From: an uncultured Pseudodesulfovibrio sp.
GTDB lineage: Bacteria; Desulfobacterota; Desulfovibrionia; Desulfovibrionales; Desulfovibrionaceae
Direction: 5' to 3'
DNA length: 64,000 nt
Assembly: GCF_963677845.1 (NCBI RefSeq)
Contig: NZ_OY782498.1
Coordinates: forward strand, 754,001 to 818,000
Part shown: positions 1 to 64,000 of the stretch, piece after piece
How the letters are laid out: every line of letters starts with the position of its first letter
Numbering within the stretch: position 1 is the first letter of the stretch
Translations under genes and position numbers: made by a program
Notes under the pieces: generated by a model
Told to the model about the DNA's origin: nothing
The model's input: the letters and a program-made list of their open reading frames with translations, nothing else
The model's database searches: none

Positions 1-482
1 GTTACGCCACGGAATTCATCGTGGACTGCTTCATTACCGTCGATGGATATACCAACGTATGAGAGACCGACTTCTTTCAGTTCTCTGGCCTTGGATTTGG
101 TGATGAGCGTACCGTTGGTGGAGATGACCGCGCGCATGCCTTTGGCTGTTGCGTGCTTGGCCAAGTCGACCAGGTCTTCACGAACCAGAGGTTCGCCACC
201 GGAAAAGAGCATGACCGGTGCGCCGAACTGGGCGAGGTCATCGATCATCTCTTTGGCTTTTTCGTTGGAAATGGGGTCCTTGTGAGCGCTGACATCGACG
301 GCCTGCGCATAACAATGGACACATTTAAGGTTACACCGTTGGGTCATGTTCCAGACCACGACGGGCTTCTTATCCTTGGAAAATTGGAGAAGATGGGAGG
401 GCAACTGCCCTGATTCACGACTGTAACGCAGGGCGTCAGAAGGTTCTACTGCTCCGCAGTAGAGCTTGGAAATACCAATCAT
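1..482 (-). CDS. ahbC: 12,18-didecarboxysiroheme deacetylase AhbC (radical SAM), C-terminus cut by window edge
   Basis: The first 160 residues of a radical SAM enzyme are visible; the gene runs off the window at base 1. The start ATG at 482 opens MIGISKLYCG, the N-terminus I recognise from Desulfovibrio AhbC. The [4Fe-4S]/SAM motif CxxxCxxC is at Cys50, Cys54, Cys57 (CNLKCVHC), followed by the SAM-contacting segment FSGGEPLV. AhbC removes the acetate side chains of 12,18-didecarboxysiroheme to give Fe-coproporphyrin III in the siroheme-dependent heme route used by sulfate reducers and archaea. The related heme synthase AhbD and other peptide-maturing radical SAM proteins share the fold, so AhbC versus AhbD rests on the N-terminal sequence only. 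A purine-rich GAGAGG stretch lies upstream of the start. Confidence 0.8.
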   Translation of the reverse strand, partial: MIGISKLYCGAVEPSDALRYSRESGQLPSHLLQFSKDKKPVVVWNMTQRCNLKCVHCYAQAVDVSAHKDPISNEKAKEMIDDLAQFGAPVMLFSGGEPLVREDLVDLAKHATAKGMRAVISTNGTLITKSKARELKEVGLSYVGISIDGNEAVHDEFRGV

Positions 483-545
483 TTAAATAAACCTCTCAGC
501 TGAAATGAAGGTCTCAGGTATCATATATCGTTCTGAGTGAAAAGA

Positions 546-573
546 ACGAAAAAGAGGGCCCGGAAAGGCCCCC
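546..573 (-). terminator. Intrinsic terminator after the OmpA-type gene
   Basis: Read on the minus strand, GGCCC-type and GGGCC-type arms (567-571 and 556-560) form a GC stem with a 6-nt loop, followed by CTCTTTTTCGTTC. It sits about 65 bases past the stop of the lipoprotein gene that ends at 638. Confidence 0.6.
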
Positions 574-637
574 GTCATGCGCTTCCGAACAGGAAGATAA
601 GAATTATTGCCAAAAAGTCAAGAAGTCATCGTTTGAC

Positions 638-1756
638 CTATCCCGCGAGTCGTATTTCGACCCGCCGGTTTTTTTGCTGCTCTTCGTTTGTAAGTCCTTG
701 GTTGAGCGGTCTGGACTTGCCATATCCTACAGTTTCAATGGTCGCTGAATCAACGCCGCCCTTGTTGACAAGGTATGCCTTGACCGCGTCCGCTCGTTTT
801 TGGGAAAGGGAAAGATTATATGCCTCATTGCCTTTGGTGTCGGTATGACCGCCAATGATGATACTTTTTCCTTTGAGTTCCGGTGAATTCAATGCTTCGC
901 TCAAAGCGTCCAATAGTGGATACGAAGACTCTTGAATCGTCGCTTTGTCGAAATCGAAATGAACATCCAGATTCACGCCTGGAACATCAGGACGGACTAC
1001 GATATTTTCATTTGATTCCGGTGGAAGGTTTGTGCCTGGTCCGGGATCAGTTGCGGTAACCGTTGGGGCTTCGACCAGTTGAGTCAGGCTGGGTTTCACC
1101 TGAGCCGGATTATCCACGTATTTGTATTCGGTGTCGGGTGAAGGCAACCATGCCTTGAGCGGAATAGCCATGTCTTTGGCAATTTCACGAATGATCTTGT
1201 TGAATGGAGCTTCGCTCATGCGGAATTCATGTTTGAAATAGAAATAGTCGTCCGGCGGACGTTCTTCAAGGCGGCCTGATTGCATCATGGTCCAGAGGAG
1301 AATGCCGCTACCGGCCGCGTAGATGTCGACCTGTATGGTAATTGCGGTATCATCCAATGTATGCCCTGCATAGAAGTAGGGGACTTTGCCCAGAATAAGC
1401 AGATCGGCACCTCGTCTTCGAGCGGTGTCCAGAGCGGTGGACAGCCCTTGGTACCGTGTGCCTGATTGCAGTTCCATGACTGGGAAGAGGCGTTCCTCTG
1501 TCCAGGCCGAATAAAAAATTTGTGCAAATGCATCGGACAGGCTGGCATGATCGCTGGTGCGCTGTTGGATGACAAAGGGATGAAAATAGGCAGTCAGAGG
1601 CCGGTACTGTTTCCCTTTGGGGTGGACCGAAACCTGAAGTGGCGATTTCCTGACACTTGGATCGGAATAGACTTTTGTCTGATCCGTCAAGGAAAGGTCC
1701 ACGTTTGCGCACGCGGATAATATAAGCAACAATGCGAAAAGTAATACTTTTTTCAT
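638..1756 (-). CDS. OmpA-family outer-membrane lipoprotein
   Basis: A 372-aa lipoprotein. The chosen start MKKVLLFALLL (ATG at 1756) gives a signal peptide with lipobox LSAC, Cys16 being the lipidated residue; a longer reading frame adds 13 unlikely residues. Residues about 20-240 are a lineage-specific domain reminiscent of proteins that collect paths and surface components; the last about 110 residues are a peptidoglycan-binding OmpA C-terminal domain, with the typical LDVHFDFDKATI start, the GHTDTKGNEAYN segment and the closing NRRVEIRL. Inference: it tethers the outer membrane to the cell wall. A 7-bp inverted repeat (1787-1793/1813-1819) lies in its upstream region. The monocistronic setting, with a terminator just after it, gives no further clue to its partner. 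Confidence 0.85.
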   Translation of the reverse strand: MKKVLLFALLLILSACANVDLSLTDQTKVYSDPSVRKSPLQVSVHPKGKQYRPLTAYFHPFVIQQRTSDHASLSDAFAQIFYSAWTEERLFPVMELQSGTRYQGLSTALDTARRRGADLLILGKVPYFYAGHTLDDTAITIQVDIYAAGSGILLWTMMQSGRLEERPPDDYFYFKHEFRMSEAPFNKIIREIAKDMAIPLKAWLPSPDTEYKYVDNPAQVKPSLTQLVEAPTVTATDPGPGTNLPPESNENIVVRPDVPGVNLDVHFDFDKATIQESSYPLLDALSEALNSPELKGKSIIIGGHTDTKGNEAYNLSLSQKRADAVKAYLVNKGGVDSATIETVGYGKSRPLNQGLTNEEQQKNRRVEIRLAG

Positions 1757-1860
1757 GATATTCACCGGCTTGTGGTTGCAACCGTTCCGCCCCATGCGCC
1801 AAGTGCGTGACAGGGGCGGATTTCAATGGCTCAATTAAAGCAATATGTATGCCGGGAATG

Positions 1861-2196
1861 TTATTGAACCGTTTGTGTGGGGGCAGGTGCGGACTCTATG
1901 GATTCGAGCAATTGGTCGCGGGATTCTTTGAGTCCCTGACGAAGCAGCAACCGTTTGCCAGTGGAAAGGCGTTTGAATTCCGGTCTGTCGGCCAGCTCGG
2001 ACAAGCGGTCCATTTCTACAAGAACGTTGCGGATCAGTTTTTGGATATCCCGTTCTCTGGGGTTGAGTTGGGCAGCAAGTACTGCCAGATCGCGAATTTC
2101 CAGCGCCATCTCCTTGAGACGGCGCGGGTCTATCTGGCGAGCGAGTTTTCGTTGTGCCTTGAGATCCTGGATTTTGTTTTTACACCAACCAAACAT
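1861..2196 (-). CDS. Small charged helical protein, function unknown
   Basis: A 111-aa protein with no signal peptide, rich in Arg, Leu, Glu and Lys, predicted by eye to be almost wholly alpha-helical (repeated L/R/E heptads such as LKEMALEIRDLAVLAAQL). A good ribosome binding site (GGAGGG) precedes ATG 2196. It starts only 8 bases after the stop of the upstream zinc-ribbon/YIP1 gene, so the two are probably co-transcribed. I do not recognise the family. Confidence 0.65.
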   Translation of the reverse strand: MFGWCKNKIQDLKAQRKLARQIDPRRLKEMALEIRDLAVLAAQLNPRERDIQKLIRNVLVEMDRLSELADRPEFKRLSTGKRLLLRQGLKESRDQLLESIESAPAPTQTVQ

Positions 2197-2204
2197 AATC
2201 CCTC

Positions 2205-3422
2205 CTACATTGTAGGCATCTGTCCCTGCATACCGATAACAGCGAGAATCATGCCGATAAGCAGCGGCATAAGTATGACCGGAATGATAATGACATAGGA
2301 TATCTTATGGATATACTTGAGACCTATGGCCGTCAGGACCAGTCCCCATATGGCGTTCAGGAGCATCCATACGCTGACCACTTCAAGCGTCACCAACGGT
2401 ATTATGCCGGTAATCATTGGGGCATAGGCATAGGCAACAGCTCTGAAAGAGCCTTCAAATCCTTTGCTGCCTGCTCGAAACAGCTTCAGGATAAGATGGT
2501 AGAATCCAGTGATGAAATAAATGGACATTGCCGCAAAAGCTGGTGTGACCAATAGTTCGAACAGGCCATTGGTCGTATTGTATGCAACGACTTCCAATCC
2601 GTTTGAGGTGATATCAATGCTGGGGGTCAGGCCAGCAACGCCCCAAGCAAACTGAGCCAGAGCCTGAATCATCGCCACGAGAATGGCAAAGGTCAGGGGT
2701 TTGGACAGACCTCCCCCGACAGGCATGACCGAAAAGAAAAGACGCGGAGAAAACAGGGCCAGCTTTATTGTCATAAACAGGCCGCCGAAAAATCCATAGC
2801 GATCCAACTGCTCAAACGGCGGCGGAACTTCCATGGAGCTTTCTGAGGTTTCATCCTCATCGCTTTCTGCTTGCATGGGGTCGGGGAAATCTTCACTAAA
2901 TTGGCCGTTCCAGCCATCCACGGGCTGTTGCTCGTCGGACTGAGGCGTCTGGCCGGAAGGGTAAATTATTTTGGGTTCGTCCAATGGTTCGGGGAAGTCC
3001 GCATTGAATTCACCGTTCCACCCATCGACAGGTTCTGTCTCATTTGGATGAGCATAGGGCTCAGCAGATGGAGGTTTATTTGACGTGTCAGAACCATTCT
3101 CAGATGTTGCCTTTGGCTCTGGCGGAGCCATGGCGTCCAGTTGTTTCCACAAGTCTTCCTTGGGTTTTTCGCCTGGGGCGGGAAGGTCCGGGAACGTCTG
3201 TTCGGATGTTTCCGTTTTCTGAGAAATATTCGGTTCTTGTAATGAAGTAACGGGGGCCGTTGTTGGAGCTTCCGGTTCTTCAATAACAAATTCCTGTTCC
3301 GGTATTTCGCGGAACTTGAATTTTGTCTGACATTTTGGGCAGGTGGCAACCTGCGAACGAGGAGGTATCTTGCTTTCGTCCACTTCGCGGGCGAATTTGC
3401 ATTCTGGACATATTATCTGCAT
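2205..3422 (-). CDS. MJ0042-type zinc-ribbon plus YIP1-domain membrane protein
   Basis: A 405-aa protein in three parts. Residues 1-38 are a zinc ribbon of the MJ0042 type with Cys5, Cys8, Cys28 and Cys31. Residues about 40-200 are an acidic, Pro/Glu-rich linker containing a near-exact repeat of PVDGWNG-F--DFP-P at 131-146 and 167-182. The C-terminal half has about five hydrophobic segments and matches the YIP1 membrane domain layout (GFFGGLFMTIKLALFSP). The role is unknown; proteins of this architecture are common in deltaproteobacteria. The 111-aa gene follows 8 bases later. Confidence 0.75.
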   Translation of the reverse strand: MQIICPECKFAREVDESKIPPRSQVATCPKCQTKFKFREIPEQEFVIEEPEAPTTAPVTSLQEPNISQKTETSEQTFPDLPAPGEKPKEDLWKQLDAMAPPEPKATSENGSDTSNKPPSAEPYAHPNETEPVDGWNGEFNADFPEPLDEPKIIYPSGQTPQSDEQQPVDGWNGQFSEDFPDPMQAESDEDETSESSMEVPPPFEQLDRYGFFGGLFMTIKLALFSPRLFFSVMPVGGGLSKPLTFAILVAMIQALAQFAWGVAGLTPSIDITSNGLEVVAYNTTNGLFELLVTPAFAAMSIYFITGFYHLILKLFRAGSKGFEGSFRAVAYAYAPMITGIIPLVTLEVVSVWMLLNAIWGLVLTAIGLKYIHKISYVIIIPVILMPLLIGMILAVIGMQGQMPTM

Positions 3423-3512
3423 TGACGTTCCTTGAATGACATGAATGATGACGTTGAGTGGTCCTAGCTATTTTGTACGCAACAATCAAGCCGTCTGCAA
3501 ATCCGTGCAGGA

Positions 3513-4718
3513 TTATGCAGGATTTTCTTCCAACAGAAGCATCTGGATTGCACCCATGATGAATGATGCTTCGGCGAACAGCGAGCGTTCGACGTTGGGA
3601 TAATCTTCGCTGAGCACATGCGTTATGGCGTCGCCACCAGCTTTGTCAAAGCGTTTTAGCTTGGCTGCCAATATTTCGGGCGATTTGCGCAACCGACTAT
3701 AATGCAGGATGGGCGCGTCCAGCGCAAGAGCCGTACGCCCCTGAACACCTGTGAGCCGTTCATGGATGGGACGTTCGAACCGAATGTCTTCACTGTTCTT
3801 GAAAAGGCGTAATTGGAGGTCGGGCCAAAGACCATACCCCACCTTGGAATGGTTCTCGTCCGGGTAGAGTGTCATTCGTGGGAAATAACAGGCCTCCAGC
3901 CGTTTTACGAGCATACAGGCCGGGAAAAGGTTCCATACGTCTTCGTTGAACATTTCGTCGCCATCCAGACACAAAATCCAATCACCTTCACATTCATCGA
4001 GCATGCGGTTTCGTTGGGATGCGAAGTCGTCGAGGGGGTGAGCGAAGTGGCGGACCGGAGCGGCACAGGAGTAGTTTGTTTCTGGGACGGTTTCACTGTC
4101 CCAGACCACGACTACTTCTTTGACCCAATCAGGGAATTGTCCGAAATAGACATCAAGGTTTGGTTCGTCAGGGCTGAGAATCGTTCCGACAGAGAGATCG
4201 GGAGCAGCCACACCTACATGACTTAAATAAGAACTGTTGATGGCCTGATGTGGTTTGGCCTGCATAAAAAGTCTTTGTAATGATTGATATTGTTGTTTTG
4301 ATTCGTCGTCCATGGTTGGGTTCAGGACGAGTGTGGCTGTATCTGGCGATACATTGGCCAATGCCAAAAGATACAGCTGTGCCCACAGGGAAATATCGCA
4401 GATGAGATTGACGTTTGAGTCTTCGTCAGTCCAGTTGGGATTGGTTTTCAAAAAGGTGCGGGCCGTGTTCATGTCGGTTTCGCACACGAATAATTGGGCA
4501 GTTTTGGGCAGGGCAGCGCGAAGGGACAGTGCGTGTTCGCCGTCTCCCAGTCCGAAGAGAACCAGTGTCATGGCACGGCTTTTTTTAAATATGTTGAGAG
4601 TCCGTTCGGTAAAAGTCGGGATATCGTCAGAAGTTTTTGGGATAACTATTTCGGATATATTATCTTTGAAGGCAAAGGCCAGAACTGCGTCGGTGTAGTG
4701 TTTTATCAATTTGCTCAT
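3513..4718 (-). CDS. Glycosyltransferase family 2-like protein with N-terminal Rossmann-like domain
   Basis: A 401-aa protein. The second half is a GT-A fold, GT2-like transferase: VVVWDSET, then FASQRNRMLDECEGDW, and the nucleotide-sugar/metal DxD motif at Asp252-Gly-Asp254. The first about 180 residues are a separate domain starting TLVLFGLGDGEHAL (51-64), which looks like a nucleotide- or SAM-binding Rossmann loop and resembles the N-terminal region of the glycosyltransferase at 9566-11239. Its start overlaps the stop of the upstream glycosyltransferase (ATGA at 4715-4718), so translation is probably coupled. The placement beside fliS-fliD-flagellin suggests flagellin or surface glycan modification; the sugar is unknown. 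Confidence 0.75.
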   Translation of the reverse strand: MSKLIKHYTDAVLAFAFKDNISEIVIPKTSDDIPTFTERTLNIFKKSRAMTLVLFGLGDGEHALSLRAALPKTAQLFVCETDMNTARTFLKTNPNWTDEDSNVNLICDISLWAQLYLLALANVSPDTATLVLNPTMDDESKQQYQSLQRLFMQAKPHQAINSSYLSHVGVAAPDLSVGTILSPDEPNLDVYFGQFPDWVKEVVVVWDSETVPETNYSCAAPVRHFAHPLDDFASQRNRMLDECEGDWILCLDGDEMFNEDVWNLFPACMLVKRLEACYFPRMTLYPDENHSKVGYGLWPDLQLRLFKNSEDIRFERPIHERLTGVQGRTALALDAPILHYSRLRKSPEILAAKLKRFDKAGGDAITHVLSEDYPNVERSLFAEASFIMGAIQMLLLEENPA

Positions 4719-5788
4719 GCGGTGATTCCTTTACGGTGGAGAAGTTCCTGATACACGGTTTCGAGTTGGTGTGTGACCGTCTGTGCTCGATAGAGATTGG
4801 CGGCTTTTTTCTGTCCGGCCAATCCCATACGCCGTGCTTCCTCGGGATGGGAAAAAATATACTTCAAGGCGTTTGCGTACTCTTCGGCGTTTCGGGCCAC
4901 GAGTCCGGTGGTCATATGGTCGACCAATTCCAACTGGGCATTGTCTTTGAGGCCCTCGCTGGGATGAGTGATGACCGGCAGGCCACACGCCATGGCTTCG
5001 GCAATGACGAGACCGAAGGACTCCCCGGTATCGTTGGCGTGTGCCAGAACCGAGACCCCATCGAGGAAAGAGGCTATTTCGGTGTCGGTTTGTACAGGGT
5101 CATGGAAGACGACATTGCGTGAAAGGTTATTGGCAGCAACATATTCTTGCGCTGTGGGGATGGCCCCTATGATATGATAGCGAAAGTTCGGGATATCACG
5201 AACAACCAGTGGCAGGAACTCCAGTGCCAATCGTGACCACTTGCCCGGGTCGGCCCGAGAGATTCGTCCGGCAACAGGGATGGAGAAATTTCTGTCTGTG
5301 CGTACCGATTTTGCAAAGAAATTTGTATCCACCGGATTATATAAAAAGGAATAGCGGGACGAGTCAGCTGGTATACCAGTGGTTGCTGAAAACCGTTTCA
5401 GGCAAAATTTTGAAACAAAAAGCGTTCGGTCAATGATGGCAGCTGATGGGCTTGGGTCATGTCTTCCGAATACGTTGGTTTCAACTACAATGGGTGTTTG
5501 TGCCCGTTTCATAGGTTTGAGCAGTTCAGGCTCAGGCCAGCCTGCGCGGTGGACATGGACTATGTGTGGTTTGAAGCGATCGAGTACGGAGAGGAGGTCC
5601 GGATTAATATGGGTTTCAATTCCTAGAGCACGAATCTGTTTTCCTCGTTCTCCGTCCTGCGGACAGTAGACAGCCGCAGTGAAGCGAGAAGGGTCCAGAT
5701 TGGCGACGAAAAGCTGCATGACTTTTTCAGTGCCGCCAAGGCTTAGAGATTTGGATACGTGAAGAACACGAATAGGGAATTCAACCAT
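4715..5788 (-). CDS. Glycosyltransferase family 4 (GT-B)
   Basis: About 357 aa from ATG 5788 (a TTG at 5806 in the same frame is possible; neither start has a clear ribosome binding site). GT-B hallmarks are visible: the N-terminal LHVSKSLSLGGTEKVM acceptor-side loop, HVHRAGWPEPE, GRISRADPGKW at the domain junction, and the C-terminal donor-binding stretch ending in ESFGLVIAEAMACGLPVI with its E-x7-E motif. It forms a two-gene unit with the GT2-like gene downstream through a 4-base overlap. It is likely a retaining hexosyltransferase acting on flagellin or on cell-surface glycan, by neighbourhood only. Confidence 0.8.
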   Translation of the reverse strand: MVEFPIRVLHVSKSLSLGGTEKVMQLFVANLDPSRFTAAVYCPQDGERGKQIRALGIETHINPDLLSVLDRFKPHIVHVHRAGWPEPELLKPMKRAQTPIVVETNVFGRHDPSPSAAIIDRTLFVSKFCLKRFSATTGIPADSSRYSFLYNPVDTNFFAKSVRTDRNFSIPVAGRISRADPGKWSRLALEFLPLVVRDIPNFRYHIIGAIPTAQEYVAANNLSRNVVFHDPVQTDTEIASFLDGVSVLAHANDTGESFGLVIAEAMACGLPVITHPSEGLKDNAQLELVDHMTTGLVARNAEEYANALKYIFSHPEEARRMGLAGQKKAANLYRAQTVTHQLETVYQELLHRKGITA

Positions 5789-5847
5789 GGGCGAAACGTG
5801 ACACAAGGCCGCGACATTGTAAACATGTCCAAGGCATGGTGGGGTGC

Positions 5848-5880
5848 TAAGAAAAGGCCCCTTGTGGGGCCGTTCTTTTA
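5848..5880 (-). terminator. Intrinsic terminator after fliS
   Basis: GGCCCC (5856-5861) pairs with GGGGCC (5866-5871) over a 4-nt loop. On the minus strand it is followed by TTTTCTT, so it should end the fliD-fliS transcript; the other side (GTTCTTTT) would also work weakly in the plus direction. Confidence 0.7.
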
Positions 5881-6492
5881 TCTATTGCTGTTGGTATAGG
5901 CGTTGGCTGCCCTGAATTTTGCAGCGGTAGCGGCAGAACGCATTTTAAGTGGCTGCGGAGGGACAACGGGTTGCGGTTTGGTAACCGGTTTTGCCGGAGT
6001 CTCTTGTGGCGCAACTGTAGTCGATTCAACCGGAGGAGCGGCAGGCGGCGGTGTGCGAGTCGGCATGATTGGCGGTGCTGTCGGTGTAGCTTGAGCTTTC
6101 GTATCAGTCGGCGCTGTTTTGCCTTCATAGCCGGGAATTATCTGGGCATAAGCCGAGCGCAGACCGTCAAGAATATTGATCACTTCATCGATCATCTTGT
6201 TGTCCAGACGGATGTTTGCCTTAATGAGATGGGAGGTGCAAAATTGATACAGAGCACCCAGTTGAGGCGTGATATCGCCACCTTTTTCCTTGTTCAGGCA
6301 TTCAGACAATTCATGGATTATCGCCATGGATTTGGAGATATATATGCCTTTCTTGGCGAAATCCTTTTTGTCGATTTCTACCTTGGCTTGTTTAAGAAAT
6401 TTGATTGCAGCCTCATAGAGCATGAGAAGGAGATCACCTTGAGTCGTGGTCTCAATCTGTGTCGCGAGATATGCTTTTGCTGGGTTAGCCAT
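5878..6492 (-). CDS. fliS: Flagellar export chaperone FliS with long proline-rich tail
   Basis: A 204-aa protein. Residues 1-130 match FliS, the four-helix cytosolic chaperone that keeps flagellin unfolded for export: AYLATQIETTTQGDLLLMLYEAAIKFLKQA, the KGIYISKSMAIIHEL helix, and LYQFCTSHLIKANI. FliS is usually about 130 aa; here about 70 extra residues follow, rich in Pro, Ala and Thr (APTDTKAQATPTAPP and similar), apparently disordered. The gene lies 12 bases after fliD, with a clear ribosome binding site, in a fliD-fliS operon next to flagellin. Confidence 0.92.
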   Translation of the reverse strand: MANPAKAYLATQIETTTQGDLLLMLYEAAIKFLKQAKVEIDKKDFAKKGIYISKSMAIIHELSECLNKEKGGDITPQLGALYQFCTSHLIKANIRLDNKMIDEVINILDGLRSAYAQIIPGYEGKTAPTDTKAQATPTAPPIMPTRTPPPAAPPVESTTVAPQETPAKPVTKPQPVVPPQPLKMRSAATAAKFRAANAYTNSNR

Positions 6493-6504
6493 TTATATAT
6501 CCTC

Positions 6505-8232
6505 CTACTTGCCAAGCTGTGCGATAGCCGAGCTGAGTTGTCCCTGTTTGAGGCTGTATTGTCCGAGTAATGCGTCCAGACGTGAAAATTTCAGACGCAT
6601 GTTTGTTTCCATTTTTTTGATGCGAGCAGTCTCGTAAGCGATTTTGTCATCAATAGAGCTCATGATGTCGTTGTAGTTATTTTGCAAAACTGCCAACGGT
6701 CCGCCTTCATAGGTGAATTCGTTGTATGGTTTTGTCAAGGAAGTGAGCTCATCAATTAATTCGCCGGCTTTGCCTTTTTGTACGGCAATTTTACCCGAGT
6801 GAGTTCCTGCTCCGGTATTGTCTAGCCGAATGGCCATACCTGTTGCATCGCCGGATTTTCCAGTAATTTCCCAACCAGAGATGGATGCCTCTTCTCCGTT
6901 GATGGTTGCGCTGGTGATTTGTGTCCCGTCACTGACTATTTCGATGTCGTAAAATCCAGCCTTGGTTGTGCCGTCGACGAGTGATTTGAAAGTGAAGTCC
7001 GGTGATTGGCTTTTCCCATCACTTTTTGCTGAGAAAAGTTGTGCAACAGCTGTGGGGTCATCATCAAGGGCTTTGGACAACTCGTCGTAGTCTATTTTTA
7101 AAAGTCCGTATGTGGGCGATCCTTGTTCTGCATCCGTAAGAATGCCGAGTTGAGAAAGGGCTGAGAATTTATCACCGGTCAAAGAATCTTCATCCCACGG
7201 AGCAAACCCGAGGCCCATTTCAGCAGTAATATTTTTAAGATTTTGTGAAACAATATCAATGCCGTAGTTGCCGGTAAGAATAGACCCTTTGGTGTCCTTG
7301 ACGTCGACCAAGGAGCTTCCTCCAGTACTGGTCGTTCCCTTTGTTTCGTCAACCTTAGTCATTGCAATGATTTCTGCGCGGACCTTATTGATTGCTTCTA
7401 CAAAAGTCGTGACGGCATCTTGCATTGCCTGTTTGTCAGTGTTGACAGTCAATTGGATCGTTTCATTCGGGTCCGCATCTTTGAGGTCAAGTTTTAAACC
7501 CGGAATGGCATCGTCAATGATGTTGGAGTCACGCGAAATGAGCAGGCCATCTACACGAATTCTACAATCTTCGGCTTCTTGTGTTTGGGCGAAGTCAGAC
7601 GCCTGAAAAATCATGCCTCCGGTGTTGGAAATGAAGAGGTCATAATCGTCACCTTGATCGAGGCCGGAAAGTTGCAAATGGTGGCTTGTACCATCAAAAA
7701 TGGTGGATGCTTTTATCTTATCTCGTGATTCAGGATGATTGTTGATGATGTTGACAAAGCCTTCCAGCGTCGTCCCTTCGGCAATGTTGTCGATGGTAAA
7801 ATTTTCACCTTTGTATGAAAAAGTGAATGATGAAGTAGAAGTAAATATGGAAGAACTGAGCTCACTGGTGCCTGAAGCCGTAATGTGCATGTCATTTTTG
7901 GCAAGGCTGTACACTGTGAGCGAATGAGTGGATTCAATAGCATCACTGTCAGCTGAAGCCGACAAAAGATCTGAATTGGTGCTTGTCACGCTTCGTTGCA
8001 TGAATTCATTGACCGTATCGAATCCTTCAAGTGTCGTCTTGAGGGCCAGCATCTGAGTGTTCAGTTCTTTGAACTGCTCATTTTTTGTTTCCCAGGAGGT
8101 TTTCCAGTTTTCCAACCGGGTGACGCGTTTTTGCTCCACTTCGACGAGGCCGTCGATGAGTTTGTTGAAGTCGGTCCCGTTTCCCAGGCCGGCGAAATTG
8201 ATCGAGCCGGATGTGTATGCGTTTTCTGCCAT
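6505..8232 (-). CDS. fliD: Flagellar filament cap protein FliD (HAP2)
   Basis: A 575-aa capping protein that promotes flagellin polymerisation at the filament tip. N-terminal FliD_N region: INFAGLGNGTDFNKLIDGLV, with heptads suited to the D0 coiled coil; the middle holds the variable D2/D3 domains; the C-terminal FliD_C region ends with a coiled coil (YETARIKKMETNMRLKFSRLD) and GQYSLKQGQLSSAIAQL. The start ATG at 8232 lies 55 bases downstream of a sigma-54-type promoter. It is the first gene of the fliD-fliS operon. Confidence 0.95.
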   Translation of the reverse strand: MAENAYTSGSINFAGLGNGTDFNKLIDGLVEVEQKRVTRLENWKTSWETKNEQFKELNTQMLALKTTLEGFDTVNEFMQRSVTSTNSDLLSASADSDAIESTHSLTVYSLAKNDMHITASGTSELSSSIFTSTSSFTFSYKGENFTIDNIAEGTTLEGFVNIINNHPESRDKIKASTIFDGTSHHLQLSGLDQGDDYDLFISNTGGMIFQASDFAQTQEAEDCRIRVDGLLISRDSNIIDDAIPGLKLDLKDADPNETIQLTVNTDKQAMQDAVTTFVEAINKVRAEIIAMTKVDETKGTTSTGGSSLVDVKDTKGSILTGNYGIDIVSQNLKNITAEMGLGFAPWDEDSLTGDKFSALSQLGILTDAEQGSPTYGLLKIDYDELSKALDDDPTAVAQLFSAKSDGKSQSPDFTFKSLVDGTTKAGFYDIEIVSDGTQITSATINGEEASISGWEITGKSGDATGMAIRLDNTGAGTHSGKIAVQKGKAGELIDELTSLTKPYNEFTYEGGPLAVLQNNYNDIMSSIDDKIAYETARIKKMETNMRLKFSRLDALLGQYSLKQGQLSSAIAQLGK

Positions 8233-8286
8233 GGCTATACCTTTAATCGGAATATTTTTCCTTTTACATTAGGTCGCCCTTACACT

Positions 8287-8302
8287 TGCAATCCTGGTGC
8301 CA
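8287..8302 (-). promoter_or_regulatory. Sigma-54 (RpoN) type promoter for fliD-fliS
   Basis: The minus strand reads TGGCACCAGGATTGCA: GG at -24 and GC at -12 separated by exactly 10 bases, matching TGGCAC-N5-TTGCA. It lies 55 bases upstream of the fliD start. Many bacteria use sigma-54 for middle flagellar genes; a sigma-54 activator is encoded at 49020 in this window. Confidence 0.8.
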
Positions 8303-8333
8303 CTGAGAAAGCTTTTTAAGCTTTGAACGCAAA

Positions 8334-8363
8334 GGGCCGAACCCCTTTTATGGAGTTCGACCC
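8334..8363 (-). terminator. Long hairpin after flagellin
   Basis: On the minus strand a 12-bp stem (GGGTCGAACTCC with GGGGTTCGGCCC, including G-U pairs) and a 6-nt loop is followed by TTTGCGTTC. A second smaller hairpin (ATAAAGC-AAACT-GCTTTAT, 8374-8392) directly follows the flagellin stop. Together they likely end or stabilise the flagellin mRNA. Confidence 0.6.
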
Positions 8364-8395
8364 GAATACTCGTTATAAAGCAGTTTGCTTTATGA

Positions 8396-9268
8396 CTAAC
8401 CGATGAGGGACAGAGCCATTCTCGGCATGGAGTTGGCCTGGGACAGCATGGAAACTGCGGCCTGGGTCTTGATCTGGTTGCGAACGAATTCGGTCATCTC
8501 GGTTGCGACGTCAACGTCGGAGATACGGGATTCAGCAGCCTGAACGTTTTCGGCCTGGATACCCAGAACTGTTACGGTGTTTTCAAGTCTGTTCTGCAAG
8601 GAACCCAAGTTGGCGCGAATCTTATCCTTGGAAATAATCGCGTTGTTAAGGGTGTCCAGAGAGGCCTGAGCCAAAGCCTGGGTTGAAATGGAGTTGCTTG
8701 CAGCAAGGCCAACGCCCAGAGAAGAAGCGGTGGAACTGCTGATTTCAACGTAGTAGTAATCTTCTGCACAATCGTTACCGGTACCAAAGTGAACCTTCAG
8801 CTTACCAGTGGACTGGAGGCCTGCGCCGGAGTGGGTACCGGAGAGGTTACCGTTGAGCAGGTAGATGCCGTTGAAGTCAGTAGAGTTGGCGATACGAGTG
8901 ATTTCCGAAGCCATGGCCTGATACTCGGAGTCGATGATCAGACGCTGGTCAGAGTTGTAGGTACCCGTGGATGCCTGCATGGCCAGTTCCTTCATACGGA
9001 TCAGCTTTTCATCAATAACGCCGAGGGCGCCGTCAGCTGTCTGGATGAGGGAAACTGCATCGTTTGCATTACGAATGCCCTGATTGAGAGACTGAATGTC
9101 AGCACGCATCAATTCGCGAACTGCCAAGCCAGCGGCATCATCAGAGGCTGTACCAACACGCAGTCCTGAAGACAGACGACGAGTTGATGTTTCCAGGGCG
9201 CCATAAGACTGACCCAGGTTGCGAGATGCATTCATTGCCATTAAGTTGTGGTTAATTACGAGAGACAT
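8396..9268 (-). CDS. fliC: Flagellin
   Basis: A 290-aa flagellin. The start ATG at 9268 gives MSLVINHNLMAMNASRNLG and has a strong AAGGAGGAA ribosome binding site; the reading frame extends further upstream but without support. The conserved N-terminal D0/D1 (LSSGLRVGTASDDAAGLAV, SLIQTADGALG) and C-terminal D1/D0 (AESRISDVDVATEM, QAAVSMLSQANS) are intact, with a short variable centre, so the protein is near the lower end of the family's size range. It is the main filament subunit, exported by the type III flagellar system with FliS as chaperone. It is transcribed alone from a sigma-28-type promoter. Confidence 0.95.
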   Translation of the reverse strand: MSLVINHNLMAMNASRNLGQSYGALETSTRRLSSGLRVGTASDDAAGLAVRELMRADIQSLNQGIRNANDAVSLIQTADGALGVIDEKLIRMKELAMQASTGTYNSDQRLIIDSEYQAMASEITRIANSTDFNGIYLLNGNLSGTHSGAGLQSTGKLKVHFGTGNDCAEDYYYVEISSSTASSLGVGLAASNSISTQALAQASLDTLNNAIISKDKIRANLGSLQNRLENTVTVLGIQAENVQAAESRISDVDVATEMTEFVRNQIKTQAAVSMLSQANSMPRMALSLIG

Positions 9269-9360
9269 AATTTCCTCCTTGAAATTGTTTCGGCTTCCAT
9301 GCCTAGATTTCAACCCGGCGGTTGAGTTTTACCGGGCAAACCATTCGTTTGTTGCACTAC

Positions 9361-9387
9361 TCATCGTCGGGGTACGGAAAAACTTTA
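9361..9387 (-). promoter_or_regulatory. Sigma-28 (FliA) type promoter for flagellin
   Basis: The minus strand shows TAAAGTTT (9380-9387), 11 bases, then GACGATGA (9361-9368), close to the consensus TAAAGTTT-N11-GCCGATAA. The leader to the flagellin ATG would be about 85 nt and contains a CCCGG/CCGGG inverted repeat (9313-9335 region) and two ANGGA motifs near the start codon. Confidence 0.8.
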
Positions 9388-9433
9388 GGGTCTATGAACG
9401 TTTTTTTACAATCAAAGTGAGGGAAATGGCTGA

Positions 9434-9465
9434 ATAAAAAAACAATTCATGCAAATATGAATTGT
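9434..9465 (-). terminator. Intrinsic terminator after the CgeB-like glycosyltransferase gene
   Basis: A perfect 9-bp stem (ACAATTCAT with ATGAATTGT, 9442-9450 and 9457-9465) with a 6-nt loop, followed on the minus strand by eight T residues. It separates the glycosyltransferase gene from the flagellin promoter. Confidence 0.75.
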
Positions 9466-9565
9466 ATAGTTTGCAAAGTGTTGGACGCGACAAATCACCA
9501 GAGTGTGGCTGGTGTTTGTGTGATGTTGAGAAAAAGTTTTGTAAAATGAACGTTTAGATGTGTTT

Positions 9566-11239
9566 TTAGCCGAAAGTTTGACGCATGATTTTTATAAGAT
9601 ATGCCATGCGGATTTCATAGGTGTGCTTGGCCAGTATGCGTTTTCTGGCAGCCTTGGTGATGGTCGTTCTTTTCTTGGGGTCAGCGAGAAATTGATCAAT
9701 GAGATGTGGAATTTCTTCCGGATGTCGATAGACCACAGCTTCTGTATCAAGGTCGAACAGGTTTTCCATCTGATCTCGATGGTCTGTGATGAGGAAACCG
9801 TTGCAAGCCGGGACATCAAAAACGCGTTGGTTGACTGCTCCCGGCATTTGGCGACTGGTACAGTTGAAGTTGACTGTTGAGGCTTGGTAAAATCGGGGAA
9901 GATCCTCGTAGTAATCAAGTTGTTTCAGCCGTCGGACTTCAGATTGCTGCGGAAGGATGGAGTCCCATCCCGCATCACCGACAATCAACGGAGTGTATGG
10001 CAGTATGCCTTTTATGCAATTGAGTCGGTACTGTCGGGTTGCTTCCCAAGTCAGCAGGGACTCACTGGCGAGTCTGTTTTCCTTGGTGGGAAGATTCGTG
10101 ATGGCTTCGTGCCAGTCAGGATGAAATATTTTCAGAAAATGAGCGATCAGGGTTTCGTCGGAATCACCGAAGTGTCGGGCGATGTCTTTATACTGTGCCG
10201 AGAGGTTTGTCGGCAGGTTAGCCCGATCCAGACTTTCGGACACAGGGCGGACCATGGAGTTGCCTACAAATGATACGTCAGCATGCCATTGGGCAGGTGC
10301 TGTTTTATTTTGTCCGGGGACGAACCGAGCCGGGTCTGTAGCCAGAGGAAGGTAGTGGACATGCTGAAACCCTTTGTCTCGGACAGCTTCAGTGCTTCCC
10401 GAGTCAAAGGAGAAAATAACCGTATTGTCACTGCCCGGCTGGGCATAATCAAACAGAATGAGATGGGGATTGTCCACGAACCATGATGCCAAAGGCAGGT
10501 CGAGGTCCGCTAGTAACTCGGCCAGTTTGCCTTCTCGATCCAGACCGAAGTGGTTGACGGTCAGGACAAAATCCGGTTTGAAATTGATGACAGTTTTCAG
10601 AATTGCTTCAATAAATGATTGGTCACCCGTCGCACAGTTATCCAAAGGAATAGTTTGGTATTCGATGGCGAGGAGGTCAAAGGCTGACAGAATTTCTCGG
10701 CATAAAAAATAATTTGAATCGAAAAAGAGAACGCGAGGTTTGGTGGATTGAAATTTGGGGTATCGAGTCTGACTCCAGAAGTCGGTCGTGTTACAGGCCT
10801 TTATTGTGTCGAGAATTGGACCATAATAATTTCGGTCGAGGCGAGGATAAAGTGGAAGGATGACCGGGTGTAACGGGAGACCGCCGTGCCCTTTCTGCCA
10901 ATCAATAATCTGTTTGAAGGCTGTGCCTGGATCGGCATCGTTGACCGTTAGAAGCGCGTCCTGATGTGAGATCGCTTTAGTCAGATCAATGATTGTTTGT
11001 TCTCTGTCTACTACGGCAATGGGGTCTCCTTTGCTGCGCAATGCGTTGAGGCAGTGACCCAAGCCTGAACCGATGAGTACGGGAAGAGTGCCTTTGGGGA
11101 CGGAATCAGCAAGTGATAATTCTCGTGATACGCCTTTTCGCCCCCACATGTGCCAGATTTTTCCCTGTCGGTGTATACGGATGTCAGTCAGTTCTCCGTC
11201 GGTGATGACGGGCTCGGCTGTGTAAGGAATACGGGTCAT
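9566..11239 (-). CDS. Glycosyltransferase with CgeB-like C-terminal domain
   Basis: A 557-aa protein from ATG 11239 (an in-frame ATG at 11296 would add 19 residues; no clear ribosome binding site at either). Residues 1-160 contain a Rossmann-like loop, [13 protein letters not shown] (55-67), and an acidic turn VVDRE, like the N-terminal domain of the GT2-like gene at 3513. From about residue 165 ([17 protein letters not shown]) it resembles CgeB/GT-B transferases: [35 protein letters not shown], and the C-terminal [23 protein letters not shown] and [11 protein letters not shown]. Sitting just upstream of flagellin, it is a candidate flagellin glycosyltransferase. The substrate is inferred from position only. 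Confidence 0.75.
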
Positions 11240-11303
11240 GGGTTTGTCATGTACGTTATATGGGGGTGTGCAGGCAAGATGTCTTGTATATATCATATAT
11301 AAT

Positions 11304-11334
11304 AAGGCCCCGCCGAAAAGTTCGGCGGGGCCTT
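11304..11334 (-). terminator. Strong bidirectional-looking terminator
   Basis: AAGGCCCCGCCGAA (11304-11317) pairs perfectly with TTCGGCGGGGCCTT (11321-11334) over a 3-nt loop. It ends the AsmA-like gene transcript (stop at 11348) and insulates the glycosyltransferase gene downstream. Confidence 0.8.
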
Positions 11335-11347
11335 ATGTCTTTATTGT

Positions 11348-12127
11348 TTAGTTGTCGGAACCGAACAGTCCTTTGATGGCGTCACCGGCGGAGCCTGCGC
11401 CCTTGGTTACGCCTTCAACGGCCTTGCCTAATTCTTCTTGAAGCTGCTTACCCACTTGAGAGATTGTGCCAGTGATATCGCCGGTCATTTCGCTCAGAAC
11501 CAAAGCGAATGCTTCAGCCGGAGTGGTGTCCTTTTCCTTGCCGATATCCTTGAGGTGGATGTCGGGAAGATCAATGCCCATGGATTGATCGCCGAAGGCA
11601 TTCAGCATGGTGCCACCGAGATTGATACGACCATTTTTAACAATGAAATTGTTGATCTGAATTTTCTTTTCTGCACCGGTTTCCGTGGGTTCGGCTTCTG
11701 TCTTCTTTTCCTGTTTTTGTTCGCCAGCCACGGTTTTTTTGATGTTGTTGACGATGGTTTTGAAGTTGTCGGTGTTTCCCTTTTTTTCATAGCTGATGAT
11801 GGGACCATCGACGAAGATTTCTTCAATTATGATACGGTCGGTTGTCAGGGAATCGGTCACGACAGACACGCGGATGGTGTCGCATTCAACTGCGCTGGGC
11901 ATGGAGAATCCCTTGGGGTTGCCCAAGAGGAAATCGGACAGAGAGCCAGAGCCGGACAGAATGGAAATGTCTGCCGAGCCGAGTTTGACTTCGGTTTTGG
12001 TGATGGGCGGTCCATATTTTTCGACGGCCGTTTTGATAATATCCCCGAGGTTGAGAACGACGAGAACTGCTACTGCAATAATGGCTGCGGTAACGACACC
12101 GATACCGATGAATATGAATTTCTTCAT
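11348..12127 (-). CDS. AsmA-like membrane-anchored protein
   Basis: A 259-aa protein starting at ATG 12127, with ribosome binding site AAGGAG. One N-terminal membrane helix (about residues 3-27) is followed by a periplasmic part with the beta-strand pattern of AsmA/DUF748 family members (VKLGSADISILSGSGSLSDF, ITDNFKTI, IQINNFIVKNGRINLGG), a charged KQEKKTEAEPTETGAEKK insert and a Gly-rich C-terminus. AsmA-like proteins influence outer-membrane lipid transport; this one is much shorter than the bridge-like members. The function is inferred from architecture. Confidence 0.6.
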   Translation of the reverse strand: MKKFIFIGIGVVTAAIIAVAVLVVLNLGDIIKTAVEKYGPPITKTEVKLGSADISILSGSGSLSDFLLGNPKGFSMPSAVECDTIRVSVVTDSLTTDRIIIEEIFVDGPIISYEKKGNTDNFKTIVNNIKKTVAGEQKQEKKTEAEPTETGAEKKIQINNFIVKNGRINLGGTMLNAFGDQSMGIDLPDIHLKDIGKEKDTTPAEAFALVLSEMTGDITGTISQVGKQLQEELGKAVEGVTKGAGSAGDAIKGLFGSDN

Positions 12128-12208
12128 GTTGTCTCCTTGGTGAGGGTGGGAATGATTAAAAAAGAGTATGTTATTTATGGCTGTAGGGCAACCGGTTCGC
12201 AGGAACAA

Positions 12209-13183
12209 TCAGGGAAGTTGCGGGAATGACGGATTGGCAAAGTGCTGCATGTGTCGTGTTGTTAAGCCCGGCTCTCCTGAGTCAAGGGATGGCCCGATGT
12301 CTTTTGGTCTGAAAGGTTTACCAAGGAAAAGAGTTTTTTCCATGGACTGACACAGAAGGCTCGTTTTAGCGGCAGCTTCCTCCATCATTGTTTTTATGGA
12401 TTTATTTAAAGATTCTCCGGTAACTGGGTGCTGGTACTCAATTTGTCCACGTACTCTTTCGGCTTGGATCATGAGTTGTGGCGCATAGAAAAGAGTGATT
12501 ATCTCACGTGCCTGTCGTGGAAGAAATGGTGACATGGAAAAAAGTGTTCGGGAAAGGGTGGAGTTGGGATAAAGACCCTGCAGTGTCGCGAATACTGTGA
12601 AAGCGTGATGCAACCCTGTACAAAGTCCTTCGGGTGAAGTGCCAGCCAGTTTGGCCAGAGATTTCATGGGCAAAGCGTTATAAAGATCATTTTCCAGACG
12701 AGTCAGAAGTCGTTTGATGGAAAAAAGAGGGCGCCCGATCATTTCAGGGCAGATGACCATGTCCATCAGCGACTCAAGTGCGCGGTGTCGTTGTCTGGTT
12801 TGTGATTTGGTTTGAGGGTTTGTATCAAAGTAGTCACCTGACAGGTACCAGACCATGGGATGCATTGTCGCATCGGCAAATATATGGGAAGCCATGCCGA
12901 CAAACAGGGCAATTGCCAGTTCGTTTTTAGGAGTTCGTGCCGCGTGTTCAGCCTGAAGTTTGAGCAGGGTAAAAGTGTCTTGTCCATCAATGCCATGAAG
13001 TTGGTGGGCCAGTTGAGTCAGTGGACGGGCGTGTTTATTTACGCCATAGAAAAGAACGTCATGTACTACGGCCCCCAGCAGAAGGCCGTGTGGATGTGTG
13101 TCCAGACTGGAAGAAAAACGGGTGCCGGAGAGGATCTCTGCGGTTCTTAAAGCGGTCTTGAAGTGTATAAGTTCTTTTGGCAT
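12209..13183 (-). CDS. Zinc-dependent phospholipase C-like protein
   Basis: A 324-aa protein without signal peptide. It carries the histidine/aspartate pattern of the zinc-dependent phospholipase C fold: GAVVHDVLFY (His41, Asp42), HQLHGIDGQDTF, GMASHIFADATMHPMVWY and RHRALESLMD. Bacterial cytosolic members of this fold are mostly uncharacterised; secreted ones hydrolyse phosphatidylcholine. The absence of a secretion signal argues against a toxin role. It is divergent from the P-loop gene at 13272 across an 88-bp shared upstream region. Confidence 0.7.
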   Translation of the reverse strand: MPKELIHFKTALRTAEILSGTRFSSSLDTHPHGLLLGAVVHDVLFYGVNKHARPLTQLAHQLHGIDGQDTFTLLKLQAEHAARTPKNELAIALFVGMASHIFADATMHPMVWYLSGDYFDTNPQTKSQTRQRHRALESLMDMVICPEMIGRPLFSIKRLLTRLENDLYNALPMKSLAKLAGTSPEGLCTGLHHAFTVFATLQGLYPNSTLSRTLFSMSPFLPRQAREIITLFYAPQLMIQAERVRGQIEYQHPVTGESLNKSIKTMMEEAAAKTSLLCQSMEKTLFLGKPFRPKDIGPSLDSGEPGLTTRHMQHFANPSFPQLP

Positions 13184-13200
13184 ATGGTTTCGCTTTCAGT

Positions 13201-13228
13201 TTGCATTTTGGGTACCCTACTTGATAAT
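13201..13228 (+). promoter_or_regulatory. Possible sigma-70 promoter for the 13272 gene
   Basis: TTGCAT (13201-13206), a 16-base spacer and GATAAT (13223-13228), about 40 bases before the ATG at 13272. The spacing is one base short of ideal. Confidence 0.4.
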
Positions 13229-13271
13229 GTCTGCAGGGCAAAGAAAACTTCAGGAACATCAAGGATACAGT

Positions 13272-13799
13272 ATGACGAAATATCTTATTAATGAACAGTA
13301 TGATGTGCAGGATGCTGACGCCAGTAAGGGGTTTGTTAAAGGGGAGAAGCGTGAAGATTACGCCGATGCCTGGAAGGACACTGGTAATATTATTTTGATT
13401 GGATTGGTTGGTTCAGGTAAAAAGGCATTGGCTGAGCTTCTTGGCGAAGGAACAGGTCTGGATGTTGTCAATCCAAAAGATGTCACAGAGGCAGTTCAGG
13501 TTTTGGGATCAGGACCGCGAATTATCGTGCTTGATGACGGATTGGTAGAAGTTGCCGAGGTCCAGTCGCTTATTCATGGGGCAGGCAAGGTCTTTTATCT
13601 GATGGTCGACTCCAAGGTCTTATCGGAACGTGTCGCTAGCAGAGATAGTGTGGAAGATAGCGAAACGTTATGGCGCGAAATGTCGGCTCGTCTTGCCGTT
13701 ATGGAACCTGTGTTCTATAGCGTTCTTCATTTCATTATGCAGGGAGTGCAATCATCGAATGAGCTAGTGGATGATGCCATGGAAAAAATTGGGTATTAA
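13272..13799 (+). CDS. Shikimate-kinase-like P-loop protein with degenerate Walker A
   Basis: A 175-aa protein; ATG 13272 is chosen because it follows a purine-rich AAGGATACAGT, while the longer frame overlaps the divergent gene. After 36 residues it shows a shikimate/nucleoside-kinase-like start, NIILIGLVGSGKKALAELLG: the Walker A is G-LVGSGK but the expected Ser/Thr is Lys51. Later parts (RIIVLDDGLVEV, VFYLMVDSKVLSERVASRD, LWREMSARL) follow the shikimate kinase plan (glycine-rich ADP contact, beta-strand leading to a lid and an Arg-rich helix). It may be an inactive or repurposed kinase fold; it is not a normal AroK. It is followed by thyX 96 bases later. Confidence 0.6.
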   Translation: MTKYLINEQYDVQDADASKGFVKGEKREDYADAWKDTGNIILIGLVGSGKKALAELLGEGTGLDVVNPKDVTEAVQVLGSGPRIIVLDDGLVEVAEVQSLIHGAGKVFYLMVDSKVLSERVASRDSVEDSETLWREMSARLAVMEPVFYSVLHFIMQGVQSSNELVDDAMEKIGY

Positions 13800-13895
13800 T
13801 TTACTTTCATACCCTGTCGATTGATGACATGCGTTGCGGTTTGCGGTAAGCACAAAATCTCGTTTGCGAGACAGACCATTTATAGGGAGCTTTAC

Positions 13896-14633
13896 ATGCC
13901 GGAAAAGAAACTCAGGGTCGAATTCATGACCATGACACCTGATGCTTTATCACTTATTTATGCTGCTTTTCGCCAGTGTTATCACGCTGGATTTGTAGCA
14001 GATATGTGGCCAAAGTTGCTCTCCGGCGACATCGATCCCAAGGTGCAGGCAGACTTTGTATCCAAGACTATGGAGTCTGGACACGACAGTCCCGTTGAAC
14101 ATGTGTCCATGACTTTTGCTGTTGAGGGAATTTCCAGAGCATGCTCCCATCAGATTGTGCGTCACCGTATTGCTTCCTACTCTCAGCAGAGTCAGCGGTA
14201 TGTGGCTGAAAATGATATGGAGTACATCCTGCCGCCAGCCATAGCAAAGATCCCCGAAGCCAAGGAACGGTTTGAGCTGTTCATGGAAGAAGTACAGTCC
14301 GCCTATTCAGATTTGCGTGAAATTTTAGTAGCCAATGGGCGTAAGTCCAAAGCCAACGAGGATGCTCGCTTTGTGTTGCCTCAGGCTGCGGAGACGAAAA
14401 TTGTCATGACCATGAATTGTCGCAGTCTGAATCATTTCTTTCACCTGCGGTGTTGCAATCGTGCCCAATGGGAAGTTCGAGCCGTTGCAGATCAGATGCT
14501 TGCTCTCTGCAAGGAAAAGCTGCCTGCCATCTTCATGAATGGTGGTGCTCGGTGCGAACAGTTGGGATATTGTCCGGAATCTCCGAAATTTGCCTGTGGG
14601 AAGTACCCGACTCGCGAAAAATCTTCAGGGTAA
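13896..14633 (+). CDS. thyX: FAD-dependent thymidylate synthase ThyX
   Basis: A 245-aa enzyme that makes dTMP from dUMP with methylenetetrahydrofolate, NADPH and FAD. The start ATG 13896 follows TAGGGAGC. The diagnostic motif RHRxxSxxxxSxR is at residues 89-101 (RHRIASYSQQSQR). Other ThyX features: ESGHDSPVEHVSMTFAVEGIS (substrate and FAD loop), LPQAAETKIVMTMNCRSLNHF, and the Arg-rich C-terminal segment. The C-terminus has extra Cys residues (GGARCEQLGYC, FACG). ThyX instead of ThyA is usual in this group of anaerobes. Confidence 0.95.
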   Translation: MPEKKLRVEFMTMTPDALSLIYAAFRQCYHAGFVADMWPKLLSGDIDPKVQADFVSKTMESGHDSPVEHVSMTFAVEGISRACSHQIVRHRIASYSQQSQRYVAENDMEYILPPAIAKIPEAKERFELFMEEVQSAYSDLREILVANGRKSKANEDARFVLPQAAETKIVMTMNCRSLNHFFHLRCCNRAQWEVRAVADQMLALCKEKLPAIFMNGGARCEQLGYCPESPKFACGKYPTREKSSG

Positions 14634-15241
14634 CTTTTCCAAAGGCCGGGATAAAATCCTGCCCCTTTGACACCTTGTGCTTTTTGGCATTTTTGTGTCT
14701 CGTTTTTTTTTTGTCATAATTTTCAGTATGTTGATGCTGTTCAAAAATGACAGCCCTGTGTCAGCCCTTGGGGGACGGGGCTTTTGGTCTCTTTGCGCAA
14801 CAAGTGTTTGATTCGTTGTGAAGAGTAAGAATCGTTGCTATTAGTTTTAATGCAAACAATTCAAGTGTTTATCGTTGTTTTTTGGTTTTTTTACTTGCTT
14901 TTCTATTGTTTAAGCTGTCATAAAAAATAATCAATGGAAAAGGAATTTAATGTAAAAATGATGAATTTGATGAAATCTGAGTTTTAAACTGTTTAAAACA
15001 TTTTCAACAGTTGTTAAAAACTGTACTCTCTAGATAAATTTGAGAGTCCGAAAACCCTTGTAACGCGGTTGTTTCATGGGGAGAACGGTGAAAAGAAGGG
15101 CTGAGTGCGGGTTTCCTGATTTTATCTTGTTTTACAGCAAGATAGCGGTCGGTGGCCTTGTCGATAACCTGAGCCGATCTTCGGCCTCACATAGAATTAC
15201 GAGAATTGTCTCTCGGACGGTGATAAACTATTTCCAACTGC
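14634..15241. other. 608-bp AT-rich gene-free region upstream of dnaA
   Basis: No ORF with coding character is seen. The stretch 14820-15040 is rich in A/T runs and in short palindromes: GTTTTAAAC near 14981-14989, TGTTTAAAACA just after, and an ACAGTT/AACTGT inverted repeat around 15007-15024. A second hairpin, TGAG-CCGA-TCT-TCGG-C-CTCA, lies at about 15169-15190. No convincing TTATCCACA DnaA box was found; the closest, TTTTCAACA (15000-15008), has two mismatches. It could carry the dnaA promoter and autoregulatory sites, or be a diverged or secondary origin. I see no clear promoter. Confidence 0.35.
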
Positions 15242-16603
15242 ATGCTCGATACTGCCTGGAAGCAAATTCTGCTCTCTCTTGAAAAGAGCCTTACCTCTAG
15301 TCTCTACTCTGTGTGGATTAAACCACTTCAGGGTCGTGTAGACGGGAGCAGGCTTACTCTGACAGCACCCAACGAATTCGTTGCCAACTGGGTGCGCGAC
15401 CGCTTGCTTCGGGTCATCAGGGAATCTGCGGCTGAGGTGATGGGCGGGGAACCCCGTATAACCATCAAAGTTGGTGCGAAAAAACCTGTTACACGTAAAC
15501 CTCGTTCCGCTGCTCGGAAACCGGGGAGACGGCCCGAGGCTGCTCAGCATCTCGGTTTGCCATTGGATCAGTCGCCGCGTCCTTTGACTGTACCCAGTTG
15601 GCGTTTTAATTTTGATGATTTTATTGTCGGTCCTTCTAATGAGCTTGCCTGCGCAGCAAGCAAATCTATCGGCCAGACTGCATTTAATTCCGACCATCTT
15701 TTCTTGAGTTCTGGTCCGGGACTGGGGAAGACCCACTTGCTTCAGTCTGTGGGGCAGCATTTGTGCAAATCAGCTCATCGCAAGAATTTGCGAGTCGCAT
15801 GTCTTTCTTCTGAAGAATTCGCCACGCGTATGGTTTTGGCTTTTAAGTCTCGCCAGATTGATCAATTCAAGACGCAATTCCGTGAAGGCCTTGATGTGCT
15901 TTTGCTCGAGGACGTCCATTTCTTTCAGGGAAAGGAAAAGATGCAGGATGAACTGTTGTGTACCATGACCGCTCTGCGTGAACGTGGTTGCAAGGTAGTC
16001 CTGACCAGTTCCTTCATGCCCAAGGAATTCAAAGGCGTCGATGACCGCTTGGTTTCCCGTTTTTGTTCCGGATTTCTGGCGCACATCAATCGTCCTGATA
16101 TGGAAACTCGATTGCGTATTGTGCAGGAAAAGGCGCGTAAGCTTCAGGTGGATGTACCGGTGGCTGTCTCTGAATTATTGGCAGAACGGATCACTACGGA
16201 TATTCGTCAATTGGAAAGTTGCTTGAATAACCTTGTTCTTAAGGCCCGTTTGCTCAATCGCGCTGTGACTATGAATTTGGCTTGGGAAGTACTTGAAAAT
16301 TACGCCATTCAGAATTCCACTCCTGATTTTGCGCATATTATCGATTTTGTATGCAAAAGTTACAGCTTGTCCGAAGATGAGTTGAAATCAAAGAGTCGCA
16401 AACGGCAGGTTGTTTTGGCTCGTAACACAGCCTTTTTCCTGGCCCGTAAACATACGGAGTTGTCATTGAAGGCCATTGGCGAACGTCTTGGCCGGAGACA
16501 TTCCACTGTACTTAAGGGGATCACCAAATTGGAGAGAGAAATCTCCATGCAGACGCCGTTGGGTCGGCAGATAGAAAATACTGCCCAGAGGCTTACGCCG
16601 TAA
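15242..16603 (+). CDS. dnaA: Chromosomal replication initiator DnaA (or second DnaA paralogue)
   Basis: A 453-aa AAA+ initiator. Domain I (1-about 75, WKQILLSLEKSLTSSLYSVWIKPLQ), a basic linker (80-115), the AAA+ domain with Walker A GPGLGKTH (158-165), Walker B-like DVLLLEDVHFFQGKEKMQ (Glu223 where DnaA usually has Asp), the arginine-finger segment RLVSRFCSGFLAHI, and domain IV ending with RRHSTVLKGITKLE, the DnaA signature (usually DHTTVLHA). All key parts remain, so it is probably able to bind DNA and ATP. There is no dnaN, recF or gyrB next to it, so it may be the second DnaA that some Desulfovibrio genomes carry; which one initiates replication cannot be told here. No Shine-Dalgarno is evident. 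Confidence 0.85.
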   Translation: MLDTAWKQILLSLEKSLTSSLYSVWIKPLQGRVDGSRLTLTAPNEFVANWVRDRLLRVIRESAAEVMGGEPRITIKVGAKKPVTRKPRSAARKPGRRPEAAQHLGLPLDQSPRPLTVPSWRFNFDDFIVGPSNELACAASKSIGQTAFNSDHLFLSSGPGLGKTHLLQSVGQHLCKSAHRKNLRVACLSSEEFATRMVLAFKSRQIDQFKTQFREGLDVLLLEDVHFFQGKEKMQDELLCTMTALRERGCKVVLTSSFMPKEFKGVDDRLVSRFCSGFLAHINRPDMETRLRIVQEKARKLQVDVPVAVSELLAERITTDIRQLESCLNNLVLKARLLNRAVTMNLAWEVLENYAIQNSTPDFAHIIDFVCKSYSLSEDELKSKSRKRQVVLARNTAFFLARKHTELSLKAIGERLGRRHSTVLKGITKLEREISMQTPLGRQIENTAQRLTP

Positions 16604-16619
16604 CAACGCCCCCCACATG

Positions 16620-16704
16620 TTCTCCCGGAATCGCTCAGGCATCAGTCACGTGAGGTCTCTCGGTTCCGGGAGAAATTTTATGCCGACCTCGTGTCGGTTT
16701 TTTT
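16620..16704 (+). ncRNA. Structured dnaA 3' region or small RNA candidate ending in a terminator
   Basis: Two stems follow the dnaA stop. The first pairs TTCTCCCGGAA (16620-16630) with TTCCGGGAGAA (16664-16674) across a 33-nt loop that contains a smaller CTCA/TGAG stem. The second, CCGAC/GTCGG (16684-16688, 16693-16697), is followed by seven T residues and looks like an intrinsic terminator. The first stem is stronger than needed for termination alone. Confidence 0.4.
16682..16704 (+). terminator. Intrinsic terminator after dnaA
   Basis: GCCGAC and GTCGGT arms with a short loop, followed by TTTTTTT. This is the end of the dnaA transcript. Confidence 0.75.
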
Positions 16705-16777
16705 GTGACTGATGAAAGAATGGAACACTGATGACAGTGAGATGTTTCTCTCTGTCATGGTGGGGGGGGGAGGTTGG

Positions 16778-17566
16778 TTACTGCTTGCGCAGTTCTTCCA
16801 ATCTTTTTTTTGCTTCTATTGGATCCAGACCTCGTTTTGCGGCTATGGCACCCAGATTGTCTTCAGCATCCGTAGGGCGTACATACACAGGCTCTATGGA
16901 CTCCTGCGTGAAGTTTGCCTTGTATGCTGCGGTGAGCAGCGTTTCAGGCGATGGACTGTCCCATTGTTCGTCAAGCATGATGTAGCCGGGATTGCTGGCA
17001 GCAAGAGCTGTGAAGAAATCGGTGTTTTTGCGCAGGCCGCTGCCCATGAGATGTGCCGTGGCACCAAAGTCTGCCATGCGTGCTGCGGCTTCATCCAGAG
17101 AAAGTGATTCCAGAGGGGCGTGCGCTGTCAGGCTGGGGGCGTCAAAGGATTGCAGATACACCAGCCCGCGTCGTGCGTAAGTCAACACATGCAGTGGGCC
17201 TGTGATGAGCGAGCCGGGACCGGACGCAAGGAGTGGCAAGTAGTCCAGACCGGCCAGTGGGAGCCCTTGTCCGGCCGCCAGGCCTTCGGCAGCAGCCAGA
17301 ATGAGTCTCAGTCCGGTGAAGCTGCCGGGACCACGTACACAGGCAATTTGGGCGATAATGTCTATTCCTAACCCGAAGCTATCCAATGTTTGCTTGAGGC
17401 CGGGAATGAGAAACCGGATGGACTGTCCGGGAACGGTCCACTGGCGGGAGGTCAATAGAGTGCACCCGTCTGGGCCGGGTTGTCCCAGCACTAGTTGCAA
17501 GCGTTCTTCTGTCCCGCCTATGGCGAGAAGGAGGTCGTGTGGTTTGATTCTTTTGGGAGCAGCCAT
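16778..17566 (-). CDS. tsaB: tRNA threonylcarbamoyladenosine biosynthesis protein TsaB
   Basis: A 262-aa ASKHA-fold protein, partner of TsaD in making t6A37 in ANN-decoding tRNAs. The diagnostic GPGSFTGLRL is present (about residues 89-98), followed by AAAEGLAAGQGLPLAGLDYL. The N-terminus LLLAIGGTEERLQLVL replaces the usual LAIDTS by AIGGT, so the N-terminal phosphate loop is altered, as allowed in TsaB since catalysis is in TsaD. The C-terminal IEPVYVRPTDAEDNLG is typical. A good ribosome binding site precedes ATG 17566, 14 bases after rseP; it is the last gene of the pyrH-to-tsaB run. Confidence 0.88.
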   Translation of the reverse strand: MAAPKRIKPHDLLLAIGGTEERLQLVLGQPGPDGCTLLTSRQWTVPGQSIRFLIPGLKQTLDSFGLGIDIIAQIACVRGPGSFTGLRLILAAAEGLAAGQGLPLAGLDYLPLLASGPGSLITGPLHVLTYARRGLVYLQSFDAPSLTAHAPLESLSLDEAAARMADFGATAHLMGSGLRKNTDFFTALAASNPGYIMLDEQWDSPSPETLLTAAYKANFTQESIEPVYVRPTDAEDNLGAIAAKRGLDPIEAKKRLEELRKQ

Positions 17567-17580
17567 ACGTCGCCTCCACC

Positions 17581-18639
17581 CTATGACAGCAGTCTGCGAA
17601 CATCATTGAAGATAGCCAGACTCATGAGCAGCAGTAAAACGAGCAGGCCCAGTCGCATGGACATGGCTTTCCATTTTTCATTGAGCGGACGTCTGAAAAC
17701 GATCTCCAGAGTGAAAAAGAGGATGTGTCCGCCATCCAATACCGGGATGGGCAGCAGGTTGATGATGGCGAGGTTGATGGAAATAACAGCCATCATGCCG
17801 AGCAGATCATATACGCCACTCTGGGCGCTTTTACTGACCATCTGGGCGAGCATGATCGGTCCACCCACCATTTCCACCGGAATAAGGCGTTCGATGATGG
17901 AAACAAAGCCTTTGATCACGACCTGAGACATGTTCCAAGTGTGCACGAGAGCTGTCTGAATTCCTATGCCGTCCACCGGTTCAAAACGAACTTGTCCGCT
18001 TTGGTTGATTCCAACCATGGGGACGGTCACGGATTCACCAAAAATATTTTTGTGTGTCTGTACTTCGGGAGTAACATGCAGAGTCAATTGTTCGCCGTTA
18101 CGATCTACACCAACATTCAGACTCTTACCTTCAGCGGCCCGGATGGCATCAACCATTTGTGACCAGGACTTGATGGATTCGGCTTCAATGCTAATAACCA
18201 GATCATCTTTTTGAAATCCGGCCACGGCAGCAGGGCTGTCAGGCAACACTCCACCTACCAAAGGCAGGATGACGGCCTGTCCCTGGGCCATTGCCAGAAA
18301 CCAGTAGATGATAAAAGCCAGCAGAAAGTTGAAGAATGGACCTGCTGCTACAACGCAGAGACGTTGCCATGCAGGTCTATTGGAAAAGAGTTCTTCGTCG
18401 GCGAAATCAGTTTCTTCCTCTCCTTGCTCTCCGGCTAGCGCAACATATCCACCCAAAGGGATGGCAGCGAGTTTGTAGTCAGTTTTACCCGAAGTGAATC
18501 CGGCAATTTTAGGCCCGAATCCGAGGGAAAAGGCTTTCACCCCCATGCCGAACATGCGGGCAATAGTAAAGTGACCAAGTTCGTGAAAGAATATCAGTCC
18601 GCCGAGAACCAGAACGATGGCGATGACGCTTGTAATCAT
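17581..18639 (-). CDS. rseP: Site-2 membrane metalloprotease RseP
   Basis: A 352-aa inner-membrane zinc protease (RIP family). The zinc motif HExxH is at His19-Glu20-His23 (FFHELGHFTIA), in the first membrane helix, and the third ligand lies in the C-terminal NLLPIPVLDGGHI. One PDZ domain sits in between (about 125-200: VGGVLPDSPAAVAGFQKDD). The family cleaves anti-sigma factors and leftover signal peptides in the membrane. Its position between dxr and tsaB matches the conserved dxr-rseP order. Confidence 0.93.
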   Translation of the reverse strand: MITSVIAIVLVLGGLIFFHELGHFTIARMFGMGVKAFSLGFGPKIAGFTSGKTDYKLAAIPLGGYVALAGEQGEEETDFADEELFSNRPAWQRLCVVAAGPFFNFLLAFIIYWFLAMAQGQAVILPLVGGVLPDSPAAVAGFQKDDLVISIEAESIKSWSQMVDAIRAAEGKSLNVGVDRNGEQLTLHVTPEVQTHKNIFGESVTVPMVGINQSGQVRFEPVDGIGIQTALVHTWNMSQVVIKGFVSIIERLIPVEMVGGPIMLAQMVSKSAQSGVYDLLGMMAVISINLAIINLLPIPVLDGGHILFFTLEIVFRRPLNEKWKAMSMRLGLLVLLLLMSLAIFNDVRRLLS

Positions 18640-18705
18640 AGTTTCCTCATAGGCCGTATGTTTTGGTTACGGCTTGGATCAGTATAAGCACTCTTGAAAA
18701 TTTGG

Positions 18706-19914
18706 CTAGAGGCTGGCGTGAGCTTCCTTACGGATGACGTGGTCCAAAGCAAGGACGGCATCAGGCGTGGAAACGTCCACCGATTTATGTCGGCCCAGAG
18801 CTGATTCGATCAGAGACGGAATGTCAAGGAATTGTATTTTCCCTTCGAGGAAAGCAGCCACAGCAATTTCGTTGGCTGCGTTGAGCACGATGGGATGGCT
18901 GGGGCTGGCATCAAATGCCTCGCGAGCAAGTCGCAGGCAGGGGAATGCTTCAAGATCGGGTTCATTGAATGTCAGGCTTCCGACCTGTGCAAGGTTGAGT
19001 TGCGGAACATCTACGGTTACGCGATGCGGAAAACAAAGGCAGTGGGCGATAGGTATTTGCATGTCAGGTGTGCCGATGTGCGCCAACTGCGAACCATCTA
19101 CATATTCCACCAGTGAGTGGATAATGGATTGAGGGTGGACGACGACATCAACATCGGACGGCGGTACCCCGTAGAGATGGCAAGCCTCGATCAGTTCCAG
19201 TCCCTTATTCATGAGCGTCGCGGAATCAATGGATATCTTTGCACCCATGTCCCAATTGGGGTGGTTCAAAGCTTGTTCGCGGGTGACTGTTTCAAGGAAC
19301 GTCCTGTCTTTTCCGTAAAAAGGACCGCCAGATGCCGTCAGAATAAGGCGTTTAAGTTCCTGTTCACAATTTTTGCTATGCCCCATTAGCCCTTGGAACA
19401 AGGCGTTATGTTCTGAGTCTACGGGAAGAATTGTTGCCCCGGAGGCGTGGCATGCATCGCGAATAATATGACCGCCGAGAACAAGGGATTCCTTGTTGGC
19501 CAGACCGATCATCTTGCCAGCTTGGGCTGCGGCCAGCGTCGGCTCGAAACCGGCGGCTCCGACAATGCTGGACAGAACAAGATCGATTTCTTCAATTCGG
19601 GCGAGTTCAACGTACGCCTTGGGGCCGACAAGTATTTTCGGGGTGTAACCGGTGGGTAAATTCGCGCTGAAGTCCTTAAGCGCCGTATCATTGAGTACCG
19701 CTGCGTATTTCGGACGAAATTCGGCACAAAGTTGTGCCAGCTTCGTTCCGTTGCGTCCACCGGCCAAAGCCGTGACTGTGAACCTCTCCGGGTGTTTTCG
19801 TATGACCTTGAGGGCAGAATCCCCAATGGAACCAGTCGCACCAAGGATGCTTATGGACCGAGGAAAATCCGGTAAGGGTGCCGTTTCAGGCCAGAAAGAA
19901 ATATAGGATTTCAC
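18706..19914 (-). CDS. dxr: 1-deoxy-D-xylulose 5-phosphate reductoisomerase
   Basis: A 402-aa enzyme of the MEP isoprenoid pathway (DXP to MEP, NADPH and metal dependent). The NADPH loop ISILGATGSIGDSAL is near residue 22; NKESLVLGG, PVDSEHNALFQ and the flexible-loop/active site LTASGGPFYG with HPNWDMGAKISIDSATLMNKGLE are all present. The start is GTG at 19914, supported by GAGGA five bases upstream. It is 19 bases after the cdsA stop and in the same operon. Confidence 0.95.
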   Translation of the reverse strand: MKSYISFWPETAPLPDFPRSISILGATGSIGDSALKVIRKHPERFTVTALAGGRNGTKLAQLCAEFRPKYAAVLNDTALKDFSANLPTGYTPKILVGPKAYVELARIEEIDLVLSSIVGAAGFEPTLAAAQAGKMIGLANKESLVLGGHIIRDACHASGATILPVDSEHNALFQGLMGHSKNCEQELKRLILTASGGPFYGKDRTFLETVTREQALNHPNWDMGAKISIDSATLMNKGLELIEACHLYGVPPSDVDVVVHPQSIIHSLVEYVDGSQLAHIGTPDMQIPIAHCLCFPHRVTVDVPQLNLAQVGSLTFNEPDLEAFPCLRLAREAFDASPSHPIVLNAANEIAVAAFLEGKIQFLDIPSLIESALGRHKSVDVSTPDAVLALDHVIRKEAHASL

Positions 19915-19933
19915 GAGAGTCCTCGTTGGACCT

Positions 19934-20737
19934 TTATTGGAAGAAAGGGTGGAACATGGCGATTAATCCATAAGTGGGGATTGCCAACAAGAGGCTGTCC
20001 ACACGGTCGAGCAGGCCGCCATGACCTGGAAGAATGACACCGGAATCTTTGATGTCGAGTGTCCGTTTTAGAGCAGACTCGAAGAAATCGCCGAACTGGG
20101 CTGCGATGTTTAAGGCTATACCGAGGAGTATCCATTGCCACCAGTGGGCGGAGCCGAAACTCATTCCATACGTTGTTATGGCGATGGTACAGGCGGCAAG
20201 TCCGGCAAGCGACCCAATCCATGATTTTTTGGGGCTGACACGAGGCCATATTTTTTTCTTTCCCCACATGGTGCCGGCGTAAAAGGCTGCAGTGTCAGAT
20301 ATCGTTGCCGCTCCGAGTACCAGAATAATTTCAACTGGCTGCATGGTCAGGACAAAATGAAAATTCAGAGGAATATATATCAACCCGGCCAAAAAAATAG
20401 CGGCATGGCGGTATGAAGCTGTCACGTCTTTGTTGTACCTGAGGAGAAAAACAAACCCAGAGGCCCAGAATGCAATAAGCAAAACAGCAGCCGGGTAACT
20501 CGTGTTCCCGGTGGTGAATGCGCCCAGCAAGAGGAAGGTGAAGGCTGCTCCAAGGGATTTGAAGGCAGTCATGGATTGAACTGGGCGGAACATGGAGTAG
20601 AACTCCCACAGGGTCAGGACGCAAAACAGGGCGAGTACTGTGAACAGAACCCAACCCTGAAAGATAAGGGCCATGGCCGGAAGGATGGCCAGCCCGATGC
20701 TTGTGGCAATTCGTTGTTTGTGTGGGGAGATATCCAT
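19934..20737 (-). CDS. cdsA: Phosphatidate cytidylyltransferase
   Basis: About 267 aa from ATG 20737 (a TTG at 20749 is an alternative; neither has a clear ribosome binding site). It is a polytopic membrane enzyme making CDP-diacylglycerol from CTP and phosphatidic acid. About seven hydrophobic segments are visible; the C-terminal CdsA signature reads GVILPGHGGLLDRVDSLL, and SDTAAFYAGTMWGKKK precedes it. It lies between uppS and dxr, in the standard order. Confidence 0.92.
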   Translation of the reverse strand: MDISPHKQRIATSIGLAILPAMALIFQGWVLFTVLALFCVLTLWEFYSMFRPVQSMTAFKSLGAAFTFLLLGAFTTGNTSYPAAVLLIAFWASGFVFLLRYNKDVTASYRHAAIFLAGLIYIPLNFHFVLTMQPVEIILVLGAATISDTAAFYAGTMWGKKKIWPRVSPKKSWIGSLAGLAACTIAITTYGMSFGSAHWWQWILLGIALNIAAQFGDFFESALKRTLDIKDSGVILPGHGGLLDRVDSLLLAIPTYGLIAMFHPFFQ

Positions 20738-20854
20738 AAATGATTTCAATGGTTACATGTGTTGCCGCGTTGAATGCGAGTTCTGCTTATCTACGCTATT
20801 TGAAAGACGGGGGCAATAAGTCAAGTAAAACAATCATTGATACTCTAAAATGAA

Positions 20855-21571
20855 CTATTGGTCGGCGAGTTGTTCCGATGTTTTGCCAAAACGGCGTTGT
20901 CGGTGATTCAGCTCATTAATGGCTTTGTCCAATTCATCCGGGGTAAAATCCGGCCAGTAAATATCTGTAAAGTAAAGTTCCGAATAGGCACACTGGAACA
21001 AAAGATAATTGGACAGCCGGAGTTCGCCGCTGGTGCGTATAATTAAATCAGGATCAGGTTGGCCCGCAGTCCATAATTCATCGGCAAAACCTTCTTCGGT
21101 AATGGCGTCGGGAGATACTCCTTTAGAGACCATTGCGCGTGTTGCTCGAAGGATATCTTCTCTTCCTGAATAATTCAGGGCGAGATTCAAGGTTATGTTC
21201 GTACAGTTTTTGGTCTGGCGTATGACGTGCTTAAGCAGTTGACGTACTGTTAATGGCATATCGTCAAGTTCACCCAGTACCTTGAGTCGAATTCCCTGTT
21301 CCTTGAGGCTCTTTTCTTCTTTGGTCAGGAAAGAAGTCAACAGTTCGAACAGGGTCTTGATCTCGGCTTTCGGGCGCGACCAATTTTCTTTGGAAAAGGT
21401 GTAGAGCGTGAGGTGCTTCACGCCAAGCTCTCGGCAACGGGTGACCACGGCGCGAACTGCCTCGGTTCCGGCTTTATGACCGTCGGTCCGATTCAGTCCG
21501 CGCTGTTTGGCCCACCTGCCATTGCCATCCATAATGATGGCTATATGAGCGGGAATATGTACGTTATTCAA
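20855..21571 (-). CDS. uppS: Undecaprenyl diphosphate synthase (cis-prenyltransferase)
   Basis: A 238-aa enzyme that builds the C55 lipid carrier from FPP and IPP for peptidoglycan and glycan export. The catalytic motif IMDGNGRWAKQRG has Asp15; further signatures are TLYTFSKENWSRP, LNYSGREDIL and DLIIRTSGELRLSNYLLFQ. The only sensible start is TTG at 21571, with AGGA seven bases upstream, since the next Met is the catalytic one. It follows frr closely (12 bases). Confidence 0.95.
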   Translation of the reverse strand: MNNVHIPAHIAIIMDGNGRWAKQRGLNRTDGHKAGTEAVRAVVTRCRELGVKHLTLYTFSKENWSRPKAEIKTLFELLTSFLTKEEKSLKEQGIRLKVLGELDDMPLTVRQLLKHVIRQTKNCTNITLNLALNYSGREDILRATRAMVSKGVSPDAITEEGFADELWTAGQPDPDLIIRTSGELRLSNYLLFQCAYSELYFTDIYWPDFTPDELDKAINELNHRQRRFGKTSEQLADQ

Positions 21572-21583
21572 GTGAATGTCCTA

Positions 21584-22138
21584 CTAGATCTCAAGGATTT
21601 CCTTTTCTTTTCCAGCAAGGACTTCATCAGTCTGTTTGACGAAATCATCCGTCATTTTCTGGACATTGGTTTCGCCGTTCTTTTTGTCGTCTTCGCTGAT
21701 GTCTTTGTCTTTTTCCATCTTCTTGAGCACGTCGTTCATGTCGCGACGCACATTGCGGATGGCGATCTTGGCATCTTCCGAATATTTTTTGGCGACTTTG
21801 ACCAGCTCTTTGCGGCGTTCCTCGGTCAAGGGCGGAATGCTGATACGGATGATTTTTCCGTCGTTGACCGGATTGAGGCCGAGGTCAGAACTTTGAATGG
21901 CTTTTTCAACCGCCCCGAATGCTCCCTTGTCCCAAGGCTGAATGGTGAGGGTCTTGGAGTCGGGGACGGACACCGAGGAAAGTTGGTTGATGGGTGTAGG
22001 GGTGCCGTAGTAATCTACGACAATCCCGTCTACCAGAGCTGTGGTTGCACGGCCTGTGCGCAGCTTGCTGAATTCCTTGTCAAGGGCTGCTATGGCCCCG
22101 GCCATCCTTTTTTTCCCATCGTCTAGTACGGATTGCAT
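21584..22138 (-). CDS. frr: Ribosome recycling factor
   Basis: A 184-aa protein that splits post-termination ribosomes together with EF-G. The family length and landmarks are standard: [56 protein letters not shown] and the closing DKEILEI. The start ATG 22138 is one base after the pyrH stop, so translation is likely coupled. Confidence 0.96.
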
Positions 22139-22139
22139 C

Positions 22140-22859
22140 TTAGTCTCCTTGGACAGTCGTTCCTATGTTTTCGCCGTTGGCGGCCCTGCGGATGTTGCCT
22201 TCAGTATGAAGATTGAAAACAATGATCGGCAGGTCGTTATCGCGAGCCATGGAAATGGCGGTGGAGTCCATGACGCCAAGCCGTTTTTCCAGGGTCTCCA
22301 TGTACGAGACTGTTTCATACTTGACCGCGTCATCAAATTGGGCGGGGTCTTTGTCGTATACGCCGTCCACTTTGGTGGCTTTGAAAATGGCGTCGCACTT
22401 GAGTTCAAGAGCGCGCAAAGCAGCTGCAGAATCAGTGGTGAAGTAGGGGTTGCCGGTTCCGGCTGCACAGATGACCACGCGGCCTTTGTCCATGTGCCGG
22501 AGTGCGCGTCTGCGAATATACGGCTCGGCTACGTCCGCCATGGAGAGGGCGGTCATGACACGGGTGTCGCAACCGTTCTTTTCCAGAGCGTCCTGTACGG
22601 CCAGAGCGTTCATAATCGTGGCGAGCATTCCCATGTAATCACCCTGAGCGCGGTCCATGCCCTTGGCACTGGCTGCCATACCGCGGAAGATGTTTCCACC
22701 GCCGATGACGAGTGCGATCTGGAGCCCTGTGGATGCCACTTCGGCAATTTCCTTGGCAAACTGACCGATGGCCTCCGGCTGAATACCGAATTGTTGATCC
22801 CCGGCCAGAGCTTCGCCACTGAGTTTCAGAAGAATTCGCGAGTACCGCGCTTTTTCCAT
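22140..22859 (-). CDS. pyrH: Uridylate kinase (UMP kinase)
   Basis: A 239-aa amino-acid-kinase-fold enzyme phosphorylating UMP to UDP. Features: [18 protein letters not shown] (phosphate loop), [10 protein letters not shown], the [13 protein letters not shown] stretch, [19 protein letters not shown] and [13 protein letters not shown]. It heads the pyrH-frr-uppS-cdsA-dxr-rseP-tsaB run and is separated from tsf upstream by an intrinsic terminator, so it needs its own promoter or readthrough; GAGG precedes the ATG. Confidence 0.96.
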
Positions 22860-22925
22860 TGTTACCTCTTCATGTATGGAAAGTTCATAAAATAGTCTCG
22901 CCCAAAGGCGATAGCATGTTTTTCA

Positions 22926-22956
22926 GACAAAAAAAACGGGCCGTGCGGCCCGTTTT
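22926..22956 (-). terminator. Intrinsic terminator after tsf
   Basis: AAAACGGGCC pairs with GGCCCGTTTT (22933-22942 and 22947-22956), giving a 10-bp stem; on the minus strand it runs into a T tract of eight. It separates rpsB-tsf from pyrH. Confidence 0.85.
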
Positions 22957-22975
22957 CATTTTTTTAGAGCATCAA

Positions 22976-23785
22976 CTACTCGGCCTTTTCTCCAAGGGCG
23001 AGTCGCTGGAAGCTGGCGACGGTGGCGTCACCAAGGATCTGCTTGATGGTCTGCTTGTCGTCCTTGATGAAGGCCTGCTCTACGAGGCAGACTTCTTTGT
23101 AGAACTTGTTCAGACGACCAGTGACGATCTTTTCGGCGATGTTTTCGGGCTTGCCTTCGTCCATGGCCTGCTTCAGGTAGAGAGCTTTTTCCTTTTCCAG
23201 GACATCCTGAGGAAGCTCATCAGAAGTTTTGCAGGCAGGGTTCATGGCGGCTACGTGCATGGCAATGTCTTTGGCCATGTCTGCATCGTCAGTACCGGTC
23301 AGCTCGACGACAGCGGCGAGCTTGTTGTTAGAGTGCAGGTAGATGCCCAGCACGCCTTCGGTGGTGATTTTGGCAAAGCGGCCAACACCCATGTTCTCGC
23401 CAAGTTTGGCGATGAGGTCGGTGACGTCAGCCACTTCAGCGGGCAGATCGTCTGCTGCGCCAGTGGTCACATCCAGACCAGCGATTTTTTCGGACAGCGC
23501 TGTTGCGAAGGATTTGAAATCGTCACCCTTGGCAACAAAGTCAGTTTCGCAGAGCAATTCGGCGATGACGGCAGTTTTGCCATCTTCAGAGATATAAGGA
23601 GTAACCAGACCTTCGGAAGTGGCACGTCCAGCCTTCTTGGCGGCTTTGGACAGACCCTTCTCGCGAAGGTACATGACTGCTTTTTCTTCGTCGCCACCGG
23701 ACTCAACCAGGGCTTTTTTGCAATCCATCATGCCTGCGCCGGTCTTTTCGCGCAGTCCTTTAACTTGTGCAGCAGTGATAGCCAT
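22976..23785 (-). CDS. tsf: Elongation factor Ts
   Basis: A 269-aa guanine-nucleotide exchange factor for EF-Tu. The N-terminal UBA-like domain reads VKGLREKTGAGMMDCKKALVE, followed by the conserved TDFVAKGDDF core, with the Ts subdomains up to DKQTIKQILGD. Two bases separate it from rpsB, with the ribosome binding site inside the rpsB tail. Confidence 0.97.
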   Translation of the reverse strand: MAITAAQVKGLREKTGAGMMDCKKALVESGGDEEKAVMYLREKGLSKAAKKAGRATSEGLVTPYISEDGKTAVIAELLCETDFVAKGDDFKSFATALSEKIAGLDVTTGAADDLPAEVADVTDLIAKLGENMGVGRFAKITTEGVLGIYLHSNNKLAAVVELTGTDDADMAKDIAMHVAAMNPACKTSDELPQDVLEKEKALYLKQAMDEGKPENIAEKIVTGRLNKFYKEVCLVEQAFIKDDKQTIKQILGDATVASFQRLALGEKAE

Positions 23786-23787
23786 TA

Positions 23788-24663
23788 TTATTTCTCCTCC
23801 GCAGGAGCCTCAGCAGGGGCTTCGGCCTTCTCTTCGGTTTTAGCTTCTTTCTTAGGAGCAGCTTTCTTCTTTTTTTCTACCTTGGGGCCATCTTTCTTGG
23901 CTTCTTCCTTGGGAGCCTCGGCGGCTTTGGCAGCCTTGGCAGCTTTGGCTTCAGCTTCAGCTTTTGCAGTGTAATCCTTCTGCATGGCTGCGCCTTCGAG
24001 ACAGGCATCGGCCATGTGAGTGGCAAACAGCTTGATAGCACGGATAGCGTCGTCGTTACCGGGGATGATGTAATCAACCATGTCGGGATCGCAGTTGGAG
24101 TCGACAACGGCTACAACGGGGATACCGAGCTTGCGGCATTCTTGAATGGCGATCTGTTCGCGCTTGGGATCGATGACGAAAGCAGCACGGGGAGCTTCGT
24201 TCAGGTCCTTGATACCACCCAGAGCCAGGTTCAGCTTTTTGACCTCACGGTTCATGCCTACTGCTTCTTTCTTGGTGTAGCGGGAGATGGAACCGTCTTC
24301 GAACATCTGCTCAAGGTTCTTGAGGCGATCGATGGAACGTTTGATGGTCTGGAAGTTGGTCAGGGTGCCGCCCATCCAGCGATGGGTGACGAAGAACATG
24401 CCGGCACGTTCGGCTTCCGCTTTGACGGATTCCTGAGCCTGACGCTTGGTGCCGATGAACAGCACTTTGCCGCCTTTGGCAACGGTGTCGACGATGAAGT
24501 CATGAGCGGTAGCAAACATTTTGACGGTCTGCTGCAGATCCATGATGTGAATGCCGTTACGGGCGCCGAAGATGTAAGGGCGCATTTTGGGGTTCCAACG
24601 GCGGGTCTGGTGGCCGAAGTGGACGCCGGTCTCCAGCATCTGCTTCATAGTTACGTAAGCCAT
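23788..24663 (-). CDS. rpsB: 30S ribosomal protein S2 with charged C-terminal extension
   Basis: A 291-aa S2. The globular body (1-about 230) is standard: [37 protein letters not shown] and [25 protein letters not shown]. It then continues with about 55 residues of Ala, Lys and Glu ([20 protein letters not shown] and similar), a low-complexity tail longer than in most S2 proteins and predicted to be disordered or helical. It is the first gene of rpsB-tsf, preceded by a leader with a hairpin. Confidence 0.97.
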
Positions 24664-24707
24664 GATAATCTCCTGGGTTTTTCGTCCATCCTGCAGTCCA
24701 TTAAGGA

Positions 24708-24725
24708 GTCCGTGACATCACGGAC
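24708..24725 (-). promoter_or_regulatory. Hairpin in the rpsB leader
   Basis: GTCCGTGATGTCACGGAC on the minus strand is a perfect inverted repeat (8-bp arms), 45 bases upstream of the rpsB start and downstream of a promoter-like pair. Ribosomal protein operons are often autoregulated through such leaders; S2 binding here is a guess. Confidence 0.35.
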
Positions 24726-24768
24726 CACCCGGAGTTATGGGCAGGATGTGTGAATTTGAAGTCGGGGG

Positions 24769-24797
24769 TATTTAGCCCAATATATTATGGTTGGCAA
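24769..24797 (-). promoter_or_regulatory. Possible sigma-70 promoter of rpsB-tsf
   Basis: On the minus strand TTGCCA (24792-24797), a 17-base spacer, then TAAATA (24769-24774). The -35 is good, the -10 weak. It lies in the 170-bp gap between rpsB and the SPL-like gene. Confidence 0.35.
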
Positions 24798-24833
24798 GAG
24801 GAAAATGCACAATACAATTGAATGGTATGGCGA

Positions 24834-25946
24834 TTATTCTCCAAATGCCTGTGCCATCAAACGGTTGCCCAATCCTCCGAAATCCTTGGGGGCGTATCCG
24901 AATACTTCGTTCCAGACTTCAGTGGATTCCATACAGAAGTAAAGTTGCTTGTCCATGCCGTGTTTGCGCAGGCGGTCGACCATGAAGGTGAACTGTTCAA
25001 CGCGTAGAGGACGAAGTAGCCGCGCTTTGCCGTCAAGACCGGGGATGAATTCATTATAGATATATGTTGTGTCTGGGAATTTGTCCGCAATGATCGGGTT
25101 GAGCTGTGGCATGCACCGGAATGAACCAAGAGACATGTATGCAATATTTTCGGGACGCACATAATCAAAGATCATGTCGATGATTTCGGCGTAGCCTTCG
25201 CGCCAGCCGGGATAGTGGATGATCGGGTCGAAATGGAGACAGACCTTGAATCCGGCTTCGGAACAGGTACGGGCCGCTTCAAGGCGTTCTTTCAGCGTGG
25301 AAACGTCGAATTCTTCATGTTCATTGATAAATGGCGCGTTGAGTGACCATGCCGGAAGAACGCGATCTGTACGAGAGGTTGCTTCCATCCATGTCAAATC
25401 CACGACTTTGGATTTCAATTCCAGCACGACGTTGTCGTAATCCTGGAGAAATCCGATGAGATTTTTGGAATAGCCGGTCAGGTGCTCCAAGGCCAAAGAG
25501 TCAGTAAATTCGCCGGTACCCACACGGTAACGGGTGTTCGGGTCTGCTCCGAAGGCGTTGCCTAATTCGTTGAACAGGGCATCTTGATTAGCCCAGATTT
25601 TTAATACGCGATCCTGAAAGTATGCCTGCAAAATACAGTATGAGCAGGCCATGGGACAGTTCTCGCCGATGTGAATGATACGATAACCACAGCAGTGATA
25701 GGCGCGTGTTCCGGGGCAGAATCTGAGGAATTTACCCTTGTATTCTTTGAGATATAACGCCTGTGTGTCGCCTTCATCAAATTCAACACGATCCTGTTCC
25801 GGCGGAACGACAGTCCACGGAATGTTTGCCTGATCGGTTCCGGTCAGTTTGTCGCGTACTCGATTCGCGATGGGTGAATCCTGCATGGATTCATCAACGA
25901 ACACATGGCCGATTTTCCGAAGGTGGGAGGGGAGTTGTTTAATCAT
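24834..25946 (-). CDS. Spore photoproduct lyase-family radical SAM protein (non-canonical)
   Basis: About 370 aa from ATG 25946; a GTG at 25952 in frame is an alternative. Radical SAM motif CxxxCxxC at Cys97, Cys101, Cys104 (NCPMACSYC), followed by LQAYFQDR, which resembles SPL enzymes, as does the later HLTGYSKN segment. Canonical SPL repairs 5-thyminyl-5,6-dihydrothymine and uses a cysteine about 45 residues after the cluster (Cys141 in Bacillus subtilis) as hydrogen donor. Here the corresponding stretch reads GTGEFTDSLALEHLT with no Cys, so by my hand alignment that residue is replaced by Glu. The host does not look like a spore former. It overlaps the upstream ParB-like gene by 8 bases and is probably translated with it. 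Confidence 0.8.
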   Translation of the reverse strand: MIKQLPSHLRKIGHVFVDESMQDSPIANRVRDKLTGTDQANIPWTVVPPEQDRVEFDEGDTQALYLKEYKGKFLRFCPGTRAYHCCGYRIIHIGENCPMACSYCILQAYFQDRVLKIWANQDALFNELGNAFGADPNTRYRVGTGEFTDSLALEHLTGYSKNLIGFLQDYDNVVLELKSKVVDLTWMEATSRTDRVLPAWSLNAPFINEHEEFDVSTLKERLEAARTCSEAGFKVCLHFDPIIHYPGWREGYAEIIDMIFDYVRPENIAYMSLGSFRCMPQLNPIIADKFPDTTYIYNEFIPGLDGKARLLRPLRVEQFTFMVDRLRKHGMDKQLYFCMESTEVWNEVFGYAPKDFGGLGNRLMAQAFGE

Positions 25947-26901
25947 TGCCACTTCCCAGCTTCCAAAGCTTTTCCCATGCAGGGGCGTTCGCGAGGTCCG
26001 TCATTTCTGCAACTGCCCGTTTGAGCTGTTCAGTGTCCTTGATTTGGACAGTCAATTCAGCTCCTCCGGTTTCGAAATTATTGGGTTGAACCATACGCCA
26101 GCGGGTTCCGGTTGTAATTTCTCCGGCAGCGGCTGTGAATCGTTCTTGAAGTTTGGTCAGCTCAGGATAGCGGGCCAGTCGGGCCGCATTGGTAAGGCGT
26201 GCAATGGAGTCCTTAGGAGAAAGTCCCTGCGAAAGGATCTTGACTATGCCTGCGGTGTGCATGACTTCCTGTACGGATTGATCGTTCATCTTGGCGGTTT
26301 CGAAAAGCCAGTTCAGGATGTTGACGGCATTGGAGCGAGACCATGAAAACCCGGTGAACAGCGGCTCTATGGCCTGACGATCTTCATCGGTCATACGAGA
26401 AAGAGGCGTGGCTGAAGCTAGAGGAATATTGCCTTTTTTGAGCAGGTTGCGCCATGTTTGATCCATAGAGAGCCAGCCTGTCAGGAGCTTGGCGTCTTTG
26501 GATTTTGGCTTTAAGCCAAGACGGGGCAGAATGTTCGACTTAAGTGTTTTTTCGTCCATGAGTGGGGCGAAAAATTCAAGAGCCTTGAGGCGCATCCCGT
26601 CGTCCATGGGGCGTTGCAGGTTGTCGGTTAGATAGAGCAACCCCTTATCAACCTCATTCATGTCTTCAACTATCCGGGCAAGAACCGGGCGACCAAGGTT
26701 GTGAAGAACGCTCAGGCGTGCGTTTCCTGCGACAAGATTCAGACCGTTTTTTGATTCATGAACCAGCACCGGAGCGGATTGGCCAAATTCTTCGATAGAG
26801 TCTGTCAGTAATTGGTCCGGGTTGTCGGCCCAGAACAGATGTGCGCCTGAATTGTTTATGCTGTCGGCATGGGCTGTGAATATTTCGTTGGATATATGCA
26901 A
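25939..26901 (-). CDS. ParB/sulfiredoxin-fold N-terminal domain protein
   Basis: A 320-aa protein. Residues about 25-110 follow the ParB/Srx N-terminal plan: NPDQLLTDSIEEFGQSAPVLV, NLVAGNARLSVLHNLG (a variant of the G-ERR phosphate box) and ARIVEDMNEVDKGLLYLTDNLQR. The remaining 200 residues are helical and unlike the ParB DNA-binding/dimerisation domains; I do not recognise them. The start is TTG 26901, chosen because AGGAG sits six bases upstream. It is followed by an overlapping radical SAM SPL-like gene, so the two probably work together; a DNA-related role is inferred. It is not beside parA or another partition partner. Confidence 0.65.
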   Translation of the reverse strand: MHISNEIFTAHADSINNSGAHLFWADNPDQLLTDSIEEFGQSAPVLVHESKNGLNLVAGNARLSVLHNLGRPVLARIVEDMNEVDKGLLYLTDNLQRPMDDGMRLKALEFFAPLMDEKTLKSNILPRLGLKPKSKDAKLLTGWLSMDQTWRNLLKKGNIPLASATPLSRMTDEDRQAIEPLFTGFSWSRSNAVNILNWLFETAKMNDQSVQEVMHTAGIVKILSQGLSPKDSIARLTNAARLARYPELTKLQERFTAAAGEITTGTRWRMVQPNNFETGGAELTVQIKDTEQLKRAVAEMTDLANAPAWEKLWKLGSGND

Positions 26902-27040
26902 AATCCACTCCTGAAAGTTTCTGTCTAAAATGAGGTAACTGGTTGCAATTACGTTTGATCTGTGTTGAAATCACAAGCGTCTATCAAAAATATTCAACAA
27001 TTATTGATGGATATGTCGTTGATGCTCATAGCGTAGTAAC

Positions 27041-27070
27041 TTGACAAGCTCGTGTTGGTCTTCCTATAGG
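27041..27070 (+). promoter_or_regulatory. Sigma-70 promoter for the EF-G-like gene
   Basis: A perfect TTGACA (27041-27046), then 17-18 bases and CTATAG/TATAGG (27064-27070), about 100 bases before the start at 27167. A CGGGAGCC/GGCTTCCG hairpin (around 27107-27125) lies in the leader. Confidence 0.6.
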
Positions 27071-27166
27071 ACTAAACCTGTGAAAAACCAAGTGCTGTGA
27101 TTCTCACGGGAGCCAAAGGCTTCCGAGACAATAGGGATAACCTGAAAAAAGTACGTGGAGTGAAGT

Positions 27167-29227
27167 ATGCCTGATTTGAAAACTCAAAGAACTTATGCAC
27201 TCGTCGGTCATGGCGGTAGCGGGAAAACTTCCGTCGCCGAGATGTTGCTTTTCAATGCCGGAGTTGTAAACCGCCTCGGCAAGGTCGAAGACGGAAATAC
27301 CGTTCTCGATTACGAACCCGAGGAAATCAAGCGTCGAGGTTCTGTGCAGCCTGGTTTCGCCAGCTATAAGTGGAAAAAGAACGATCATTTTCTCATCGAC
27401 ACTCCCGGTGATTCCAACTTCGCAGGTGATCTTTCCTACAGCCTGACCGCTGCTGATGGTGTGGTCATGGTTATTGACGCCGTTGATGGCGTGAAACCGC
27501 TGACTCGCAAAATTTGGGCTCAGGTTCAGGAGAAGGGGCTGCCTTCCATGATCGTCATTAATAAGATGGATCGTGATCGGGCCGAATTCGATACGGCATT
27601 CAACGGTATTTCCGAAGCTCTTGGTGCTCGTCCTGCATTGTTGTACTATCCCATTGGCTCCAAAGAAGATTTTAAGGGCGTAGTGGACATGATGTCCGGC
27701 AAGGCCCTGATGTTTGGCGCAGATGGCGCAATCAATGAAGGTGATATCCCCGGTGATATCGCTGACGAAGTCGAAATGTTGCGTGAAACCATGATTGAGA
27801 ACATCGCAGAAAGCGATGAAGATCTCATGGAAAAATATTTTGAAGACGGAGAATTGTCTCCCGAAGATATCACCAAGGGGTTACAGGGCGGCGTTGCTTC
27901 TGGCGAACTCGTCCCCGTGGTTGTTTCCGCTGCTTTGAATTGTCAGGGTGGTCAGATGATTCTGGATACAGTACAAAGTCTGTTGCCCGGTCCTTTGACT
28001 CATCCCGTTTGGGAAGGCGAAGAAGACGAACGAGCCAGTTCTCCGGATGAACCGCTTGCTTGTTTCGTATTCAAGACACAGGCTGATCCTTTTGCTGGCC
28101 AGCTTACTGTAGTTCGCGTTTTGTCCGGTGAACTTAAGTCTGATTCCCATTTGCTCAACGCCTCCAATGGTGAAAAAGAGCGTGTGGGGCAGTTGTTAGT
28201 CATGAACGGCAAGGAACAGGCTCAGGTAAAGAATCCCATGGGTCCCGGTTCTATTGCTGTACTGGCAAAGCTCAAGAATACGCATACTGGTGACACCTTG
28301 GTTGAAAAAGATGAGTTCAAGCTGATCAAGCCTGAAATCGCCCCGCAACTGATCACCTTCGCTTTGGCTCCGGCCGAGAAGGGTGACGAAGATAAGGTTT
28401 ACTCTGCGGTTGCCAAGCTGCTTGAAGAAGATATCACCCTGACTTTGGCTCGTGACGAAGAGTCCGGCGACATCCTGTTGTCAGGCATGGGACAGAATCA
28501 TATTGAAATCTCGGTTGAGAAAGCCAGACGTCGTTACAAAGCTGATATCGTACTGAAAACACCCAAGGTTCCGTACCGTGAAACTTTCAAGACCGGTGCC
28601 AAGGAAGTGCAGGGTCGTCATAAGAAACAGTCCGGTGGTCGTGGCCAGTTTGGTGACTGCTGGATCAATGTGACTCCCAAGGTTTCTGGCGCGGGGTATG
28701 AGTTTGAAGACAAGATTGTCGGTGGTTCCATCCCCCGTCAGTTTATTCCTGCTGTTGACAAGGGCGTTCAGGAAGTTGCCGCACGTGGAGTTTTGGCTGG
28801 TTACCCGGTCATTGATTTCCAGGTGACGTTGTATGACGGCAGTTACCATAACGTTGACTCCTCGGAGATGGCATTTAAGGTGGCTGGTTCCATTGCTTTC
28901 AAAAAGGCCTGCGAAAAGGCCAAGATGGCCTTGTTGGAACCGGTCATGCTTGTGACCGTGGCCGTACCTGATTCATTTATGGGTGACGTTATTGGCGACC
29001 TTTCCTCTCGTCGAGGCAAGGTGCTGGGGTCTGATTCTCAGGCAGGCCTGACTGAGGTTAAAGCACATGTGCCTATGGCTGAAATGCTCAAGTACGCCCC
29101 GGACTTGAATTCCATGACCGGTGGACAGGGTACCTTCTTCATGGAATTTGCTTCCTATGAAGAATGCCCGCCTCAGGAAACCGAGAAGGTCATTGCCGCC
29201 AATAAGAAGGCGGACGACGCAGATTAG
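27167..29227 (+). CDS. EF-G-like translational GTPase (EF-G2 type)
   Basis: A 686-aa five-domain GTPase. G1 is GHGGSGKTS (14-22), G3 is DTPGDSNF (78-85), G4 NKMD. In canonical EF-G these are AHIDAGKTT and DTPGHVDF, with the catalytic His in the latter; here that position is Asp82, a feature of the EF-G-like paralogues. Domain IV keeps the KKQSGGRGQFGD and GSIPRQFIPAVDKGVQEV signatures, and domain V ends KYAPDLNSMTGGQGTFFMEF. It may act in translocation under special conditions or in ribosome recycling; the main fusA is presumably in an rpsL-rpsG operon elsewhere. It is followed by a terminator. Confidence 0.88.
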   Translation: MPDLKTQRTYALVGHGGSGKTSVAEMLLFNAGVVNRLGKVEDGNTVLDYEPEEIKRRGSVQPGFASYKWKKNDHFLIDTPGDSNFAGDLSYSLTAADGVVMVIDAVDGVKPLTRKIWAQVQEKGLPSMIVINKMDRDRAEFDTAFNGISEALGARPALLYYPIGSKEDFKGVVDMMSGKALMFGADGAINEGDIPGDIADEVEMLRETMIENIAESDEDLMEKYFEDGELSPEDITKGLQGGVASGELVPVVVSAALNCQGGQMILDTVQSLLPGPLTHPVWEGEEDERASSPDEPLACFVFKTQADPFAGQLTVVRVLSGELKSDSHLLNASNGEKERVGQLLVMNGKEQAQVKNPMGPGSIAVLAKLKNTHTGDTLVEKDEFKLIKPEIAPQLITFALAPAEKGDEDKVYSAVAKLLEEDITLTLARDEESGDILLSGMGQNHIEISVEKARRRYKADIVLKTPKVPYRETFKTGAKEVQGRHKKQSGGRGQFGDCWINVTPKVSGAGYEFEDKIVGGSIPRQFIPAVDKGVQEVAARGVLAGYPVIDFQVTLYDGSYHNVDSSEMAFKVAGSIAFKKACEKAKMALLEPVMLVTVAVPDSFMGDVIGDLSSRRGKVLGSDSQAGLTEVKAHVPMAEMLKYAPDLNSMTGGQGTFFMEFASYEECPPQETEKVIAANKKADDAD

Positions 29228-29250
29228 GTTTCAACCAAATGATAATGAAT

Positions 29251-29283
29251 GGGCGGTGGGGGAACCTGCCGCCCTTTTCTTTC
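29251..29283 (+). terminator. Intrinsic terminator after the EF-G-like gene
   Basis: GGGCGG and CCGCCC arms (29251-29256, 29269-29274) followed by TTTTCTTTC. Confidence 0.75.
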
Positions 29284-29341
29284 ACTTGTTTGATGGGGCG
29301 AATTGGTTTACTCACTTGTGAGTTAAACAATAAGGAAAGCC

Positions 29342-30064
29342 ATGTTTCGACGTATATTTTTTGTTCTCAATCTGTGGATTGTAACTGTCTATTATAGCTG
29401 GAAGTCAATGAAAGTTGATGCTGTGAATGCTCCTCCTGAGGAGTTGGATCGGTGGGGGTTGGCCTGGGGGCGTGCCGCTGTCAATCTGTCCGGTATCAAG
29501 ATTGAAGCTGATATGGGTGAAGTAGACCCAACAGGTCATTACGTTTTCATCTGTAATCATCAATCAAATCTCGATATCCCAGTGTTGTTTGATGTCCTCA
29601 AAGGCAATCGTATTCGTTTTGTTGCCAAGAAAAGCCTTTTTGAAATTCCCATTTATGGTAAGGCATTGGCTCATGCCGGACACATCTGCGTTGATCGCGA
29701 AAATCGTCGTGCAGCCATGAAGTCCTTGAACGAGGCCGTGGAGACAGCCAAAAATGGCGTTTCTCCGGTAATATTTCCGGAAGGGACACGGAACCTGCAT
29801 CTTGAAGAGCTTATGGAATTCAAGATTGGCGGCATGATTATCGCTCTTAAATCCGGTTTGCCCGTGGTGCCTATTGTCATGACCAATACAGGGCTTGTCA
29901 TGGGTAAAGGGCAAATGGTTATTGACAATCGGCCTGTGGTTCGGGTGAAGGCTCTGCCTGTCATCGACCCGTCTGAATACACCATCAAGGATCGTGAAAA
30001 GTTCAAGGACGATCTGCGCGCGAAGATGAGCGCGGCATACAAGGAACTGTTGGCGCAAGGATAG
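29342..30064 (+). CDS. plsC: 1-acyl-sn-glycerol-3-phosphate acyltransferase
   Basis: A 240-aa membrane-associated acyltransferase making phosphatidic acid from lysophosphatidic acid. The catalytic HX4D is His73-Asp78 (NHQSNLD) and the substrate-binding FPEGTRN is near residue 149; GLPVVPIVMTNTG is typical. The N-terminus is a membrane anchor. An imperfect palindrome (GTTTA-CTCAC-TT-GTGAG-TTAAAC, about 29306-29328) lies in the upstream gap, a possible operator. rnj follows 3 bases after its stop. Confidence 0.92.
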   Translation: MFRRIFFVLNLWIVTVYYSWKSMKVDAVNAPPEELDRWGLAWGRAAVNLSGIKIEADMGEVDPTGHYVFICNHQSNLDIPVLFDVLKGNRIRFVAKKSLFEIPIYGKALAHAGHICVDRENRRAAMKSLNEAVETAKNGVSPVIFPEGTRNLHLEELMEFKIGGMIIALKSGLPVVPIVMTNTGLVMGKGQMVIDNRPVVRVKALPVIDPSEYTIKDREKFKDDLRAKMSAAYKELLAQG

Positions 30065-30067
30065 ATT

Positions 30068-31744
30068 ATGGGAGACGTACCGACTACCACACCTGCACCC
30101 GCTCTGAGTTTATATCCTCTTGGGGGGCTTGGTGAAATTGGCATGAACTGCATGCTATATAGGACGCAATCATCCATGGTTATGGTAGATTGTGGCCTTA
30201 TGTTTCCCGAAGATTATCATTTTGGCGTAGACGTGGTTATTCCTTGTTTCGACTACGTGCTCAAGAATAAACGTATTTTGCATGGTATCGTGTTGACTCA
30301 TGGCCATGAGGATCACATCGGCGCACTGCCGTGGTTGCTTCAGAACGTGGACGTGCCTGTTTACGGTTCCGAATTTACTCTTGGTCTGGTCGAGAATAAA
30401 CTCAAGGAACATGATCTGGATCGTTGGGCGGACCTGCGACCTGTCAGACCTTATGATCGTGTTTTGTTGGGTGATTTTCGATTCAATTTTATTCCGGTCT
30501 GTCATTCCATCATTGAAGGATTCGGGTTGGGTATTGAGACTCCAGTCGGGCGGGTTGTCCATACCGGTGATTTCAAGATCGACCGGAATCCTTTAGGTGG
30601 GCATGCGACAGACTTGGCGGCATTCCGTAAGTTCTCCGAAGATGGCGTTCTTCTTATGTTGTCAGACTCCACCAACGTGGAGACCGAAGGATTTGCCCTG
30701 ACAGAGCGTGAGATTAAGGTTTCGTTGCGCGAAATTTTTTCCAAGGCCAAAGGGCGCATTCTTGTTTCGCTTTTTTCCAGCCATATTCAACGAATGCAGG
30801 AAGTTTTTGATCTGGCAGACGCAGAGGGCCGCAAGGTGGCTGTCTCTGGCAAGTCATTGCATCGTAATATCGAATTGGCGCGAGATCTGGGATATCTGAA
30901 GGTCCCTAAACGGACGCTTATAGATTTGGATCGTCTTGATGAGTACGGCGATTCTGAACTTGTATTGCTCGTTACCGGGTCGCAGGGGGAACCGCTGGCC
31001 GCACTTTCCCGTATGGCCATGGGGGAACATCGTCAGTTGTCTGTGAAGCCTGATGATCTTGTGGTTCTTTCTTCTCGATTTATCCCGGGCAATGTCAAGG
31101 CGATCAATCGGGTTATCAATAATTTGTACCGACTTGGAGCCGAGGTCCTGTATGAGAAGATGCACGGTATCCATGCATCGGGCCATGCGCATGCCGGTGA
31201 GTTGACCCTTATGCTGGAGACTGTACGGCCTGAATACTTTATCCCTGTGCATGGCGAATATCGTCATTTGGTCAAACATCGTCGGTTGGCCGTGGAATGT
31301 GGCGTGACGGATGAGAAGTCCATGGTCGTGGAAAACGGCCAGCCTTTGACGTTCTTTGAAGATGGTTCAATGGTATTTGAACCTCGGATATCAGCTGAGA
31401 AAATTTTAGTGGACGGCAAGGGCGTTGGCGACGTGGGGCAGAGTGTACTCAAGGAGCGTCAACTTCTGGCCGGAGAAGGCATGGTTATTGTGGTGATGGT
31501 GGTGGATGAAGCCACCGGTGAAATTTCCATGGGGCCGGATATTATGAGTAAGGGGTTTGTGTTCGAGCAACAGTATATGCACCTTCTTGAGGACGCCAAG
31601 TGTATCATTTTTGATGTGCATGAAAATATTGCTCCGGGGGATACAGCCAAGCTCAAGGAACGTATCCGTTCCGCCCTGCGTCGTTTCTTCAGAAAGGTTC
31701 TGGGTCGTGATCCAGTCGTGGTGCCGTTGGTCATTTCCATATAG
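30068..31744 (+). CDS. rnj: Ribonuclease J
   Basis: A 558-aa metallo-beta-lactamase/beta-CASP nuclease with 5'-3' exo- and endonuclease activity on mRNA. The zinc motif HxHxDH is at His78-His83 (THGHEDHIGALPW); further ligands in GRVVHTGDFK. The beta-CASP parts include LLMLSDSTNVETEG, LVTGSQGEPLAALSRM and the HASGHAHAGELTLM loop, then the PEYFIPVHGEYRH segment. The C-terminal domain is present. It is co-transcribed with plsC. Many deltaproteobacteria have both RNase J and PNPase; pnp is at 55028. Confidence 0.95.
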   Translation: MGDVPTTTPAPALSLYPLGGLGEIGMNCMLYRTQSSMVMVDCGLMFPEDYHFGVDVVIPCFDYVLKNKRILHGIVLTHGHEDHIGALPWLLQNVDVPVYGSEFTLGLVENKLKEHDLDRWADLRPVRPYDRVLLGDFRFNFIPVCHSIIEGFGLGIETPVGRVVHTGDFKIDRNPLGGHATDLAAFRKFSEDGVLLMLSDSTNVETEGFALTEREIKVSLREIFSKAKGRILVSLFSSHIQRMQEVFDLADAEGRKVAVSGKSLHRNIELARDLGYLKVPKRTLIDLDRLDEYGDSELVLLVTGSQGEPLAALSRMAMGEHRQLSVKPDDLVVLSSRFIPGNVKAINRVINNLYRLGAEVLYEKMHGIHASGHAHAGELTLMLETVRPEYFIPVHGEYRHLVKHRRLAVECGVTDEKSMVVENGQPLTFFEDGSMVFEPRISAEKILVDGKGVGDVGQSVLKERQLLAGEGMVIVVMVVDEATGEISMGPDIMSKGFVFEQQYMHLLEDAKCIIFDVHENIAPGDTAKLKERIRSALRRFFRKVLGRDPVVVPLVISI

Positions 31745-31822
31745 GTGTCTGGACTTTAAGCCTATGTTGCGCTAGTTATTCCGACACGATGAGAAAAATC
31801 TTTTTTTGTGAGGATAAATGAG

Positions 31823-32293
31823 ATGAAGAAAATCATGTGTGCATTGATGGTGGTAACCATGACGTTCATGCTGGCTGCGTGTGGAGCGCAGAAGAATGAT
31901 CTCGATGCCGGGTATGCCCTTATCAAGAAAGGCGATTGCGCTGGTGCCGAGATGTATCTGGATTCGACCATAGCCGCCCCGGATCACCTTATGGATTTGG
32001 CGTATGCCTATTTCCTCAAGGGGCAGTGCGCGGAAAAAGTCGGTGATGCTGCAACAGCATATGAAAATTTTTATGCATCAAAGGTCGTGACCTGTTATGC
32101 TGTGAGTGAAGAAATTCATGTTAATTTGAATACATACGGACGTAGTGAGTTTTGCGAACGAATCATTCCGGCCCGATTGGCAAAGCTGGAACCGGAAGTT
32201 GGGGATAAAGCCAAGATCGAAGCCATTGTGGACAAGGTGGACGGGATCTTGACGACTCGCTATCTACAACGATTTCAGAAACGACTTAATTAG
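31823..32293 (+). CDS. Small lipoprotein with TPR-like helices
   Basis: A 156-aa protein starting at ATG 31823, with GAGG eight bases before. The signal peptide carries the lipobox LAAC (Cys20). The mature part shows paired helices (AGYALIKKGDCAGAEMYLDS, LMDLAYAYFLKGQCAEKVGDAATAYENFY) in TPR fashion, with two or three more Cys residues. The longer GTG-initiated frame from 31808 is less likely. The function is unknown; probably a periplasmic scaffold. Confidence 0.7.
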   Translation: MKKIMCALMVVTMTFMLAACGAQKNDLDAGYALIKKGDCAGAEMYLDSTIAAPDHLMDLAYAYFLKGQCAEKVGDAATAYENFYASKVVTCYAVSEEIHVNLNTYGRSEFCERIIPARLAKLEPEVGDKAKIEAIVDKVDGILTTRYLQRFQKRLN

Positions 32294-32301
32294 CTATCAT
32301 G

Positions 32302-32333
32302 AACGCCTCGGACTTTCCGGGGCGTTTTTCTTT
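32302..32333 (+). terminator. Intrinsic terminator after the small lipoprotein
   Basis: AACGCC-tCGG and CCG-gGGCGTT arms close a hairpin followed by TTTTTCTTT. Confidence 0.75.
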
Positions 32334-32359
32334 GTGAACGGTGAACACAGGGAGTGACT

Positions 32360-32827
32360 ATGCCATTGAAGGATTACACCGAAATTGTTGAACGGCTTCA
32401 GCAGACATTGGGCAAGGGGTTTACGGAAGAACCGTGGATGCTGAATATGCCGGGCAAGTCCATTGCCTGTAAAATCGATCAACATTATTACCTCGCAGTC
32501 ATGCCCGCTTTTCTTGAAACCTTGGGCCGACAGGGTGGCATGTTCCCGGACCAGGTCCTTGAAGCGCTCGTCAAAACCGGAAATCTTGTCACCAAAGCCC
32601 CAGACCGCAATCCGCTTTTGCCTTTAACTGTGTCTTGGGGTGGTAGAGGCGTTACCATCAAAGGGGCATTCGTTGACGCAGATTTTATCGATCGTGCTGT
32701 CAAAACCTACGGTGGTTATTCCTCCATCCTGACCGTTTCCGATCTTAAAATAAGTGAAGAAGACAAACCGCGCATTGAGGAATTTTTCACTGACAAAACA
32801 CCACCACAAGCCCTTGCCTATTATTAA
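32360..32827 (+). CDS. Conserved-looking hypothetical protein
   Basis: A 155-aa cytosolic protein. ATG 32360 has GGGAG five bases upstream; a GTG six bases earlier is less likely. Residues look like a compact alpha/beta fold (YTEIVERLQQTLGKGFTEEPWML, PLTVSWGGRGVTIKGAFVD); no catalytic motif is recognised. It sits between two terminators as a single-gene unit. Confidence 0.6.
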   Translation: MPLKDYTEIVERLQQTLGKGFTEEPWMLNMPGKSIACKIDQHYYLAVMPAFLETLGRQGGMFPDQVLEALVKTGNLVTKAPDRNPLLPLTVSWGGRGVTIKGAFVDADFIDRAVKTYGGYSSILTVSDLKISEEDKPRIEEFFTDKTPPQALAYY

Positions 32828-32851
32828 CGACATTTTGAACGCTACCTTCGA

Positions 32852-32913
32852 TTCAAAAAACGAAAAACTCTCCAACATCACAGCGTGCGTTGGGGAGTTT
32901 TTCGTTTTTTTGA
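32852..32913. terminator. Long bidirectional terminator
   Basis: AACGAAAAACTCTCCAAC pairs with GTTGGGGAGTTTTTCGTT around an internal loop of 13 bases, with A tracts on the left and T tracts on the right. It lies between the convergent 32360 (+) and 32974 (-) genes and should end both. Confidence 0.8.
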
Positions 32914-32973
32914 TTCCTATGGAATTCAGGGCCAGAACAAAGCCTTGGTCTTCCCGAAAAGGGCTCGCGAGGT

Positions 32974-34290
32974 TTATACGTCGCTGAACTGTTTCTCCAA
33001 CATGATAGCTAAAATGGTTTTGTCGGTTTGGATCATGCCGTCCACGGCCAATGTGCCTACGTTGCGCATGGTGTCCTCGGGCGATTGGCCTATGATGCCG
33101 TCCGTGTGGTGCACGTTGACACCTTGGAGTGAGAATAATGCGGCTTGGACAGCGGTGCCAGCGGCCGTGGCGAGTTTGAGTGCACACCCGGTTTTGGCTC
33201 CGTCACAGATGATGCCTGCTAAGTCTTCAAGGAGATTTTTGATAGCCCCGGCAATATGCTTAGCGTCTCCGCCGAGAAGGAAGGTGATGCCAGCGGTCGC
33301 TCCGGCTCCTGCGGCTACTGAACAGCCGCAGATGGCGGACAATCGGCCAGTATGTGCTTTGACGTAGGCCGTGACGATATGAGACAGGGCTATGGCTTCC
33401 AGTACTGATTTGGTCTCGATATCGTCTACATAATCCTTAATGGCCCAGATGGGCAGGATGGCAGTCAGGCCGTGGTTGCCGGACCCGGCAGAACTCATGG
33501 CGGGCAAGGGAGCACCGGACATGCGGGCGTCAGCAGCCCCGGAAGCGAGAATTCGTGCAGCCAGCATCATGTCTTTTTTGATGAGTCCCTGACGCACAAG
33601 ACGTTCCAGAGTTTTGCCTACACCGAGACCAAGACCATACTTGAGGCCTTGTTCGGCTAGACGCATGTTGACGTCCACGCCTTCCTGAAGAAAAGTGAAA
33701 TCGTCATCATCCAGCTGATCGGTCAAAGCAATGAGGTCATTGAGAGACAGACCCTTGAGCCATTTTTCCATGGCGGCCACGGGCGATGGAGTGCCTTCGG
33801 GACGAACTTCGATGAGTGGGCTTTCAACAGGATTGCCATTGAGGGTTAACAACGTGATATTGTCGTGCAATCCTTCAATGACGGATTCGGCAACGTCGCT
33901 GCCGGATATCGCTTTGGTGCGAATAAGTAACCCCTGCTGATCTTTGAGCAGGGTGACGGTTACCTTGTTGTCGGCAATGGCTTTTTTTGCACCGGCCACG
34001 AATTCGTCGTTGATCGGTTGCAGCACTTCCAAACGCAAAGCAGGGTCGCCGCCGACAGCACCGAGAGCCGCTGCCATATCCAGGCCGGAAAGACCTTTGG
34101 CTCCCGGGATTAAAACGGCCAGACCGTTTTTATATACATTGGGGTCCACGGCGATTTCGAGGGAATCAAAATCCTTGGACGGAAGCAGGGACATAGCAGA
34201 GGCCGCGCCAAGAGCAATGGCGACCGGCTCGGTACAGCCAAGGGCTGGCGCGACTTGAATGCTGAGAACGTCTTTAACCGTGAATTTCAT
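32974..34290 (-). CDS. L-cysteine desulfidase family protein (CyuA/UPF0597)
   Basis: A 438-aa protein matching the [4Fe-4S] L-cysteine desulfidase/serine ammonia-lyase family. Cluster-type cysteines: APALGCTEPVAIALG (Cys19), SAICGCSVAAGAGATAGI, and IICDGAKTGCALKLATA; the GSGNHGLTAILP stretch is the family hallmark. The family breaks cysteine to pyruvate, sulfide and ammonia, or acts on serine. In a sulfur-metabolising anaerobe it could release sulfide from cysteine. It is 6 bases downstream of the 34296 gene, thus in one operon. Confidence 0.85.
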   Translation of the reverse strand: MKFTVKDVLSIQVAPALGCTEPVAIALGAASAMSLLPSKDFDSLEIAVDPNVYKNGLAVLIPGAKGLSGLDMAAALGAVGGDPALRLEVLQPINDEFVAGAKKAIADNKVTVTLLKDQQGLLIRTKAISGSDVAESVIEGLHDNITLLTLNGNPVESPLIEVRPEGTPSPVAAMEKWLKGLSLNDLIALTDQLDDDDFTFLQEGVDVNMRLAEQGLKYGLGLGVGKTLERLVRQGLIKKDMMLAARILASGAADARMSGAPLPAMSSAGSGNHGLTAILPIWAIKDYVDDIETKSVLEAIALSHIVTAYVKAHTGRLSAICGCSVAAGAGATAGITFLLGGDAKHIAGAIKNLLEDLAGIICDGAKTGCALKLATAAGTAVQAALFSLQGVNVHHTDGIIGQSPEDTMRNVGTLAVDGMIQTDKTILAIMLEKQFSDV

Positions 34291-34295
34291 GACTT

Positions 34296-34817
34296 CTACT
34301 TTTTTACAGTGCTTTTGGGACAGGTGTCGCTCATGTAGCAGACTTCACATCCACCTGCATATGGGTATGGAGTGAGGACAGCATATTTGCGATTGACCGT
34401 GCCTTCATCATTCCAGGTCAGACCAAGTTCCTTGAATGCGCCGAGAACGCCTTCGCCCGGACGGGGCAACGGGGCACATTTGCCGGTCTGTAATTCGGGG
34501 ATGAATCCTTGAGCGGAACTCATGACCATGGTGATAGCCAGTGCATGAAAGAGCAGGCCGTGAGTGGGGGAGTCCTGCCAGATTCCTTCGATGTTATCTT
34601 CCACAGCTTCGTCGAGAAAGATGAGAATGAATTTGCCTTCCCCTTCGGAGTTGGACAATTCGTACGCTTTGAGGCTTTCTGCGGCCCATTTGTCCCAGAA
34701 GGTTTCGAAGTCTTCAAGAATGTCACCTTCGATGCGGGTTTCTCCAGCCACTTCCATGAAATACATCATGTCGAATTCCGGCTGTGGGGTCAGGGGCGTT
34801 ATGTCGAATTTGGGCAT
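34296..34817 (-). CDS. Hypothetical protein with C-terminal Cys motif
   Basis: A 173-aa cytosolic protein. It starts at ATG 34817 with AGGAGA upstream. The central part (DFETFWDKWAAESLKAYEL, GLLFHALAITMVMSSAQGFIPEL) is helical. The C-terminus has CEVCYMSDTCP, a CxxC-x5-C cluster that could bind metal or act in redox. It precedes the cysteine desulfidase-like gene by 6 bases, so a role linked to cysteine, sulfide or metal is possible but not shown. Confidence 0.6.
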   Translation of the reverse strand: MPKFDITPLTPQPEFDMMYFMEVAGETRIEGDILEDFETFWDKWAAESLKAYELSNSEGEGKFILIFLDEAVEDNIEGIWQDSPTHGLLFHALAITMVMSSAQGFIPELQTGKCAPLPRPGEGVLGAFKELGLTWNDEGTVNRKYAVLTPYPYAGGCEVCYMSDTCPKSTVKK

Positions 34818-34904
34818 GTATCTTTCTCCTGAAAGTGTGTCATTGTTGCGAGGAGGCTCTGATTACCTCTTTTCTTGATTCCTCTCAAGTTTTACGACTA
34901 TGCG

Positions 34905-34934
34905 TTGCACTTGGGAGGCAAGTCAGGTTATATA
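34905..34934 (+). promoter_or_regulatory. Sigma-70 promoter for the ClC gene
   Basis: TTGCAC (34905-34910), a 17-18-base spacer and TTATAT/TATATA (34928-34934). The leader to ATG 35006 is about 65 nt. Confidence 0.5.
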
Positions 34935-35005
34935 TCAATCAACTTGAAGTATATACGGCGCATGCTTTGTCAACACCTCATGATAACGCGAACACTGGAG
35001 ACTTA

Positions 35006-36757
35006 ATGCCTGCAGAACGAGGTGAACCGCTCTTTCAGAAATTGAAAAGACCGAATATCAGGTATCTTCTTCTCGCCATACTTATTGGCGTGCTCGCCGG
35101 GTACGGCGCAGTCCTTTTTAAGTTCGTCCTCAAATTCATGCAATGGGTGTTTTATCAGGACACCAATGATTTCATGACCTTTGCGAAGACCATTCCAGTT
35201 TGGGTGAAAATTGTCATGCCTGCCGCTGGTGGCCTCGTCGTCGGACTTGTCGTCACTAATTTTGCCGCAGAGGCAAAGGGGCACGGTGTCCCTGAAGTTA
35301 TGCAGGCCATTGCTCTTCGAGGTGGGCGGATTCGAAAACGGGTCGCAGCGGCCAAGATATTTGCTTCAGCCGTGACCATTGGTTCAGGTGGTTCCGTGGG
35401 CCGAGAAGGTCCTATGGTACAGATAGGTGCATCCATCGGGTCTTCGATTGGTCAGATGTTCAAGACACCCAGTGTGCATATGAAAACAATGGTTGGGTGT
35501 GGTGCGGCAGCAGGTATCGCAGCAACCTTCAACGCGCCCATTGCTGGTGTGTTGTTCGCTCTTGAGATTATCATTGGCGATTTCGGGGTCATGCAGTTTT
35601 CTCCGGTGGTTTTGTCGTCGGTCACAGCCACAGCCATCTCCAGATATTATTTTGGTGATTTCCCTCATTTTGACATTCCGGAATATTCCATTGTCACTTT
35701 GTGGGAATATTTGTTTTATCCCGTGCTCGGTGTTGTTTCGGGGCTTGTCGGTTTGTCGTTTACCAAAATCTTATATTGGTTCGAGGATGGATTTGACGCC
35801 ATGTCCATTCCCGAATGGATCAAACCCGCTATCGGTGGAGCATTGCTCGGCGGTGTTTTTGCCGTATTTCCGCAGGTTTTTGGCGTGGGATATGGGGCCA
35901 TGAATATGGCTCTGGTCAATCAAATGGAATTTCAACTGCTGTTTGTGTTGATTTTCGTGAAGATATTGGCCTCATCAATCACATTGGGGTCCGGCGGGTC
36001 GGGTGGTATTTTCGCTCCTTCATTGTTTCTTGGGTGTATGACCGGCGGGGCCTTTGGATTTGTGGTTCATTTCCTGTTTCCTGCACATACGGCCATGCCC
36101 GGCGCGTACGCTCTTGTTGCCATGGGCGGCGTTGTGGCGGGAACAACCTATGCGCCTATTACCGCTATTTTGATTATTTTTGAAATGACCTCGGATTATT
36201 CGATTATCCTCCCACTTATGCTGACCTGCATTACGGCCACAGTCATGAATTCCACCATTGAGCGCGCATCTATTTATACGACCAAGTTGCTTCGGCGTGG
36301 CATTGATATCGAGGCTGGTCGAGAAAGGCACCTTCTCGATCATATAGTGGTGAAAGAGGTCATGACACACGAGTTCGTGACTATTCCGGCGTCGGCCCCC
36401 CTGTCCCAGATTATTTGGACTTTCAAGACCGAGAACGCACCCTATTTGCACGTTGTGGATGGAGAAGGGCGATTGACTGGTATTATTTCGTTTCGCGACA
36501 TTCGGACGGTCCTGAATGAAGAGGGGCTGCTTGAATTGGTTATCGCCCATGATCTCGCCACTCGTGATTTGGTTACTGTGACCACGGACGACACATTGCA
36601 GGAAGCCTTGGATAAGATCACGGACAGAGGGGTGTCCCAGGTGCCTGTGTTGACGTCGGGCCGGGAGCAGAAACTGGCCGGAACGTTGACGGAATCCGCG
36701 ATTAACGGGGCCTATAATTCAGCCATTGTTAAAGCGGAACTTGCCGGGGGACGGTGA
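35006..36757 (+). CDS. ClC-family chloride channel/antiporter with CBS domains
   Basis: A 583-aa membrane protein. ATG 35006 is chosen, with GGAG five bases upstream; the frame runs open further up without support. ClC signatures: GSGGSVGREGPMVQIGASIG with the gating Glu, GIAATFNAPIAGVLFALE, and GSGGSGGIFAPSLF. Ten or more membrane helices are visible in residues 15-440. The C-terminal about 130 residues are a CBS pair (VKEVMTHEFVTIPASAP and ARDLVTVTTDDTLQEAL), which in this family bind adenine nucleotides or regulate gating. It may be a Cl-/H+ exchanger or fluoride exporter. Confidence 0.93.
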   Translation: MPAERGEPLFQKLKRPNIRYLLLAILIGVLAGYGAVLFKFVLKFMQWVFYQDTNDFMTFAKTIPVWVKIVMPAAGGLVVGLVVTNFAAEAKGHGVPEVMQAIALRGGRIRKRVAAAKIFASAVTIGSGGSVGREGPMVQIGASIGSSIGQMFKTPSVHMKTMVGCGAAAGIAATFNAPIAGVLFALEIIIGDFGVMQFSPVVLSSVTATAISRYYFGDFPHFDIPEYSIVTLWEYLFYPVLGVVSGLVGLSFTKILYWFEDGFDAMSIPEWIKPAIGGALLGGVFAVFPQVFGVGYGAMNMALVNQMEFQLLFVLIFVKILASSITLGSGGSGGIFAPSLFLGCMTGGAFGFVVHFLFPAHTAMPGAYALVAMGGVVAGTTYAPITAILIIFEMTSDYSIILPLMLTCITATVMNSTIERASIYTTKLLRRGIDIEAGRERHLLDHIVVKEVMTHEFVTIPASAPLSQIIWTFKTENAPYLHVVDGEGRLTGIISFRDIRTVLNEEGLLELVIAHDLATRDLVTVTTDDTLQEALDKITDRGVSQVPVLTSGREQKLAGTLTESAINGAYNSAIVKAELAGGR

Positions 36758-36845
36758 TTCGGTTTTCGTTGAGGGGCGAAAGGGTTTGTGCTAAATCCCG
36801 CTCATCGGCCGTGCTGGTCGAAATGAATTTTGAGGAATGACGAGT

Positions 36846-37367
36846 ATGAGTGAGATAAGGATATCCGTGACCCTGTCTTTGGATGAGAAGCATCCCGAGG
36901 ATGGGTATCTCGACTTTAACCTGTCCGTGGACGGGCAGTATTTGCATGAGGTCGGCGTCTATGTCGATCCTGTAAATCTAGTCACCTCAGCTGCCGTGTC
37001 TGGTGAATTTTTTATTTATACCTGTGATTGTGGTAATCCTGCCTGCCAAGGAATTAATGAGGGCGTCAATGTTTCTCATACCCCGGAAACAGTTGTGTGG
37101 CGGCTCAAAAATCCTATCTCATGGCCTCCCGATGAACCCAGACCGGAATGGGCGCACGATGCGGAGTTCGTCTTCCCGAAAGAGATGTATCTCCAACAGA
37201 TATCCATTGCGCTGGATCATGCAAAACGGTTGGCACGTGGCTTTAATCTTTCCGGCAAACTTTGGGTTGGTCCTGACCTGACTATTGAAGCGTTAATGGC
37301 TTTGGAAGTGCCTCAGCAGGAGAGTGGATTCTTTGCCATTGAGCCGGAAGGTCGCGCCGTTCACTAA
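36846..37367 (+). CDS. Hypothetical protein with Cys motif
   Basis: A 173-aa cytosolic protein. ATG 36846 with GAGGA upstream. The N-terminal half is beta-rich (SEIRISVTLSLDEKHPEDGYLDFNLSV); the centre carries YTCDCGNPACQGINEG, a CxCx4C group that looks metal-binding. The C-terminal part (LDHAKRLARGFNLSGKLWVGPDLTIEALMAL) is amphipathic. I do not recognise the family. Confidence 0.65.
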   Translation: MSEIRISVTLSLDEKHPEDGYLDFNLSVDGQYLHEVGVYVDPVNLVTSAAVSGEFFIYTCDCGNPACQGINEGVNVSHTPETVVWRLKNPISWPPDEPRPEWAHDAEFVFPKEMYLQQISIALDHAKRLARGFNLSGKLWVGPDLTIEALMALEVPQQESGFFAIEPEGRAVH

Positions 37368-37371
37368 AGAT

Positions 37372-37400
37372 TTGCCTTCGGTCTAAAATTTCACTATAGT
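37372..37400 (+). promoter_or_regulatory. Sigma-70 promoter before the small ORF at 37448
   Basis: TTGCCT (37372-37377), a 17-base spacer and TATAGT (37395-37400, five of six). The leader to the ATG at 37448 would be about 40 nt, ending in GGAGGAG. Confidence 0.6.
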
Positions 37401-37447
37401 TTTCATACTTGCTCAGGCTGCTTTTCCGGAACCCCGGAGGAGCAGAT

Positions 37448-37543
37448 ATGTCTGTTTATATCCCTAATCAGAGTCGTTCAGTTCGTGCTCGCTTTTTGCG
37501 TGCGCCGCCTTTTTGCGTGGTGCTGCGGGGGGCGCGGCATTGA
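37448..37543 (+). CDS. 31-codon arginine-rich small ORF
   Basis: ATG 37448 has an ideal Shine-Dalgarno (GGAGGAG seven bases upstream) and a good promoter 48 bases earlier, so translation is plausible. The peptide begins MSVYIPNQSRSVRARFLRA and ends in VVLRGARH, with seven Arg and no acidic residue. It is too short for family assignment and could be a small protein or a leader peptide governing the membrane-protein gene at 37635. Confidence is limited by the lack of comparison. Confidence 0.45.
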   Translation: MSVYIPNQSRSVRARFLRAPPFCVVLRGARH

Positions 37544-37634
37544 CCGCTAACAATGTTCAGGGCTTGGGTCGTTTTTGCGATCCGCGGGAGGAGTGCCTGG
37601 TTTCGCAGAATCTTTTACGAAACAGGTTACACCT

Positions 37635-38183
37635 ATGCTGTATGTTCCAATCAAAATCTATCCTAATCGGCGGAGTGTCAGAGGGTGCATCACGTGTGCA
37701 ACCCTGTGGCTGGGACTGGCTTTGGCCGGATTCCATTTCATTAACGTTATTGATGCGAAAGTGGCGGTGTATTCTCTTTGTATGGTGGGATTCGCGGTGT
37801 GCATAATCAATGGTATTGCCGTGATGACGCACCAGCCTATGATCAAGATACTTGATGATCGTTTTTCGGTGTATACGCCTTTTGGCTACGCCATGATTCG
37901 GTTTGGCGAGGTCTTGAGCTTTAAACGAGGGCGAGTGCCTTTTATGGGAACGTTGCGCGTGGAAATCAATAAATCCGCGCGCGCTAAATTTCCTTCGGCG
38001 CTCGGCAAAATCTTGTATTCCGTGGTGGGGTTGCGTTTTACCAATACGGTGTCCATACCGGGGTTCATGCTCGGGGCAAATCCGGAGTCTGTTGTCCAGA
38101 TGTTGGAGAAGCGACGGTTGGCCGCCATTCGATTGGAAGCCATCGGTGATTATGATCCCACGGCGTTGACATCGGTCGTCTGA
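37635..38183 (+). CDS. Membrane protein of STM3941-like architecture
   Basis: A 182-aa protein; ATG 37635 (AGG upstream; a TTG at 37575 is unlikely). Start IKIYPNRRSVR followed by two hydrophobic helices (about 25-75), then a beta-rich region (KILDDRFSVYTPFGYAMIRFGEV) and a C-terminal TVSIPGFMLGANPESVVQML, which matches the overall layout of the STM3941 family of two-helix proteins with a PH-like domain. The function is unknown. Confidence 0.55.
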   Translation: MLYVPIKIYPNRRSVRGCITCATLWLGLALAGFHFINVIDAKVAVYSLCMVGFAVCIINGIAVMTHQPMIKILDDRFSVYTPFGYAMIRFGEVLSFKRGRVPFMGTLRVEINKSARAKFPSALGKILYSVVGLRFTNTVSIPGFMLGANPESVVQMLEKRRLAAIRLEAIGDYDPTALTSVV

Positions 38184-38194
38184 TTACAATGAAA

Positions 38195-38232
38195 AACCGG
38201 GAAGTCCTTTGTTACAGGGCTTCCCGGTTTTG
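38195..38232. terminator. Bidirectional intrinsic terminator
   Basis: AACCGGGAAGTCC and GGGCTTCCCGGTT form a long stem flanked by A and T tracts, placed between the convergent genes ending at 38183 and 38253. Confidence 0.8.
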
Positions 38233-38252
38233 TTTTGGTGTTGTGGATTGTT

Positions 38253-38699
38253 CTAGATTTCAATCTTGACAATGACTTTGTGCAGCATGCCGTCAGAAAT
38301 CGTGGGCAGGTGTGCATCTTCCGGGAAAAAGATGGCAAACATGCCGGGGGTGACATCAGCACAGACCGTGGGAGCATCCTCGTAAAAGGCCAGATCCTTG
38401 GCATCATCGGATTCAGCGGTTTTCGGGCCAAGGTCTTTACGAGCCTTCCAGCCCATGGTGTCCACGCCTTCAACCACGTATTGAATGTCGATGTGGGTGT
38501 CATGCGTTTCGATGGCGGCCTTATCAGCCTTGCGCCCGGGGCCTTTAGCAACCCATGCGTAGGAGGCGTCGCCGTCGATGTCATGACGTCCTTCTGGCAG
38601 TGAAGCCAGATCTTCCCGGCGCAACAGGGCAAATGCCGCTGCAAAGGCCGGATGAAGGTTGGCGTAGAGGTCCGCATTTTCCAGTGTATCCAGAATCAT
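38253..38699 (-). CDS. YhcH/YjgK/YiaL family protein
   Basis: A 148-aa cupin-like protein (DUF386). Landmarks: ASLPEGRHDIDGDASYAWV, THDTHIDIQYVVEGVDTMGW, and FFPEDAHLPTI. Family members are linked to sialic acid or sugar catabolism in enterobacteria, with the His/Asp/Glu cluster binding metal. Its start overlaps the lpd stop by 4 bases (ATGA, 38696-38699), so it is translationally coupled to the glycine cleavage operon; the reason for that is unclear. Confidence 0.85.
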   Translation of the reverse strand: MILDTLENADLYANLHPAFAAAFALLRREDLASLPEGRHDIDGDASYAWVAKGPGRKADKAAIETHDTHIDIQYVVEGVDTMGWKARKDLGPKTAESDDAKDLAFYEDAPTVCADVTPGMFAIFFPEDAHLPTISDGMLHKVIVKIEI

Positions 38700-40060
38700 T
38701 GTATATCCTTTCGTTCTGCCTTGAGAGCCATGAGCAGCGCTTCGTCCAGAGATGGATGTGAGAAGATGATGGAATGTATGTCTTCGGCAGTCCAGCCTTG
38801 CTGGACGATCATGGTTGCCGCCGTGGTCAGTCGGGAGACTTCGTGACCGACAGCGGTGATGCCGACAACTTTTCCGCCTGACCAGACGACTTTGACGAAC
38901 CCTTGGGTGAAGGCGTGAGCCTGTGCCATGGGATTGGCAGCCAACTGCGCCCGAGAGGTCTGGCAGGTGTCGAAATCGGTCAGGAAGGCCTCGTTCTCCA
39001 TGGCTCCTACACGCATGGCTTCGGGGGCGCCGTACAAGACACTCGGCACCGGGCCGGATGCGTAGGGCGTGTCGATTTTGCCAGCAGCATGTGCGGCGAC
39101 ATAATGCGCCTGATGTGCCGCTGCGTGGGCCAATTGAATCTGACCGTTGGCATCACCTATGGCGTAGATGTTTGGCGCGGCAATGAAGTGCTCGTCCACC
39201 TGAATTTGGTTAAATTGCAACTCAATGCCCGCTTCTTCAAGGCCGATACCTTGCGTGACGGGACCACGTCCTACTGCGACCAAAGCCTTGTCAGCCGTGA
39301 TCTGTTCTCCGGATTCCAAGGTCAGTAAAGCCTTGCCGTCCACGGAGCGCACGCCGGAAACACGTTCTTCCAGCAGGATGTCCCATTTCCACCGTTTGAA
39401 GGTGGATCGTAGTGCCTTTGAAACTTCCGGGTCTTCCAACGGAGCAACGCGATCCATGGCATCCACCACGGTGATTTTCGCGCCAAATCGGTGGGCGACC
39501 TGAGCCATTTCCAATCCGATGAAGCCAGCGCCAACCACAATGAGAGATTCGGGCATGGTATCCATGGAAAGGAACATGTCCGAGTCCAGTACGCAGTCGT
39601 TATCCGGTTCAAGGCCCGGAAAGAAGATGGGCTTTGAACCGGTTGCGACAACCAGTTTCTTGTATTCAATTTTTTGCTCGCCATCAGCTGTCGCGACAGA
39701 AATGACGCCTTTGCCGGACAGCGAACCAAGTCCTTCGACAAGGTCAATGCCGAGTTTTTTGAGCTGCATGCCCATGGCCTTTCGCGTGCCGGTCAGGTGC
39801 TTTTGCACTCGGCCCTGCAACGCGGCGAAGTCGATATTTACTTCGCCGGTCGCAATTTTCATCTTGGCCTGATTATGCAGTTCCTCGATGGCAGAAGTCG
39901 CGCCGAGCCAGAGCTTGGTCGGGATGCATCCCCGGTTCAGGCAGGTGCCCCCCAGGAAATCTTTTTCCACCAGCGCGACCGAAAGGCCGAGACCGGCGGC
40001 TTCAACGGCGCAGTCAAACCCTCCGGGGCCTGAGCCGATTACCACGAGATCATAAGTCAT
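38696..40060 (-). CDS. lpd: Dihydrolipoamide dehydrogenase (L protein)
   Basis: A 454-aa FAD/NAD disulfide oxidoreductase. ATG 40060 is chosen: it overlaps the gcvPB stop by 11 bases and is preceded by GGAGC. FAD site VIGSGPGGFDCAVEAA; redox disulfide Cys40-Cys45 (GGTCLNRGCIPTK); NAD site VVGAGFIGLEMA; the second FAD contact YAIGDANGQIQLAHAA; the C-terminal HPSLDEALLMA holds the catalytic His-Glu environment (usually HAHPTLSE). It reoxidises lipoyl-GcvH. Confidence 0.92.
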   Translation of the reverse strand: MTYDLVVIGSGPGGFDCAVEAAGLGLSVALVEKDFLGGTCLNRGCIPTKLWLGATSAIEELHNQAKMKIATGEVNIDFAALQGRVQKHLTGTRKAMGMQLKKLGIDLVEGLGSLSGKGVISVATADGEQKIEYKKLVVATGSKPIFFPGLEPDNDCVLDSDMFLSMDTMPESLIVVGAGFIGLEMAQVAHRFGAKITVVDAMDRVAPLEDPEVSKALRSTFKRWKWDILLEERVSGVRSVDGKALLTLESGEQITADKALVAVGRGPVTQGIGLEEAGIELQFNQIQVDEHFIAAPNIYAIGDANGQIQLAHAAAHQAHYVAAHAAGKIDTPYASGPVPSVLYGAPEAMRVGAMENEAFLTDFDTCQTSRAQLAANPMAQAHAFTQGFVKVVWSGGKVVGITAVGHEVSRLTTAATMIVQQGWTAEDIHSIIFSHPSLDEALLMALKAERKDIQ

Positions 40061-41492
40061 CAGTAAGCTCCATGGCTCGTGCGGCCGTGGTTTCATCCAG
40101 TCGGGTCACGGGCAGGGTCACGGGTGCGGAGGTCAAGGCCTCGGGGTTGGTGTCTACCAGTTCAGCCAACTCGATAAGATCGTCGATGAACCCGTCAAGT
40201 GTTGCCTTGTTCTCGGTTTCAGTCGGTTCGATCATGATTGCTTCCGGCACGATGAGCGGGAAGTATATGGTCGGTGCGTGATGTCCTTTGTCGAGTAGCC
40301 CCTTGGCGAAGTCCAGAGCGCGTACGCCCTTCTTGGCCTGTGGGGATGCGCTGGCAACGAATTCATGCATGCAGATACGGTCGTAAGGGACCTCAAAGTG
40401 GTCGGCCAGACGTTTGCGCATGTAGTTTGCGGCCAGCACTGCGTTTTCAGAGGCGCGGGTCAAACCGACACCGCCAAGGCGCAGGATGTAGGCATATGCC
40501 TTCAGATATACGCCGAAGTTGCCGTAGAACGGGGCGACGTAGCCGATGGATTTAGGGTAATTGTAATCAAGGAAGAATTGGCCGTCCTCCTGCTTCGCCA
40601 CGCGGGAAATGGGCAGGAAGGGAACCAGTCGTTCAGAGACGCCGACCGGACCGGAACCGGGACCGCCGCCGCCGTGCGGGGTGGCCATGGTCTTGTGCAG
40701 GTTCCAGTGAACAATGTCGAAACCAACGTCGCCCACGCGCATTTTGCCCATGATGGCGTTGAGGTTTGCTCCATCGTAGTAGAGGAGTGCGTCAACCTTT
40801 CTGAGCATCTTGACGATTTCGGGCAGGTGCTTTTCGAAAAGGCCCAAAGTGTTGGGGCAGGTCATCATCATGCCGGCCACTTCGTCATCCAGCACCGCGG
40901 CCAGAGCTTCGGGGTCAACGATGCCGTCCTTGGATTCGATGGAGACGATTTCGTAACCAGCAATAGCAGCGGAAGCAGGGTTGGTTCCGTGGGCAGAGTC
41001 GGGGATGATGATTTTTGTTTTTTTGTTGCCCTTGTCCCTGTGGTAGGCTGCCATGAGCATGACACCGGTCAATTCACCGTGGGCGCCGGCCATGGGGTGC
41101 ATGGTGTAGGCGGCCATGCCGGTGATTTCAGCCAGCATATGCTCGGTTTCGTACATGACTTCAAGAGCTCCCTGACAGAGTCCTCCTGCGCCTTGTAATT
41201 GAGGCAGAACCGGATGCAGGCGGGTGAATCCGGGCATGGCGGCAACCACTTCCGTGAATTTGGGATTGTACTTCATGGTACATGACCCCAAGGGATAGAA
41301 GTTTCCGTCCACGCCGTAGTTGCGTTGGGAGAGCTTGGTGAAATGGCGGACCACGTCTAACTCACTGGCAGAGGGCAGACCGATGTCGCCATCACGCAAC
41401 AGTTCAGAGGGAATGTATGCTTCTTCGGCAATACCTTCGCAGGGCCAGCACCCTTCACGTCCGGCTACGGATTTTTCGAATATGGTCTTCAT
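40050..41492 (-). CDS. gcvPB: Glycine dehydrogenase (decarboxylating) subunit 2
   Basis: A 480-aa PLP-dependent subunit of the split P protein. The PLP-binding lysine is in DIVHWNLHKTMATPHGGGGPG, and DSAHGTNPASAAIAGYEIV, MTCPNTLGLFE and YYDGANLNAIMG are standard. Coupled to gcvPA by a 4-base ATGA overlap (41489-41492). With GcvPA it decarboxylates glycine and loads methylamine onto lipoyl-GcvH. Confidence 0.96.
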   Translation of the reverse strand: MKTIFEKSVAGREGCWPCEGIAEEAYIPSELLRDGDIGLPSASELDVVRHFTKLSQRNYGVDGNFYPLGSCTMKYNPKFTEVVAAMPGFTRLHPVLPQLQGAGGLCQGALEVMYETEHMLAEITGMAAYTMHPMAGAHGELTGVMLMAAYHRDKGNKKTKIIIPDSAHGTNPASAAIAGYEIVSIESKDGIVDPEALAAVLDDEVAGMMMTCPNTLGLFEKHLPEIVKMLRKVDALLYYDGANLNAIMGKMRVGDVGFDIVHWNLHKTMATPHGGGGPGSGPVGVSERLVPFLPISRVAKQEDGQFFLDYNYPKSIGYVAPFYGNFGVYLKAYAYILRLGGVGLTRASENAVLAANYMRKRLADHFEVPYDRICMHEFVASASPQAKKGVRALDFAKGLLDKGHHAPTIYFPLIVPEAIMIEPTETENKATLDGFIDDLIELAELVDTNPEALTSAPVTLPVTRLDETTAARAMELTDDL

Positions 41493-42823
41493 TTGAGTGC
41501 TCCCTTGAGCATTTCGGCAAAGATGCCAATCTGTTCTTCACTGGTTTTTTCGGTACATGCTACCAGCAGTCCGTTTTCCAGACCATCGTAGTAGCGACCC
41601 AACGGGAAGCCGGGGACAAAGCCGCGGGCTGTTAGTTTGGCGATGGCATCAAAAGCGTTTGTGGGCAGGGAAATGGCAAATTCATTACCGAAAGGTCCCT
41701 GCGTGAGCATGCTGACACCGTCGATGGCAGTGAGACGTTCTGCGCAGATGTGAGCGCGTTCGATAGAAACCCGTGCCGCCCGTTTCATGCCCAATTCTCC
41801 CAGAGCGCACATGTGCACTAATGCGCGCAGGGCGCACAAGGATTGGTTGGAGCAGATGTTGGATGTGGCTTTTTGGCGGCGAATGTGTTGCTCGCGAGCC
41901 TGAAGGGTCAGCACGTAACCGGTGCGACCTTCGGAGTCCTTGGTACGGCCGACCATGCGGCCAGGCAGTTGGCGGACCATTTTCTTGGTGCAGGTCATGA
42001 TGCCGAGGTACGGGCCACCGAAAGAGAGCGGTAAGCCAAGGGATTGGCCTTCGGCAACAGCAATATCCGCCCCCATTTCGCCGGGTGTTTTCAGCAGGGT
42101 CTGGAGTACCGGGTAGGTGGAAATGATAGACACAGCTTTCTTGCTTTTGGCCGCTGCGCACAGTTTCGTAAAGTCGTTGATGGAGCCGAAGAAGTTCGGA
42201 TTCTGTACCAGCAGGGCCGCGGTGTCGTCGTCAATGGCGCTCTTCAGTCCTTCGATGTCGGTCATACCATTTTTGTGTGGCACGGTGACCAGTTTGACAT
42301 CAAGGTTGGTCGTGTATGAGTCGAGCATGACCCTGTAGATGGGGTTCAATGCTTCGGATACCACGATTTTGCGCCGTTTGGTTTTACGCACAGCCATCAT
42401 CAGGGCTTCGTAGAGCGCGGTGCCGCCGTCATAGACGGATGCGTTGGCGTACTCCATACCGAGCAGTCGGGTGACGGCAGTCTGGTATTCGAAGATTGCC
42501 TGAAGCGTACCCTGTGATGCTTCGGGCTGGTACGGCGTGTACGCGGTATAGAATTCACCACGCATGGTCAGCGCGTCCACTGCCGCCGGGATGTAATGGT
42601 CGTAGAAACCGGCACCCAAAAAGCTCACTCTGTCGGTGGCATTTTTAGCGGCCATGGTTTCAAGCTTGGAGAGGACCTCCATTTCGCTCAACCCTTCGGG
42701 CAGATCAAAGCTCTTGGGGCGCATGTCTTCCGTTATCTCGGCAAAGAGATCGTCAACGGAATTCACGCCGATAGTGGCGAGCATCTCCCGGACTTCATCT
42801 TCAGTATGAGGAACATACGGCAT
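41489..42823 (-). CDS. gcvPA: Glycine dehydrogenase (decarboxylating) subunit 1
   Basis: A 444-aa partner of GcvPB. Features: FLGAGFYDHYIPAAVDAL, YTAYTPYQPEASQGTLQAIFEYQT, SVYDGGTALYEALM and SNICSNQSLCALRALVHM. It starts 76 bases after gcvH, across a GC-rich hairpin. Confidence 0.96.
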   Translation of the reverse strand: MPYVPHTEDEVREMLATIGVNSVDDLFAEITEDMRPKSFDLPEGLSEMEVLSKLETMAAKNATDRVSFLGAGFYDHYIPAAVDALTMRGEFYTAYTPYQPEASQGTLQAIFEYQTAVTRLLGMEYANASVYDGGTALYEALMMAVRKTKRRKIVVSEALNPIYRVMLDSYTTNLDVKLVTVPHKNGMTDIEGLKSAIDDDTAALLVQNPNFFGSINDFTKLCAAAKSKKAVSIISTYPVLQTLLKTPGEMGADIAVAEGQSLGLPLSFGGPYLGIMTCTKKMVRQLPGRMVGRTKDSEGRTGYVLTLQAREQHIRRQKATSNICSNQSLCALRALVHMCALGELGMKRAARVSIERAHICAERLTAIDGVSMLTQGPFGNEFAISLPTNAFDAIAKLTARGFVPGFPLGRYYDGLENGLLVACTEKTSEEQIGIFAEMLKGALK

Positions 42824-42861
42824 AGTATTACCTACTGGTGTAATAAATGGTGATAAAGAAG

Positions 42862-42887
42862 AAGGCCGAGGCGTGTGCCCCGGCCTT
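42862..42887 (-). terminator. Hairpin between gcvH and gcvPA
   Basis: AAGGCCG-AGG and CC-CCGGCCTT arms form a strong stem; on the minus strand it is followed only by CTTCTTTATCACC. It may be a partial terminator that sets a higher level of gcvH than gcvPA/PB, or an mRNA stabiliser. Confidence 0.5.
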
Positions 42888-42898
42888 GAAAGTTCCCG

Positions 42899-43279
42899 TT
42901 AGTGGGCTTCGGATTCGACAACCGAGGTATAAGCCTCGGCGTCCAGCAACCCCTCAGGGTCGCCTTTTATTTTAAACTTGAGCAGCCAGCCTTCGCCGTA
43001 CGGCTCTTCATTGACTTTCTCGGGGGCGTCTTCCAGTGCTTCGTTGACTTCAACGACTTCACCGGTCACCGGGGCGTAGATTTCGCTGGCGGCCTTGACG
43101 GATTCGACAGAACCCATTTCGGAACCGGCTTCAAAGGTGTCGCCGACTTCAGGCAGTTCGACAAAAGTCAGGTCGCCCAACTGTTCCTGGGCAAAGTGAG
43201 AAATACCGACAGTGGCAATGTCGCCTTCAACCATGACCCATTCATGGGATTTGGCGTACAAGAGATCAGTGGGAATCAT
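42899..43279 (-). CDS. gcvH: Glycine cleavage system H protein
   Basis: A 126-aa lipoyl carrier protein. ATG 43279 with GGAAAGGAG upstream; the frame is open further upstream without support. The lipoyl attachment lysine is Lys62 in [15 protein letters not shown]; other signatures are [21 protein letters not shown] and [14 protein letters not shown]. It moves the methylamine and electrons between P, T and L proteins. First gene of this gcv run; gcvT is not here. Confidence 0.96.
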
Positions 43280-43361
43280 ATCGTGCTCCTTTCTGGAAAA
43301 GTGGCTTTGCAGCATTTTTAGATGGCTGTCCTTACCATGGGATTCATACTTTGGAAATTGT

Positions 43362-43384
43362 AAAAAAAATGACGCTTTCGCCAT
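43362..43384 (-). terminator. Terminator or attenuator upstream of gcvH
   Basis: On the minus strand ATGGCG-AAAG-CGTCAT (one G-U pair) is followed by eight T residues. It probably ends the flavodoxin-like gene (stop at 43457), but it also lies in the gcvH upstream region and could attenuate readthrough. No glycine riboswitch core was seen. Confidence 0.6.
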
Positions 43385-43456
43385 TATTATTCTTTGTTAC
43401 CGTTCAAGAACTCTAAATCGCCAAAAAGCTGACGTTTTTAGTCGTTTTTTATTTTT

Positions 43457-44023
43457 TTACTTAACAAGTGAGTGTGCTAGAATTTGTGCTTTTTCAGGCG
43501 TTTTATTCGGTAAATCAGCAGGGATAAGGCAGTCTCCTACATATAATGCGCCTGTGTTGTCAGCTAAAAGAAAATCGGCAAATCGGTCAAAGGCTGTGAA
43601 AAGGCCTTCGGCATTATTTTCAAAAGAATCTGCACCTGTTGCCAGTAATCCGATACGTTTCCCTTGTAAAAGTGATGTGTGACCCGGTTTGAAGCACCGC
43701 GTTACAAAGGCGTTGCTTCGATCAATGAGAGCCTTGATTTGTGCCGAGAATCCCCAAAAGTAGATTGGGGTGGTGAAAAGGATGACATCTGCCTCAACCA
43801 TTTTTTTCATTACTTCGTTGGCATCATCATGCTGCACGCATGCTGTTTTATCGGAGTAAGCCATACACTTGAGACACCCGAGACACCCTTTGATGTTTTT
43901 GTCATGGAGTGTGATTCGTTCGACGGTGTGCTTTAGCGAGTGCAATTCTTTTTCCACCAGCGTGAGGACTGTCGCTGTATTTCCTTCTTTTCGTGCACTT
44001 CCAAGGAGGGTGAGTACCTTCAT
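43457..44023 (-). CDS. NADPH-dependent FMN reductase / iron-sulfur flavoprotein-like
   Basis: A 188-aa flavodoxin-fold protein. FMN phosphate loop LLGSARKEGNTATVL, then DKNIKGCLGCLKCMAYSDKTACVQHDD with a CxxCxxC-x9-C pattern as in iron-sulfur flavoproteins, and TPIYFWGFSAQIKALIDRS. It could transfer electrons or reduce quinones, oxygen or metals in an anaerobe. It has its own ATG with GGAGG upstream and is divergent from the methyltransferase. Confidence 0.85.
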   Translation of the reverse strand: MKVLTLLGSARKEGNTATVLTLVEKELHSLKHTVERITLHDKNIKGCLGCLKCMAYSDKTACVQHDDANEVMKKMVEADVILFTTPIYFWGFSAQIKALIDRSNAFVTRCFKPGHTSLLQGKRIGLLATGADSFENNAEGLFTAFDRFADFLLADNTGALYVGDCLIPADLPNKTPEKAQILAHSLVK

Positions 44024-44202
44024 TTTTTATCCTTCATACATGTGTTTTTTCGTGACCATGTCTTAATTCCATACACACTCTGTATGCATTGTGAAATAGA
44101 AAAGCGCAGCAGAATATACCACTACTTTCTATAAAAAGGCGTGAATGGTGTTACTAATTCTGTTGACGATGCCACTGAGTGGTTGTAACTTGTCTTTTGC
44201 AT

Positions 44203-44898
44203 ATGAGTACAAACAAGAGCATCACTTCGTTGAATGAACAATTCACTCTCCCTGATCCAGGTTCCCGTGTTGACGTGGAAGTGGAGGGGATTCTTTGGCA
44301 TCTAGATCGTGCCGCTGATCTGGAAGCCCTGTGGGACCAGATGGATGAGGCCGATCTCGGCGATGACGAACGATTGCCGTATTGGGCCGAAGTGTGGCCC
44401 GCCAGTGTTCTGCTTGGGCGACACATCCAGCGCAACGCGGATCGTTTGCGTGGCAAGGCATGTCTTGATCTTGGTTGCGGTCTCGGCTTGACCGGTATGA
44501 TCGCCAGTTCCATCGGCGCCAAGGTGGTTGCATTTGACTACGAATGGCCTGCGGTCCGTTTTGCTCGCCATAACGCTGAGTTGAATAACGTTCCACAACC
44601 TCTTTGGATGGTCATGGACTGGCGGCAGCTTGCCGTACAACCAGCGTCATTCGACTTCATCTGGGGTGGCGACGTTCTTTATGAAAAACGATTTTTTGAG
44701 CCATTGATTCAACTTTTCCGCCACGCGCTCAAACCCGGCGGAAAAATATGGATCGGCGAGCCGGTGCGCACGGTCTCGCGTCCCGTTTGGGATGAATTGC
44801 GAGAACGGGGTTTTGCTCCGGAAAAACTGACAGTGGAAAAAGTGGCCCTGTGCGGCCAAAACCCGACAGTGAATCTGTGGGAAATTACGATCATTTGA
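44203..44898 (+). CDS. SAM-dependent methyltransferase, METTL-like
   Basis: About 231 aa from ATG 44203 (a GTG at 44179 is an alternative; no ribosome binding site is evident). SAM loop CLDLGCGLGLTGMIAS, then VVAFDYEWPAVRFARHNAELN and the post-I motif; FDFIWGGDVLYEKRFFEP marks the family that includes ETF-beta lysine methyltransferase and METTL21. The substrate is probably a protein lysine. nikR follows 12 bases later. Confidence 0.75.
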   Translation: MSTNKSITSLNEQFTLPDPGSRVDVEVEGILWHLDRAADLEALWDQMDEADLGDDERLPYWAEVWPASVLLGRHIQRNADRLRGKACLDLGCGLGLTGMIASSIGAKVVAFDYEWPAVRFARHNAELNNVPQPLWMVMDWRQLAVQPASFDFIWGGDVLYEKRFFEPLIQLFRHALKPGGKIWIGEPVRTVSRPVWDELRERGFAPEKLTVEKVALCGQNPTVNLWEITII

Positions 44899-44910
44899 TC
44901 GGAGGAAATC

Positions 44911-45330
44911 ATGGGCAAGACAATACGATTTGGCGTTTCGCTTGATTCGGATTTGCTGGACAAGTTTGATAGCCATTGCGAGGAGCGGAGTTATCAGACG
45001 CGGTCCGAGGCTATTCGTGACCTTATCCGTAACACGTTGGTGCAGCGGGAATGGGAACAGGCAGAGGGAGATCTCGCCGGGACATTGACTCTGGTCTACG
45101 ATCATCATAAATCCGGGCTGTCCCAGCGACTGACCGAGATTCAGCACGATCATCACGACGTCATTCAGTCCTGTCTGCATGTTCACCTGGATCATCACAA
45201 CTGCCTTGAGGTTATCATTCTCAAGGGTGATGCTGATATCATCAAGCCTTTGGGACAAAAGTTGATTTCTACCAAGGGCGTCAAGCACGGCAATCTCGCG
45301 CTGACAACCACCGGTAAGGATTTGATCTAA
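44911..45330 (+). CDS. nikR: Nickel-responsive transcriptional regulator NikR
   Basis: A 139-aa ribbon-helix-helix repressor with an ACT-like metal domain. The DNA-binding part is [18 protein letters not shown]; the square-planar nickel ligands appear as His79, His90, His92 and Cys98 (QHDHHDV and HVHLDHHNC). It controls nickel uptake and nickel enzymes such as hydrogenase. Strong GGAGG before the ATG. No nickel transporter is next to it in this window, so its targets lie elsewhere. Confidence 0.94.
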
Positions 45331-45381
45331 ATATTTAATTTCCCCTCTTACAAAAGAGTGGAACAGAACATTCCCCCTCTC

Positions 45382-45440
45382 CACCCCGCGAAGCGGCACC
45401 AAAAAGTTCTGGAAAGGAGATGGGATGGGGGTCTGGGGGC
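45382..45440 (+). repeat. Dispersed extragenic repeat, copy A
   Basis: CGCGAAGCGGCACC-AAAAAGTTCTGGA (core, 45387-45413) followed by GATGGGGGTCTGGGGG. The core matches copies B (47187) and C (54849), and the G-rich block matches copy C. It ends about 10 bases before the folE2 start. Confidence 0.7.
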
Positions 45441-45449
45441 ATTATCTTT

Positions 45450-46226
45450 ATGGAAGACGTTCAGAAGCAGCAGGCCAAAATCGCCATGCCCATTGATCGG
45501 GTGGGCGTCAAAGGTTTGCGTCAGCCCATTATTGTCCGGGACCGGGAATCCGGCATACAGCACACTGTAGCCGACGTTTCATTGTCCGTGGACCTGCCTG
45601 CCGAATTCAAAGGTACTCATATGAGTCGTTTTGTCGAGGCGTTGGAACATTGGTCCGGCGATCTCGATTATACCTCCTTTCGGACTTTGCTCGATGATAT
45701 CGTGGTGCGGCTTCAGGCTCGAAGCGCGCATGTTCGATTTGTGTTCCCCTATTTTTTGCGTCGTAAATCACCCAAGAGTGGGGCATCCTGCTTGATGGAT
45801 TATACCTGTCGTGTGGATGGCTACCTCAAGGACGGTAAGTTGCGGTTTACATTGGGCGCGGATGTACCTGTGATGACCGTCTGTCCATGTTCGCTGGCGA
45901 TTTCTGACCAAGGAGCACACTCCCAACGCGCCGAGATTCGTATCCGCACTCGCTTTCACGGATTTTTGTGGTTGGAAGATCTCATTGAGATTGGCGAATC
46001 AGCCGGGTCCAGCCCTGTTTATTCCCTGCTCAAACGCGAGGATGAAAAGTACGTCACCGAATCATCTTTTGCCAATCCGACTTTTGTTGAGGACGTGGTC
46101 CGCGCGGTGGGCAAAGGGCTTGCCGATCACCCGCAGGTTGATTGGTATACGGCTGAAGTGGAGAGTTTTGAATCCATTCACAATCATTCGGCCTTTGCTG
46201 CCTTGAAAAGTCAGGATGTTGAATAA
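45450..46226 (+). CDS. folE2: GTP cyclohydrolase FolE2 (type IB)
   Basis: A 258-aa enzyme making dihydroneopterin triphosphate from GTP for folate, and in some anaerobes for queuosine. ATG 45450 is chosen since the longer frame runs into the extragenic repeat. Landmarks: [58 protein letters not shown] with the metal-binding Cys, and IHNHSAFA near the C-terminus. FolE2 does not need zinc only, which suits metal-limited growth. There is no clear ribosome binding site; the start is immediately downstream of the repeat. Confidence 0.92.
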
Positions 46227-46245
46227 ATATAATGATGAGGATTGA

Positions 46246-46623
46246 ATGATGAAACGTTTTTCTCTCATTTGGTTAGCTCTGATCCTGAGTCTGGCTTGTG
46301 TCCCCAATGTGTCTGCTTCGGAGCCAGCCCCCGCCTACGTGCACATGGTTGTCGTGTCCGCAACATTGTCGGATGGTTCCAGTTCAGAGGATGCCGTGCT
46401 TGCCTTTGAGAAGGCTGTCATCGAGATGGCCGGAGGCTTTACAAAGCTTGGTTCATCAAGTGGAGGCATATTGAGAGGTGATACCGTGGAGCATCAGCAG
46501 AACGTTACTTTCATGGTCGCAGGTCAAAAAGATTTGAGTAAAGAGTTGAAGACATTGACTTTGAAGTTGTTTGGTGGTGATGGCGGTTTTATCTTGGCCT
46601 GGCCGGGAACCATGACTTATTAG
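46246..46623 (+). CDS. Small periplasmic protein, function unknown
   Basis: A 125-aa protein with a cleavable signal peptide (MKRFSLIWLALILSLACV, cut near VSASEP). The mature region (VHMVVVSATLSDGSSSEDAVLAFEKAV) is small and alpha/beta. The ATG pair at 46246 and 46249 shares the ribosome binding site. It follows folE2 by 20 bases. No family recognised. Confidence 0.6.
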   Translation: MMKRFSLIWLALILSLACVPNVSASEPAPAYVHMVVVSATLSDGSSSEDAVLAFEKAVIEMAGGFTKLGSSSGGILRGDTVEHQQNVTFMVAGQKDLSKELKTLTLKLFGGDGGFILAWPGTMTY

Positions 46624-46699
46624 CCACATTTGCAGAGTCCTGTAAAAGGGCGTATATTTATGATGGCTGCTTCCCCTGACTGCAAGGGAGTTTTTATAC

Positions 46700-47026
46700 A
46701 TGTCCGACGCCAATATTTCGGCCTTGTCCGCTCTGGGAACCGTTCAGGAAGTCTCGGCTAATAATATCGCCAATGTGAGTACCGAAGGCTTCAAGTCCAG
46801 TTCGGTTGCGCTCGAAACCGGCCCGGAAGGTCAGGGTGTACATGTTGCGGCGATTCAGGAATCCACTAACGCTGGGGCCATGGTTGAGGGAGTCGAAATG
46901 TCCAATACGGATATCGGCACCGAGATGGTGGACATGATCAAGACATCCCATGCCTTTTCTGCCAATACCGCCGTTGTTCGTGCCTCTGAAGAAATGACCG
47001 GTCATCTTCTCAATATGATTGCCTGA
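46700..47026 (+). CDS. Orphan flagellar rod/hook-family small protein
   Basis: A 108-aa protein with the conserved rod-protein ends in miniature: ANISALSALGTVQEVSANNIANVSTEGFKSS (N-terminal rod motif, normally ANNIAN-NT-GFK) and SNTDIGTEMVDMIKTSHAFSANTAVVRASEEM (C-terminal heptads). The whole middle domain is absent, as in minimal FlgB/FlgC-like proteins, but it does not look like FlgB, FlgC or FliE. GGGAG precedes the ATG. It is not in a flagellar operon. Confidence 0.75.
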   Translation: MSDANISALSALGTVQEVSANNIANVSTEGFKSSSVALETGPEGQGVHVAAIQESTNAGAMVEGVEMSNTDIGTEMVDMIKTSHAFSANTAVVRASEEMTGHLLNMIA

Positions 47027-47186
47027 TCTAAGCTTTGCTATAGTGGGTAAAGCAGGGTGGAAACGCCTTCGGCGGGATAGTCGGATGATTTTGTCTCCGA
47101 CGGCTTAAGGCCGGGGGCCTTAAGAATTCTCTGTCGCCTTCGGCGAAGTTGTTTATAAAAAAAACACTGTTTACGCCCCCTCCCCT

Positions 47187-47246
47187 CGCGAAGCGACACA
47201 AAAAGTTTAGGAGAGTCCAGAGAACCCTTTTCAAAGGGGTCTCTGG
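47187..47246 (+). repeat. Dispersed extragenic repeat, copy B
   Basis: Core CGCGAAGCGACAC-AAAAAGTTTAGGA (47187-47213), then a hairpin CCAGAGAACCCTTT / AAAGGGGTCTCTGG with one mismatch (47217-47246). The AGAACCCTTTTCAAAGGG part also occurs in copy C. Just upstream, TGTCGCCTTCGGCG-AGTTGTT matches a stretch of copy D. Confidence 0.75.
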
Positions 47247-47298
47247 TCCCGCTGAAAGCGCCCCCCGGTAGGGCCGCCGGAGGCATTCCTCCAAGGGG

Positions 47299-47384
47299 TT
47301 GACACCTTCCTAAATCCTGTCATACGGTCGATCATGGCCCGTTTGCGCGCGCTCCATTTTGCGGAGTAGCCCAGAGCGGGCCAT
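47299..47384 (+). promoter_or_regulatory. Promoter and structured leader of the FAD dehydrogenase gene
   Basis: TTGACA (47299-47304) with a weak TACGGT at an 18-base spacing. Downstream, CATGGCCCG (47333-47341) can pair with CGGGCCATG-like CGGGCCAT (47377-47384) over a 35-nt loop that contains a CTCC/GGAG stem. The ribosome binding site lies outside the stem. Confidence 0.45.
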
Positions 47385-47409
47385 ACTTGCGAGATACAGA
47401 GAGGGTATT

Positions 47410-48804
47410 ATGACCAAGACAAAGAAGACTGAATTTGACGTTATCATCGTTGGTGGAGGCCCTGCCGGGTTGTTCGCTGCGTATTATCTGGCTGAACATT
47501 CTGATTTGGATGTGTTGCTTATCGATAAGGGCAAACTTTCCCTGAAAAGGGATTGTCCCTTGTCCGGTGATCAGGAATGCATCAAGTGCCGTCCTTGCAA
47601 CATCCTGTGCGGGGTAGGCGGAGCTGGTTTGTTCTCAGATGGTAAATTGAATTTTATTCACAAGCTCGGGAAGACGGACCTGACACAGTTTGTCGGTGTT
47701 ACCGAAGCCCACGCCCTGATCGAAGAGACTGAAGAAATCTTCAATCGATTCGGCATGGACGGGCAGGTTTTCCCTACTGACATGGATATGGCCAAGGAAA
47801 TCCGTAAGGACGCCCGTAAACATGGCATCGACCTGTTGGTTATTAAGCAGAAGCATCTGGGCAGCGATAATCTGCCTGGGCATATTGCAGGGATGGCTGA
47901 TTATATTCAGGACAAAGGTGTTACTTTCCATACATCCGAGAACGTCAAGGATGTCACTGTGGACAAGGGGCGCGTCACTGGCGTGATCACCAACCGTGGC
48001 GAGTATAAGGCCAAGAATGTCATTCTGGCTCCGGGCCGTGTCGGGGCGGAATGGGTCGGGCATGTCGTGCAAAATCATGGTATCGAAGTATCCCAGCGTG
48101 GAATTGAAGTGGGCGTGCGCGTCGAGGTCCATAACGAGATCATGCAGGACTTATGTTCCGTGATTTATGATCCGACTTTTTTTGTGCGTACCAATAAATA
48201 CGATGACCAGACCCGCACGTTCTGCACAAATTACGGTGGATTCGTGGCTCTGGAAAATTATCAGGACTTTGTCTGCGTCAATGGTCATGCACTCATGAAT
48301 ACCAAGTCCGAGAATACTAACTTCGCCTTTTTGTCCAAGGTCGTGCTGAATGATCCTGTCGAGGACAATCAGGCCTATGGTGAATCCATCGGACGACTGG
48401 CGACCTTGATTGGTGGTGGCAAGCCCATCCTGCAACGGTTTGGCGATTTGCGTCGCGGACGTCGTTCCACATGGGACCGTATCGGTAACGGCTACATCGA
48501 ACCAACCATGAAAAACGTAGTGCCGGGTGATATTGCCATGGCTCTGCCCGAGCGTATTCTGACCAACCTTATGGACGGTCTGGAACAACTCAATAATGTG
48601 GTACCCGGTGTGTCCAACGATGAGACGTTGTTGTATGCGCCTGAAATCAAGTTCTTTGCTACACAGGTAGATACCCGAGAACATTTGGAGACAAGTGTTG
48701 AAGGGTTGTTTGTGGCTGGGGACGGCCCCGGTGTGGCGGGGAATATCGTTGGTGCCTCTGCAACTGCGCTTATTCCTGCCAAGGAGATCATCAAGCGTAG
48801 CTAA
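47410..48804 (+). CDS. FAD-dependent dehydrogenase of the COG2509 type
   Basis: A 464-aa flavoprotein. ATG 47410 with GAGGG upstream. Dinucleotide motif VIIVGGGPAGLFAAYYLAE, then a Cys-rich stretch LKRDCPLSGDQECIKCRPCNILCG (five Cys in 20 residues; a possible iron-sulfur or redox site), GGAGLFSDGKLN, and the FAD C-terminal contact VEGLFVAGDGPGVAGNIVGAS. Related proteins are annotated as NAD(P)/FAD-dependent oxidoreductase of unknown substrate. A terminator follows. Confidence 0.85.
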   Translation: MTKTKKTEFDVIIVGGGPAGLFAAYYLAEHSDLDVLLIDKGKLSLKRDCPLSGDQECIKCRPCNILCGVGGAGLFSDGKLNFIHKLGKTDLTQFVGVTEAHALIEETEEIFNRFGMDGQVFPTDMDMAKEIRKDARKHGIDLLVIKQKHLGSDNLPGHIAGMADYIQDKGVTFHTSENVKDVTVDKGRVTGVITNRGEYKAKNVILAPGRVGAEWVGHVVQNHGIEVSQRGIEVGVRVEVHNEIMQDLCSVIYDPTFFVRTNKYDDQTRTFCTNYGGFVALENYQDFVCVNGHALMNTKSENTNFAFLSKVVLNDPVEDNQAYGESIGRLATLIGGGKPILQRFGDLRRGRRSTWDRIGNGYIEPTMKNVVPGDIAMALPERILTNLMDGLEQLNNVVPGVSNDETLLYAPEIKFFATQVDTREHLETSVEGLFVAGDGPGVAGNIVGASATALIPAKEIIKRS

Positions 48805-48825
48805 AATGATTCTGTTTGTATTTAT

Positions 48826-48855
48826 GGCCCGGCATTCGTGTCGGGCCTTTTTTTT
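48826..48855 (+). terminator. Intrinsic terminator after the FAD dehydrogenase gene
   Basis: GGCCCG (48826-48831) and CGGGCC (48842-48847) with eight T residues after. Confidence 0.85.
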
Positions 48856-48916
48856 GGGCGAATCGTTGAATATTGTGTTTTTTCGAATATTTTCCGGTAA
48901 ATATGATTGAATATAT

Positions 48917-48940
48917 TGACATACTGTCATTTTGTTGACA
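48917..48940 (+). promoter_or_regulatory. Triple TGACA/TGTCA operator-like site upstream of the sigma-54 activator gene
   Basis: TGACA (48917-48921), TGTCA (48925-48929) and TGACA (48936-48940) form two overlapping inverted repeats. TATATT (48951-48956) could be a -10. The start at 49020 has GGAGGAGAG upstream. Confidence 0.4.
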
Positions 48941-49019
48941 GGGAAGATGTATATTAAAGAAATAGCTGCGGGTGCCCTATGACCCGTTTGATGCATAGTC
49001 ATGTGTAGTTGGAGGAGAG

Positions 49020-50036
49020 ATGGCACTCAACCTAGCCGGTATAATCGGAAACAGTCCTGCCCTAGCCGAAGTGTTCAAGGTGCTGGGAAAGGTTGCTCCC
49101 ACAGATAGTACGGTATTGGTCACCGGCGAATCCGGTACCGGCAAGGAACTTCTTGTCCGGGCACTGCATCAAAATAGCGAACGCCATAACAAGCCGTTTG
49201 TTCCTATCAATTGCGGAGCTATTCCCAAAGAATTGCTCGAATCAGAACTGTTCGGGCATGAGAAGGGAGCGTTTACGCATGCAATTCGTTCCCGTCCCGG
49301 TCGATTTGAGTTGGCTGATGGCGGTACTATTTTTCTTGATGAGATTGGCGAGATGGACTTGTCGCTTCAAGTCAAGATTCTTCGTGCGCTTCAGGAGAAA
49401 GAAATCGAACGTGTGGGCGGCACCAGTATCAAAAAAGTTGACGTTCGCGTTGTCGCTGCTACTAATCGTGACCTTGAGGGAGAAGTGGCTGCTGGCCGGT
49501 TCCGTGAGGATCTGTTCTATCGTCTGAATGTCATTCCTCTGCGTTTGCCAGCGTTGAGAAAACGCGGGAATGATATCCTGCTGCTCGCAGAGCATTTTTT
49601 GTGCGATCATTGTTCGAGCAAGGCACGAAAAAAACTCAAACTTTCCGAGAAAGCTCAGGAGATGCTTTTGACATACTCCTGGCCCGGGAATGTTCGTGAG
49701 TTGGAAAATTTCATGGAACGTCTTTCCATTCTGTGTGATGGAACCGAAATTTTGCCTGAAGACCTTCCTGCCAAGATTTTTGAAGATATTGGTGAGCGTC
49801 CTTTGCGAAAGGTTGAAGTTATTCAACCAGTCGCACCTGTTGGCTTTGCGTGGCCGATGCTTAAGGACATGAAGGATAAAGACCTCAAGCTCAAGGAATT
49901 TTTGGAGGCCATTGAAGGTCGTTTGCTGGCCGAGGCCTTGGAACTGGCGGATGGAGTGAAGAACAAAGCTGCGGAACTCGTTGGCATCAAACGGACCACG
50001 CTGATTGAGAAGTTGAAAAAACGGAATTTGCTGTAA
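49020..50036 (+). CDS. Sigma-54 activator without receiver domain, GAFTHA variant
   Basis: A 338-aa bacterial enhancer-binding protein made of AAA+ and Fis DNA-binding domains only. Walker A GESGTGKE (36-43), Walker [13 protein letters not shown] (101-112), sensor [34 protein letters not shown], and a C-terminal helix-turn-helix [22 protein letters not shown]. The sigma-54-contacting loop reads GAFTHA (83-88) rather than GAFTGA. Without a regulatory domain it may be controlled by expression or a partner. In many deltaproteobacteria such activators drive flagellar genes; the fliD promoter at 8287 and the rod-like gene at 46700 fit this, but the target is not proven. Confidence 0.88.
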
Positions 50037-50099
50037 ATTTGGAGTGCCTGGCCGAGTGTTGGCTGGCCGGGTTGCATGACAATTGCATAACTGGCTGAC

Positions 50100-53000
50100 G
50101 TGACAGTGAAAAGCGCCAAAAAAATACTTTGGTCCGTTGCAGCGACCCTTATCACCGGATTGATTTTTGTCAATCCAGCTCAAGCTTTGCGCGTGAATTT
50201 TCAATCTCTTGGGGATTCAGATAAACTTACTTTTTCATTTGATTCTGGTGTCTTACCTAAGTCGTCGGTGGCGCGTGTCGGTGCAAAAGAGCTGACTATC
50301 TCCTTGCCTTCGGGAACGTGGGATAAGGAAACTAAACCGAGTGCAAAGTCTTTTCCCGGCAAGCTGGTAGAATCCATCACTACCACCGACAAAGGGGTGA
50401 CACTCAAGACCAGAACCAATGCTTTTGGATATATTCGTCTCCCCATTCCCGGCAAGCCTGCATTCATGCTGCAACTTTTTCGAGATCCTATTGGAGCTCG
50501 TTGGAAACCTGCGGGTGTCAAACCCAAGGTTGCGATAAAACCGACACCTAAGCCTGCCCCGAAATCTGCGTCCAAGCCGAAAACCGTGGCTAAACCAAAA
50601 TCGGTTCCTGTTACACCTAAGCAGGCTGTCACAAGTCCCGCGTTAGCTTCCCCGGTTGAAGCCCCACAAGCAATTCCCAATGCGAATGGTGAAAAAAAGC
50701 CGTTCTTCGCTGTCCCGTATTCTGTAAGAAATGAGGTGGCTGCACCAGATGCGCCTGTTTCTCAAGTTTCAGAGAATTCTCAAGGGACTCTGCCAACTGA
50801 GGCCACGCTTCCTGCCGAACCAGTTCAGCCGGTTCAACCTGTTGCATCTCCGCGTGAAGTCGAAACCGGTGTCTATCCGCCATCCAATGAATTGCGTTTT
50901 AAGGCCGTGAATCAGACGGCAGAGCAAGTGAAGTTTGCTGAACTTGCTGGTGGTCAGGCCGGGCGCGCTCCGGTGGTTGGCGAAGGACAGGGGACAGGGG
51001 CGACGCAATCTACACAGGTTGGTGGCGCAGTTGTACCGCCGCCGTCAGAAGTTTCTGGTGTCGGACAAGTTGGCAGTGTTGTGACCCCACCACCTTCAGC
51101 TGAAATGTCAGGTCAGGGACAGACTGGTGGAGCGGTGTCTTCACCTCCGACACCTCCGCAAGTAGTTGAGGTGTCAGGTCAGGGACAGGCCGGTGGAGCG
51201 GTCAGTCCACCGCCGACCGTAGTTGAGGGTGCTCCGCCGCCGGCTCCTACGCCGGAAGAGACGGCTCAGGTCGAGCAAACTTTGGAAGCTTCACAGGCTG
51301 AGGCCAAGAAGGTTGAAGAAGCTCCTGCTGAAACCATACAGGCTGAACAGCCTGTAGCAGAGGTGGAAGAAGAGCGGGCTCAACCCGGCGTTGAAGGTGA
51401 ACAACAACCTGAATTGACCCCCGAAGAGCAAGCCAAGGCTCATGAAGAAGAGATCAGGAATCAGCTTTATGAAGCGCAGTCCCTGATGTTTAACGGTTCA
51501 TTGGCCGCTGCCTTGCCTTTATATGAAGATATTTTAAAGCAGCCCGATGTGCCGGATGATGTGCGTGAAGAGACTCTTTATGCTGTGGCCGACATTAAGA
51601 AACAGCTTAATTCAGATAATCTTTCCGGTAAATTTGATGAGATTGCACAGGCTTTTATTGAGGCCATGAATGCGAATCTTCGTTCCAATAGAGTGCCTCG
51701 CGCACTGCTTAATCTTGGTCTGTTGAACTTGCAGGTTGGGAACTTCCCGGAAGCGCGTGCCTATTTTAAAATTTTGCAGGAAAAGTATCCAGACGATGAT
51801 AACATTCCGTCCATCAGTTATTTTTGGGGCGAGTATTTTTATAAGAAAGGCGAATATAGAAAAGCGGCTGATCAATTTCAGTATCTCATTCAGACTTATC
51901 CCGAACACCAATTGGTTAAGCAGGCTGCTTACTATTTGGCAGATTCCCTTAATCGGACTGGTTTTCTTGATCAGGCCTATCAAATAGTAGATTACATTGA
52001 TAAGCGGTGGCCGGATTACTACATGGAAAACATGGAGTTCTTGCGTCTTGCCGGTTCAGTGGAAATGGAACTCAAGAAGTGGCAGGCGGCTAAGAATCAT
52101 TATTTTACTTATTACAACCTTAATCCCGACGCCGATGGAGCAGATGTTGTTCTGGCGCGAATTGGCGATATCTACATTCGTCTTGGGTTGAAGAAGCCTG
52201 CCAAGCAGATTTATGAAAAAGTGGTCACTAACTACCCGGAAGAAGAGGGTGGATTGATCGCCAAGATGCGTTTGGCTGAAGAGGGTATTTACGACGATCC
52301 GGCCATGCATGAAATGGTGGATGTCTTTGATCGGCCATACAATCTCAACCCTCAGCGGGTGTATAAAGATATTGTTGCCAAGCATCCTGATAGTCCCTTG
52401 GCACCCATCGCTCAACTCAAGCTGGCCATGTGGTATGCATTTAATAAAAAATATCCCGAGGCGTTGACTGCCGCTCAGGATCTTATAGAAAACTATCCTG
52501 ACAGTCCGCTCGTGGAAAAGACCAAGGCTCTTGGCGATTCCGTGTTTGTTCTGGCCGTGCCCGGTATGATCGGTGAAGAGCGGTATGGTCGTGTGGTTCG
52601 GTACTGGGAAACATATGATTTCATCGGCAAGGAAGGTTCCAAGGTTGATGACAAGACTAAAATTGCTATTGCCACGAGTTATTGGAAAATTGGTCAGCCA
52701 GAGAAAGCACTGGAATTGATCGAACCATATCTTCAGGAAAAGCAGGTTCCGGGTGTGTCGGATGATGCCCTTGGACTTGCCGTGAATATTCATCTCGATC
52801 AGTTGAATTGGAAGAAAATTGCCGATCTTGTTTCCATGGCTAAAAAGAATTGGAAACTTAAGCCCGCTCAACAGAAGCAGCTAGAGTATGCACGAGCCAT
52901 GTCCTTGCAGAATCTTGGTGATGCCAAGGAAGCCATGCCCATGTGGGCCGAACTTGCAAAGGATGCTTCCGTAGATCCGGCATTTCGAGCCTATGCCATG

Positions 53001-53408
53001 TATTACATGGCCAAGGACGCCATGCAGCGGCAGGATTTGCGTCGGGTATTTGTCTATGCTCAAGAAGCGTTGGCCTTGCTGCTTCAGACCAACGGTGATC
53101 CTGAAAAGATCAAGGATACCGTGTTGATGTCTATTTATGCCACCGAGCGGTCAGGTCGGTATGATGAAGCGCTCAAATGGGCCAAGGAATATGACCGTTA
53201 TATTGAAGTGGATAACCCTGAATGGGCGTCCACTCGATTCAAGCTGGCCCGTATCTATCGCAAAGCCGGTGCCATGGACGAATGGAAACAGTTGCTCGGT
53301 GATATTATCGAGAAGAAGCCGGAAACGCTTCAGGCACAACTTGCCAAGTCCGCACTCGAAACCTACGAACTTGAACAAAAAGCCGCTGAATACCAACCCG
53401 TACCGTAA
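50100..53408 (+). CDS. Large periplasmic/exported TPR protein
   Basis: A 1102-aa protein from GTG 50100. A hydrophobic N-terminus (WSVAATLITGLIFVNPAQA) suggests a signal peptide cut before LRVNF. Residues 30-145 form a beta domain (SDKLTFSFDSGVLPKSSVARV); about 145-440 is a Pro/Ala/Lys/Glu linker with a near-exact 66-nt repeat (from 51108 and 51174; SGQGQ-GGAVS-PP). The rest is a string of tetratricopeptide repeats (YFWGEYFYKKGEYRKAADQFQYL, YAEAL-type pairs), ending in about residue 1085. It lies 63 bases after the activator gene. It may organise an envelope or flagellar complex; the exact role is unknown. Confidence 0.75.
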   Translation: MTVKSAKKILWSVAATLITGLIFVNPAQALRVNFQSLGDSDKLTFSFDSGVLPKSSVARVGAKELTISLPSGTWDKETKPSAKSFPGKLVESITTTDKGVTLKTRTNAFGYIRLPIPGKPAFMLQLFRDPIGARWKPAGVKPKVAIKPTPKPAPKSASKPKTVAKPKSVPVTPKQAVTSPALASPVEAPQAIPNANGEKKPFFAVPYSVRNEVAAPDAPVSQVSENSQGTLPTEATLPAEPVQPVQPVASPREVETGVYPPSNELRFKAVNQTAEQVKFAELAGGQAGRAPVVGEGQGTGATQSTQVGGAVVPPPSEVSGVGQVGSVVTPPPSAEMSGQGQTGGAVSSPPTPPQVVEVSGQGQAGGAVSPPPTVVEGAPPPAPTPEETAQVEQTLEASQAEAKKVEEAPAETIQAEQPVAEVEEERAQPGVEGEQQPELTPEEQAKAHEEEIRNQLYEAQSLMFNGSLAAALPLYEDILKQPDVPDDVREETLYAVADIKKQLNSDNLSGKFDEIAQAFIEAMNANLRSNRVPRALLNLGLLNLQVGNFPEARAYFKILQEKYPDDDNIPSISYFWGEYFYKKGEYRKAADQFQYLIQTYPEHQLVKQAAYYLADSLNRTGFLDQAYQIVDYIDKRWPDYYMENMEFLRLAGSVEMELKKWQAAKNHYFTYYNLNPDADGADVVLARIGDIYIRLGLKKPAKQIYEKVVTNYPEEEGGLIAKMRLAEEGIYDDPAMHEMVDVFDRPYNLNPQRVYKDIVAKHPDSPLAPIAQLKLAMWYAFNKKYPEALTAAQDLIENYPDSPLVEKTKALGDSVFVLAVPGMIGEERYGRVVRYWETYDFIGKEGSKVDDKTKIAIATSYWKIGQPEKALELIEPYLQEKQVPGVSDDALGLAVNIHLDQLNWKKIADLVSMAKKNWKLKPAQQKQLEYARAMSLQNLGDAKEAMPMWAELAKDASVDPAFRAYAMYYMAKDAMQRQDLRRVFVYAQEALALLLQTNGDPEKIKDTVLMSIYATERSGRYDEALKWAKEYDRYIEVDNPEWASTRFKLARIYRKAGAMDEWKQLLGDIIEKKPETLQAQLAKSALETYELEQKAAEYQPVP

Positions 53409-53547
53409 AGATGCCTTCGGCAGTCGTTCCTCTTACCCTTTCTTTAAACTTTTTGTAGGCGTGTCTGCGCGGGTGGTAGGTTGCGGAATGTGATGCTACA
53501 ATGCTTATGAAACTGAGGAGAGTCAGTCTTTTTCAGGAGTGAATGAT

Positions 53548-54357
53548 ATGGAAAGACAGCCAATTGTTGCGGGACGTTTTTATGATGACGAGCCTGAGAA
53601 GTTGTATGCCATGGTGGATGCGTTTCTTGGGTTGGGGAAGGACAAAAATCTAGATCGGACATTGCTGGCTATGGTGCCTCATGCTGGCTATATTTTCTCC
53701 GGTGCCGTATGCGGCAAGACGTTGGGCATGGCGAATCTGGAACAGACGGTACTTTTGCTTGGACCAAATCATACCGGGCGCGGAGAGCGATTCTCAGTGT
53801 GGAATGAAGGGGATTGGAATATTCCCGGTAGCTCTGTGTCGTTTGATTCGGATTTGGCGAATGCGTTATTGACTTCTGATGCCAATTTGAAGGCTGATGC
53901 GTCCGCGCATATGGATGAACACTCTCTAGAAGTCATATTGCCGTTTCTGCATCGTTTGGAGCCAGACACGACCATAGTGCCAATTTCCATCTCTTCGTCG
54001 TCCCTCGACTCTCTGAGACAGGTTGGGCAGGCTATTGGACAGACTCTTAAGACGTTTGATCGCCCTGTATCCATCGTGGTCAGTTCCGACATGAGCCATT
54101 ATATTTCACATGATGAGGCTAAGAAAATGGATTCCATGGCTTTGGAAGCGGTGGTCACGCTTGATCCAACAGCTTTGTTTAACACGGTTCGAGGAAATAA
54201 TATTTCCATGTGTGGTGTCCTGCCCATGACCACTGGTCTTTATGCCGCTCTTGAAATGGGGGCGACTAAAGGAGAACTGGTTGCTTATACCACTTCCGGC
54301 GAAGTTTCCGGTGATTTCGATCAGGTGGTGGGGTATGCAGGAGTTTTGGTGAGCTGA
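53548..54357 (+). CDS. MEMO1 family protein (AmmeMemoRadiSam system B-like)
   Basis: A 269-aa protein. ATG 53548 with GGAG eight bases upstream (a GTG at 53539 is possible). Signatures: AGRFYDDEPEKL, AMVPHAGYIFSGAVCGKTL, VLLLGPNHTG, HSLEVILPFLH and VVSSDMSHYISHDEAKKMD, the metal/active-site set shared with extradiol dioxygenase-fold MEMO1. In prokaryotes it commonly neighbours an AMMECR1 protein and a radical SAM enzyme; neither is nearby here. Confidence 0.88.
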   Translation: MERQPIVAGRFYDDEPEKLYAMVDAFLGLGKDKNLDRTLLAMVPHAGYIFSGAVCGKTLGMANLEQTVLLLGPNHTGRGERFSVWNEGDWNIPGSSVSFDSDLANALLTSDANLKADASAHMDEHSLEVILPFLHRLEPDTTIVPISISSSSLDSLRQVGQAIGQTLKTFDRPVSIVVSSDMSHYISHDEAKKMDSMALEAVVTLDPTALFNTVRGNNISMCGVLPMTTGLYAALEMGATKGELVAYTTSGEVSGDFDQVVGYAGVLVS

Positions 54358-54371
54358 TTGGTGAAGAGTGT

Positions 54372-54475
54372 CGGAAGCCGCTTTCAGCGGCATTTGTCAG
54401 GTTGATTTCGCCTCTGGCAGCCAAAGGGGAGAGTCCCCTTTGGAAACCCTGTGTCGCCTTTGGCGGGAGTTGTTA
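54372..54475 (+). repeat. Dispersed extragenic repeat mosaic, copy D
   Basis: GCCGC-TTTCA-GCGGC hairpin (54377-54391), then CCAAAGGGGA and TCCCCTTTGG (54421-54430, 54434-54443) as a perfect 10-bp stem, then TGTGTCGCCTTTGGCGG-AGTTGTT. The last stretch resembles one left of copy B, and the GCTTTCAGCG hairpin occurs inverted right of copy B. Confidence 0.65.
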
Positions 54476-54481
54476 AATAAG

Positions 54482-54524
54482 AATCCCGAAGAAACTTGTT
54501 TCTTTGGGATTTATTTTGTTTTTT
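54482..54524 (+). terminator. Terminator after the MEMO1 gene
   Basis: AATCCC-gAAGAAA and TTTCTT-tGGGATT form a long stem (54482-54511) followed by TATTTTGTTTTTT. It may also serve the convergent selenoprotein gene. Confidence 0.8.
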
Positions 54525-54551
54525 CGACAACCTGCCGAGACTTTAAACGTG

Positions 54552-54755
54552 TCAGGAGCCACGATTATAGCCAATGGTTGTTTGTCCATTTTGAACTATG
54601 ACCGGGATTTTGCGTATCCCGTCTGTCAATTTGAGCATTGCTTCCAAATCTGCCGGGTTCATCAAAACGTCTACAAATTTTGCTTCCGGGTGCGCATCCA
54701 ACGCCCGCTTGGTATGCGGTCAGGTGGATTTCCCATAAATAATTATATCTGACAT
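54552..54755 (-). CDS. Glutaredoxin-like selenoprotein with in-frame UGA (Sec12)
   Basis: A 67-residue thioredoxin-fold protein whose codon 12 is UGA (54720-54722). The frame reads MSDIIIYGKST, then UGA, then PHTKRALDAH and on without a stop until TGA at 54552-54554. The N-terminal beta strand IIIYGKST directly precedes U-P-H-T, the place of the CPYC active site in glutaredoxins; KIPVIVQNG is the cis-Pro loop and IGYNRGS closes the fold. AAGGAG lies seven bases before ATG 54755. A stem-loop starts right after the UGA (SECIS-like). Selenoproteins of this glutaredoxin-like kind occur in Desulfovibrio relatives. A standard gene caller stops at codon 12 and misses it. The function is redox, probably thiol or selenol chemistry. 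Confidence 0.85.
54693..54718 (-). promoter_or_regulatory. Bacterial SECIS-like element of the selenoprotein mRNA
   Basis: Directly after the UGA codon the mRNA can fold as CGCAU, a bulged A, CCAA, a loop GCGGGCG, UUGG, AUGCG: nine paired bases with one bulge and a G-rich apical loop. Bacterial SECIS elements lie inside the coding region just downstream of the UGA and bind SelB through such loops. Confidence 0.65.
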
Positions 54756-54848
54756 GACGAGATCTCCTTTTTCTATACAATTACACCCACCCATTCACCT
54801 TTGTCCAACCTTCCAAACAAAGATAGATCATCCATTTGCACAACACTT

Positions 54849-54951
54849 CGCGAAGCGACACACAAAGTTTAGGAAAAGAGAGGGATGGGGGTCTGGGGGA
54901 AGGGAGAGAAAGAACCCTTTCCAAAGGGTTTTTCTCTCCCTTCCCCCAGAC
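54849..54951 (+). repeat. Dispersed extragenic repeat, copy C with a 29-bp hairpin
   Basis: Core CGCGAAGCGACACACAAAG-TTTAGGA (54849-54875), GATGGGGGTCTGGGGG, then a very long inverted repeat: 54891-54920 pairs with 54923-54951, 29 bp with a single bulge. It contains AGAACCCTTTCCAAAGGG, shared with copy B. Confidence 0.8.
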
Positions 54952-54960
54952 GTCGGAGAC

Positions 54961-55005
54961 AAAAAAAGAAACCGCCCTGTCCAGCGAGAGCCGGACAGGG
55001 CGGTT
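54961..55005 (-). terminator. Intrinsic terminator after pnp
   Basis: AACCGCCCTGTCC and GGACAGGGCGGTT form a perfect 13-bp stem with a 10-nt loop; on the minus strand it is followed by TCTTTTTTT. Confidence 0.9.
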
Positions 55006-55027
55006 GTTGAATGCGTCAGCCTATGAC

Positions 55028-57253
55028 TTAACGACGGCCGCGATTGTCGCGACGTCCGCCACCACGGTTGTCACGACGACCGCCATTGCGGTCACCGCCA
55101 CGCGGTGCGGGCCGTTTGAAGTCGTCCAGGTTTACTTCCTGACCGGCTTCTTCCATCAGCCATGCCTTGCGGGACAGACGAATGCGTCCGCCGGGCTCAA
55201 GGGAGATGCACTTGACCCAGACTTCCTGTCCGAGCTGGACAACGTCTTCGACGCGTTCAACGCGTTCAAAGTCGAGTTGGGAGATGTGCAGCATGCCTTC
55301 CATGCCGGGCAGGATTTCGACGAGTGCGCCGACTTCCAGGACTTTGCGGACAGTACCGAGATAGTTTTTACCCGGTTCGGCCTTCTGGTCGTAGTAGAGA
55401 ACCATTTCTTTGGCCTTTTCCATGGATGCCATGGTCGGGGCGAAGATGGAGATTTTGCCGGAATCTTCGATGTCGATATCAGCTTCGGTCTCAGCAGTAA
55501 TGGCCTTGATATTCTTGCCGCCGGGTCCGATGACCGAGCGAATTTTTTCGGGATCGATGTGTACGACAGCCATCTGCGGAGCCAGTTCGGACAGGGCTTC
55601 ACGAGGAGCAGCCAGCTCTTCACCCATGTGGCCGAGGATATGCAGACGAGCGTCCTTGGCCTGATGAAGGGCCTTTTTCAGTACTTCCTGAGGGATACCG
55701 GCGATCTTGATGTCCATCTGGATGGCGGTGATGCCGTCCTTGGTACCGGCGACCTTGAAGTCCATATCGCCCAATGCGTCTTCGTCACCGAGAATGTCGG
55801 TCAGAACGAAGTACTCGTCGTCTTCTTTGCACAGGCCCATGGCGATACCGGCAACCGGTTCCGCAATGGGGACACCTGCATCCATGAGGGACAGGGTGGC
55901 GCCGCAAACGGAAGCCATGGAAGAGGAACCGTTGGATTCCATGATTTCGGAGACAACGCGGATGGTGAACGGAAACTCTTCTGGGTTCGGAAGAACCGGA
56001 GTCAGAGCGCGTTCAGCAAGTGCTCCGTGACCAACTTCGCGGCGGGATGTGCCGCGCAGCATGCGGGCTTCACCGACGCAGTACGGCGGGAAGTTGTAAT
56101 GCAGCATGAAGCGCTTGGTGGCATCGCCGAGCAGAGAGTCGTAACGCTGCTCATCACGGGTGGAACCGAGAGTGGCAACAGCCAGTGCGGAAGTTTCACC
56201 GCGGCGGAACAGTACGGAGCCGTGGGTCTGGCTCAGTACGCCGGTCTCGATGGAGAGCGGGCGAACAGTCGTGGTGTCACGACCGTCGATGCGCAAACCT
56301 TCTTTAACGATGCGTTCACGCACGAGCTTTTTGGTGATGTCACCGACAATGCCGCTGACTGCCTTGAGCTTTGCCTCGTCCTCGGGGAACTTCTCGGCGA
56401 CAGCTTCTTTGGCTTTTTCTTTGGCAGCGTCTTTGGCTGCGTAGCGAACCATCTTTTCGGGAGTGGTCACTGCGGCCTGGATATCATCAGTGATGAAGTC
56501 ACCGAGGAAGGAAACAAGTTCTTCATCCTGCTTGGGTGCTTCGACTTTAAGCTTGGCAACGCCGACCTTTTCGCGGAGCTGGTCCTGCAGGTCGAAAAGC
56601 GGAGCAACTTGTTCGTGTCCCCAAGCCAGAGCATCGGCAACGAGGTCTTCGGAGACGAACTTGCCGCCACCTTCAACCATGACCATGGCTTCGCGGGTGG
56701 CCGCGAAAACGAGGTTCAGGGAGGACTCGTTGTCTGCCTGTGTGTATGAGGGGTTGAGAACAAATTCGTTGTTGATGAACCCAACGCGAGCTCCAACAAT
56801 GGGGCCGAGGAAAGGCATCTTGGAGATGTGGCAGGCCGCAGAGGCACCAGTCACGGCCAAGACATCCGGATTGACATGTTTGTCTGCGGACAGAACCGTG
56901 GCAATGATCTGGACTTCGTCAGCGAAGCCTTTCTCAAACAGAGGGCGGATGGGGCGGTCAATGAGGCGGCAGATCAGCGTCTCGCGTTCGGACGGACGGC
57001 CTTCACGACGGAAGTAGTTGCCCGGTACGCGACCAGCGGCATACGCCATTTCCTGATAGTTACAGGTGAGAGGGAAGAAGCCGCGATCAATAGCCAGGGG
57101 CTGGGTCACGGCGGTGACCAAAACAGTGGTGTTGCCGGACGAGATCGTCACGGCGCCACTTGCTTGGCGGGCATACTTGCCAGTTTCGATGGTGATGTCC
57201 ATTCCGCCGACCGTTGCGGTCATGCTTGTGGCATCAAAAGGAATCATCGTCAT
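55028..57253 (-). CDS. pnp: Polyribonucleotide nucleotidyltransferase (PNPase)
   Basis: A 741-aa phosphorolytic 3'-5' exoribonuclease. Two RNase PH cores (TGKYARQASGAVTISSGNT and GVLSQTHGSVLFRRGETSALAV, GMGLCKEDDEY, SLMDAGVPIAEPVAGIAMG), then KH (RSVIGPGGKNIKAITAET) and S1 (VLEVGALVEILPGMEGMLHISQLDFERV). The C-terminus ends with an Arg/Gly-rich tail (GGDRNGGRRDNRGGGRR) that may bind RNA. ATG 57253. Last gene of the block, after rpsO. Confidence 0.97.
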   Translation of the reverse strand: MTMIPFDATSMTATVGGMDITIETGKYARQASGAVTISSGNTTVLVTAVTQPLAIDRGFFPLTCNYQEMAYAAGRVPGNYFRREGRPSERETLICRLIDRPIRPLFEKGFADEVQIIATVLSADKHVNPDVLAVTGASAACHISKMPFLGPIVGARVGFINNEFVLNPSYTQADNESSLNLVFAATREAMVMVEGGGKFVSEDLVADALAWGHEQVAPLFDLQDQLREKVGVAKLKVEAPKQDEELVSFLGDFITDDIQAAVTTPEKMVRYAAKDAAKEKAKEAVAEKFPEDEAKLKAVSGIVGDITKKLVRERIVKEGLRIDGRDTTTVRPLSIETGVLSQTHGSVLFRRGETSALAVATLGSTRDEQRYDSLLGDATKRFMLHYNFPPYCVGEARMLRGTSRREVGHGALAERALTPVLPNPEEFPFTIRVVSEIMESNGSSSMASVCGATLSLMDAGVPIAEPVAGIAMGLCKEDDEYFVLTDILGDEDALGDMDFKVAGTKDGITAIQMDIKIAGIPQEVLKKALHQAKDARLHILGHMGEELAAPREALSELAPQMAVVHIDPEKIRSVIGPGGKNIKAITAETEADIDIEDSGKISIFAPTMASMEKAKEMVLYYDQKAEPGKNYLGTVRKVLEVGALVEILPGMEGMLHISQLDFERVERVEDVVQLGQEVWVKCISLEPGGRIRLSRKAWLMEEAGQEVNLDDFKRPAPRGGDRNGGRRDNRGGGRRDNRGRR

Positions 57254-57452
57254 AGTGATTTCCTACCTTATTACAGTAATAGGTGAACCACTTCCTGCGT
57301 ATCCCTCGAATTGGGTTAGCCGGCTTGGGAAAGGACTTTTGGAATATTCGATTGAATTATATTCCAAAAACGCCTTCCGCAGCCAACTAAGCTAAAGCGT
57401 GAGGGTGGCTCGGAGCGCAAAGACGGCTCCGTCGCAGAAAGTGACATAGTAT

Positions 57453-57476
57453 GAGGGGAGGCTAGTGCCTCCCCTC
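57453..57476 (-). promoter_or_regulatory. rpsO-pnp intercistronic hairpin
   Basis: GAGGGGAGGC and GCCTCCCCTC are a perfect 10-bp stem with a 4-nt loop, 22 bases after the rpsO stop and without a T tract. In enterobacteria a hairpin at this place is cut by RNase III and mediates PNPase autocontrol; a similar role is possible here. Confidence 0.55.
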
Positions 57477-57497
57477 GTAAACTCAATTTTTAAAGAA

Positions 57498-57767
57498 CTA
57501 CTTGCGCAGACCAAGGCGGCCAATGAGGTCGCGGTAGCGCTGGATGTCTTTGTTTGCGAGGTATTTCAGCAGTTTTCTACGCTGACCGACCATCTTGAGC
57601 AGACCAGTACGGGAGTGGTGGTCTTTTTTGTGGGCCTTGAAGTGATCGGCCAGGTACTTGATGCGTGCGGTCAGCAGCGCAACCTGAACCTCGGGGGAAC
57701 CGGTATCACCTTCACAGGTTTTGTACTCTTCAATAATTTTCAGCTTTTCTTCAGCAGTCATAACCAC
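57498..57767 (-). CDS. rpsO: 30S ribosomal protein S15
   Basis: An 89-aa primary rRNA-binding protein. The GTG at 57767 is the start because AGGAGG stands eight bases upstream; the ATG at 57761 would be too far. Standard: [46 protein letters not shown]. Followed by pnp, as usual. Confidence 0.97.
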
Positions 57768-57828
57768 AGCGCTATCCTCCTATTTGGGGGTTGATGTATA
57801 TTTTGCTGTTTGTTCAGTCTTGAAGCGT

Positions 57829-58770
57829 TCAGTCCTGGTTCCATAGTCCTCGAAGAATTGACCACTTGGGCTTTTCATTCTGGAGTTTTGCCTCAACCAG
57901 TGCCAGCGGAGTCTCGTCAGTGTCGAGCAACATGGCTCGATCGCCGAGTTCCCCGGCCAACAGTTCGCCCGGTTGATCATTGACCGGCAGCCAGGCCCCG
58001 TTTTTCACGAGTCCTGCCAGCGGTTCGGTCAATTGATACCGAGGCCAGTGAGGGAGAGTGTCCTTTAAGGGGATCACTCTGTCCGGAAATGAATCCGGAT
58101 TTTCCAGAACGTCTTCGAGGTCAAGGGCCTGATCGAGCCGGAAAGGCTCGCTCGATTCCCGGACCAGGCTGGTCAGTGTCGCGCCGCACCCCATTCGTGT
58201 CCCCAAGCTGTGGACCAGGGAACGTATGTAAGTACCGGCGGAGCAACTGACCCTGAATGATGCTTCAGGCATCTGAACGTCTAGCGCTTCCACATGAGAA
58301 ATAACAATGGGCTTAATTTTGACCGGTGTTTCCTTGCCTTCACGGGCCAAGGCATACAACGGCTTACCCTTGTGTTTGGCAGCCGAATAGGCAGGAACTT
58401 CCTGCTCTGTCAACTCTTTCCAATATAAAATTTCGCGTTTGACATCATCGACTGTGACGTCAACGGGTGTTTCTTTGGTTACTTCCCCTTGAATATCAAG
58501 GGTATCCGTAGTTATTCCGAGTCTGAATGTGCCGGAATAGGTTTTGGTTCCGCCACTCAGGTACGGCGCAAGCTTGGTACCGTGTCCGAGAAGGACCAGA
58601 AGTACACCTTGTGCCATGGGATCAAGGGTTCCACCATGGCCAATTTTGTACTGCTTGAGTTGGTGTTTGATGTCATTCAGGCAGCCAGCCGAAGTCGGAC
58701 CGGAGGGTTTGTTTAAAATGAGCAACCCGTCACGTTGTTCTGGGCTTCTTTTTTTACGTCTGCGACCCAT
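57829..58770 (-). CDS. truB: tRNA pseudouridine(55) synthase
   Basis: A 313-aa enzyme making Psi55 in the T-loop of tRNA. The catalytic Asp50 is in GHGGTLDPMAQGVL; other landmarks: DGLLILNKPSGPTSAG, QQVPAYSAAKHKGKPLYALAREG and GTYIRSLVHSLG. The start codon immediately follows the nrnA stop (58770/58771), so translation is coupled. Confidence 0.96.
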   Translation of the reverse strand: MGRRRKKRSPEQRDGLLILNKPSGPTSAGCLNDIKHQLKQYKIGHGGTLDPMAQGVLLVLLGHGTKLAPYLSGGTKTYSGTFRLGITTDTLDIQGEVTKETPVDVTVDDVKREILYWKELTEQEVPAYSAAKHKGKPLYALAREGKETPVKIKPIVISHVEALDVQMPEASFRVSCSAGTYIRSLVHSLGTRMGCGATLTSLVRESSEPFRLDQALDLEDVLENPDSFPDRVIPLKDTLPHWPRYQLTEPLAGLVKNGAWLPVNDQPGELLAGELGDRAMLLDTDETPLALVEAKLQNEKPKWSILRGLWNQD

Positions 58771-59748
58771 TTAGTTGATCCTCAGAGATTCGTTGATTGC
58801 GGTAATAAGCATGTCCTTGGCCTGCTCGAGTGGTGCAGTGATGGTTCCACCCGATGCATTTTTGTGCCCGCCCCCACCGAATGTGGCAGCGACTTTCTGA
58901 ACGTTATCTTCGCCATAGGAGCGCAGAGAAAATTTGTAGGTATCAACGTCTTCTTCTCGAAATGTGACGGCAACGCGTACGGATTTGAGTCGACGGAGGA
59001 AATTGATAATATTTTCAGTATCCGCAGAAGTGGTGCCTGTTCGTTTGAACATTTCTTTTGTGATGACTGTGGTCGCAACCAACTTGTCATCGGTCAACTC
59101 TACGCTATTCATGGCTTCGGTCCATAAACGCATTCTGTTTTCAGACCATTGTTTGGTGATGGCCATGTTCATGCTGGCTATATCAAGTCCATTACGAAGC
59201 ATATCTGCTGCCAGTTCCAAAGATTCCGGCGTGGTGGAACCATAGGTAAAGAACCCTGTGTCCGTGGCCACGGCCAGATAGATGTTTTCAGCCAGAGGAC
59301 CGGTCAACGGAATATCCAAATCCTGAGCAAGAAGGGCAACCATGGATCCGACGGCAGGCTGGGTGTGGTCAACCCAGTTTTCAACACCGAATTGATCATT
59401 GCCGAGATGGTGATCGATGTTGAGGAAATGAGTTTCGTCAGACCGTGCGGACAGCATGTCGCCCATACGCTCCTTGGCTCCGCAATCAAGAACAATGGTC
59501 CATTTGGGCATTGTTTCGGGCAGGGTGTTTTGAATGGGGGCAGGCTGACGAGCAAACCCGTATCGTTTCGGAAGACCGGATTGATTGAACAGCGTGAATC
59601 GTTTCCCGAGTGCTGTGAGTATATGCCCTACAGCGCAAAGGGAACCTATAGCATCACCGTCAGGGTTATAATGCGAAGCGACCAGGAAATCGTCCTGATC
59701 TCGAATGATGTCGATAATCCTATGCACTGGGTTTCCCGTAGACAACAT
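58771..59748 (-). CDS. nrnA: DHH-family phosphoesterase NrnA
   Basis: About 325 aa from ATG 59748 (GTG 59727 is an alternative). A bifunctional oligoribonuclease/pAp phosphatase. DHH motif HYNPDGDAIGSL, then VLDCGAKERMG, FLNIDHHLGND and FGGGGHKNASGGTI of the DHHA1 domain. Starts within rbfA (29-base overlap), a usual linkage in this operon. It removes nanoRNAs and pAp. Confidence 0.9.
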   Translation of the reverse strand: MLSTGNPVHRIIDIIRDQDDFLVASHYNPDGDAIGSLCAVGHILTALGKRFTLFNQSGLPKRYGFARQPAPIQNTLPETMPKWTIVLDCGAKERMGDMLSARSDETHFLNIDHHLGNDQFGVENWVDHTQPAVGSMVALLAQDLDIPLTGPLAENIYLAVATDTGFFTYGSTTPESLELAADMLRNGLDIASMNMAITKQWSENRMRLWTEAMNSVELTDDKLVATTVITKEMFKRTGTTSADTENIINFLRRLKSVRVAVTFREEDVDTYKFSLRSYGEDNVQKVAATFGGGGHKNASGGTITAPLEQAKDMLITAINESLRIN

Positions 59749-60055
59749 CCTCAAGAAAATCGTCAAAGACGAATCGGAGTTCCGGGATGAATTGCAGTTT
59801 GAGGTTGCGTCCCAAACGAGAACGGAGAAAACCAGAGGCCTTTTCCAGACCAGTTTGAACTTCCTTACGGTGTTCTGTATCACCGGAAACAGTGTAGAAA
59901 ATTTCGGCAATGCGAAGGTTAGCGTTCATTCGAACACCGGACAGGGTGACAAGCTGCAACCGAGGGTCGGCTGCTTCTTCCACCAGCAGGGTGCCTACTT
60001 CGCGCATAATCTGGTCGCCCATGCGGACGGCTCTGCGAGAACTTGATGCCTTCAT
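59720..60055 (-). CDS. rbfA: Ribosome-binding factor A
   Basis: A 111-aa 30S maturation factor of the KH fold. Features: RAVRMGDQIMREVGTLLVEEAADPRL, VTLSGVRMNANLRIAEIFYTV and the closing FIPELRFVFDDFLED. It lies between the DUF503 gene and nrnA, the usual order. Confidence 0.93.
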   Translation of the reverse strand: MKASSSRRAVRMGDQIMREVGTLLVEEAADPRLQLVTLSGVRMNANLRIAEIFYTVSGDTEHRKEVQTGLEKASGFLRSRLGRNLKLQFIPELRFVFDDFLEDVVYGKPSA

Positions 60056-60066
60056 TGTGTATATCC

Positions 60067-60360
60067 TTAATCAGAGTCAGAGAAAATTTCAGTGTTGCAC
60101 CGGATCAATTCCGCCGGTGAGATGGCTTCGACCATTGAGAGCGCCTTGGCAAGCCGGCTTTCGACTCGTTCTGTGGCATTGGCTGTCGTGACAACTCCCA
60201 ACACCAACTTGTCGTGGACGTCCATGGCCTCGATCTCTGCAACAGATACATTGAATTTGTTGCGCAGTTTTTGTTTCAGACTCAGCGCCACCTTACGTTT
60301 TCCCTTGAGGGACCGGTTGCCGTGTAGTCTGAATTCGAGGTGTAAGATGCCTATTATCAT
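60067..60360 (-). CDS. DUF503 family protein (YlxP-like)
   Basis: A 97-aa protein: MIIGILHLEFRLHGNRSLKGKRKVA, then FNVSVAEIEAMDVHDKLVLGV, the DUF503 pattern. The family sits between infB and rbfA in many bacteria and is thought to act in ribosome assembly; the function is not established. Confidence 0.88.
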   Translation of the reverse strand: MIIGILHLEFRLHGNRSLKGKRKVALSLKQKLRNKFNVSVAEIEAMDVHDKLVLGVVTTANATERVESRLAKALSMVEAISPAELIRCNTEIFSDSD

Positions 60361-60386
60361 ACTTGCTCCCCCGAATAAATAAATAC

Positions 60387-60414
60387 GGGCGGCCTATTAT
60401 GCAATAGGCCGCCC
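60387..60414 (-). terminator. Strong hairpin after infB
   Basis: GGGCGGCCTATT and AATAGGCCGCCC form a perfect 12-bp stem over a 4-nt loop. On the minus strand TATTTATTT follows. It could end or reduce transcription between infB and the downstream DUF503-rbfA-nrnA genes, or protect the mRNA. Confidence 0.65.
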
Positions 60415-60434
60415 GAAGTTTTATATCGATTATG

Positions 60435-63380
60435 CTAGTCGATGGTACGAGCGACTTCTTTGGTCTCGAAGGCTTCGATGGCATCGCCGACTTTGATGTC
60501 GTTGAATTTCTCGAGGCCGATACCGCACTCGTAGCCCTTGGCAACTTCGCGAACATCGTCCTTTTCGCGGCGCAGGGAAGAAACCTGACCGGTGTAGATG
60601 ACAACACCGTCGCGGAGCAGGCGAACCTGAGCGCCACGAGTGATCTTGCCGTCCGGGATGTAACAACCGGCGATGAGGCCAATCTTCGGTACACTGAAGG
60701 TCTGACGGACTTCCGCCTGACCCAGGTACACTTCTTCGATGTCCGGGGTGAGCATGCCGCTCATGGCGTCTTTCACTTCCTGCACCAACTTGTAGATGAT
60801 GTCGTAGAAGCGGACTTCAACGCCTTCGTGCTCGGCAATTTCCTTGACCTTCAGGTTCGGACGAACGTTGAAGCCAAGGATGATGGCTTCGGACGCACCG
60901 GCCAGAAGGATGTCGGATTCGGTGATAGCACCGGCTCCGCCATGAACGACGTCGATCTTGATTTCGTCGGTGGAGAGCTTGTTGAGCGCTTCGGTGACGG
61001 CTTCCAAGGAACCCTGAACATCTGCCTTGAGCACAAGGTTCAAAGTCTGACTTTCGTCGTTGGGCTTGCTTGCCAAGAAGGATTCCAAGGTGACCTTGGA
61101 CTTGGAGGAGAGAATCTTCTCACGTTTCTTCATGGCACGGGAGTTGGCGATGCGGCGGGCGACTTTTTCGTCTGCCACAACAAACAACTCGTCACCAGCT
61201 TCGGGCAGACCGTCAAAACCCTGAATTTCTACAGGCATGGCCGGTCCGGCTGTCTTGAGCTTCTTGCCCTGATCGTTGAACATGGCGCGGACTTTACCGA
61301 AGTGGACACCGGATACAAAGCTGTCGCCTTGATTGATGGTTCCTTCAGAGATGAGCATGGTACCTACAGGACCACGGCCCTTGTCCAAACGCGCTTCAAC
61401 TATGTGACCACGAGCAGGCTTGTCCGGGTTGGCCTTGAGTTCCAGAACTTCTGCCTGGAGCAGGACCATTTCGAGCAGCTCGTCGAGGCCTTCTTTTTTC
61501 TTTGCGGAAACGTGCGCGAAGATAGTTTCGCCACCCCAGTCTTCGGGGGAGAGGCCCAGTTCGGCCAATTCACGTTTGACGTTATCGGGATTCGCGCCTT
61601 CTTTATCCATCTTGTTGACGGCAACCACAATGGGAACGCCAGCCGCTTTGGAGTGACTGATGGCCTCACGGGTCTGATCCATGACACCATCATCGGCAGC
61701 AACAACCAGAATGACGATATCCGTCACCTGTGCGCCACGCATACGCATGGTGGTAAAGGCTTCGTGACCGGGAGTATCAAGGAAGACAACTTCGCCGCGA
61801 GCTGTTTGCACATGGTATGCGCCGATATGCTGTGTGATGCCGCCAGCTTCGCCGTCGGTCACATTGGACAGACGGATAGCGTCCAGCAAAGAGGTTTTAC
61901 CATGGTCAACGTGACCCATGATGGTAACCACAGGGGGGCGCGGTTTGAGATCTTCATCTTTATCAGCCTCGGTGGGAGCCAGGAAGTCCTGCTCGTCAAA
62001 AGAAACGTTCTCCACTTCGTAACCGAATTCGCTTGCAAGCAAAGTCGCAGTATCAATATCAAGAGATTGGTTGATCGTGGCCATAACACCCATTGTGAAC
62101 AATGCCTTAATGAGGTCCTGAGCCTTGATTCCCATCTGATGAGCCATGTCCGCAAGACGGATGGTTTCATCAAATTTGATCTTGCGCTTGGCTGCCTTCA
62201 TGGGCTGTGCCTGAACCTGCTCATGTTGAGGAGTCTGGTTCTTGCGGCCTTTTTTCTTGCGACCTTTGCGTCCCTGCGGGAAACCATCGTTGAAGTTTTT
62301 GTTGCCGCGATCATTCCCGGCACCGAATTCTACAACGCGGCGTTTCTTACCCTGTTTTTTCTTACTGCGACCATCAGGCATTGCCGGAGTCGGAGCAGGA
62401 GCACTACCGGGACGACCACCGCTTGGGCGACCTCCGCCAGGGCGGTTGTCAGGACGACCCCCGCCAGGACGACCAGCGCCGGGACGACCAGCGCCGGGAC
62501 GGCCTCCGCCAGGACGACCGCCACCAGGGCGACCTCCACCTGGACGACCACCGCCGGGACGACGTTCAGGCTGGGCCATTTTGGCAGCTGCACGAGCCTG
62601 TACTTCCGCCTCGGTGGGCATGGAAATGATTTTTACTTTAGGAGCTTCTTGCTCTCTTTTCTTTTTCTTTTTCTTTTTTGGTTCAGCTTTGGCCGTAACC
62701 TCTTCCTTGGCCGGTTTTTCGGCAGGGGCTTTCTTTTCCGCTTTTTTTGGCTTTTCAGCTTTTTGAGCGGGTTCAGCCTTTTTGACTGGCTTGGTAGGGG
62801 CTTCTTCCTTGGCTTCAGCTTTAGGAGCAGCTTCGGTTTTTTCAGGCACGGGTTCGGGGGCGGCCTCTTCAACCACTGCTTCCGGAACCGGGGTTTCTAC
62901 AACCTCGGCCTTGATCTCTTCGGGCTTTTCCTCCACGGCCGGTTTGATCACCTTGACCTGAGGGGCAGCCTTTTTTGGAGCCTTCTTTTTGGCAGGTTTT
63001 TTTTCTGCCTTTGGTTCTTTGACTTCCTCAACAGGTGCAGCTTTTTCCTCCACAGGAGCTTTTGCCACTTCCTCGACGGGAGCCTCCACCACTTCCTCGA
63101 CCGTATCCTCGATCGGGGCTGCGGCTTCCTCTTCCTTGGGAGCCTTGGATTTATTGCGTCTGCGTCGGATTATGACGCCAGAGTCGCTCACACGACGGAC
63201 TTCGCGTTTGCCGGAACCGCCTTTCTTCATTTCCGCCTTGAGGCGGTCCACATCTTCGTCTTCTACGACAGTCTTTTGGCTTTTGGCCTGGACGCCGATT
63301 TCACGAAGTTGCTGAATGATCTCCTTGTTGCTGAGTTTGAGCTCAGCAGCCAAGTCTTCTACCCGAACCTTTGCCGTCAT
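60435..63380 (-). CDS. infB: Translation initiation factor IF-2
   Basis: A 981-aa GTPase. Residues 1-about 330 are a variable N-domain, starting [17 protein letters not shown], rich in Lys, Ala, Glu and Pro, with a run of [10 protein letters not shown] pentads (about residues 275-320). G domain: [16 protein letters not shown] (G1), DTPGHEAF (G3), NKMDKEG (G4). C-terminal C1 and C2 domains end [17 protein letters not shown] and EAFETKEV. It brings fMet-tRNA to the 30S subunit. Its start touches the ylxR stop. Confidence 0.97.
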
Positions 63381-63632
63381 CTAATTACCCCTTTTGCGTT
63401 TCTTCATCAGGCCCATGATTACTTTTGGGAATAGCTCCCTGCATCGGGTCTGACCGCATACGTAAATTCCGCGTCCGGGCATTATGTGCCCCGGATCAAG
63501 TACCGGACCGTTGTCAGTCGGTTCGCTTGTTGCTTCCGGACAGACGTACCGCGTCAGTTCTCCCTTGGAGAACCGTTCGCGACAGACAACGCACATTCTG
63601 ACAGGATCGTGTTTATGCCCTGTATGGTTCAT
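63381..63632 (-). CDS. ylxR: YlxR family protein (DUF448)
   Basis: An 83-aa protein: DPVRMCVVCRERFSKGELTRYV and PGRGIYVCGQTRCRELF, the DUF448 pattern with two CxxC-like pairs. It is encoded between nusA and infB in most bacteria and binds RNA or a nucleoid target in some. It precedes infB directly. Confidence 0.9.
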   Translation of the reverse strand: MNHTGHKHDPVRMCVVCRERFSKGELTRYVCPEATSEPTDNGPVLDPGHIMPGRGIYVCGQTRCRELFPKVIMGLMKKRKRGN

Positions 63633-63652
63633 GCGTTGTCCGTGCCCCAGTG

Positions 63653-64000
63653 TTATTTCGTCTCCTCGCCTTCGGCGGGAGTTTCTGATTCTTCAGTTTC
63701 AGTAGCTTCTTCAGCAACATTCTCTTCCACTTCTGCTTCGACTTCTGCGATTTCTTCAGTCGTTTCTGCTTCGGCGGTCTCTATTGCTTCTTCTGCGGCC
63801 AGCTCTTCGAAGATGCCGGGAGCAAGCATGTTGATAGCCACGCGGATATCGCCAATTTTGCTTTCGGTCATGCCCTTGATGGAGAGCAGGTCTTCATCTG
63901 TGGCCTTGACGATGGACTCGATGGTCTCGAAGCCTGCGCCAAAGAAGTTTTCCATGCCGATTTCGGCAACTGCTGCAATTTGATCCATGCCCTTGCGTGC
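63653..64000 (-). CDS. nusA: Transcription elongation factor NusA, C-terminal fragment
   Basis: The last about 115 residues are visible; the gene runs off the right edge. ARKGMDQIAAVAEIGMENFFGAGFETIESIVKATDEDLLSIKGMTESKIGDIR is a helix-hairpin-helix-like repeat as in NusA C-terminal acidic/HhH regions, followed by an acidic Glu/Ala tail. Position before ylxR-infB agrees. The tail is 60 residues of mostly Glu, Ala and Thr. Confidence 0.85.
   Translation of the reverse strand, partial: ARKGMDQIAAVAEIGMENFFGAGFETIESIVKATDEDLLSIKGMTESKIGDIRVAINMLAPGIFEELAAEEAIETAEAETTEEIAEVEAEVEENVAEEATETEESETPAEGEETK

Follow-up and report, generated by a model that had tools for sequence, protein, structure and literature searches.

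The closest described relatives of the gene analysed here are small selenoproteins with a glutaredoxin-like layout. In Table 1 of a 2026 review (PMC13188914), NF041114 is entered as 'Distant Grx-like protein 1 (UXX-star selenoprotein family 1)', with the motif UxxT and two selenocysteine (Sec) residues, and is placed among the predicted families. UXX-star family 1 was not found by name in the accessible parts of PMC2398784 and PMC12013277. For bacterial SECIS elements (bSECIS), the accessible part of PMC13188914 gives a loop of 3-9 nt with G in the first two places and a stem of at least 4 bp. The element is placed 16-37 nt after the UGA, with a minimum free energy of -7.5 kcal/mol or lower, and is typically located inside the coding region.

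Here, we describe a gene of this kind in a stretch of 64,000 nucleotides (the window) from an uncultured Pseudodesulfovibrio sp. The gene and its candidate signals are collected in Table 1. The minus-strand frame starts with ATG at 54753-54755 and reads MSDIIIYGKST-U-PHTKRALDAHPEAKFVDVLMNPADLEAMLKLTDGIRKIPVIVQNGQTTIGYNRGS-U-H-V, followed by TAA at 54543-54545. A sequence-only reading that named no strand had noticed an ATG frame with a good Shine-Dalgarno sequence and UGA as codon 12, then PHT and 55 sense codons, and all of this is seen in the minus-strand sequence. That reading had ended the gene at 54552, which is wrong. The triplet at 54552-54554 that follows the 55 sense codons is a second in-frame UGA, codon 68, inside the gene, and the TAA is the real stop. 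UGA-68 is assigned to the gene because the family is of the UXX-star kind, with Sec-x-x-stop in all 66 genes that fit the motif. The C-terminus ...GSU-H-V-stop has the order Sec, two residues and stop that, in our own interpretation, gives 'UXX-star' its meaning. The proposal of a selenoprotein stands, with two predicted Sec residues in place of one, and the corrected gene model has 70 residues and a different end.

Table 1. Positions in the window of the selenoprotein gene and of the elements in and around it.
Feature	Position	Strand	Basis
UXX-star family 1 selenoprotein gene	54543..54755	-	70 codons + TAA; predicted Sec at codons 12 and 68
Shine-Dalgarno AAGGAG	54764..54769	-	sequence; 8-nt spacer to ATG
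UGA codon 12, predicted Sec, UPHT motif	54720..54722	-	UGA in 41/66 family genes, Cys codon in 25/66
UGA codon 68, predicted Sec, then His-Val-stop	54552..54554	-	UGA in 66/66 family genes
Candidate SECIS 1, GCGU-UGGAU-GCGC	54692..54704	-	loop 19 nt after UGA-12; family covariation, weakened by Cys-gene control
Putative SECIS 2, 3' UTR, UCGGC-AGGUU-GUCGA	54524..54538	-	covariation in 35 genes; loop 18 nt after UGA-68
A+T-flanked hairpin, candidate terminator, perhaps for both converging genes	54483..54510	.	sequence; fold test

Profile scores, computed with Cys written in place of Sec, assign the protein to NCBIfam NF041114. The 70-residue version reaches 96.4 bits against a cut-off of 72 and covers profile positions 1-70 of 70, and the 67-residue version, with Cys for codon 12, reaches 87.8 bits. 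With the Glutaredoxin domain PF00462 also matched (33.1 bits, cut-off 22.9), the glutaredoxin-like identity suggested from the letters is beyond chance. The protein shares a common glutaredoxin-like layout with UXX-star families 2 and 3 and with the general Uxx-star model and scores under their cut-offs (NF041211, 40.8 of 100; NF047338, 34 of 97; NF041212, 53.4 of 66), as it does for glutaredoxin 3 (TIGR02181, 18.8 of 90). In addition to the full-length match, it has the two features listed for NF041114, UxxT (UPHT at codon 12) and two Sec (UGA also at codon 68), together with the terminal Sec-x-x-stop. No difference sets it apart from the family; it keeps Sec at site 1, where 22 of 29 sampled same-genus genes have Cys. 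As the review lists NF041114, the kind is known and the window gene is a further member of an already catalogued family. The earlier claim that gene callers omit the gene holds only for open reading frame callers that read each UGA as a stop, because the family already has a name.

An NF041114 match above cut-off is present in 37 of 60 related genomes, among them the one that holds the window, and in 100 of the 395 genomes searched across the phylum. To the 38 matches from the related genomes, the best-scoring 30 loci of the phylum search were added, giving 68 loci. Searching these loci for the motif, with either U or C accepted at each site, recovered 66 genes in 65 of them; the set contains the window gene and near-copies and is biased to high scores. 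The three loci that do not fit the motif are of different kinds. L060 is an ordinary CPYC glutaredoxin. L090 has Cys at site 1 and ends in U-R-V-V-stop, i.e. three residues after Sec. L059, from a same-genus relative with the same gene order, has a broken frame in which UGA at site 2 is still visible; the break is near the gene start and reflects either decay of this copy or an error in the sequence.

The two sites differ in how freely their codons vary among the 66 genes. Site 1 is UGA in 41, UGC in 19 and UGU in 6, so the Cys homologues at codon 12 that the sequence-only reading had called for do exist, in 25 genes and exactly at that place. Site 2 is UGA in every gene, with no Cys homologue among the 66, though the motif search also permitted Cys. 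It is followed by two residues, the final one mostly Val, and by a variable terminator (UGA 29, UAG 20, UAA 17). Both UGA places are shared by unrelated genomes of the phylum, and the protein between them is conserved. A tree was built from 65 rows and 70 columns in which the two sites were masked, and many of its forks are unresolved. It requires seven changes between Sec and Cys at site 1, five of these forced by well-supported branches. Sec is predicted at site 2 in 66 of 66 genes, beside a site 1 that has changed between Sec and Cys five times or more. This pattern points to the C-terminal selenium as the one that the protein cannot do without. One genome carries a tandem pair of diverged family genes (L080:1064-1276 and L080:1489-1701), both with two Sec, of which one ends in UAG and the other in UGA.

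The genome, a single contig of 3,701,887 bases, has the machinery for Sec insertion. The look-up proposed at the outset returned every component above its cut-off: selA at 1868621-1869991 (615 bits), selB at 1861780-1863669 (398 bits), selD at 3423424-3424353 (342 bits) and tRNA-Sec at 2562285-2562374 (81.8 bits). As selD itself carries one in-frame TGA, SelD is probably a selenoprotein too. Among the related genomes, selA is present in 37 of 37 that have NF041114, yet it is also present in 57 of 60 overall, so that this co-occurrence says little.

Of the two candidate SECIS elements, the one serving the second UGA is the better supported. In the window, the putative SECIS 2 conforms to the bSECIS shape rules, with the loop AGGUU at 18 nt and a stem of 5 bp. 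Its energy alone is -4.5 kcal/mol against the quoted -7.5, a comparison in which the stretch used by the published energy rule is uncertain. Under the published rules, a site-2 hairpin is found in 63 of 66 genes (no rule-conforming hairpin in the other 3), 47 of 66 reach -7.5 kcal/mol, and the stem is wholly past the stop codon in 62 of the 63. A separate search that began at 6 nt and looked for GG near the loop start gave site-2 hairpins in 57 of 66 genes, in 51 of which the loop is 17-24 nt after UGA-68. Mean energies at site 2 are -8.9 for genes with Sec at site 1 and -10.0 for those with Cys, versus -1.65 for letter-shuffled sequences. In 35 genes of the order, with the consensus CCGGC-AGGUU-GCCGG, there are 42 both-sided changes against a shuffled mean of 15.5, with 0 of 500 shuffles as high; 86.9% of cells are paired, and sliding the partner lowers the score. 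At the family level, these results argue strongly for a SECIS 2. The window hairpins are like published bSECIS elements in their loop Gs, the 16-37 nt distance and a stem of at least 4 bp, and differ from them in that SECIS 2 lies outside the coding region and in energies weaker than the quoted limit.

The hairpin after UGA-12 is probably real as well, and is less certain than SECIS 2. The strong hairpin, with GGG in the loop, that had been described there is not distinctive. Folding of the 44 nt that begin at UGA-12 gives -11.1 kcal/mol, no better than shuffled sequences (mean -11.5, z 0.18; 112 of 200 as stable), and the GGG is paired in this fold. Three stretches taken from UGA-12 gave z between 0.18 and 0.41, and this hairpin was rejected as distinctive. 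Rule-conforming SECIS-like hairpins do follow both UGAs, the second with clear covariation. The candidate SECIS 1 has the loop UGGAU at 19 nt and a 4-bp stem, in line with the shape rules. It is weak in the window gene, with only -3.5 kcal/mol alone against the quoted -7.5 (again with the stretch behind the published rule uncertain), and -7.5 kcal/mol is reached at site 1 in 4 of 66 genes.

SECIS 1 was also compared between Sec and Cys genes. Of 41 Sec genes, 28 have their best rule-conforming hairpin at 18-19 nt; of 25 Cys genes, 5 do (Fisher p 0.0003, kinship ignored; 27/40 versus 5/25 with duplicates removed). There are 32 both-sided changes in 39 Sec genes, with 0 of 500 shuffles as high; the number of pairs that show a both-sided change (3 versus 2.9 in shuffles, 456/500) is not in excess. 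Stem pairing is almost equal in Cys genes (98 of 125 cells) and Sec genes (160 of 195), and therefore partly reflects amino acid conservation. More telling than the stem is the loop GG/GU, present in 33 of 39 Sec genes versus 7 of 25 Cys genes, although within the order the figures are only 7 of 13 versus 4 of 22, and the loop of the window gene is one base outside the family register. A SECIS model (R1) run on the same genome matched, at E up to 10, the locus of this gene alone; 150 of the 1004 first-look candidates were scored, so the model did not work as a general SECIS finder. None of the 54 Rfam matches obtained at a loose threshold is to a SECIS family or to one linked to selenium.

Based on these results, SelB and Sec-tRNA would decode both UGAs, each guided by a hairpin loop about 18-19 nt downstream, and the hairpin guiding UGA-68 would be placed past the stop codon. 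Of the 66 genes, 29 have UGA as their terminator too, nine bases 3' of the Sec-UGA. That it acts as a stop is reasoned from the other 37 genes, in which UAG or UAA occupies its place. In these 29 genes, the stop-UGA is 8-14 nt from the SECIS 2 loop, under the quoted 16-nt minimum; the spacing comes from the search in which this minimum was imposed for the Sec-UGA, while the other search began at 6 nt. The terminal UGA is apparently too close to the hairpin for Sec decoding, and spacing alone could decide between Sec and stop. No description of such UGA-Sec/UGA-stop pairs was found in the literature searched, which lies outside the primary family papers, and no priority is claimed.

The predicted fold is a short glutaredoxin. 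AlphaFold2, run with 25 family sequences and Cys for Sec, gave a mean pLDDT of 88.8 and the elements E4-8, H13-21, E26-29, H34-43, E52-55 and E58-61, i.e. beta-alpha-beta-alpha-beta-beta with the last helix absent. The nearest solved folds are glutaredoxins, four of them with E up to 0.001 and TMq up to 0.76 (0.76 to Clostridium cGrx2, 4tr0), and glutaredoxins also rank first in the profile search. Weaker fold matches include structures of ArsD metallochaperones (E about 0.015-0.02). We take the cis-Pro region to be glutaredoxin-like, and Sec-68 presumably comes after a stretch matching the Gly-Gly loop by which glutaredoxins hold glutathione. In contrast to glutaredoxins with their CPYC dithiol site, the protein has UPHT there, lacks the last helix, carries a C-terminal Sec and belongs to a host in which glutathione synthesis was not detected. 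In this genome, there is no match to glutamate-cysteine ligase (PF04107 or PF04262), and glutathione synthetase (TIGR01380) scores at best 66.4, below its cut-off of 299; each of these models detected the E. coli control. Since the predicted fold is that of a glutaredoxin and no glutathione synthesis was detected, a glutathione-independent redoxin is proposed in which Sec-68 would partner residue 12. Sec-12 would take the position of the first active-site Cys, with Sec-68 two residues from the C-terminus; residue 12 would attack and Sec-68 would resolve, without glutathione.

Very probably, the gene encodes a genuine selenoprotein of UXX-star family 1 with two Sec residues, most likely a small selenol-based redoxin. 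A glutaredoxin pseudogene stopped at codon 12, or a chance frame, would fit the small size and the in-frame UGA, and the relative with the broken frame could be a parallel case. Such decay is hardly credible, since unrelated genomes of the phylum have UGA at these two places and a conserved protein between them, the genome has the Sec machinery, and the hairpins covary. It is also quite improbable that UGA-12 alone is read as Sec and that UGA-68 ends a protein of 67 residues. UGA is a normal stop codon, and the 67-residue version is already over the NF041114 cut-off; against this reading stand the UGA at site 2 in every gene, followed by two residues and then a variable stop, a covarying hairpin at SECIS distance from UGA-68, and the higher score of the 70-residue version across the full profile. 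Two Sec are likewise counted for this family in Table 1 of PMC13188914.

The main rival concerns function and grants both Sec residues. The two selenols may bind or carry a soft metal (Hg, Cu, As) instead of acting as a redoxin, and a two-selenol metal site is also mentioned in the accessible part of PMC13188914. This is a possibility of lesser likelihood. Thr in place of the second Cys of CxxC would suit a metal site, as would the ArsD structures among the weaker fold matches, whereas the best matches in both fold and sequence are glutaredoxins. No metal-handling family is prominent in the 62 flanking proteins of the distant loci, among the first 25 families listed. The protein may thus be a small selenoredoxin or a metal-binding protein, with the selenol-based redoxin as the preferred reading.

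The surroundings of the gene reflect descent. Four window neighbours were sought at the 68 loci; at least one is present at 29, and all 29 are within the 31 same-genus loci. The kept order has pnp upstream and a converging gene downstream (53539-54357 in the window), which stays beside the selenoprotein gene in most sampled same-genus loci and which we assume to resemble the MEMO family. Because all 29 loci are same-genus, the conserved neighbourhood is read as inherited gene order rather than as a functional link. At more distant loci (62 of 72 flanking proteins scanned), the commonest families are NDK and endonuclease III with 5 of 62 each, and none of the first 25 families listed exceeds this count. 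The plasmid collection gave no match. Downstream of the gene, an 85-nt fold that includes SECIS 2 has z -2.72, with 4 of 200 shuffles as good. Between pnp and the gene is a long, near-perfect inverted repeat (54888-54955), which attracts most of the Rfam matches, spurious microRNA ones. A second, diverged copy of the core of this repeat occurs near 47222-47241, with 4 matches on both strands versus 0.03 expected. When the window was scanned for further read-through frames, 13 were listed; the scan is insensitive, because the selenoprotein gene itself is missing from the list. Three of the 13 were set aside, by eye and without a search, as ordinary genes whose frame overruns or precedes a stop.

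For the family, the analysis points to a bacterial SECIS past the stop codon, with covariation in 35 genes. A bolder proposal, which we hold only tentatively and regard as somewhat unlikely in its entirety, is a glutathione-free mini-glutaredoxin in which the C-terminal Sec would replace glutathione and resolve residue 12 in-chain, and whose mRNAs would be a natural ruler for SelB. If this is true, a 3'-UTR hairpin would cause Sec to be inserted at a UGA lying some 17-20 nt upstream, and in 29 of 66 genes a second, identical UGA, closer to the hairpin by nine bases, would remain a stop. The genes with a UGA-Sec followed by a UGA-stop would be ready substrates for asking how near the hairpin SelB may still act.
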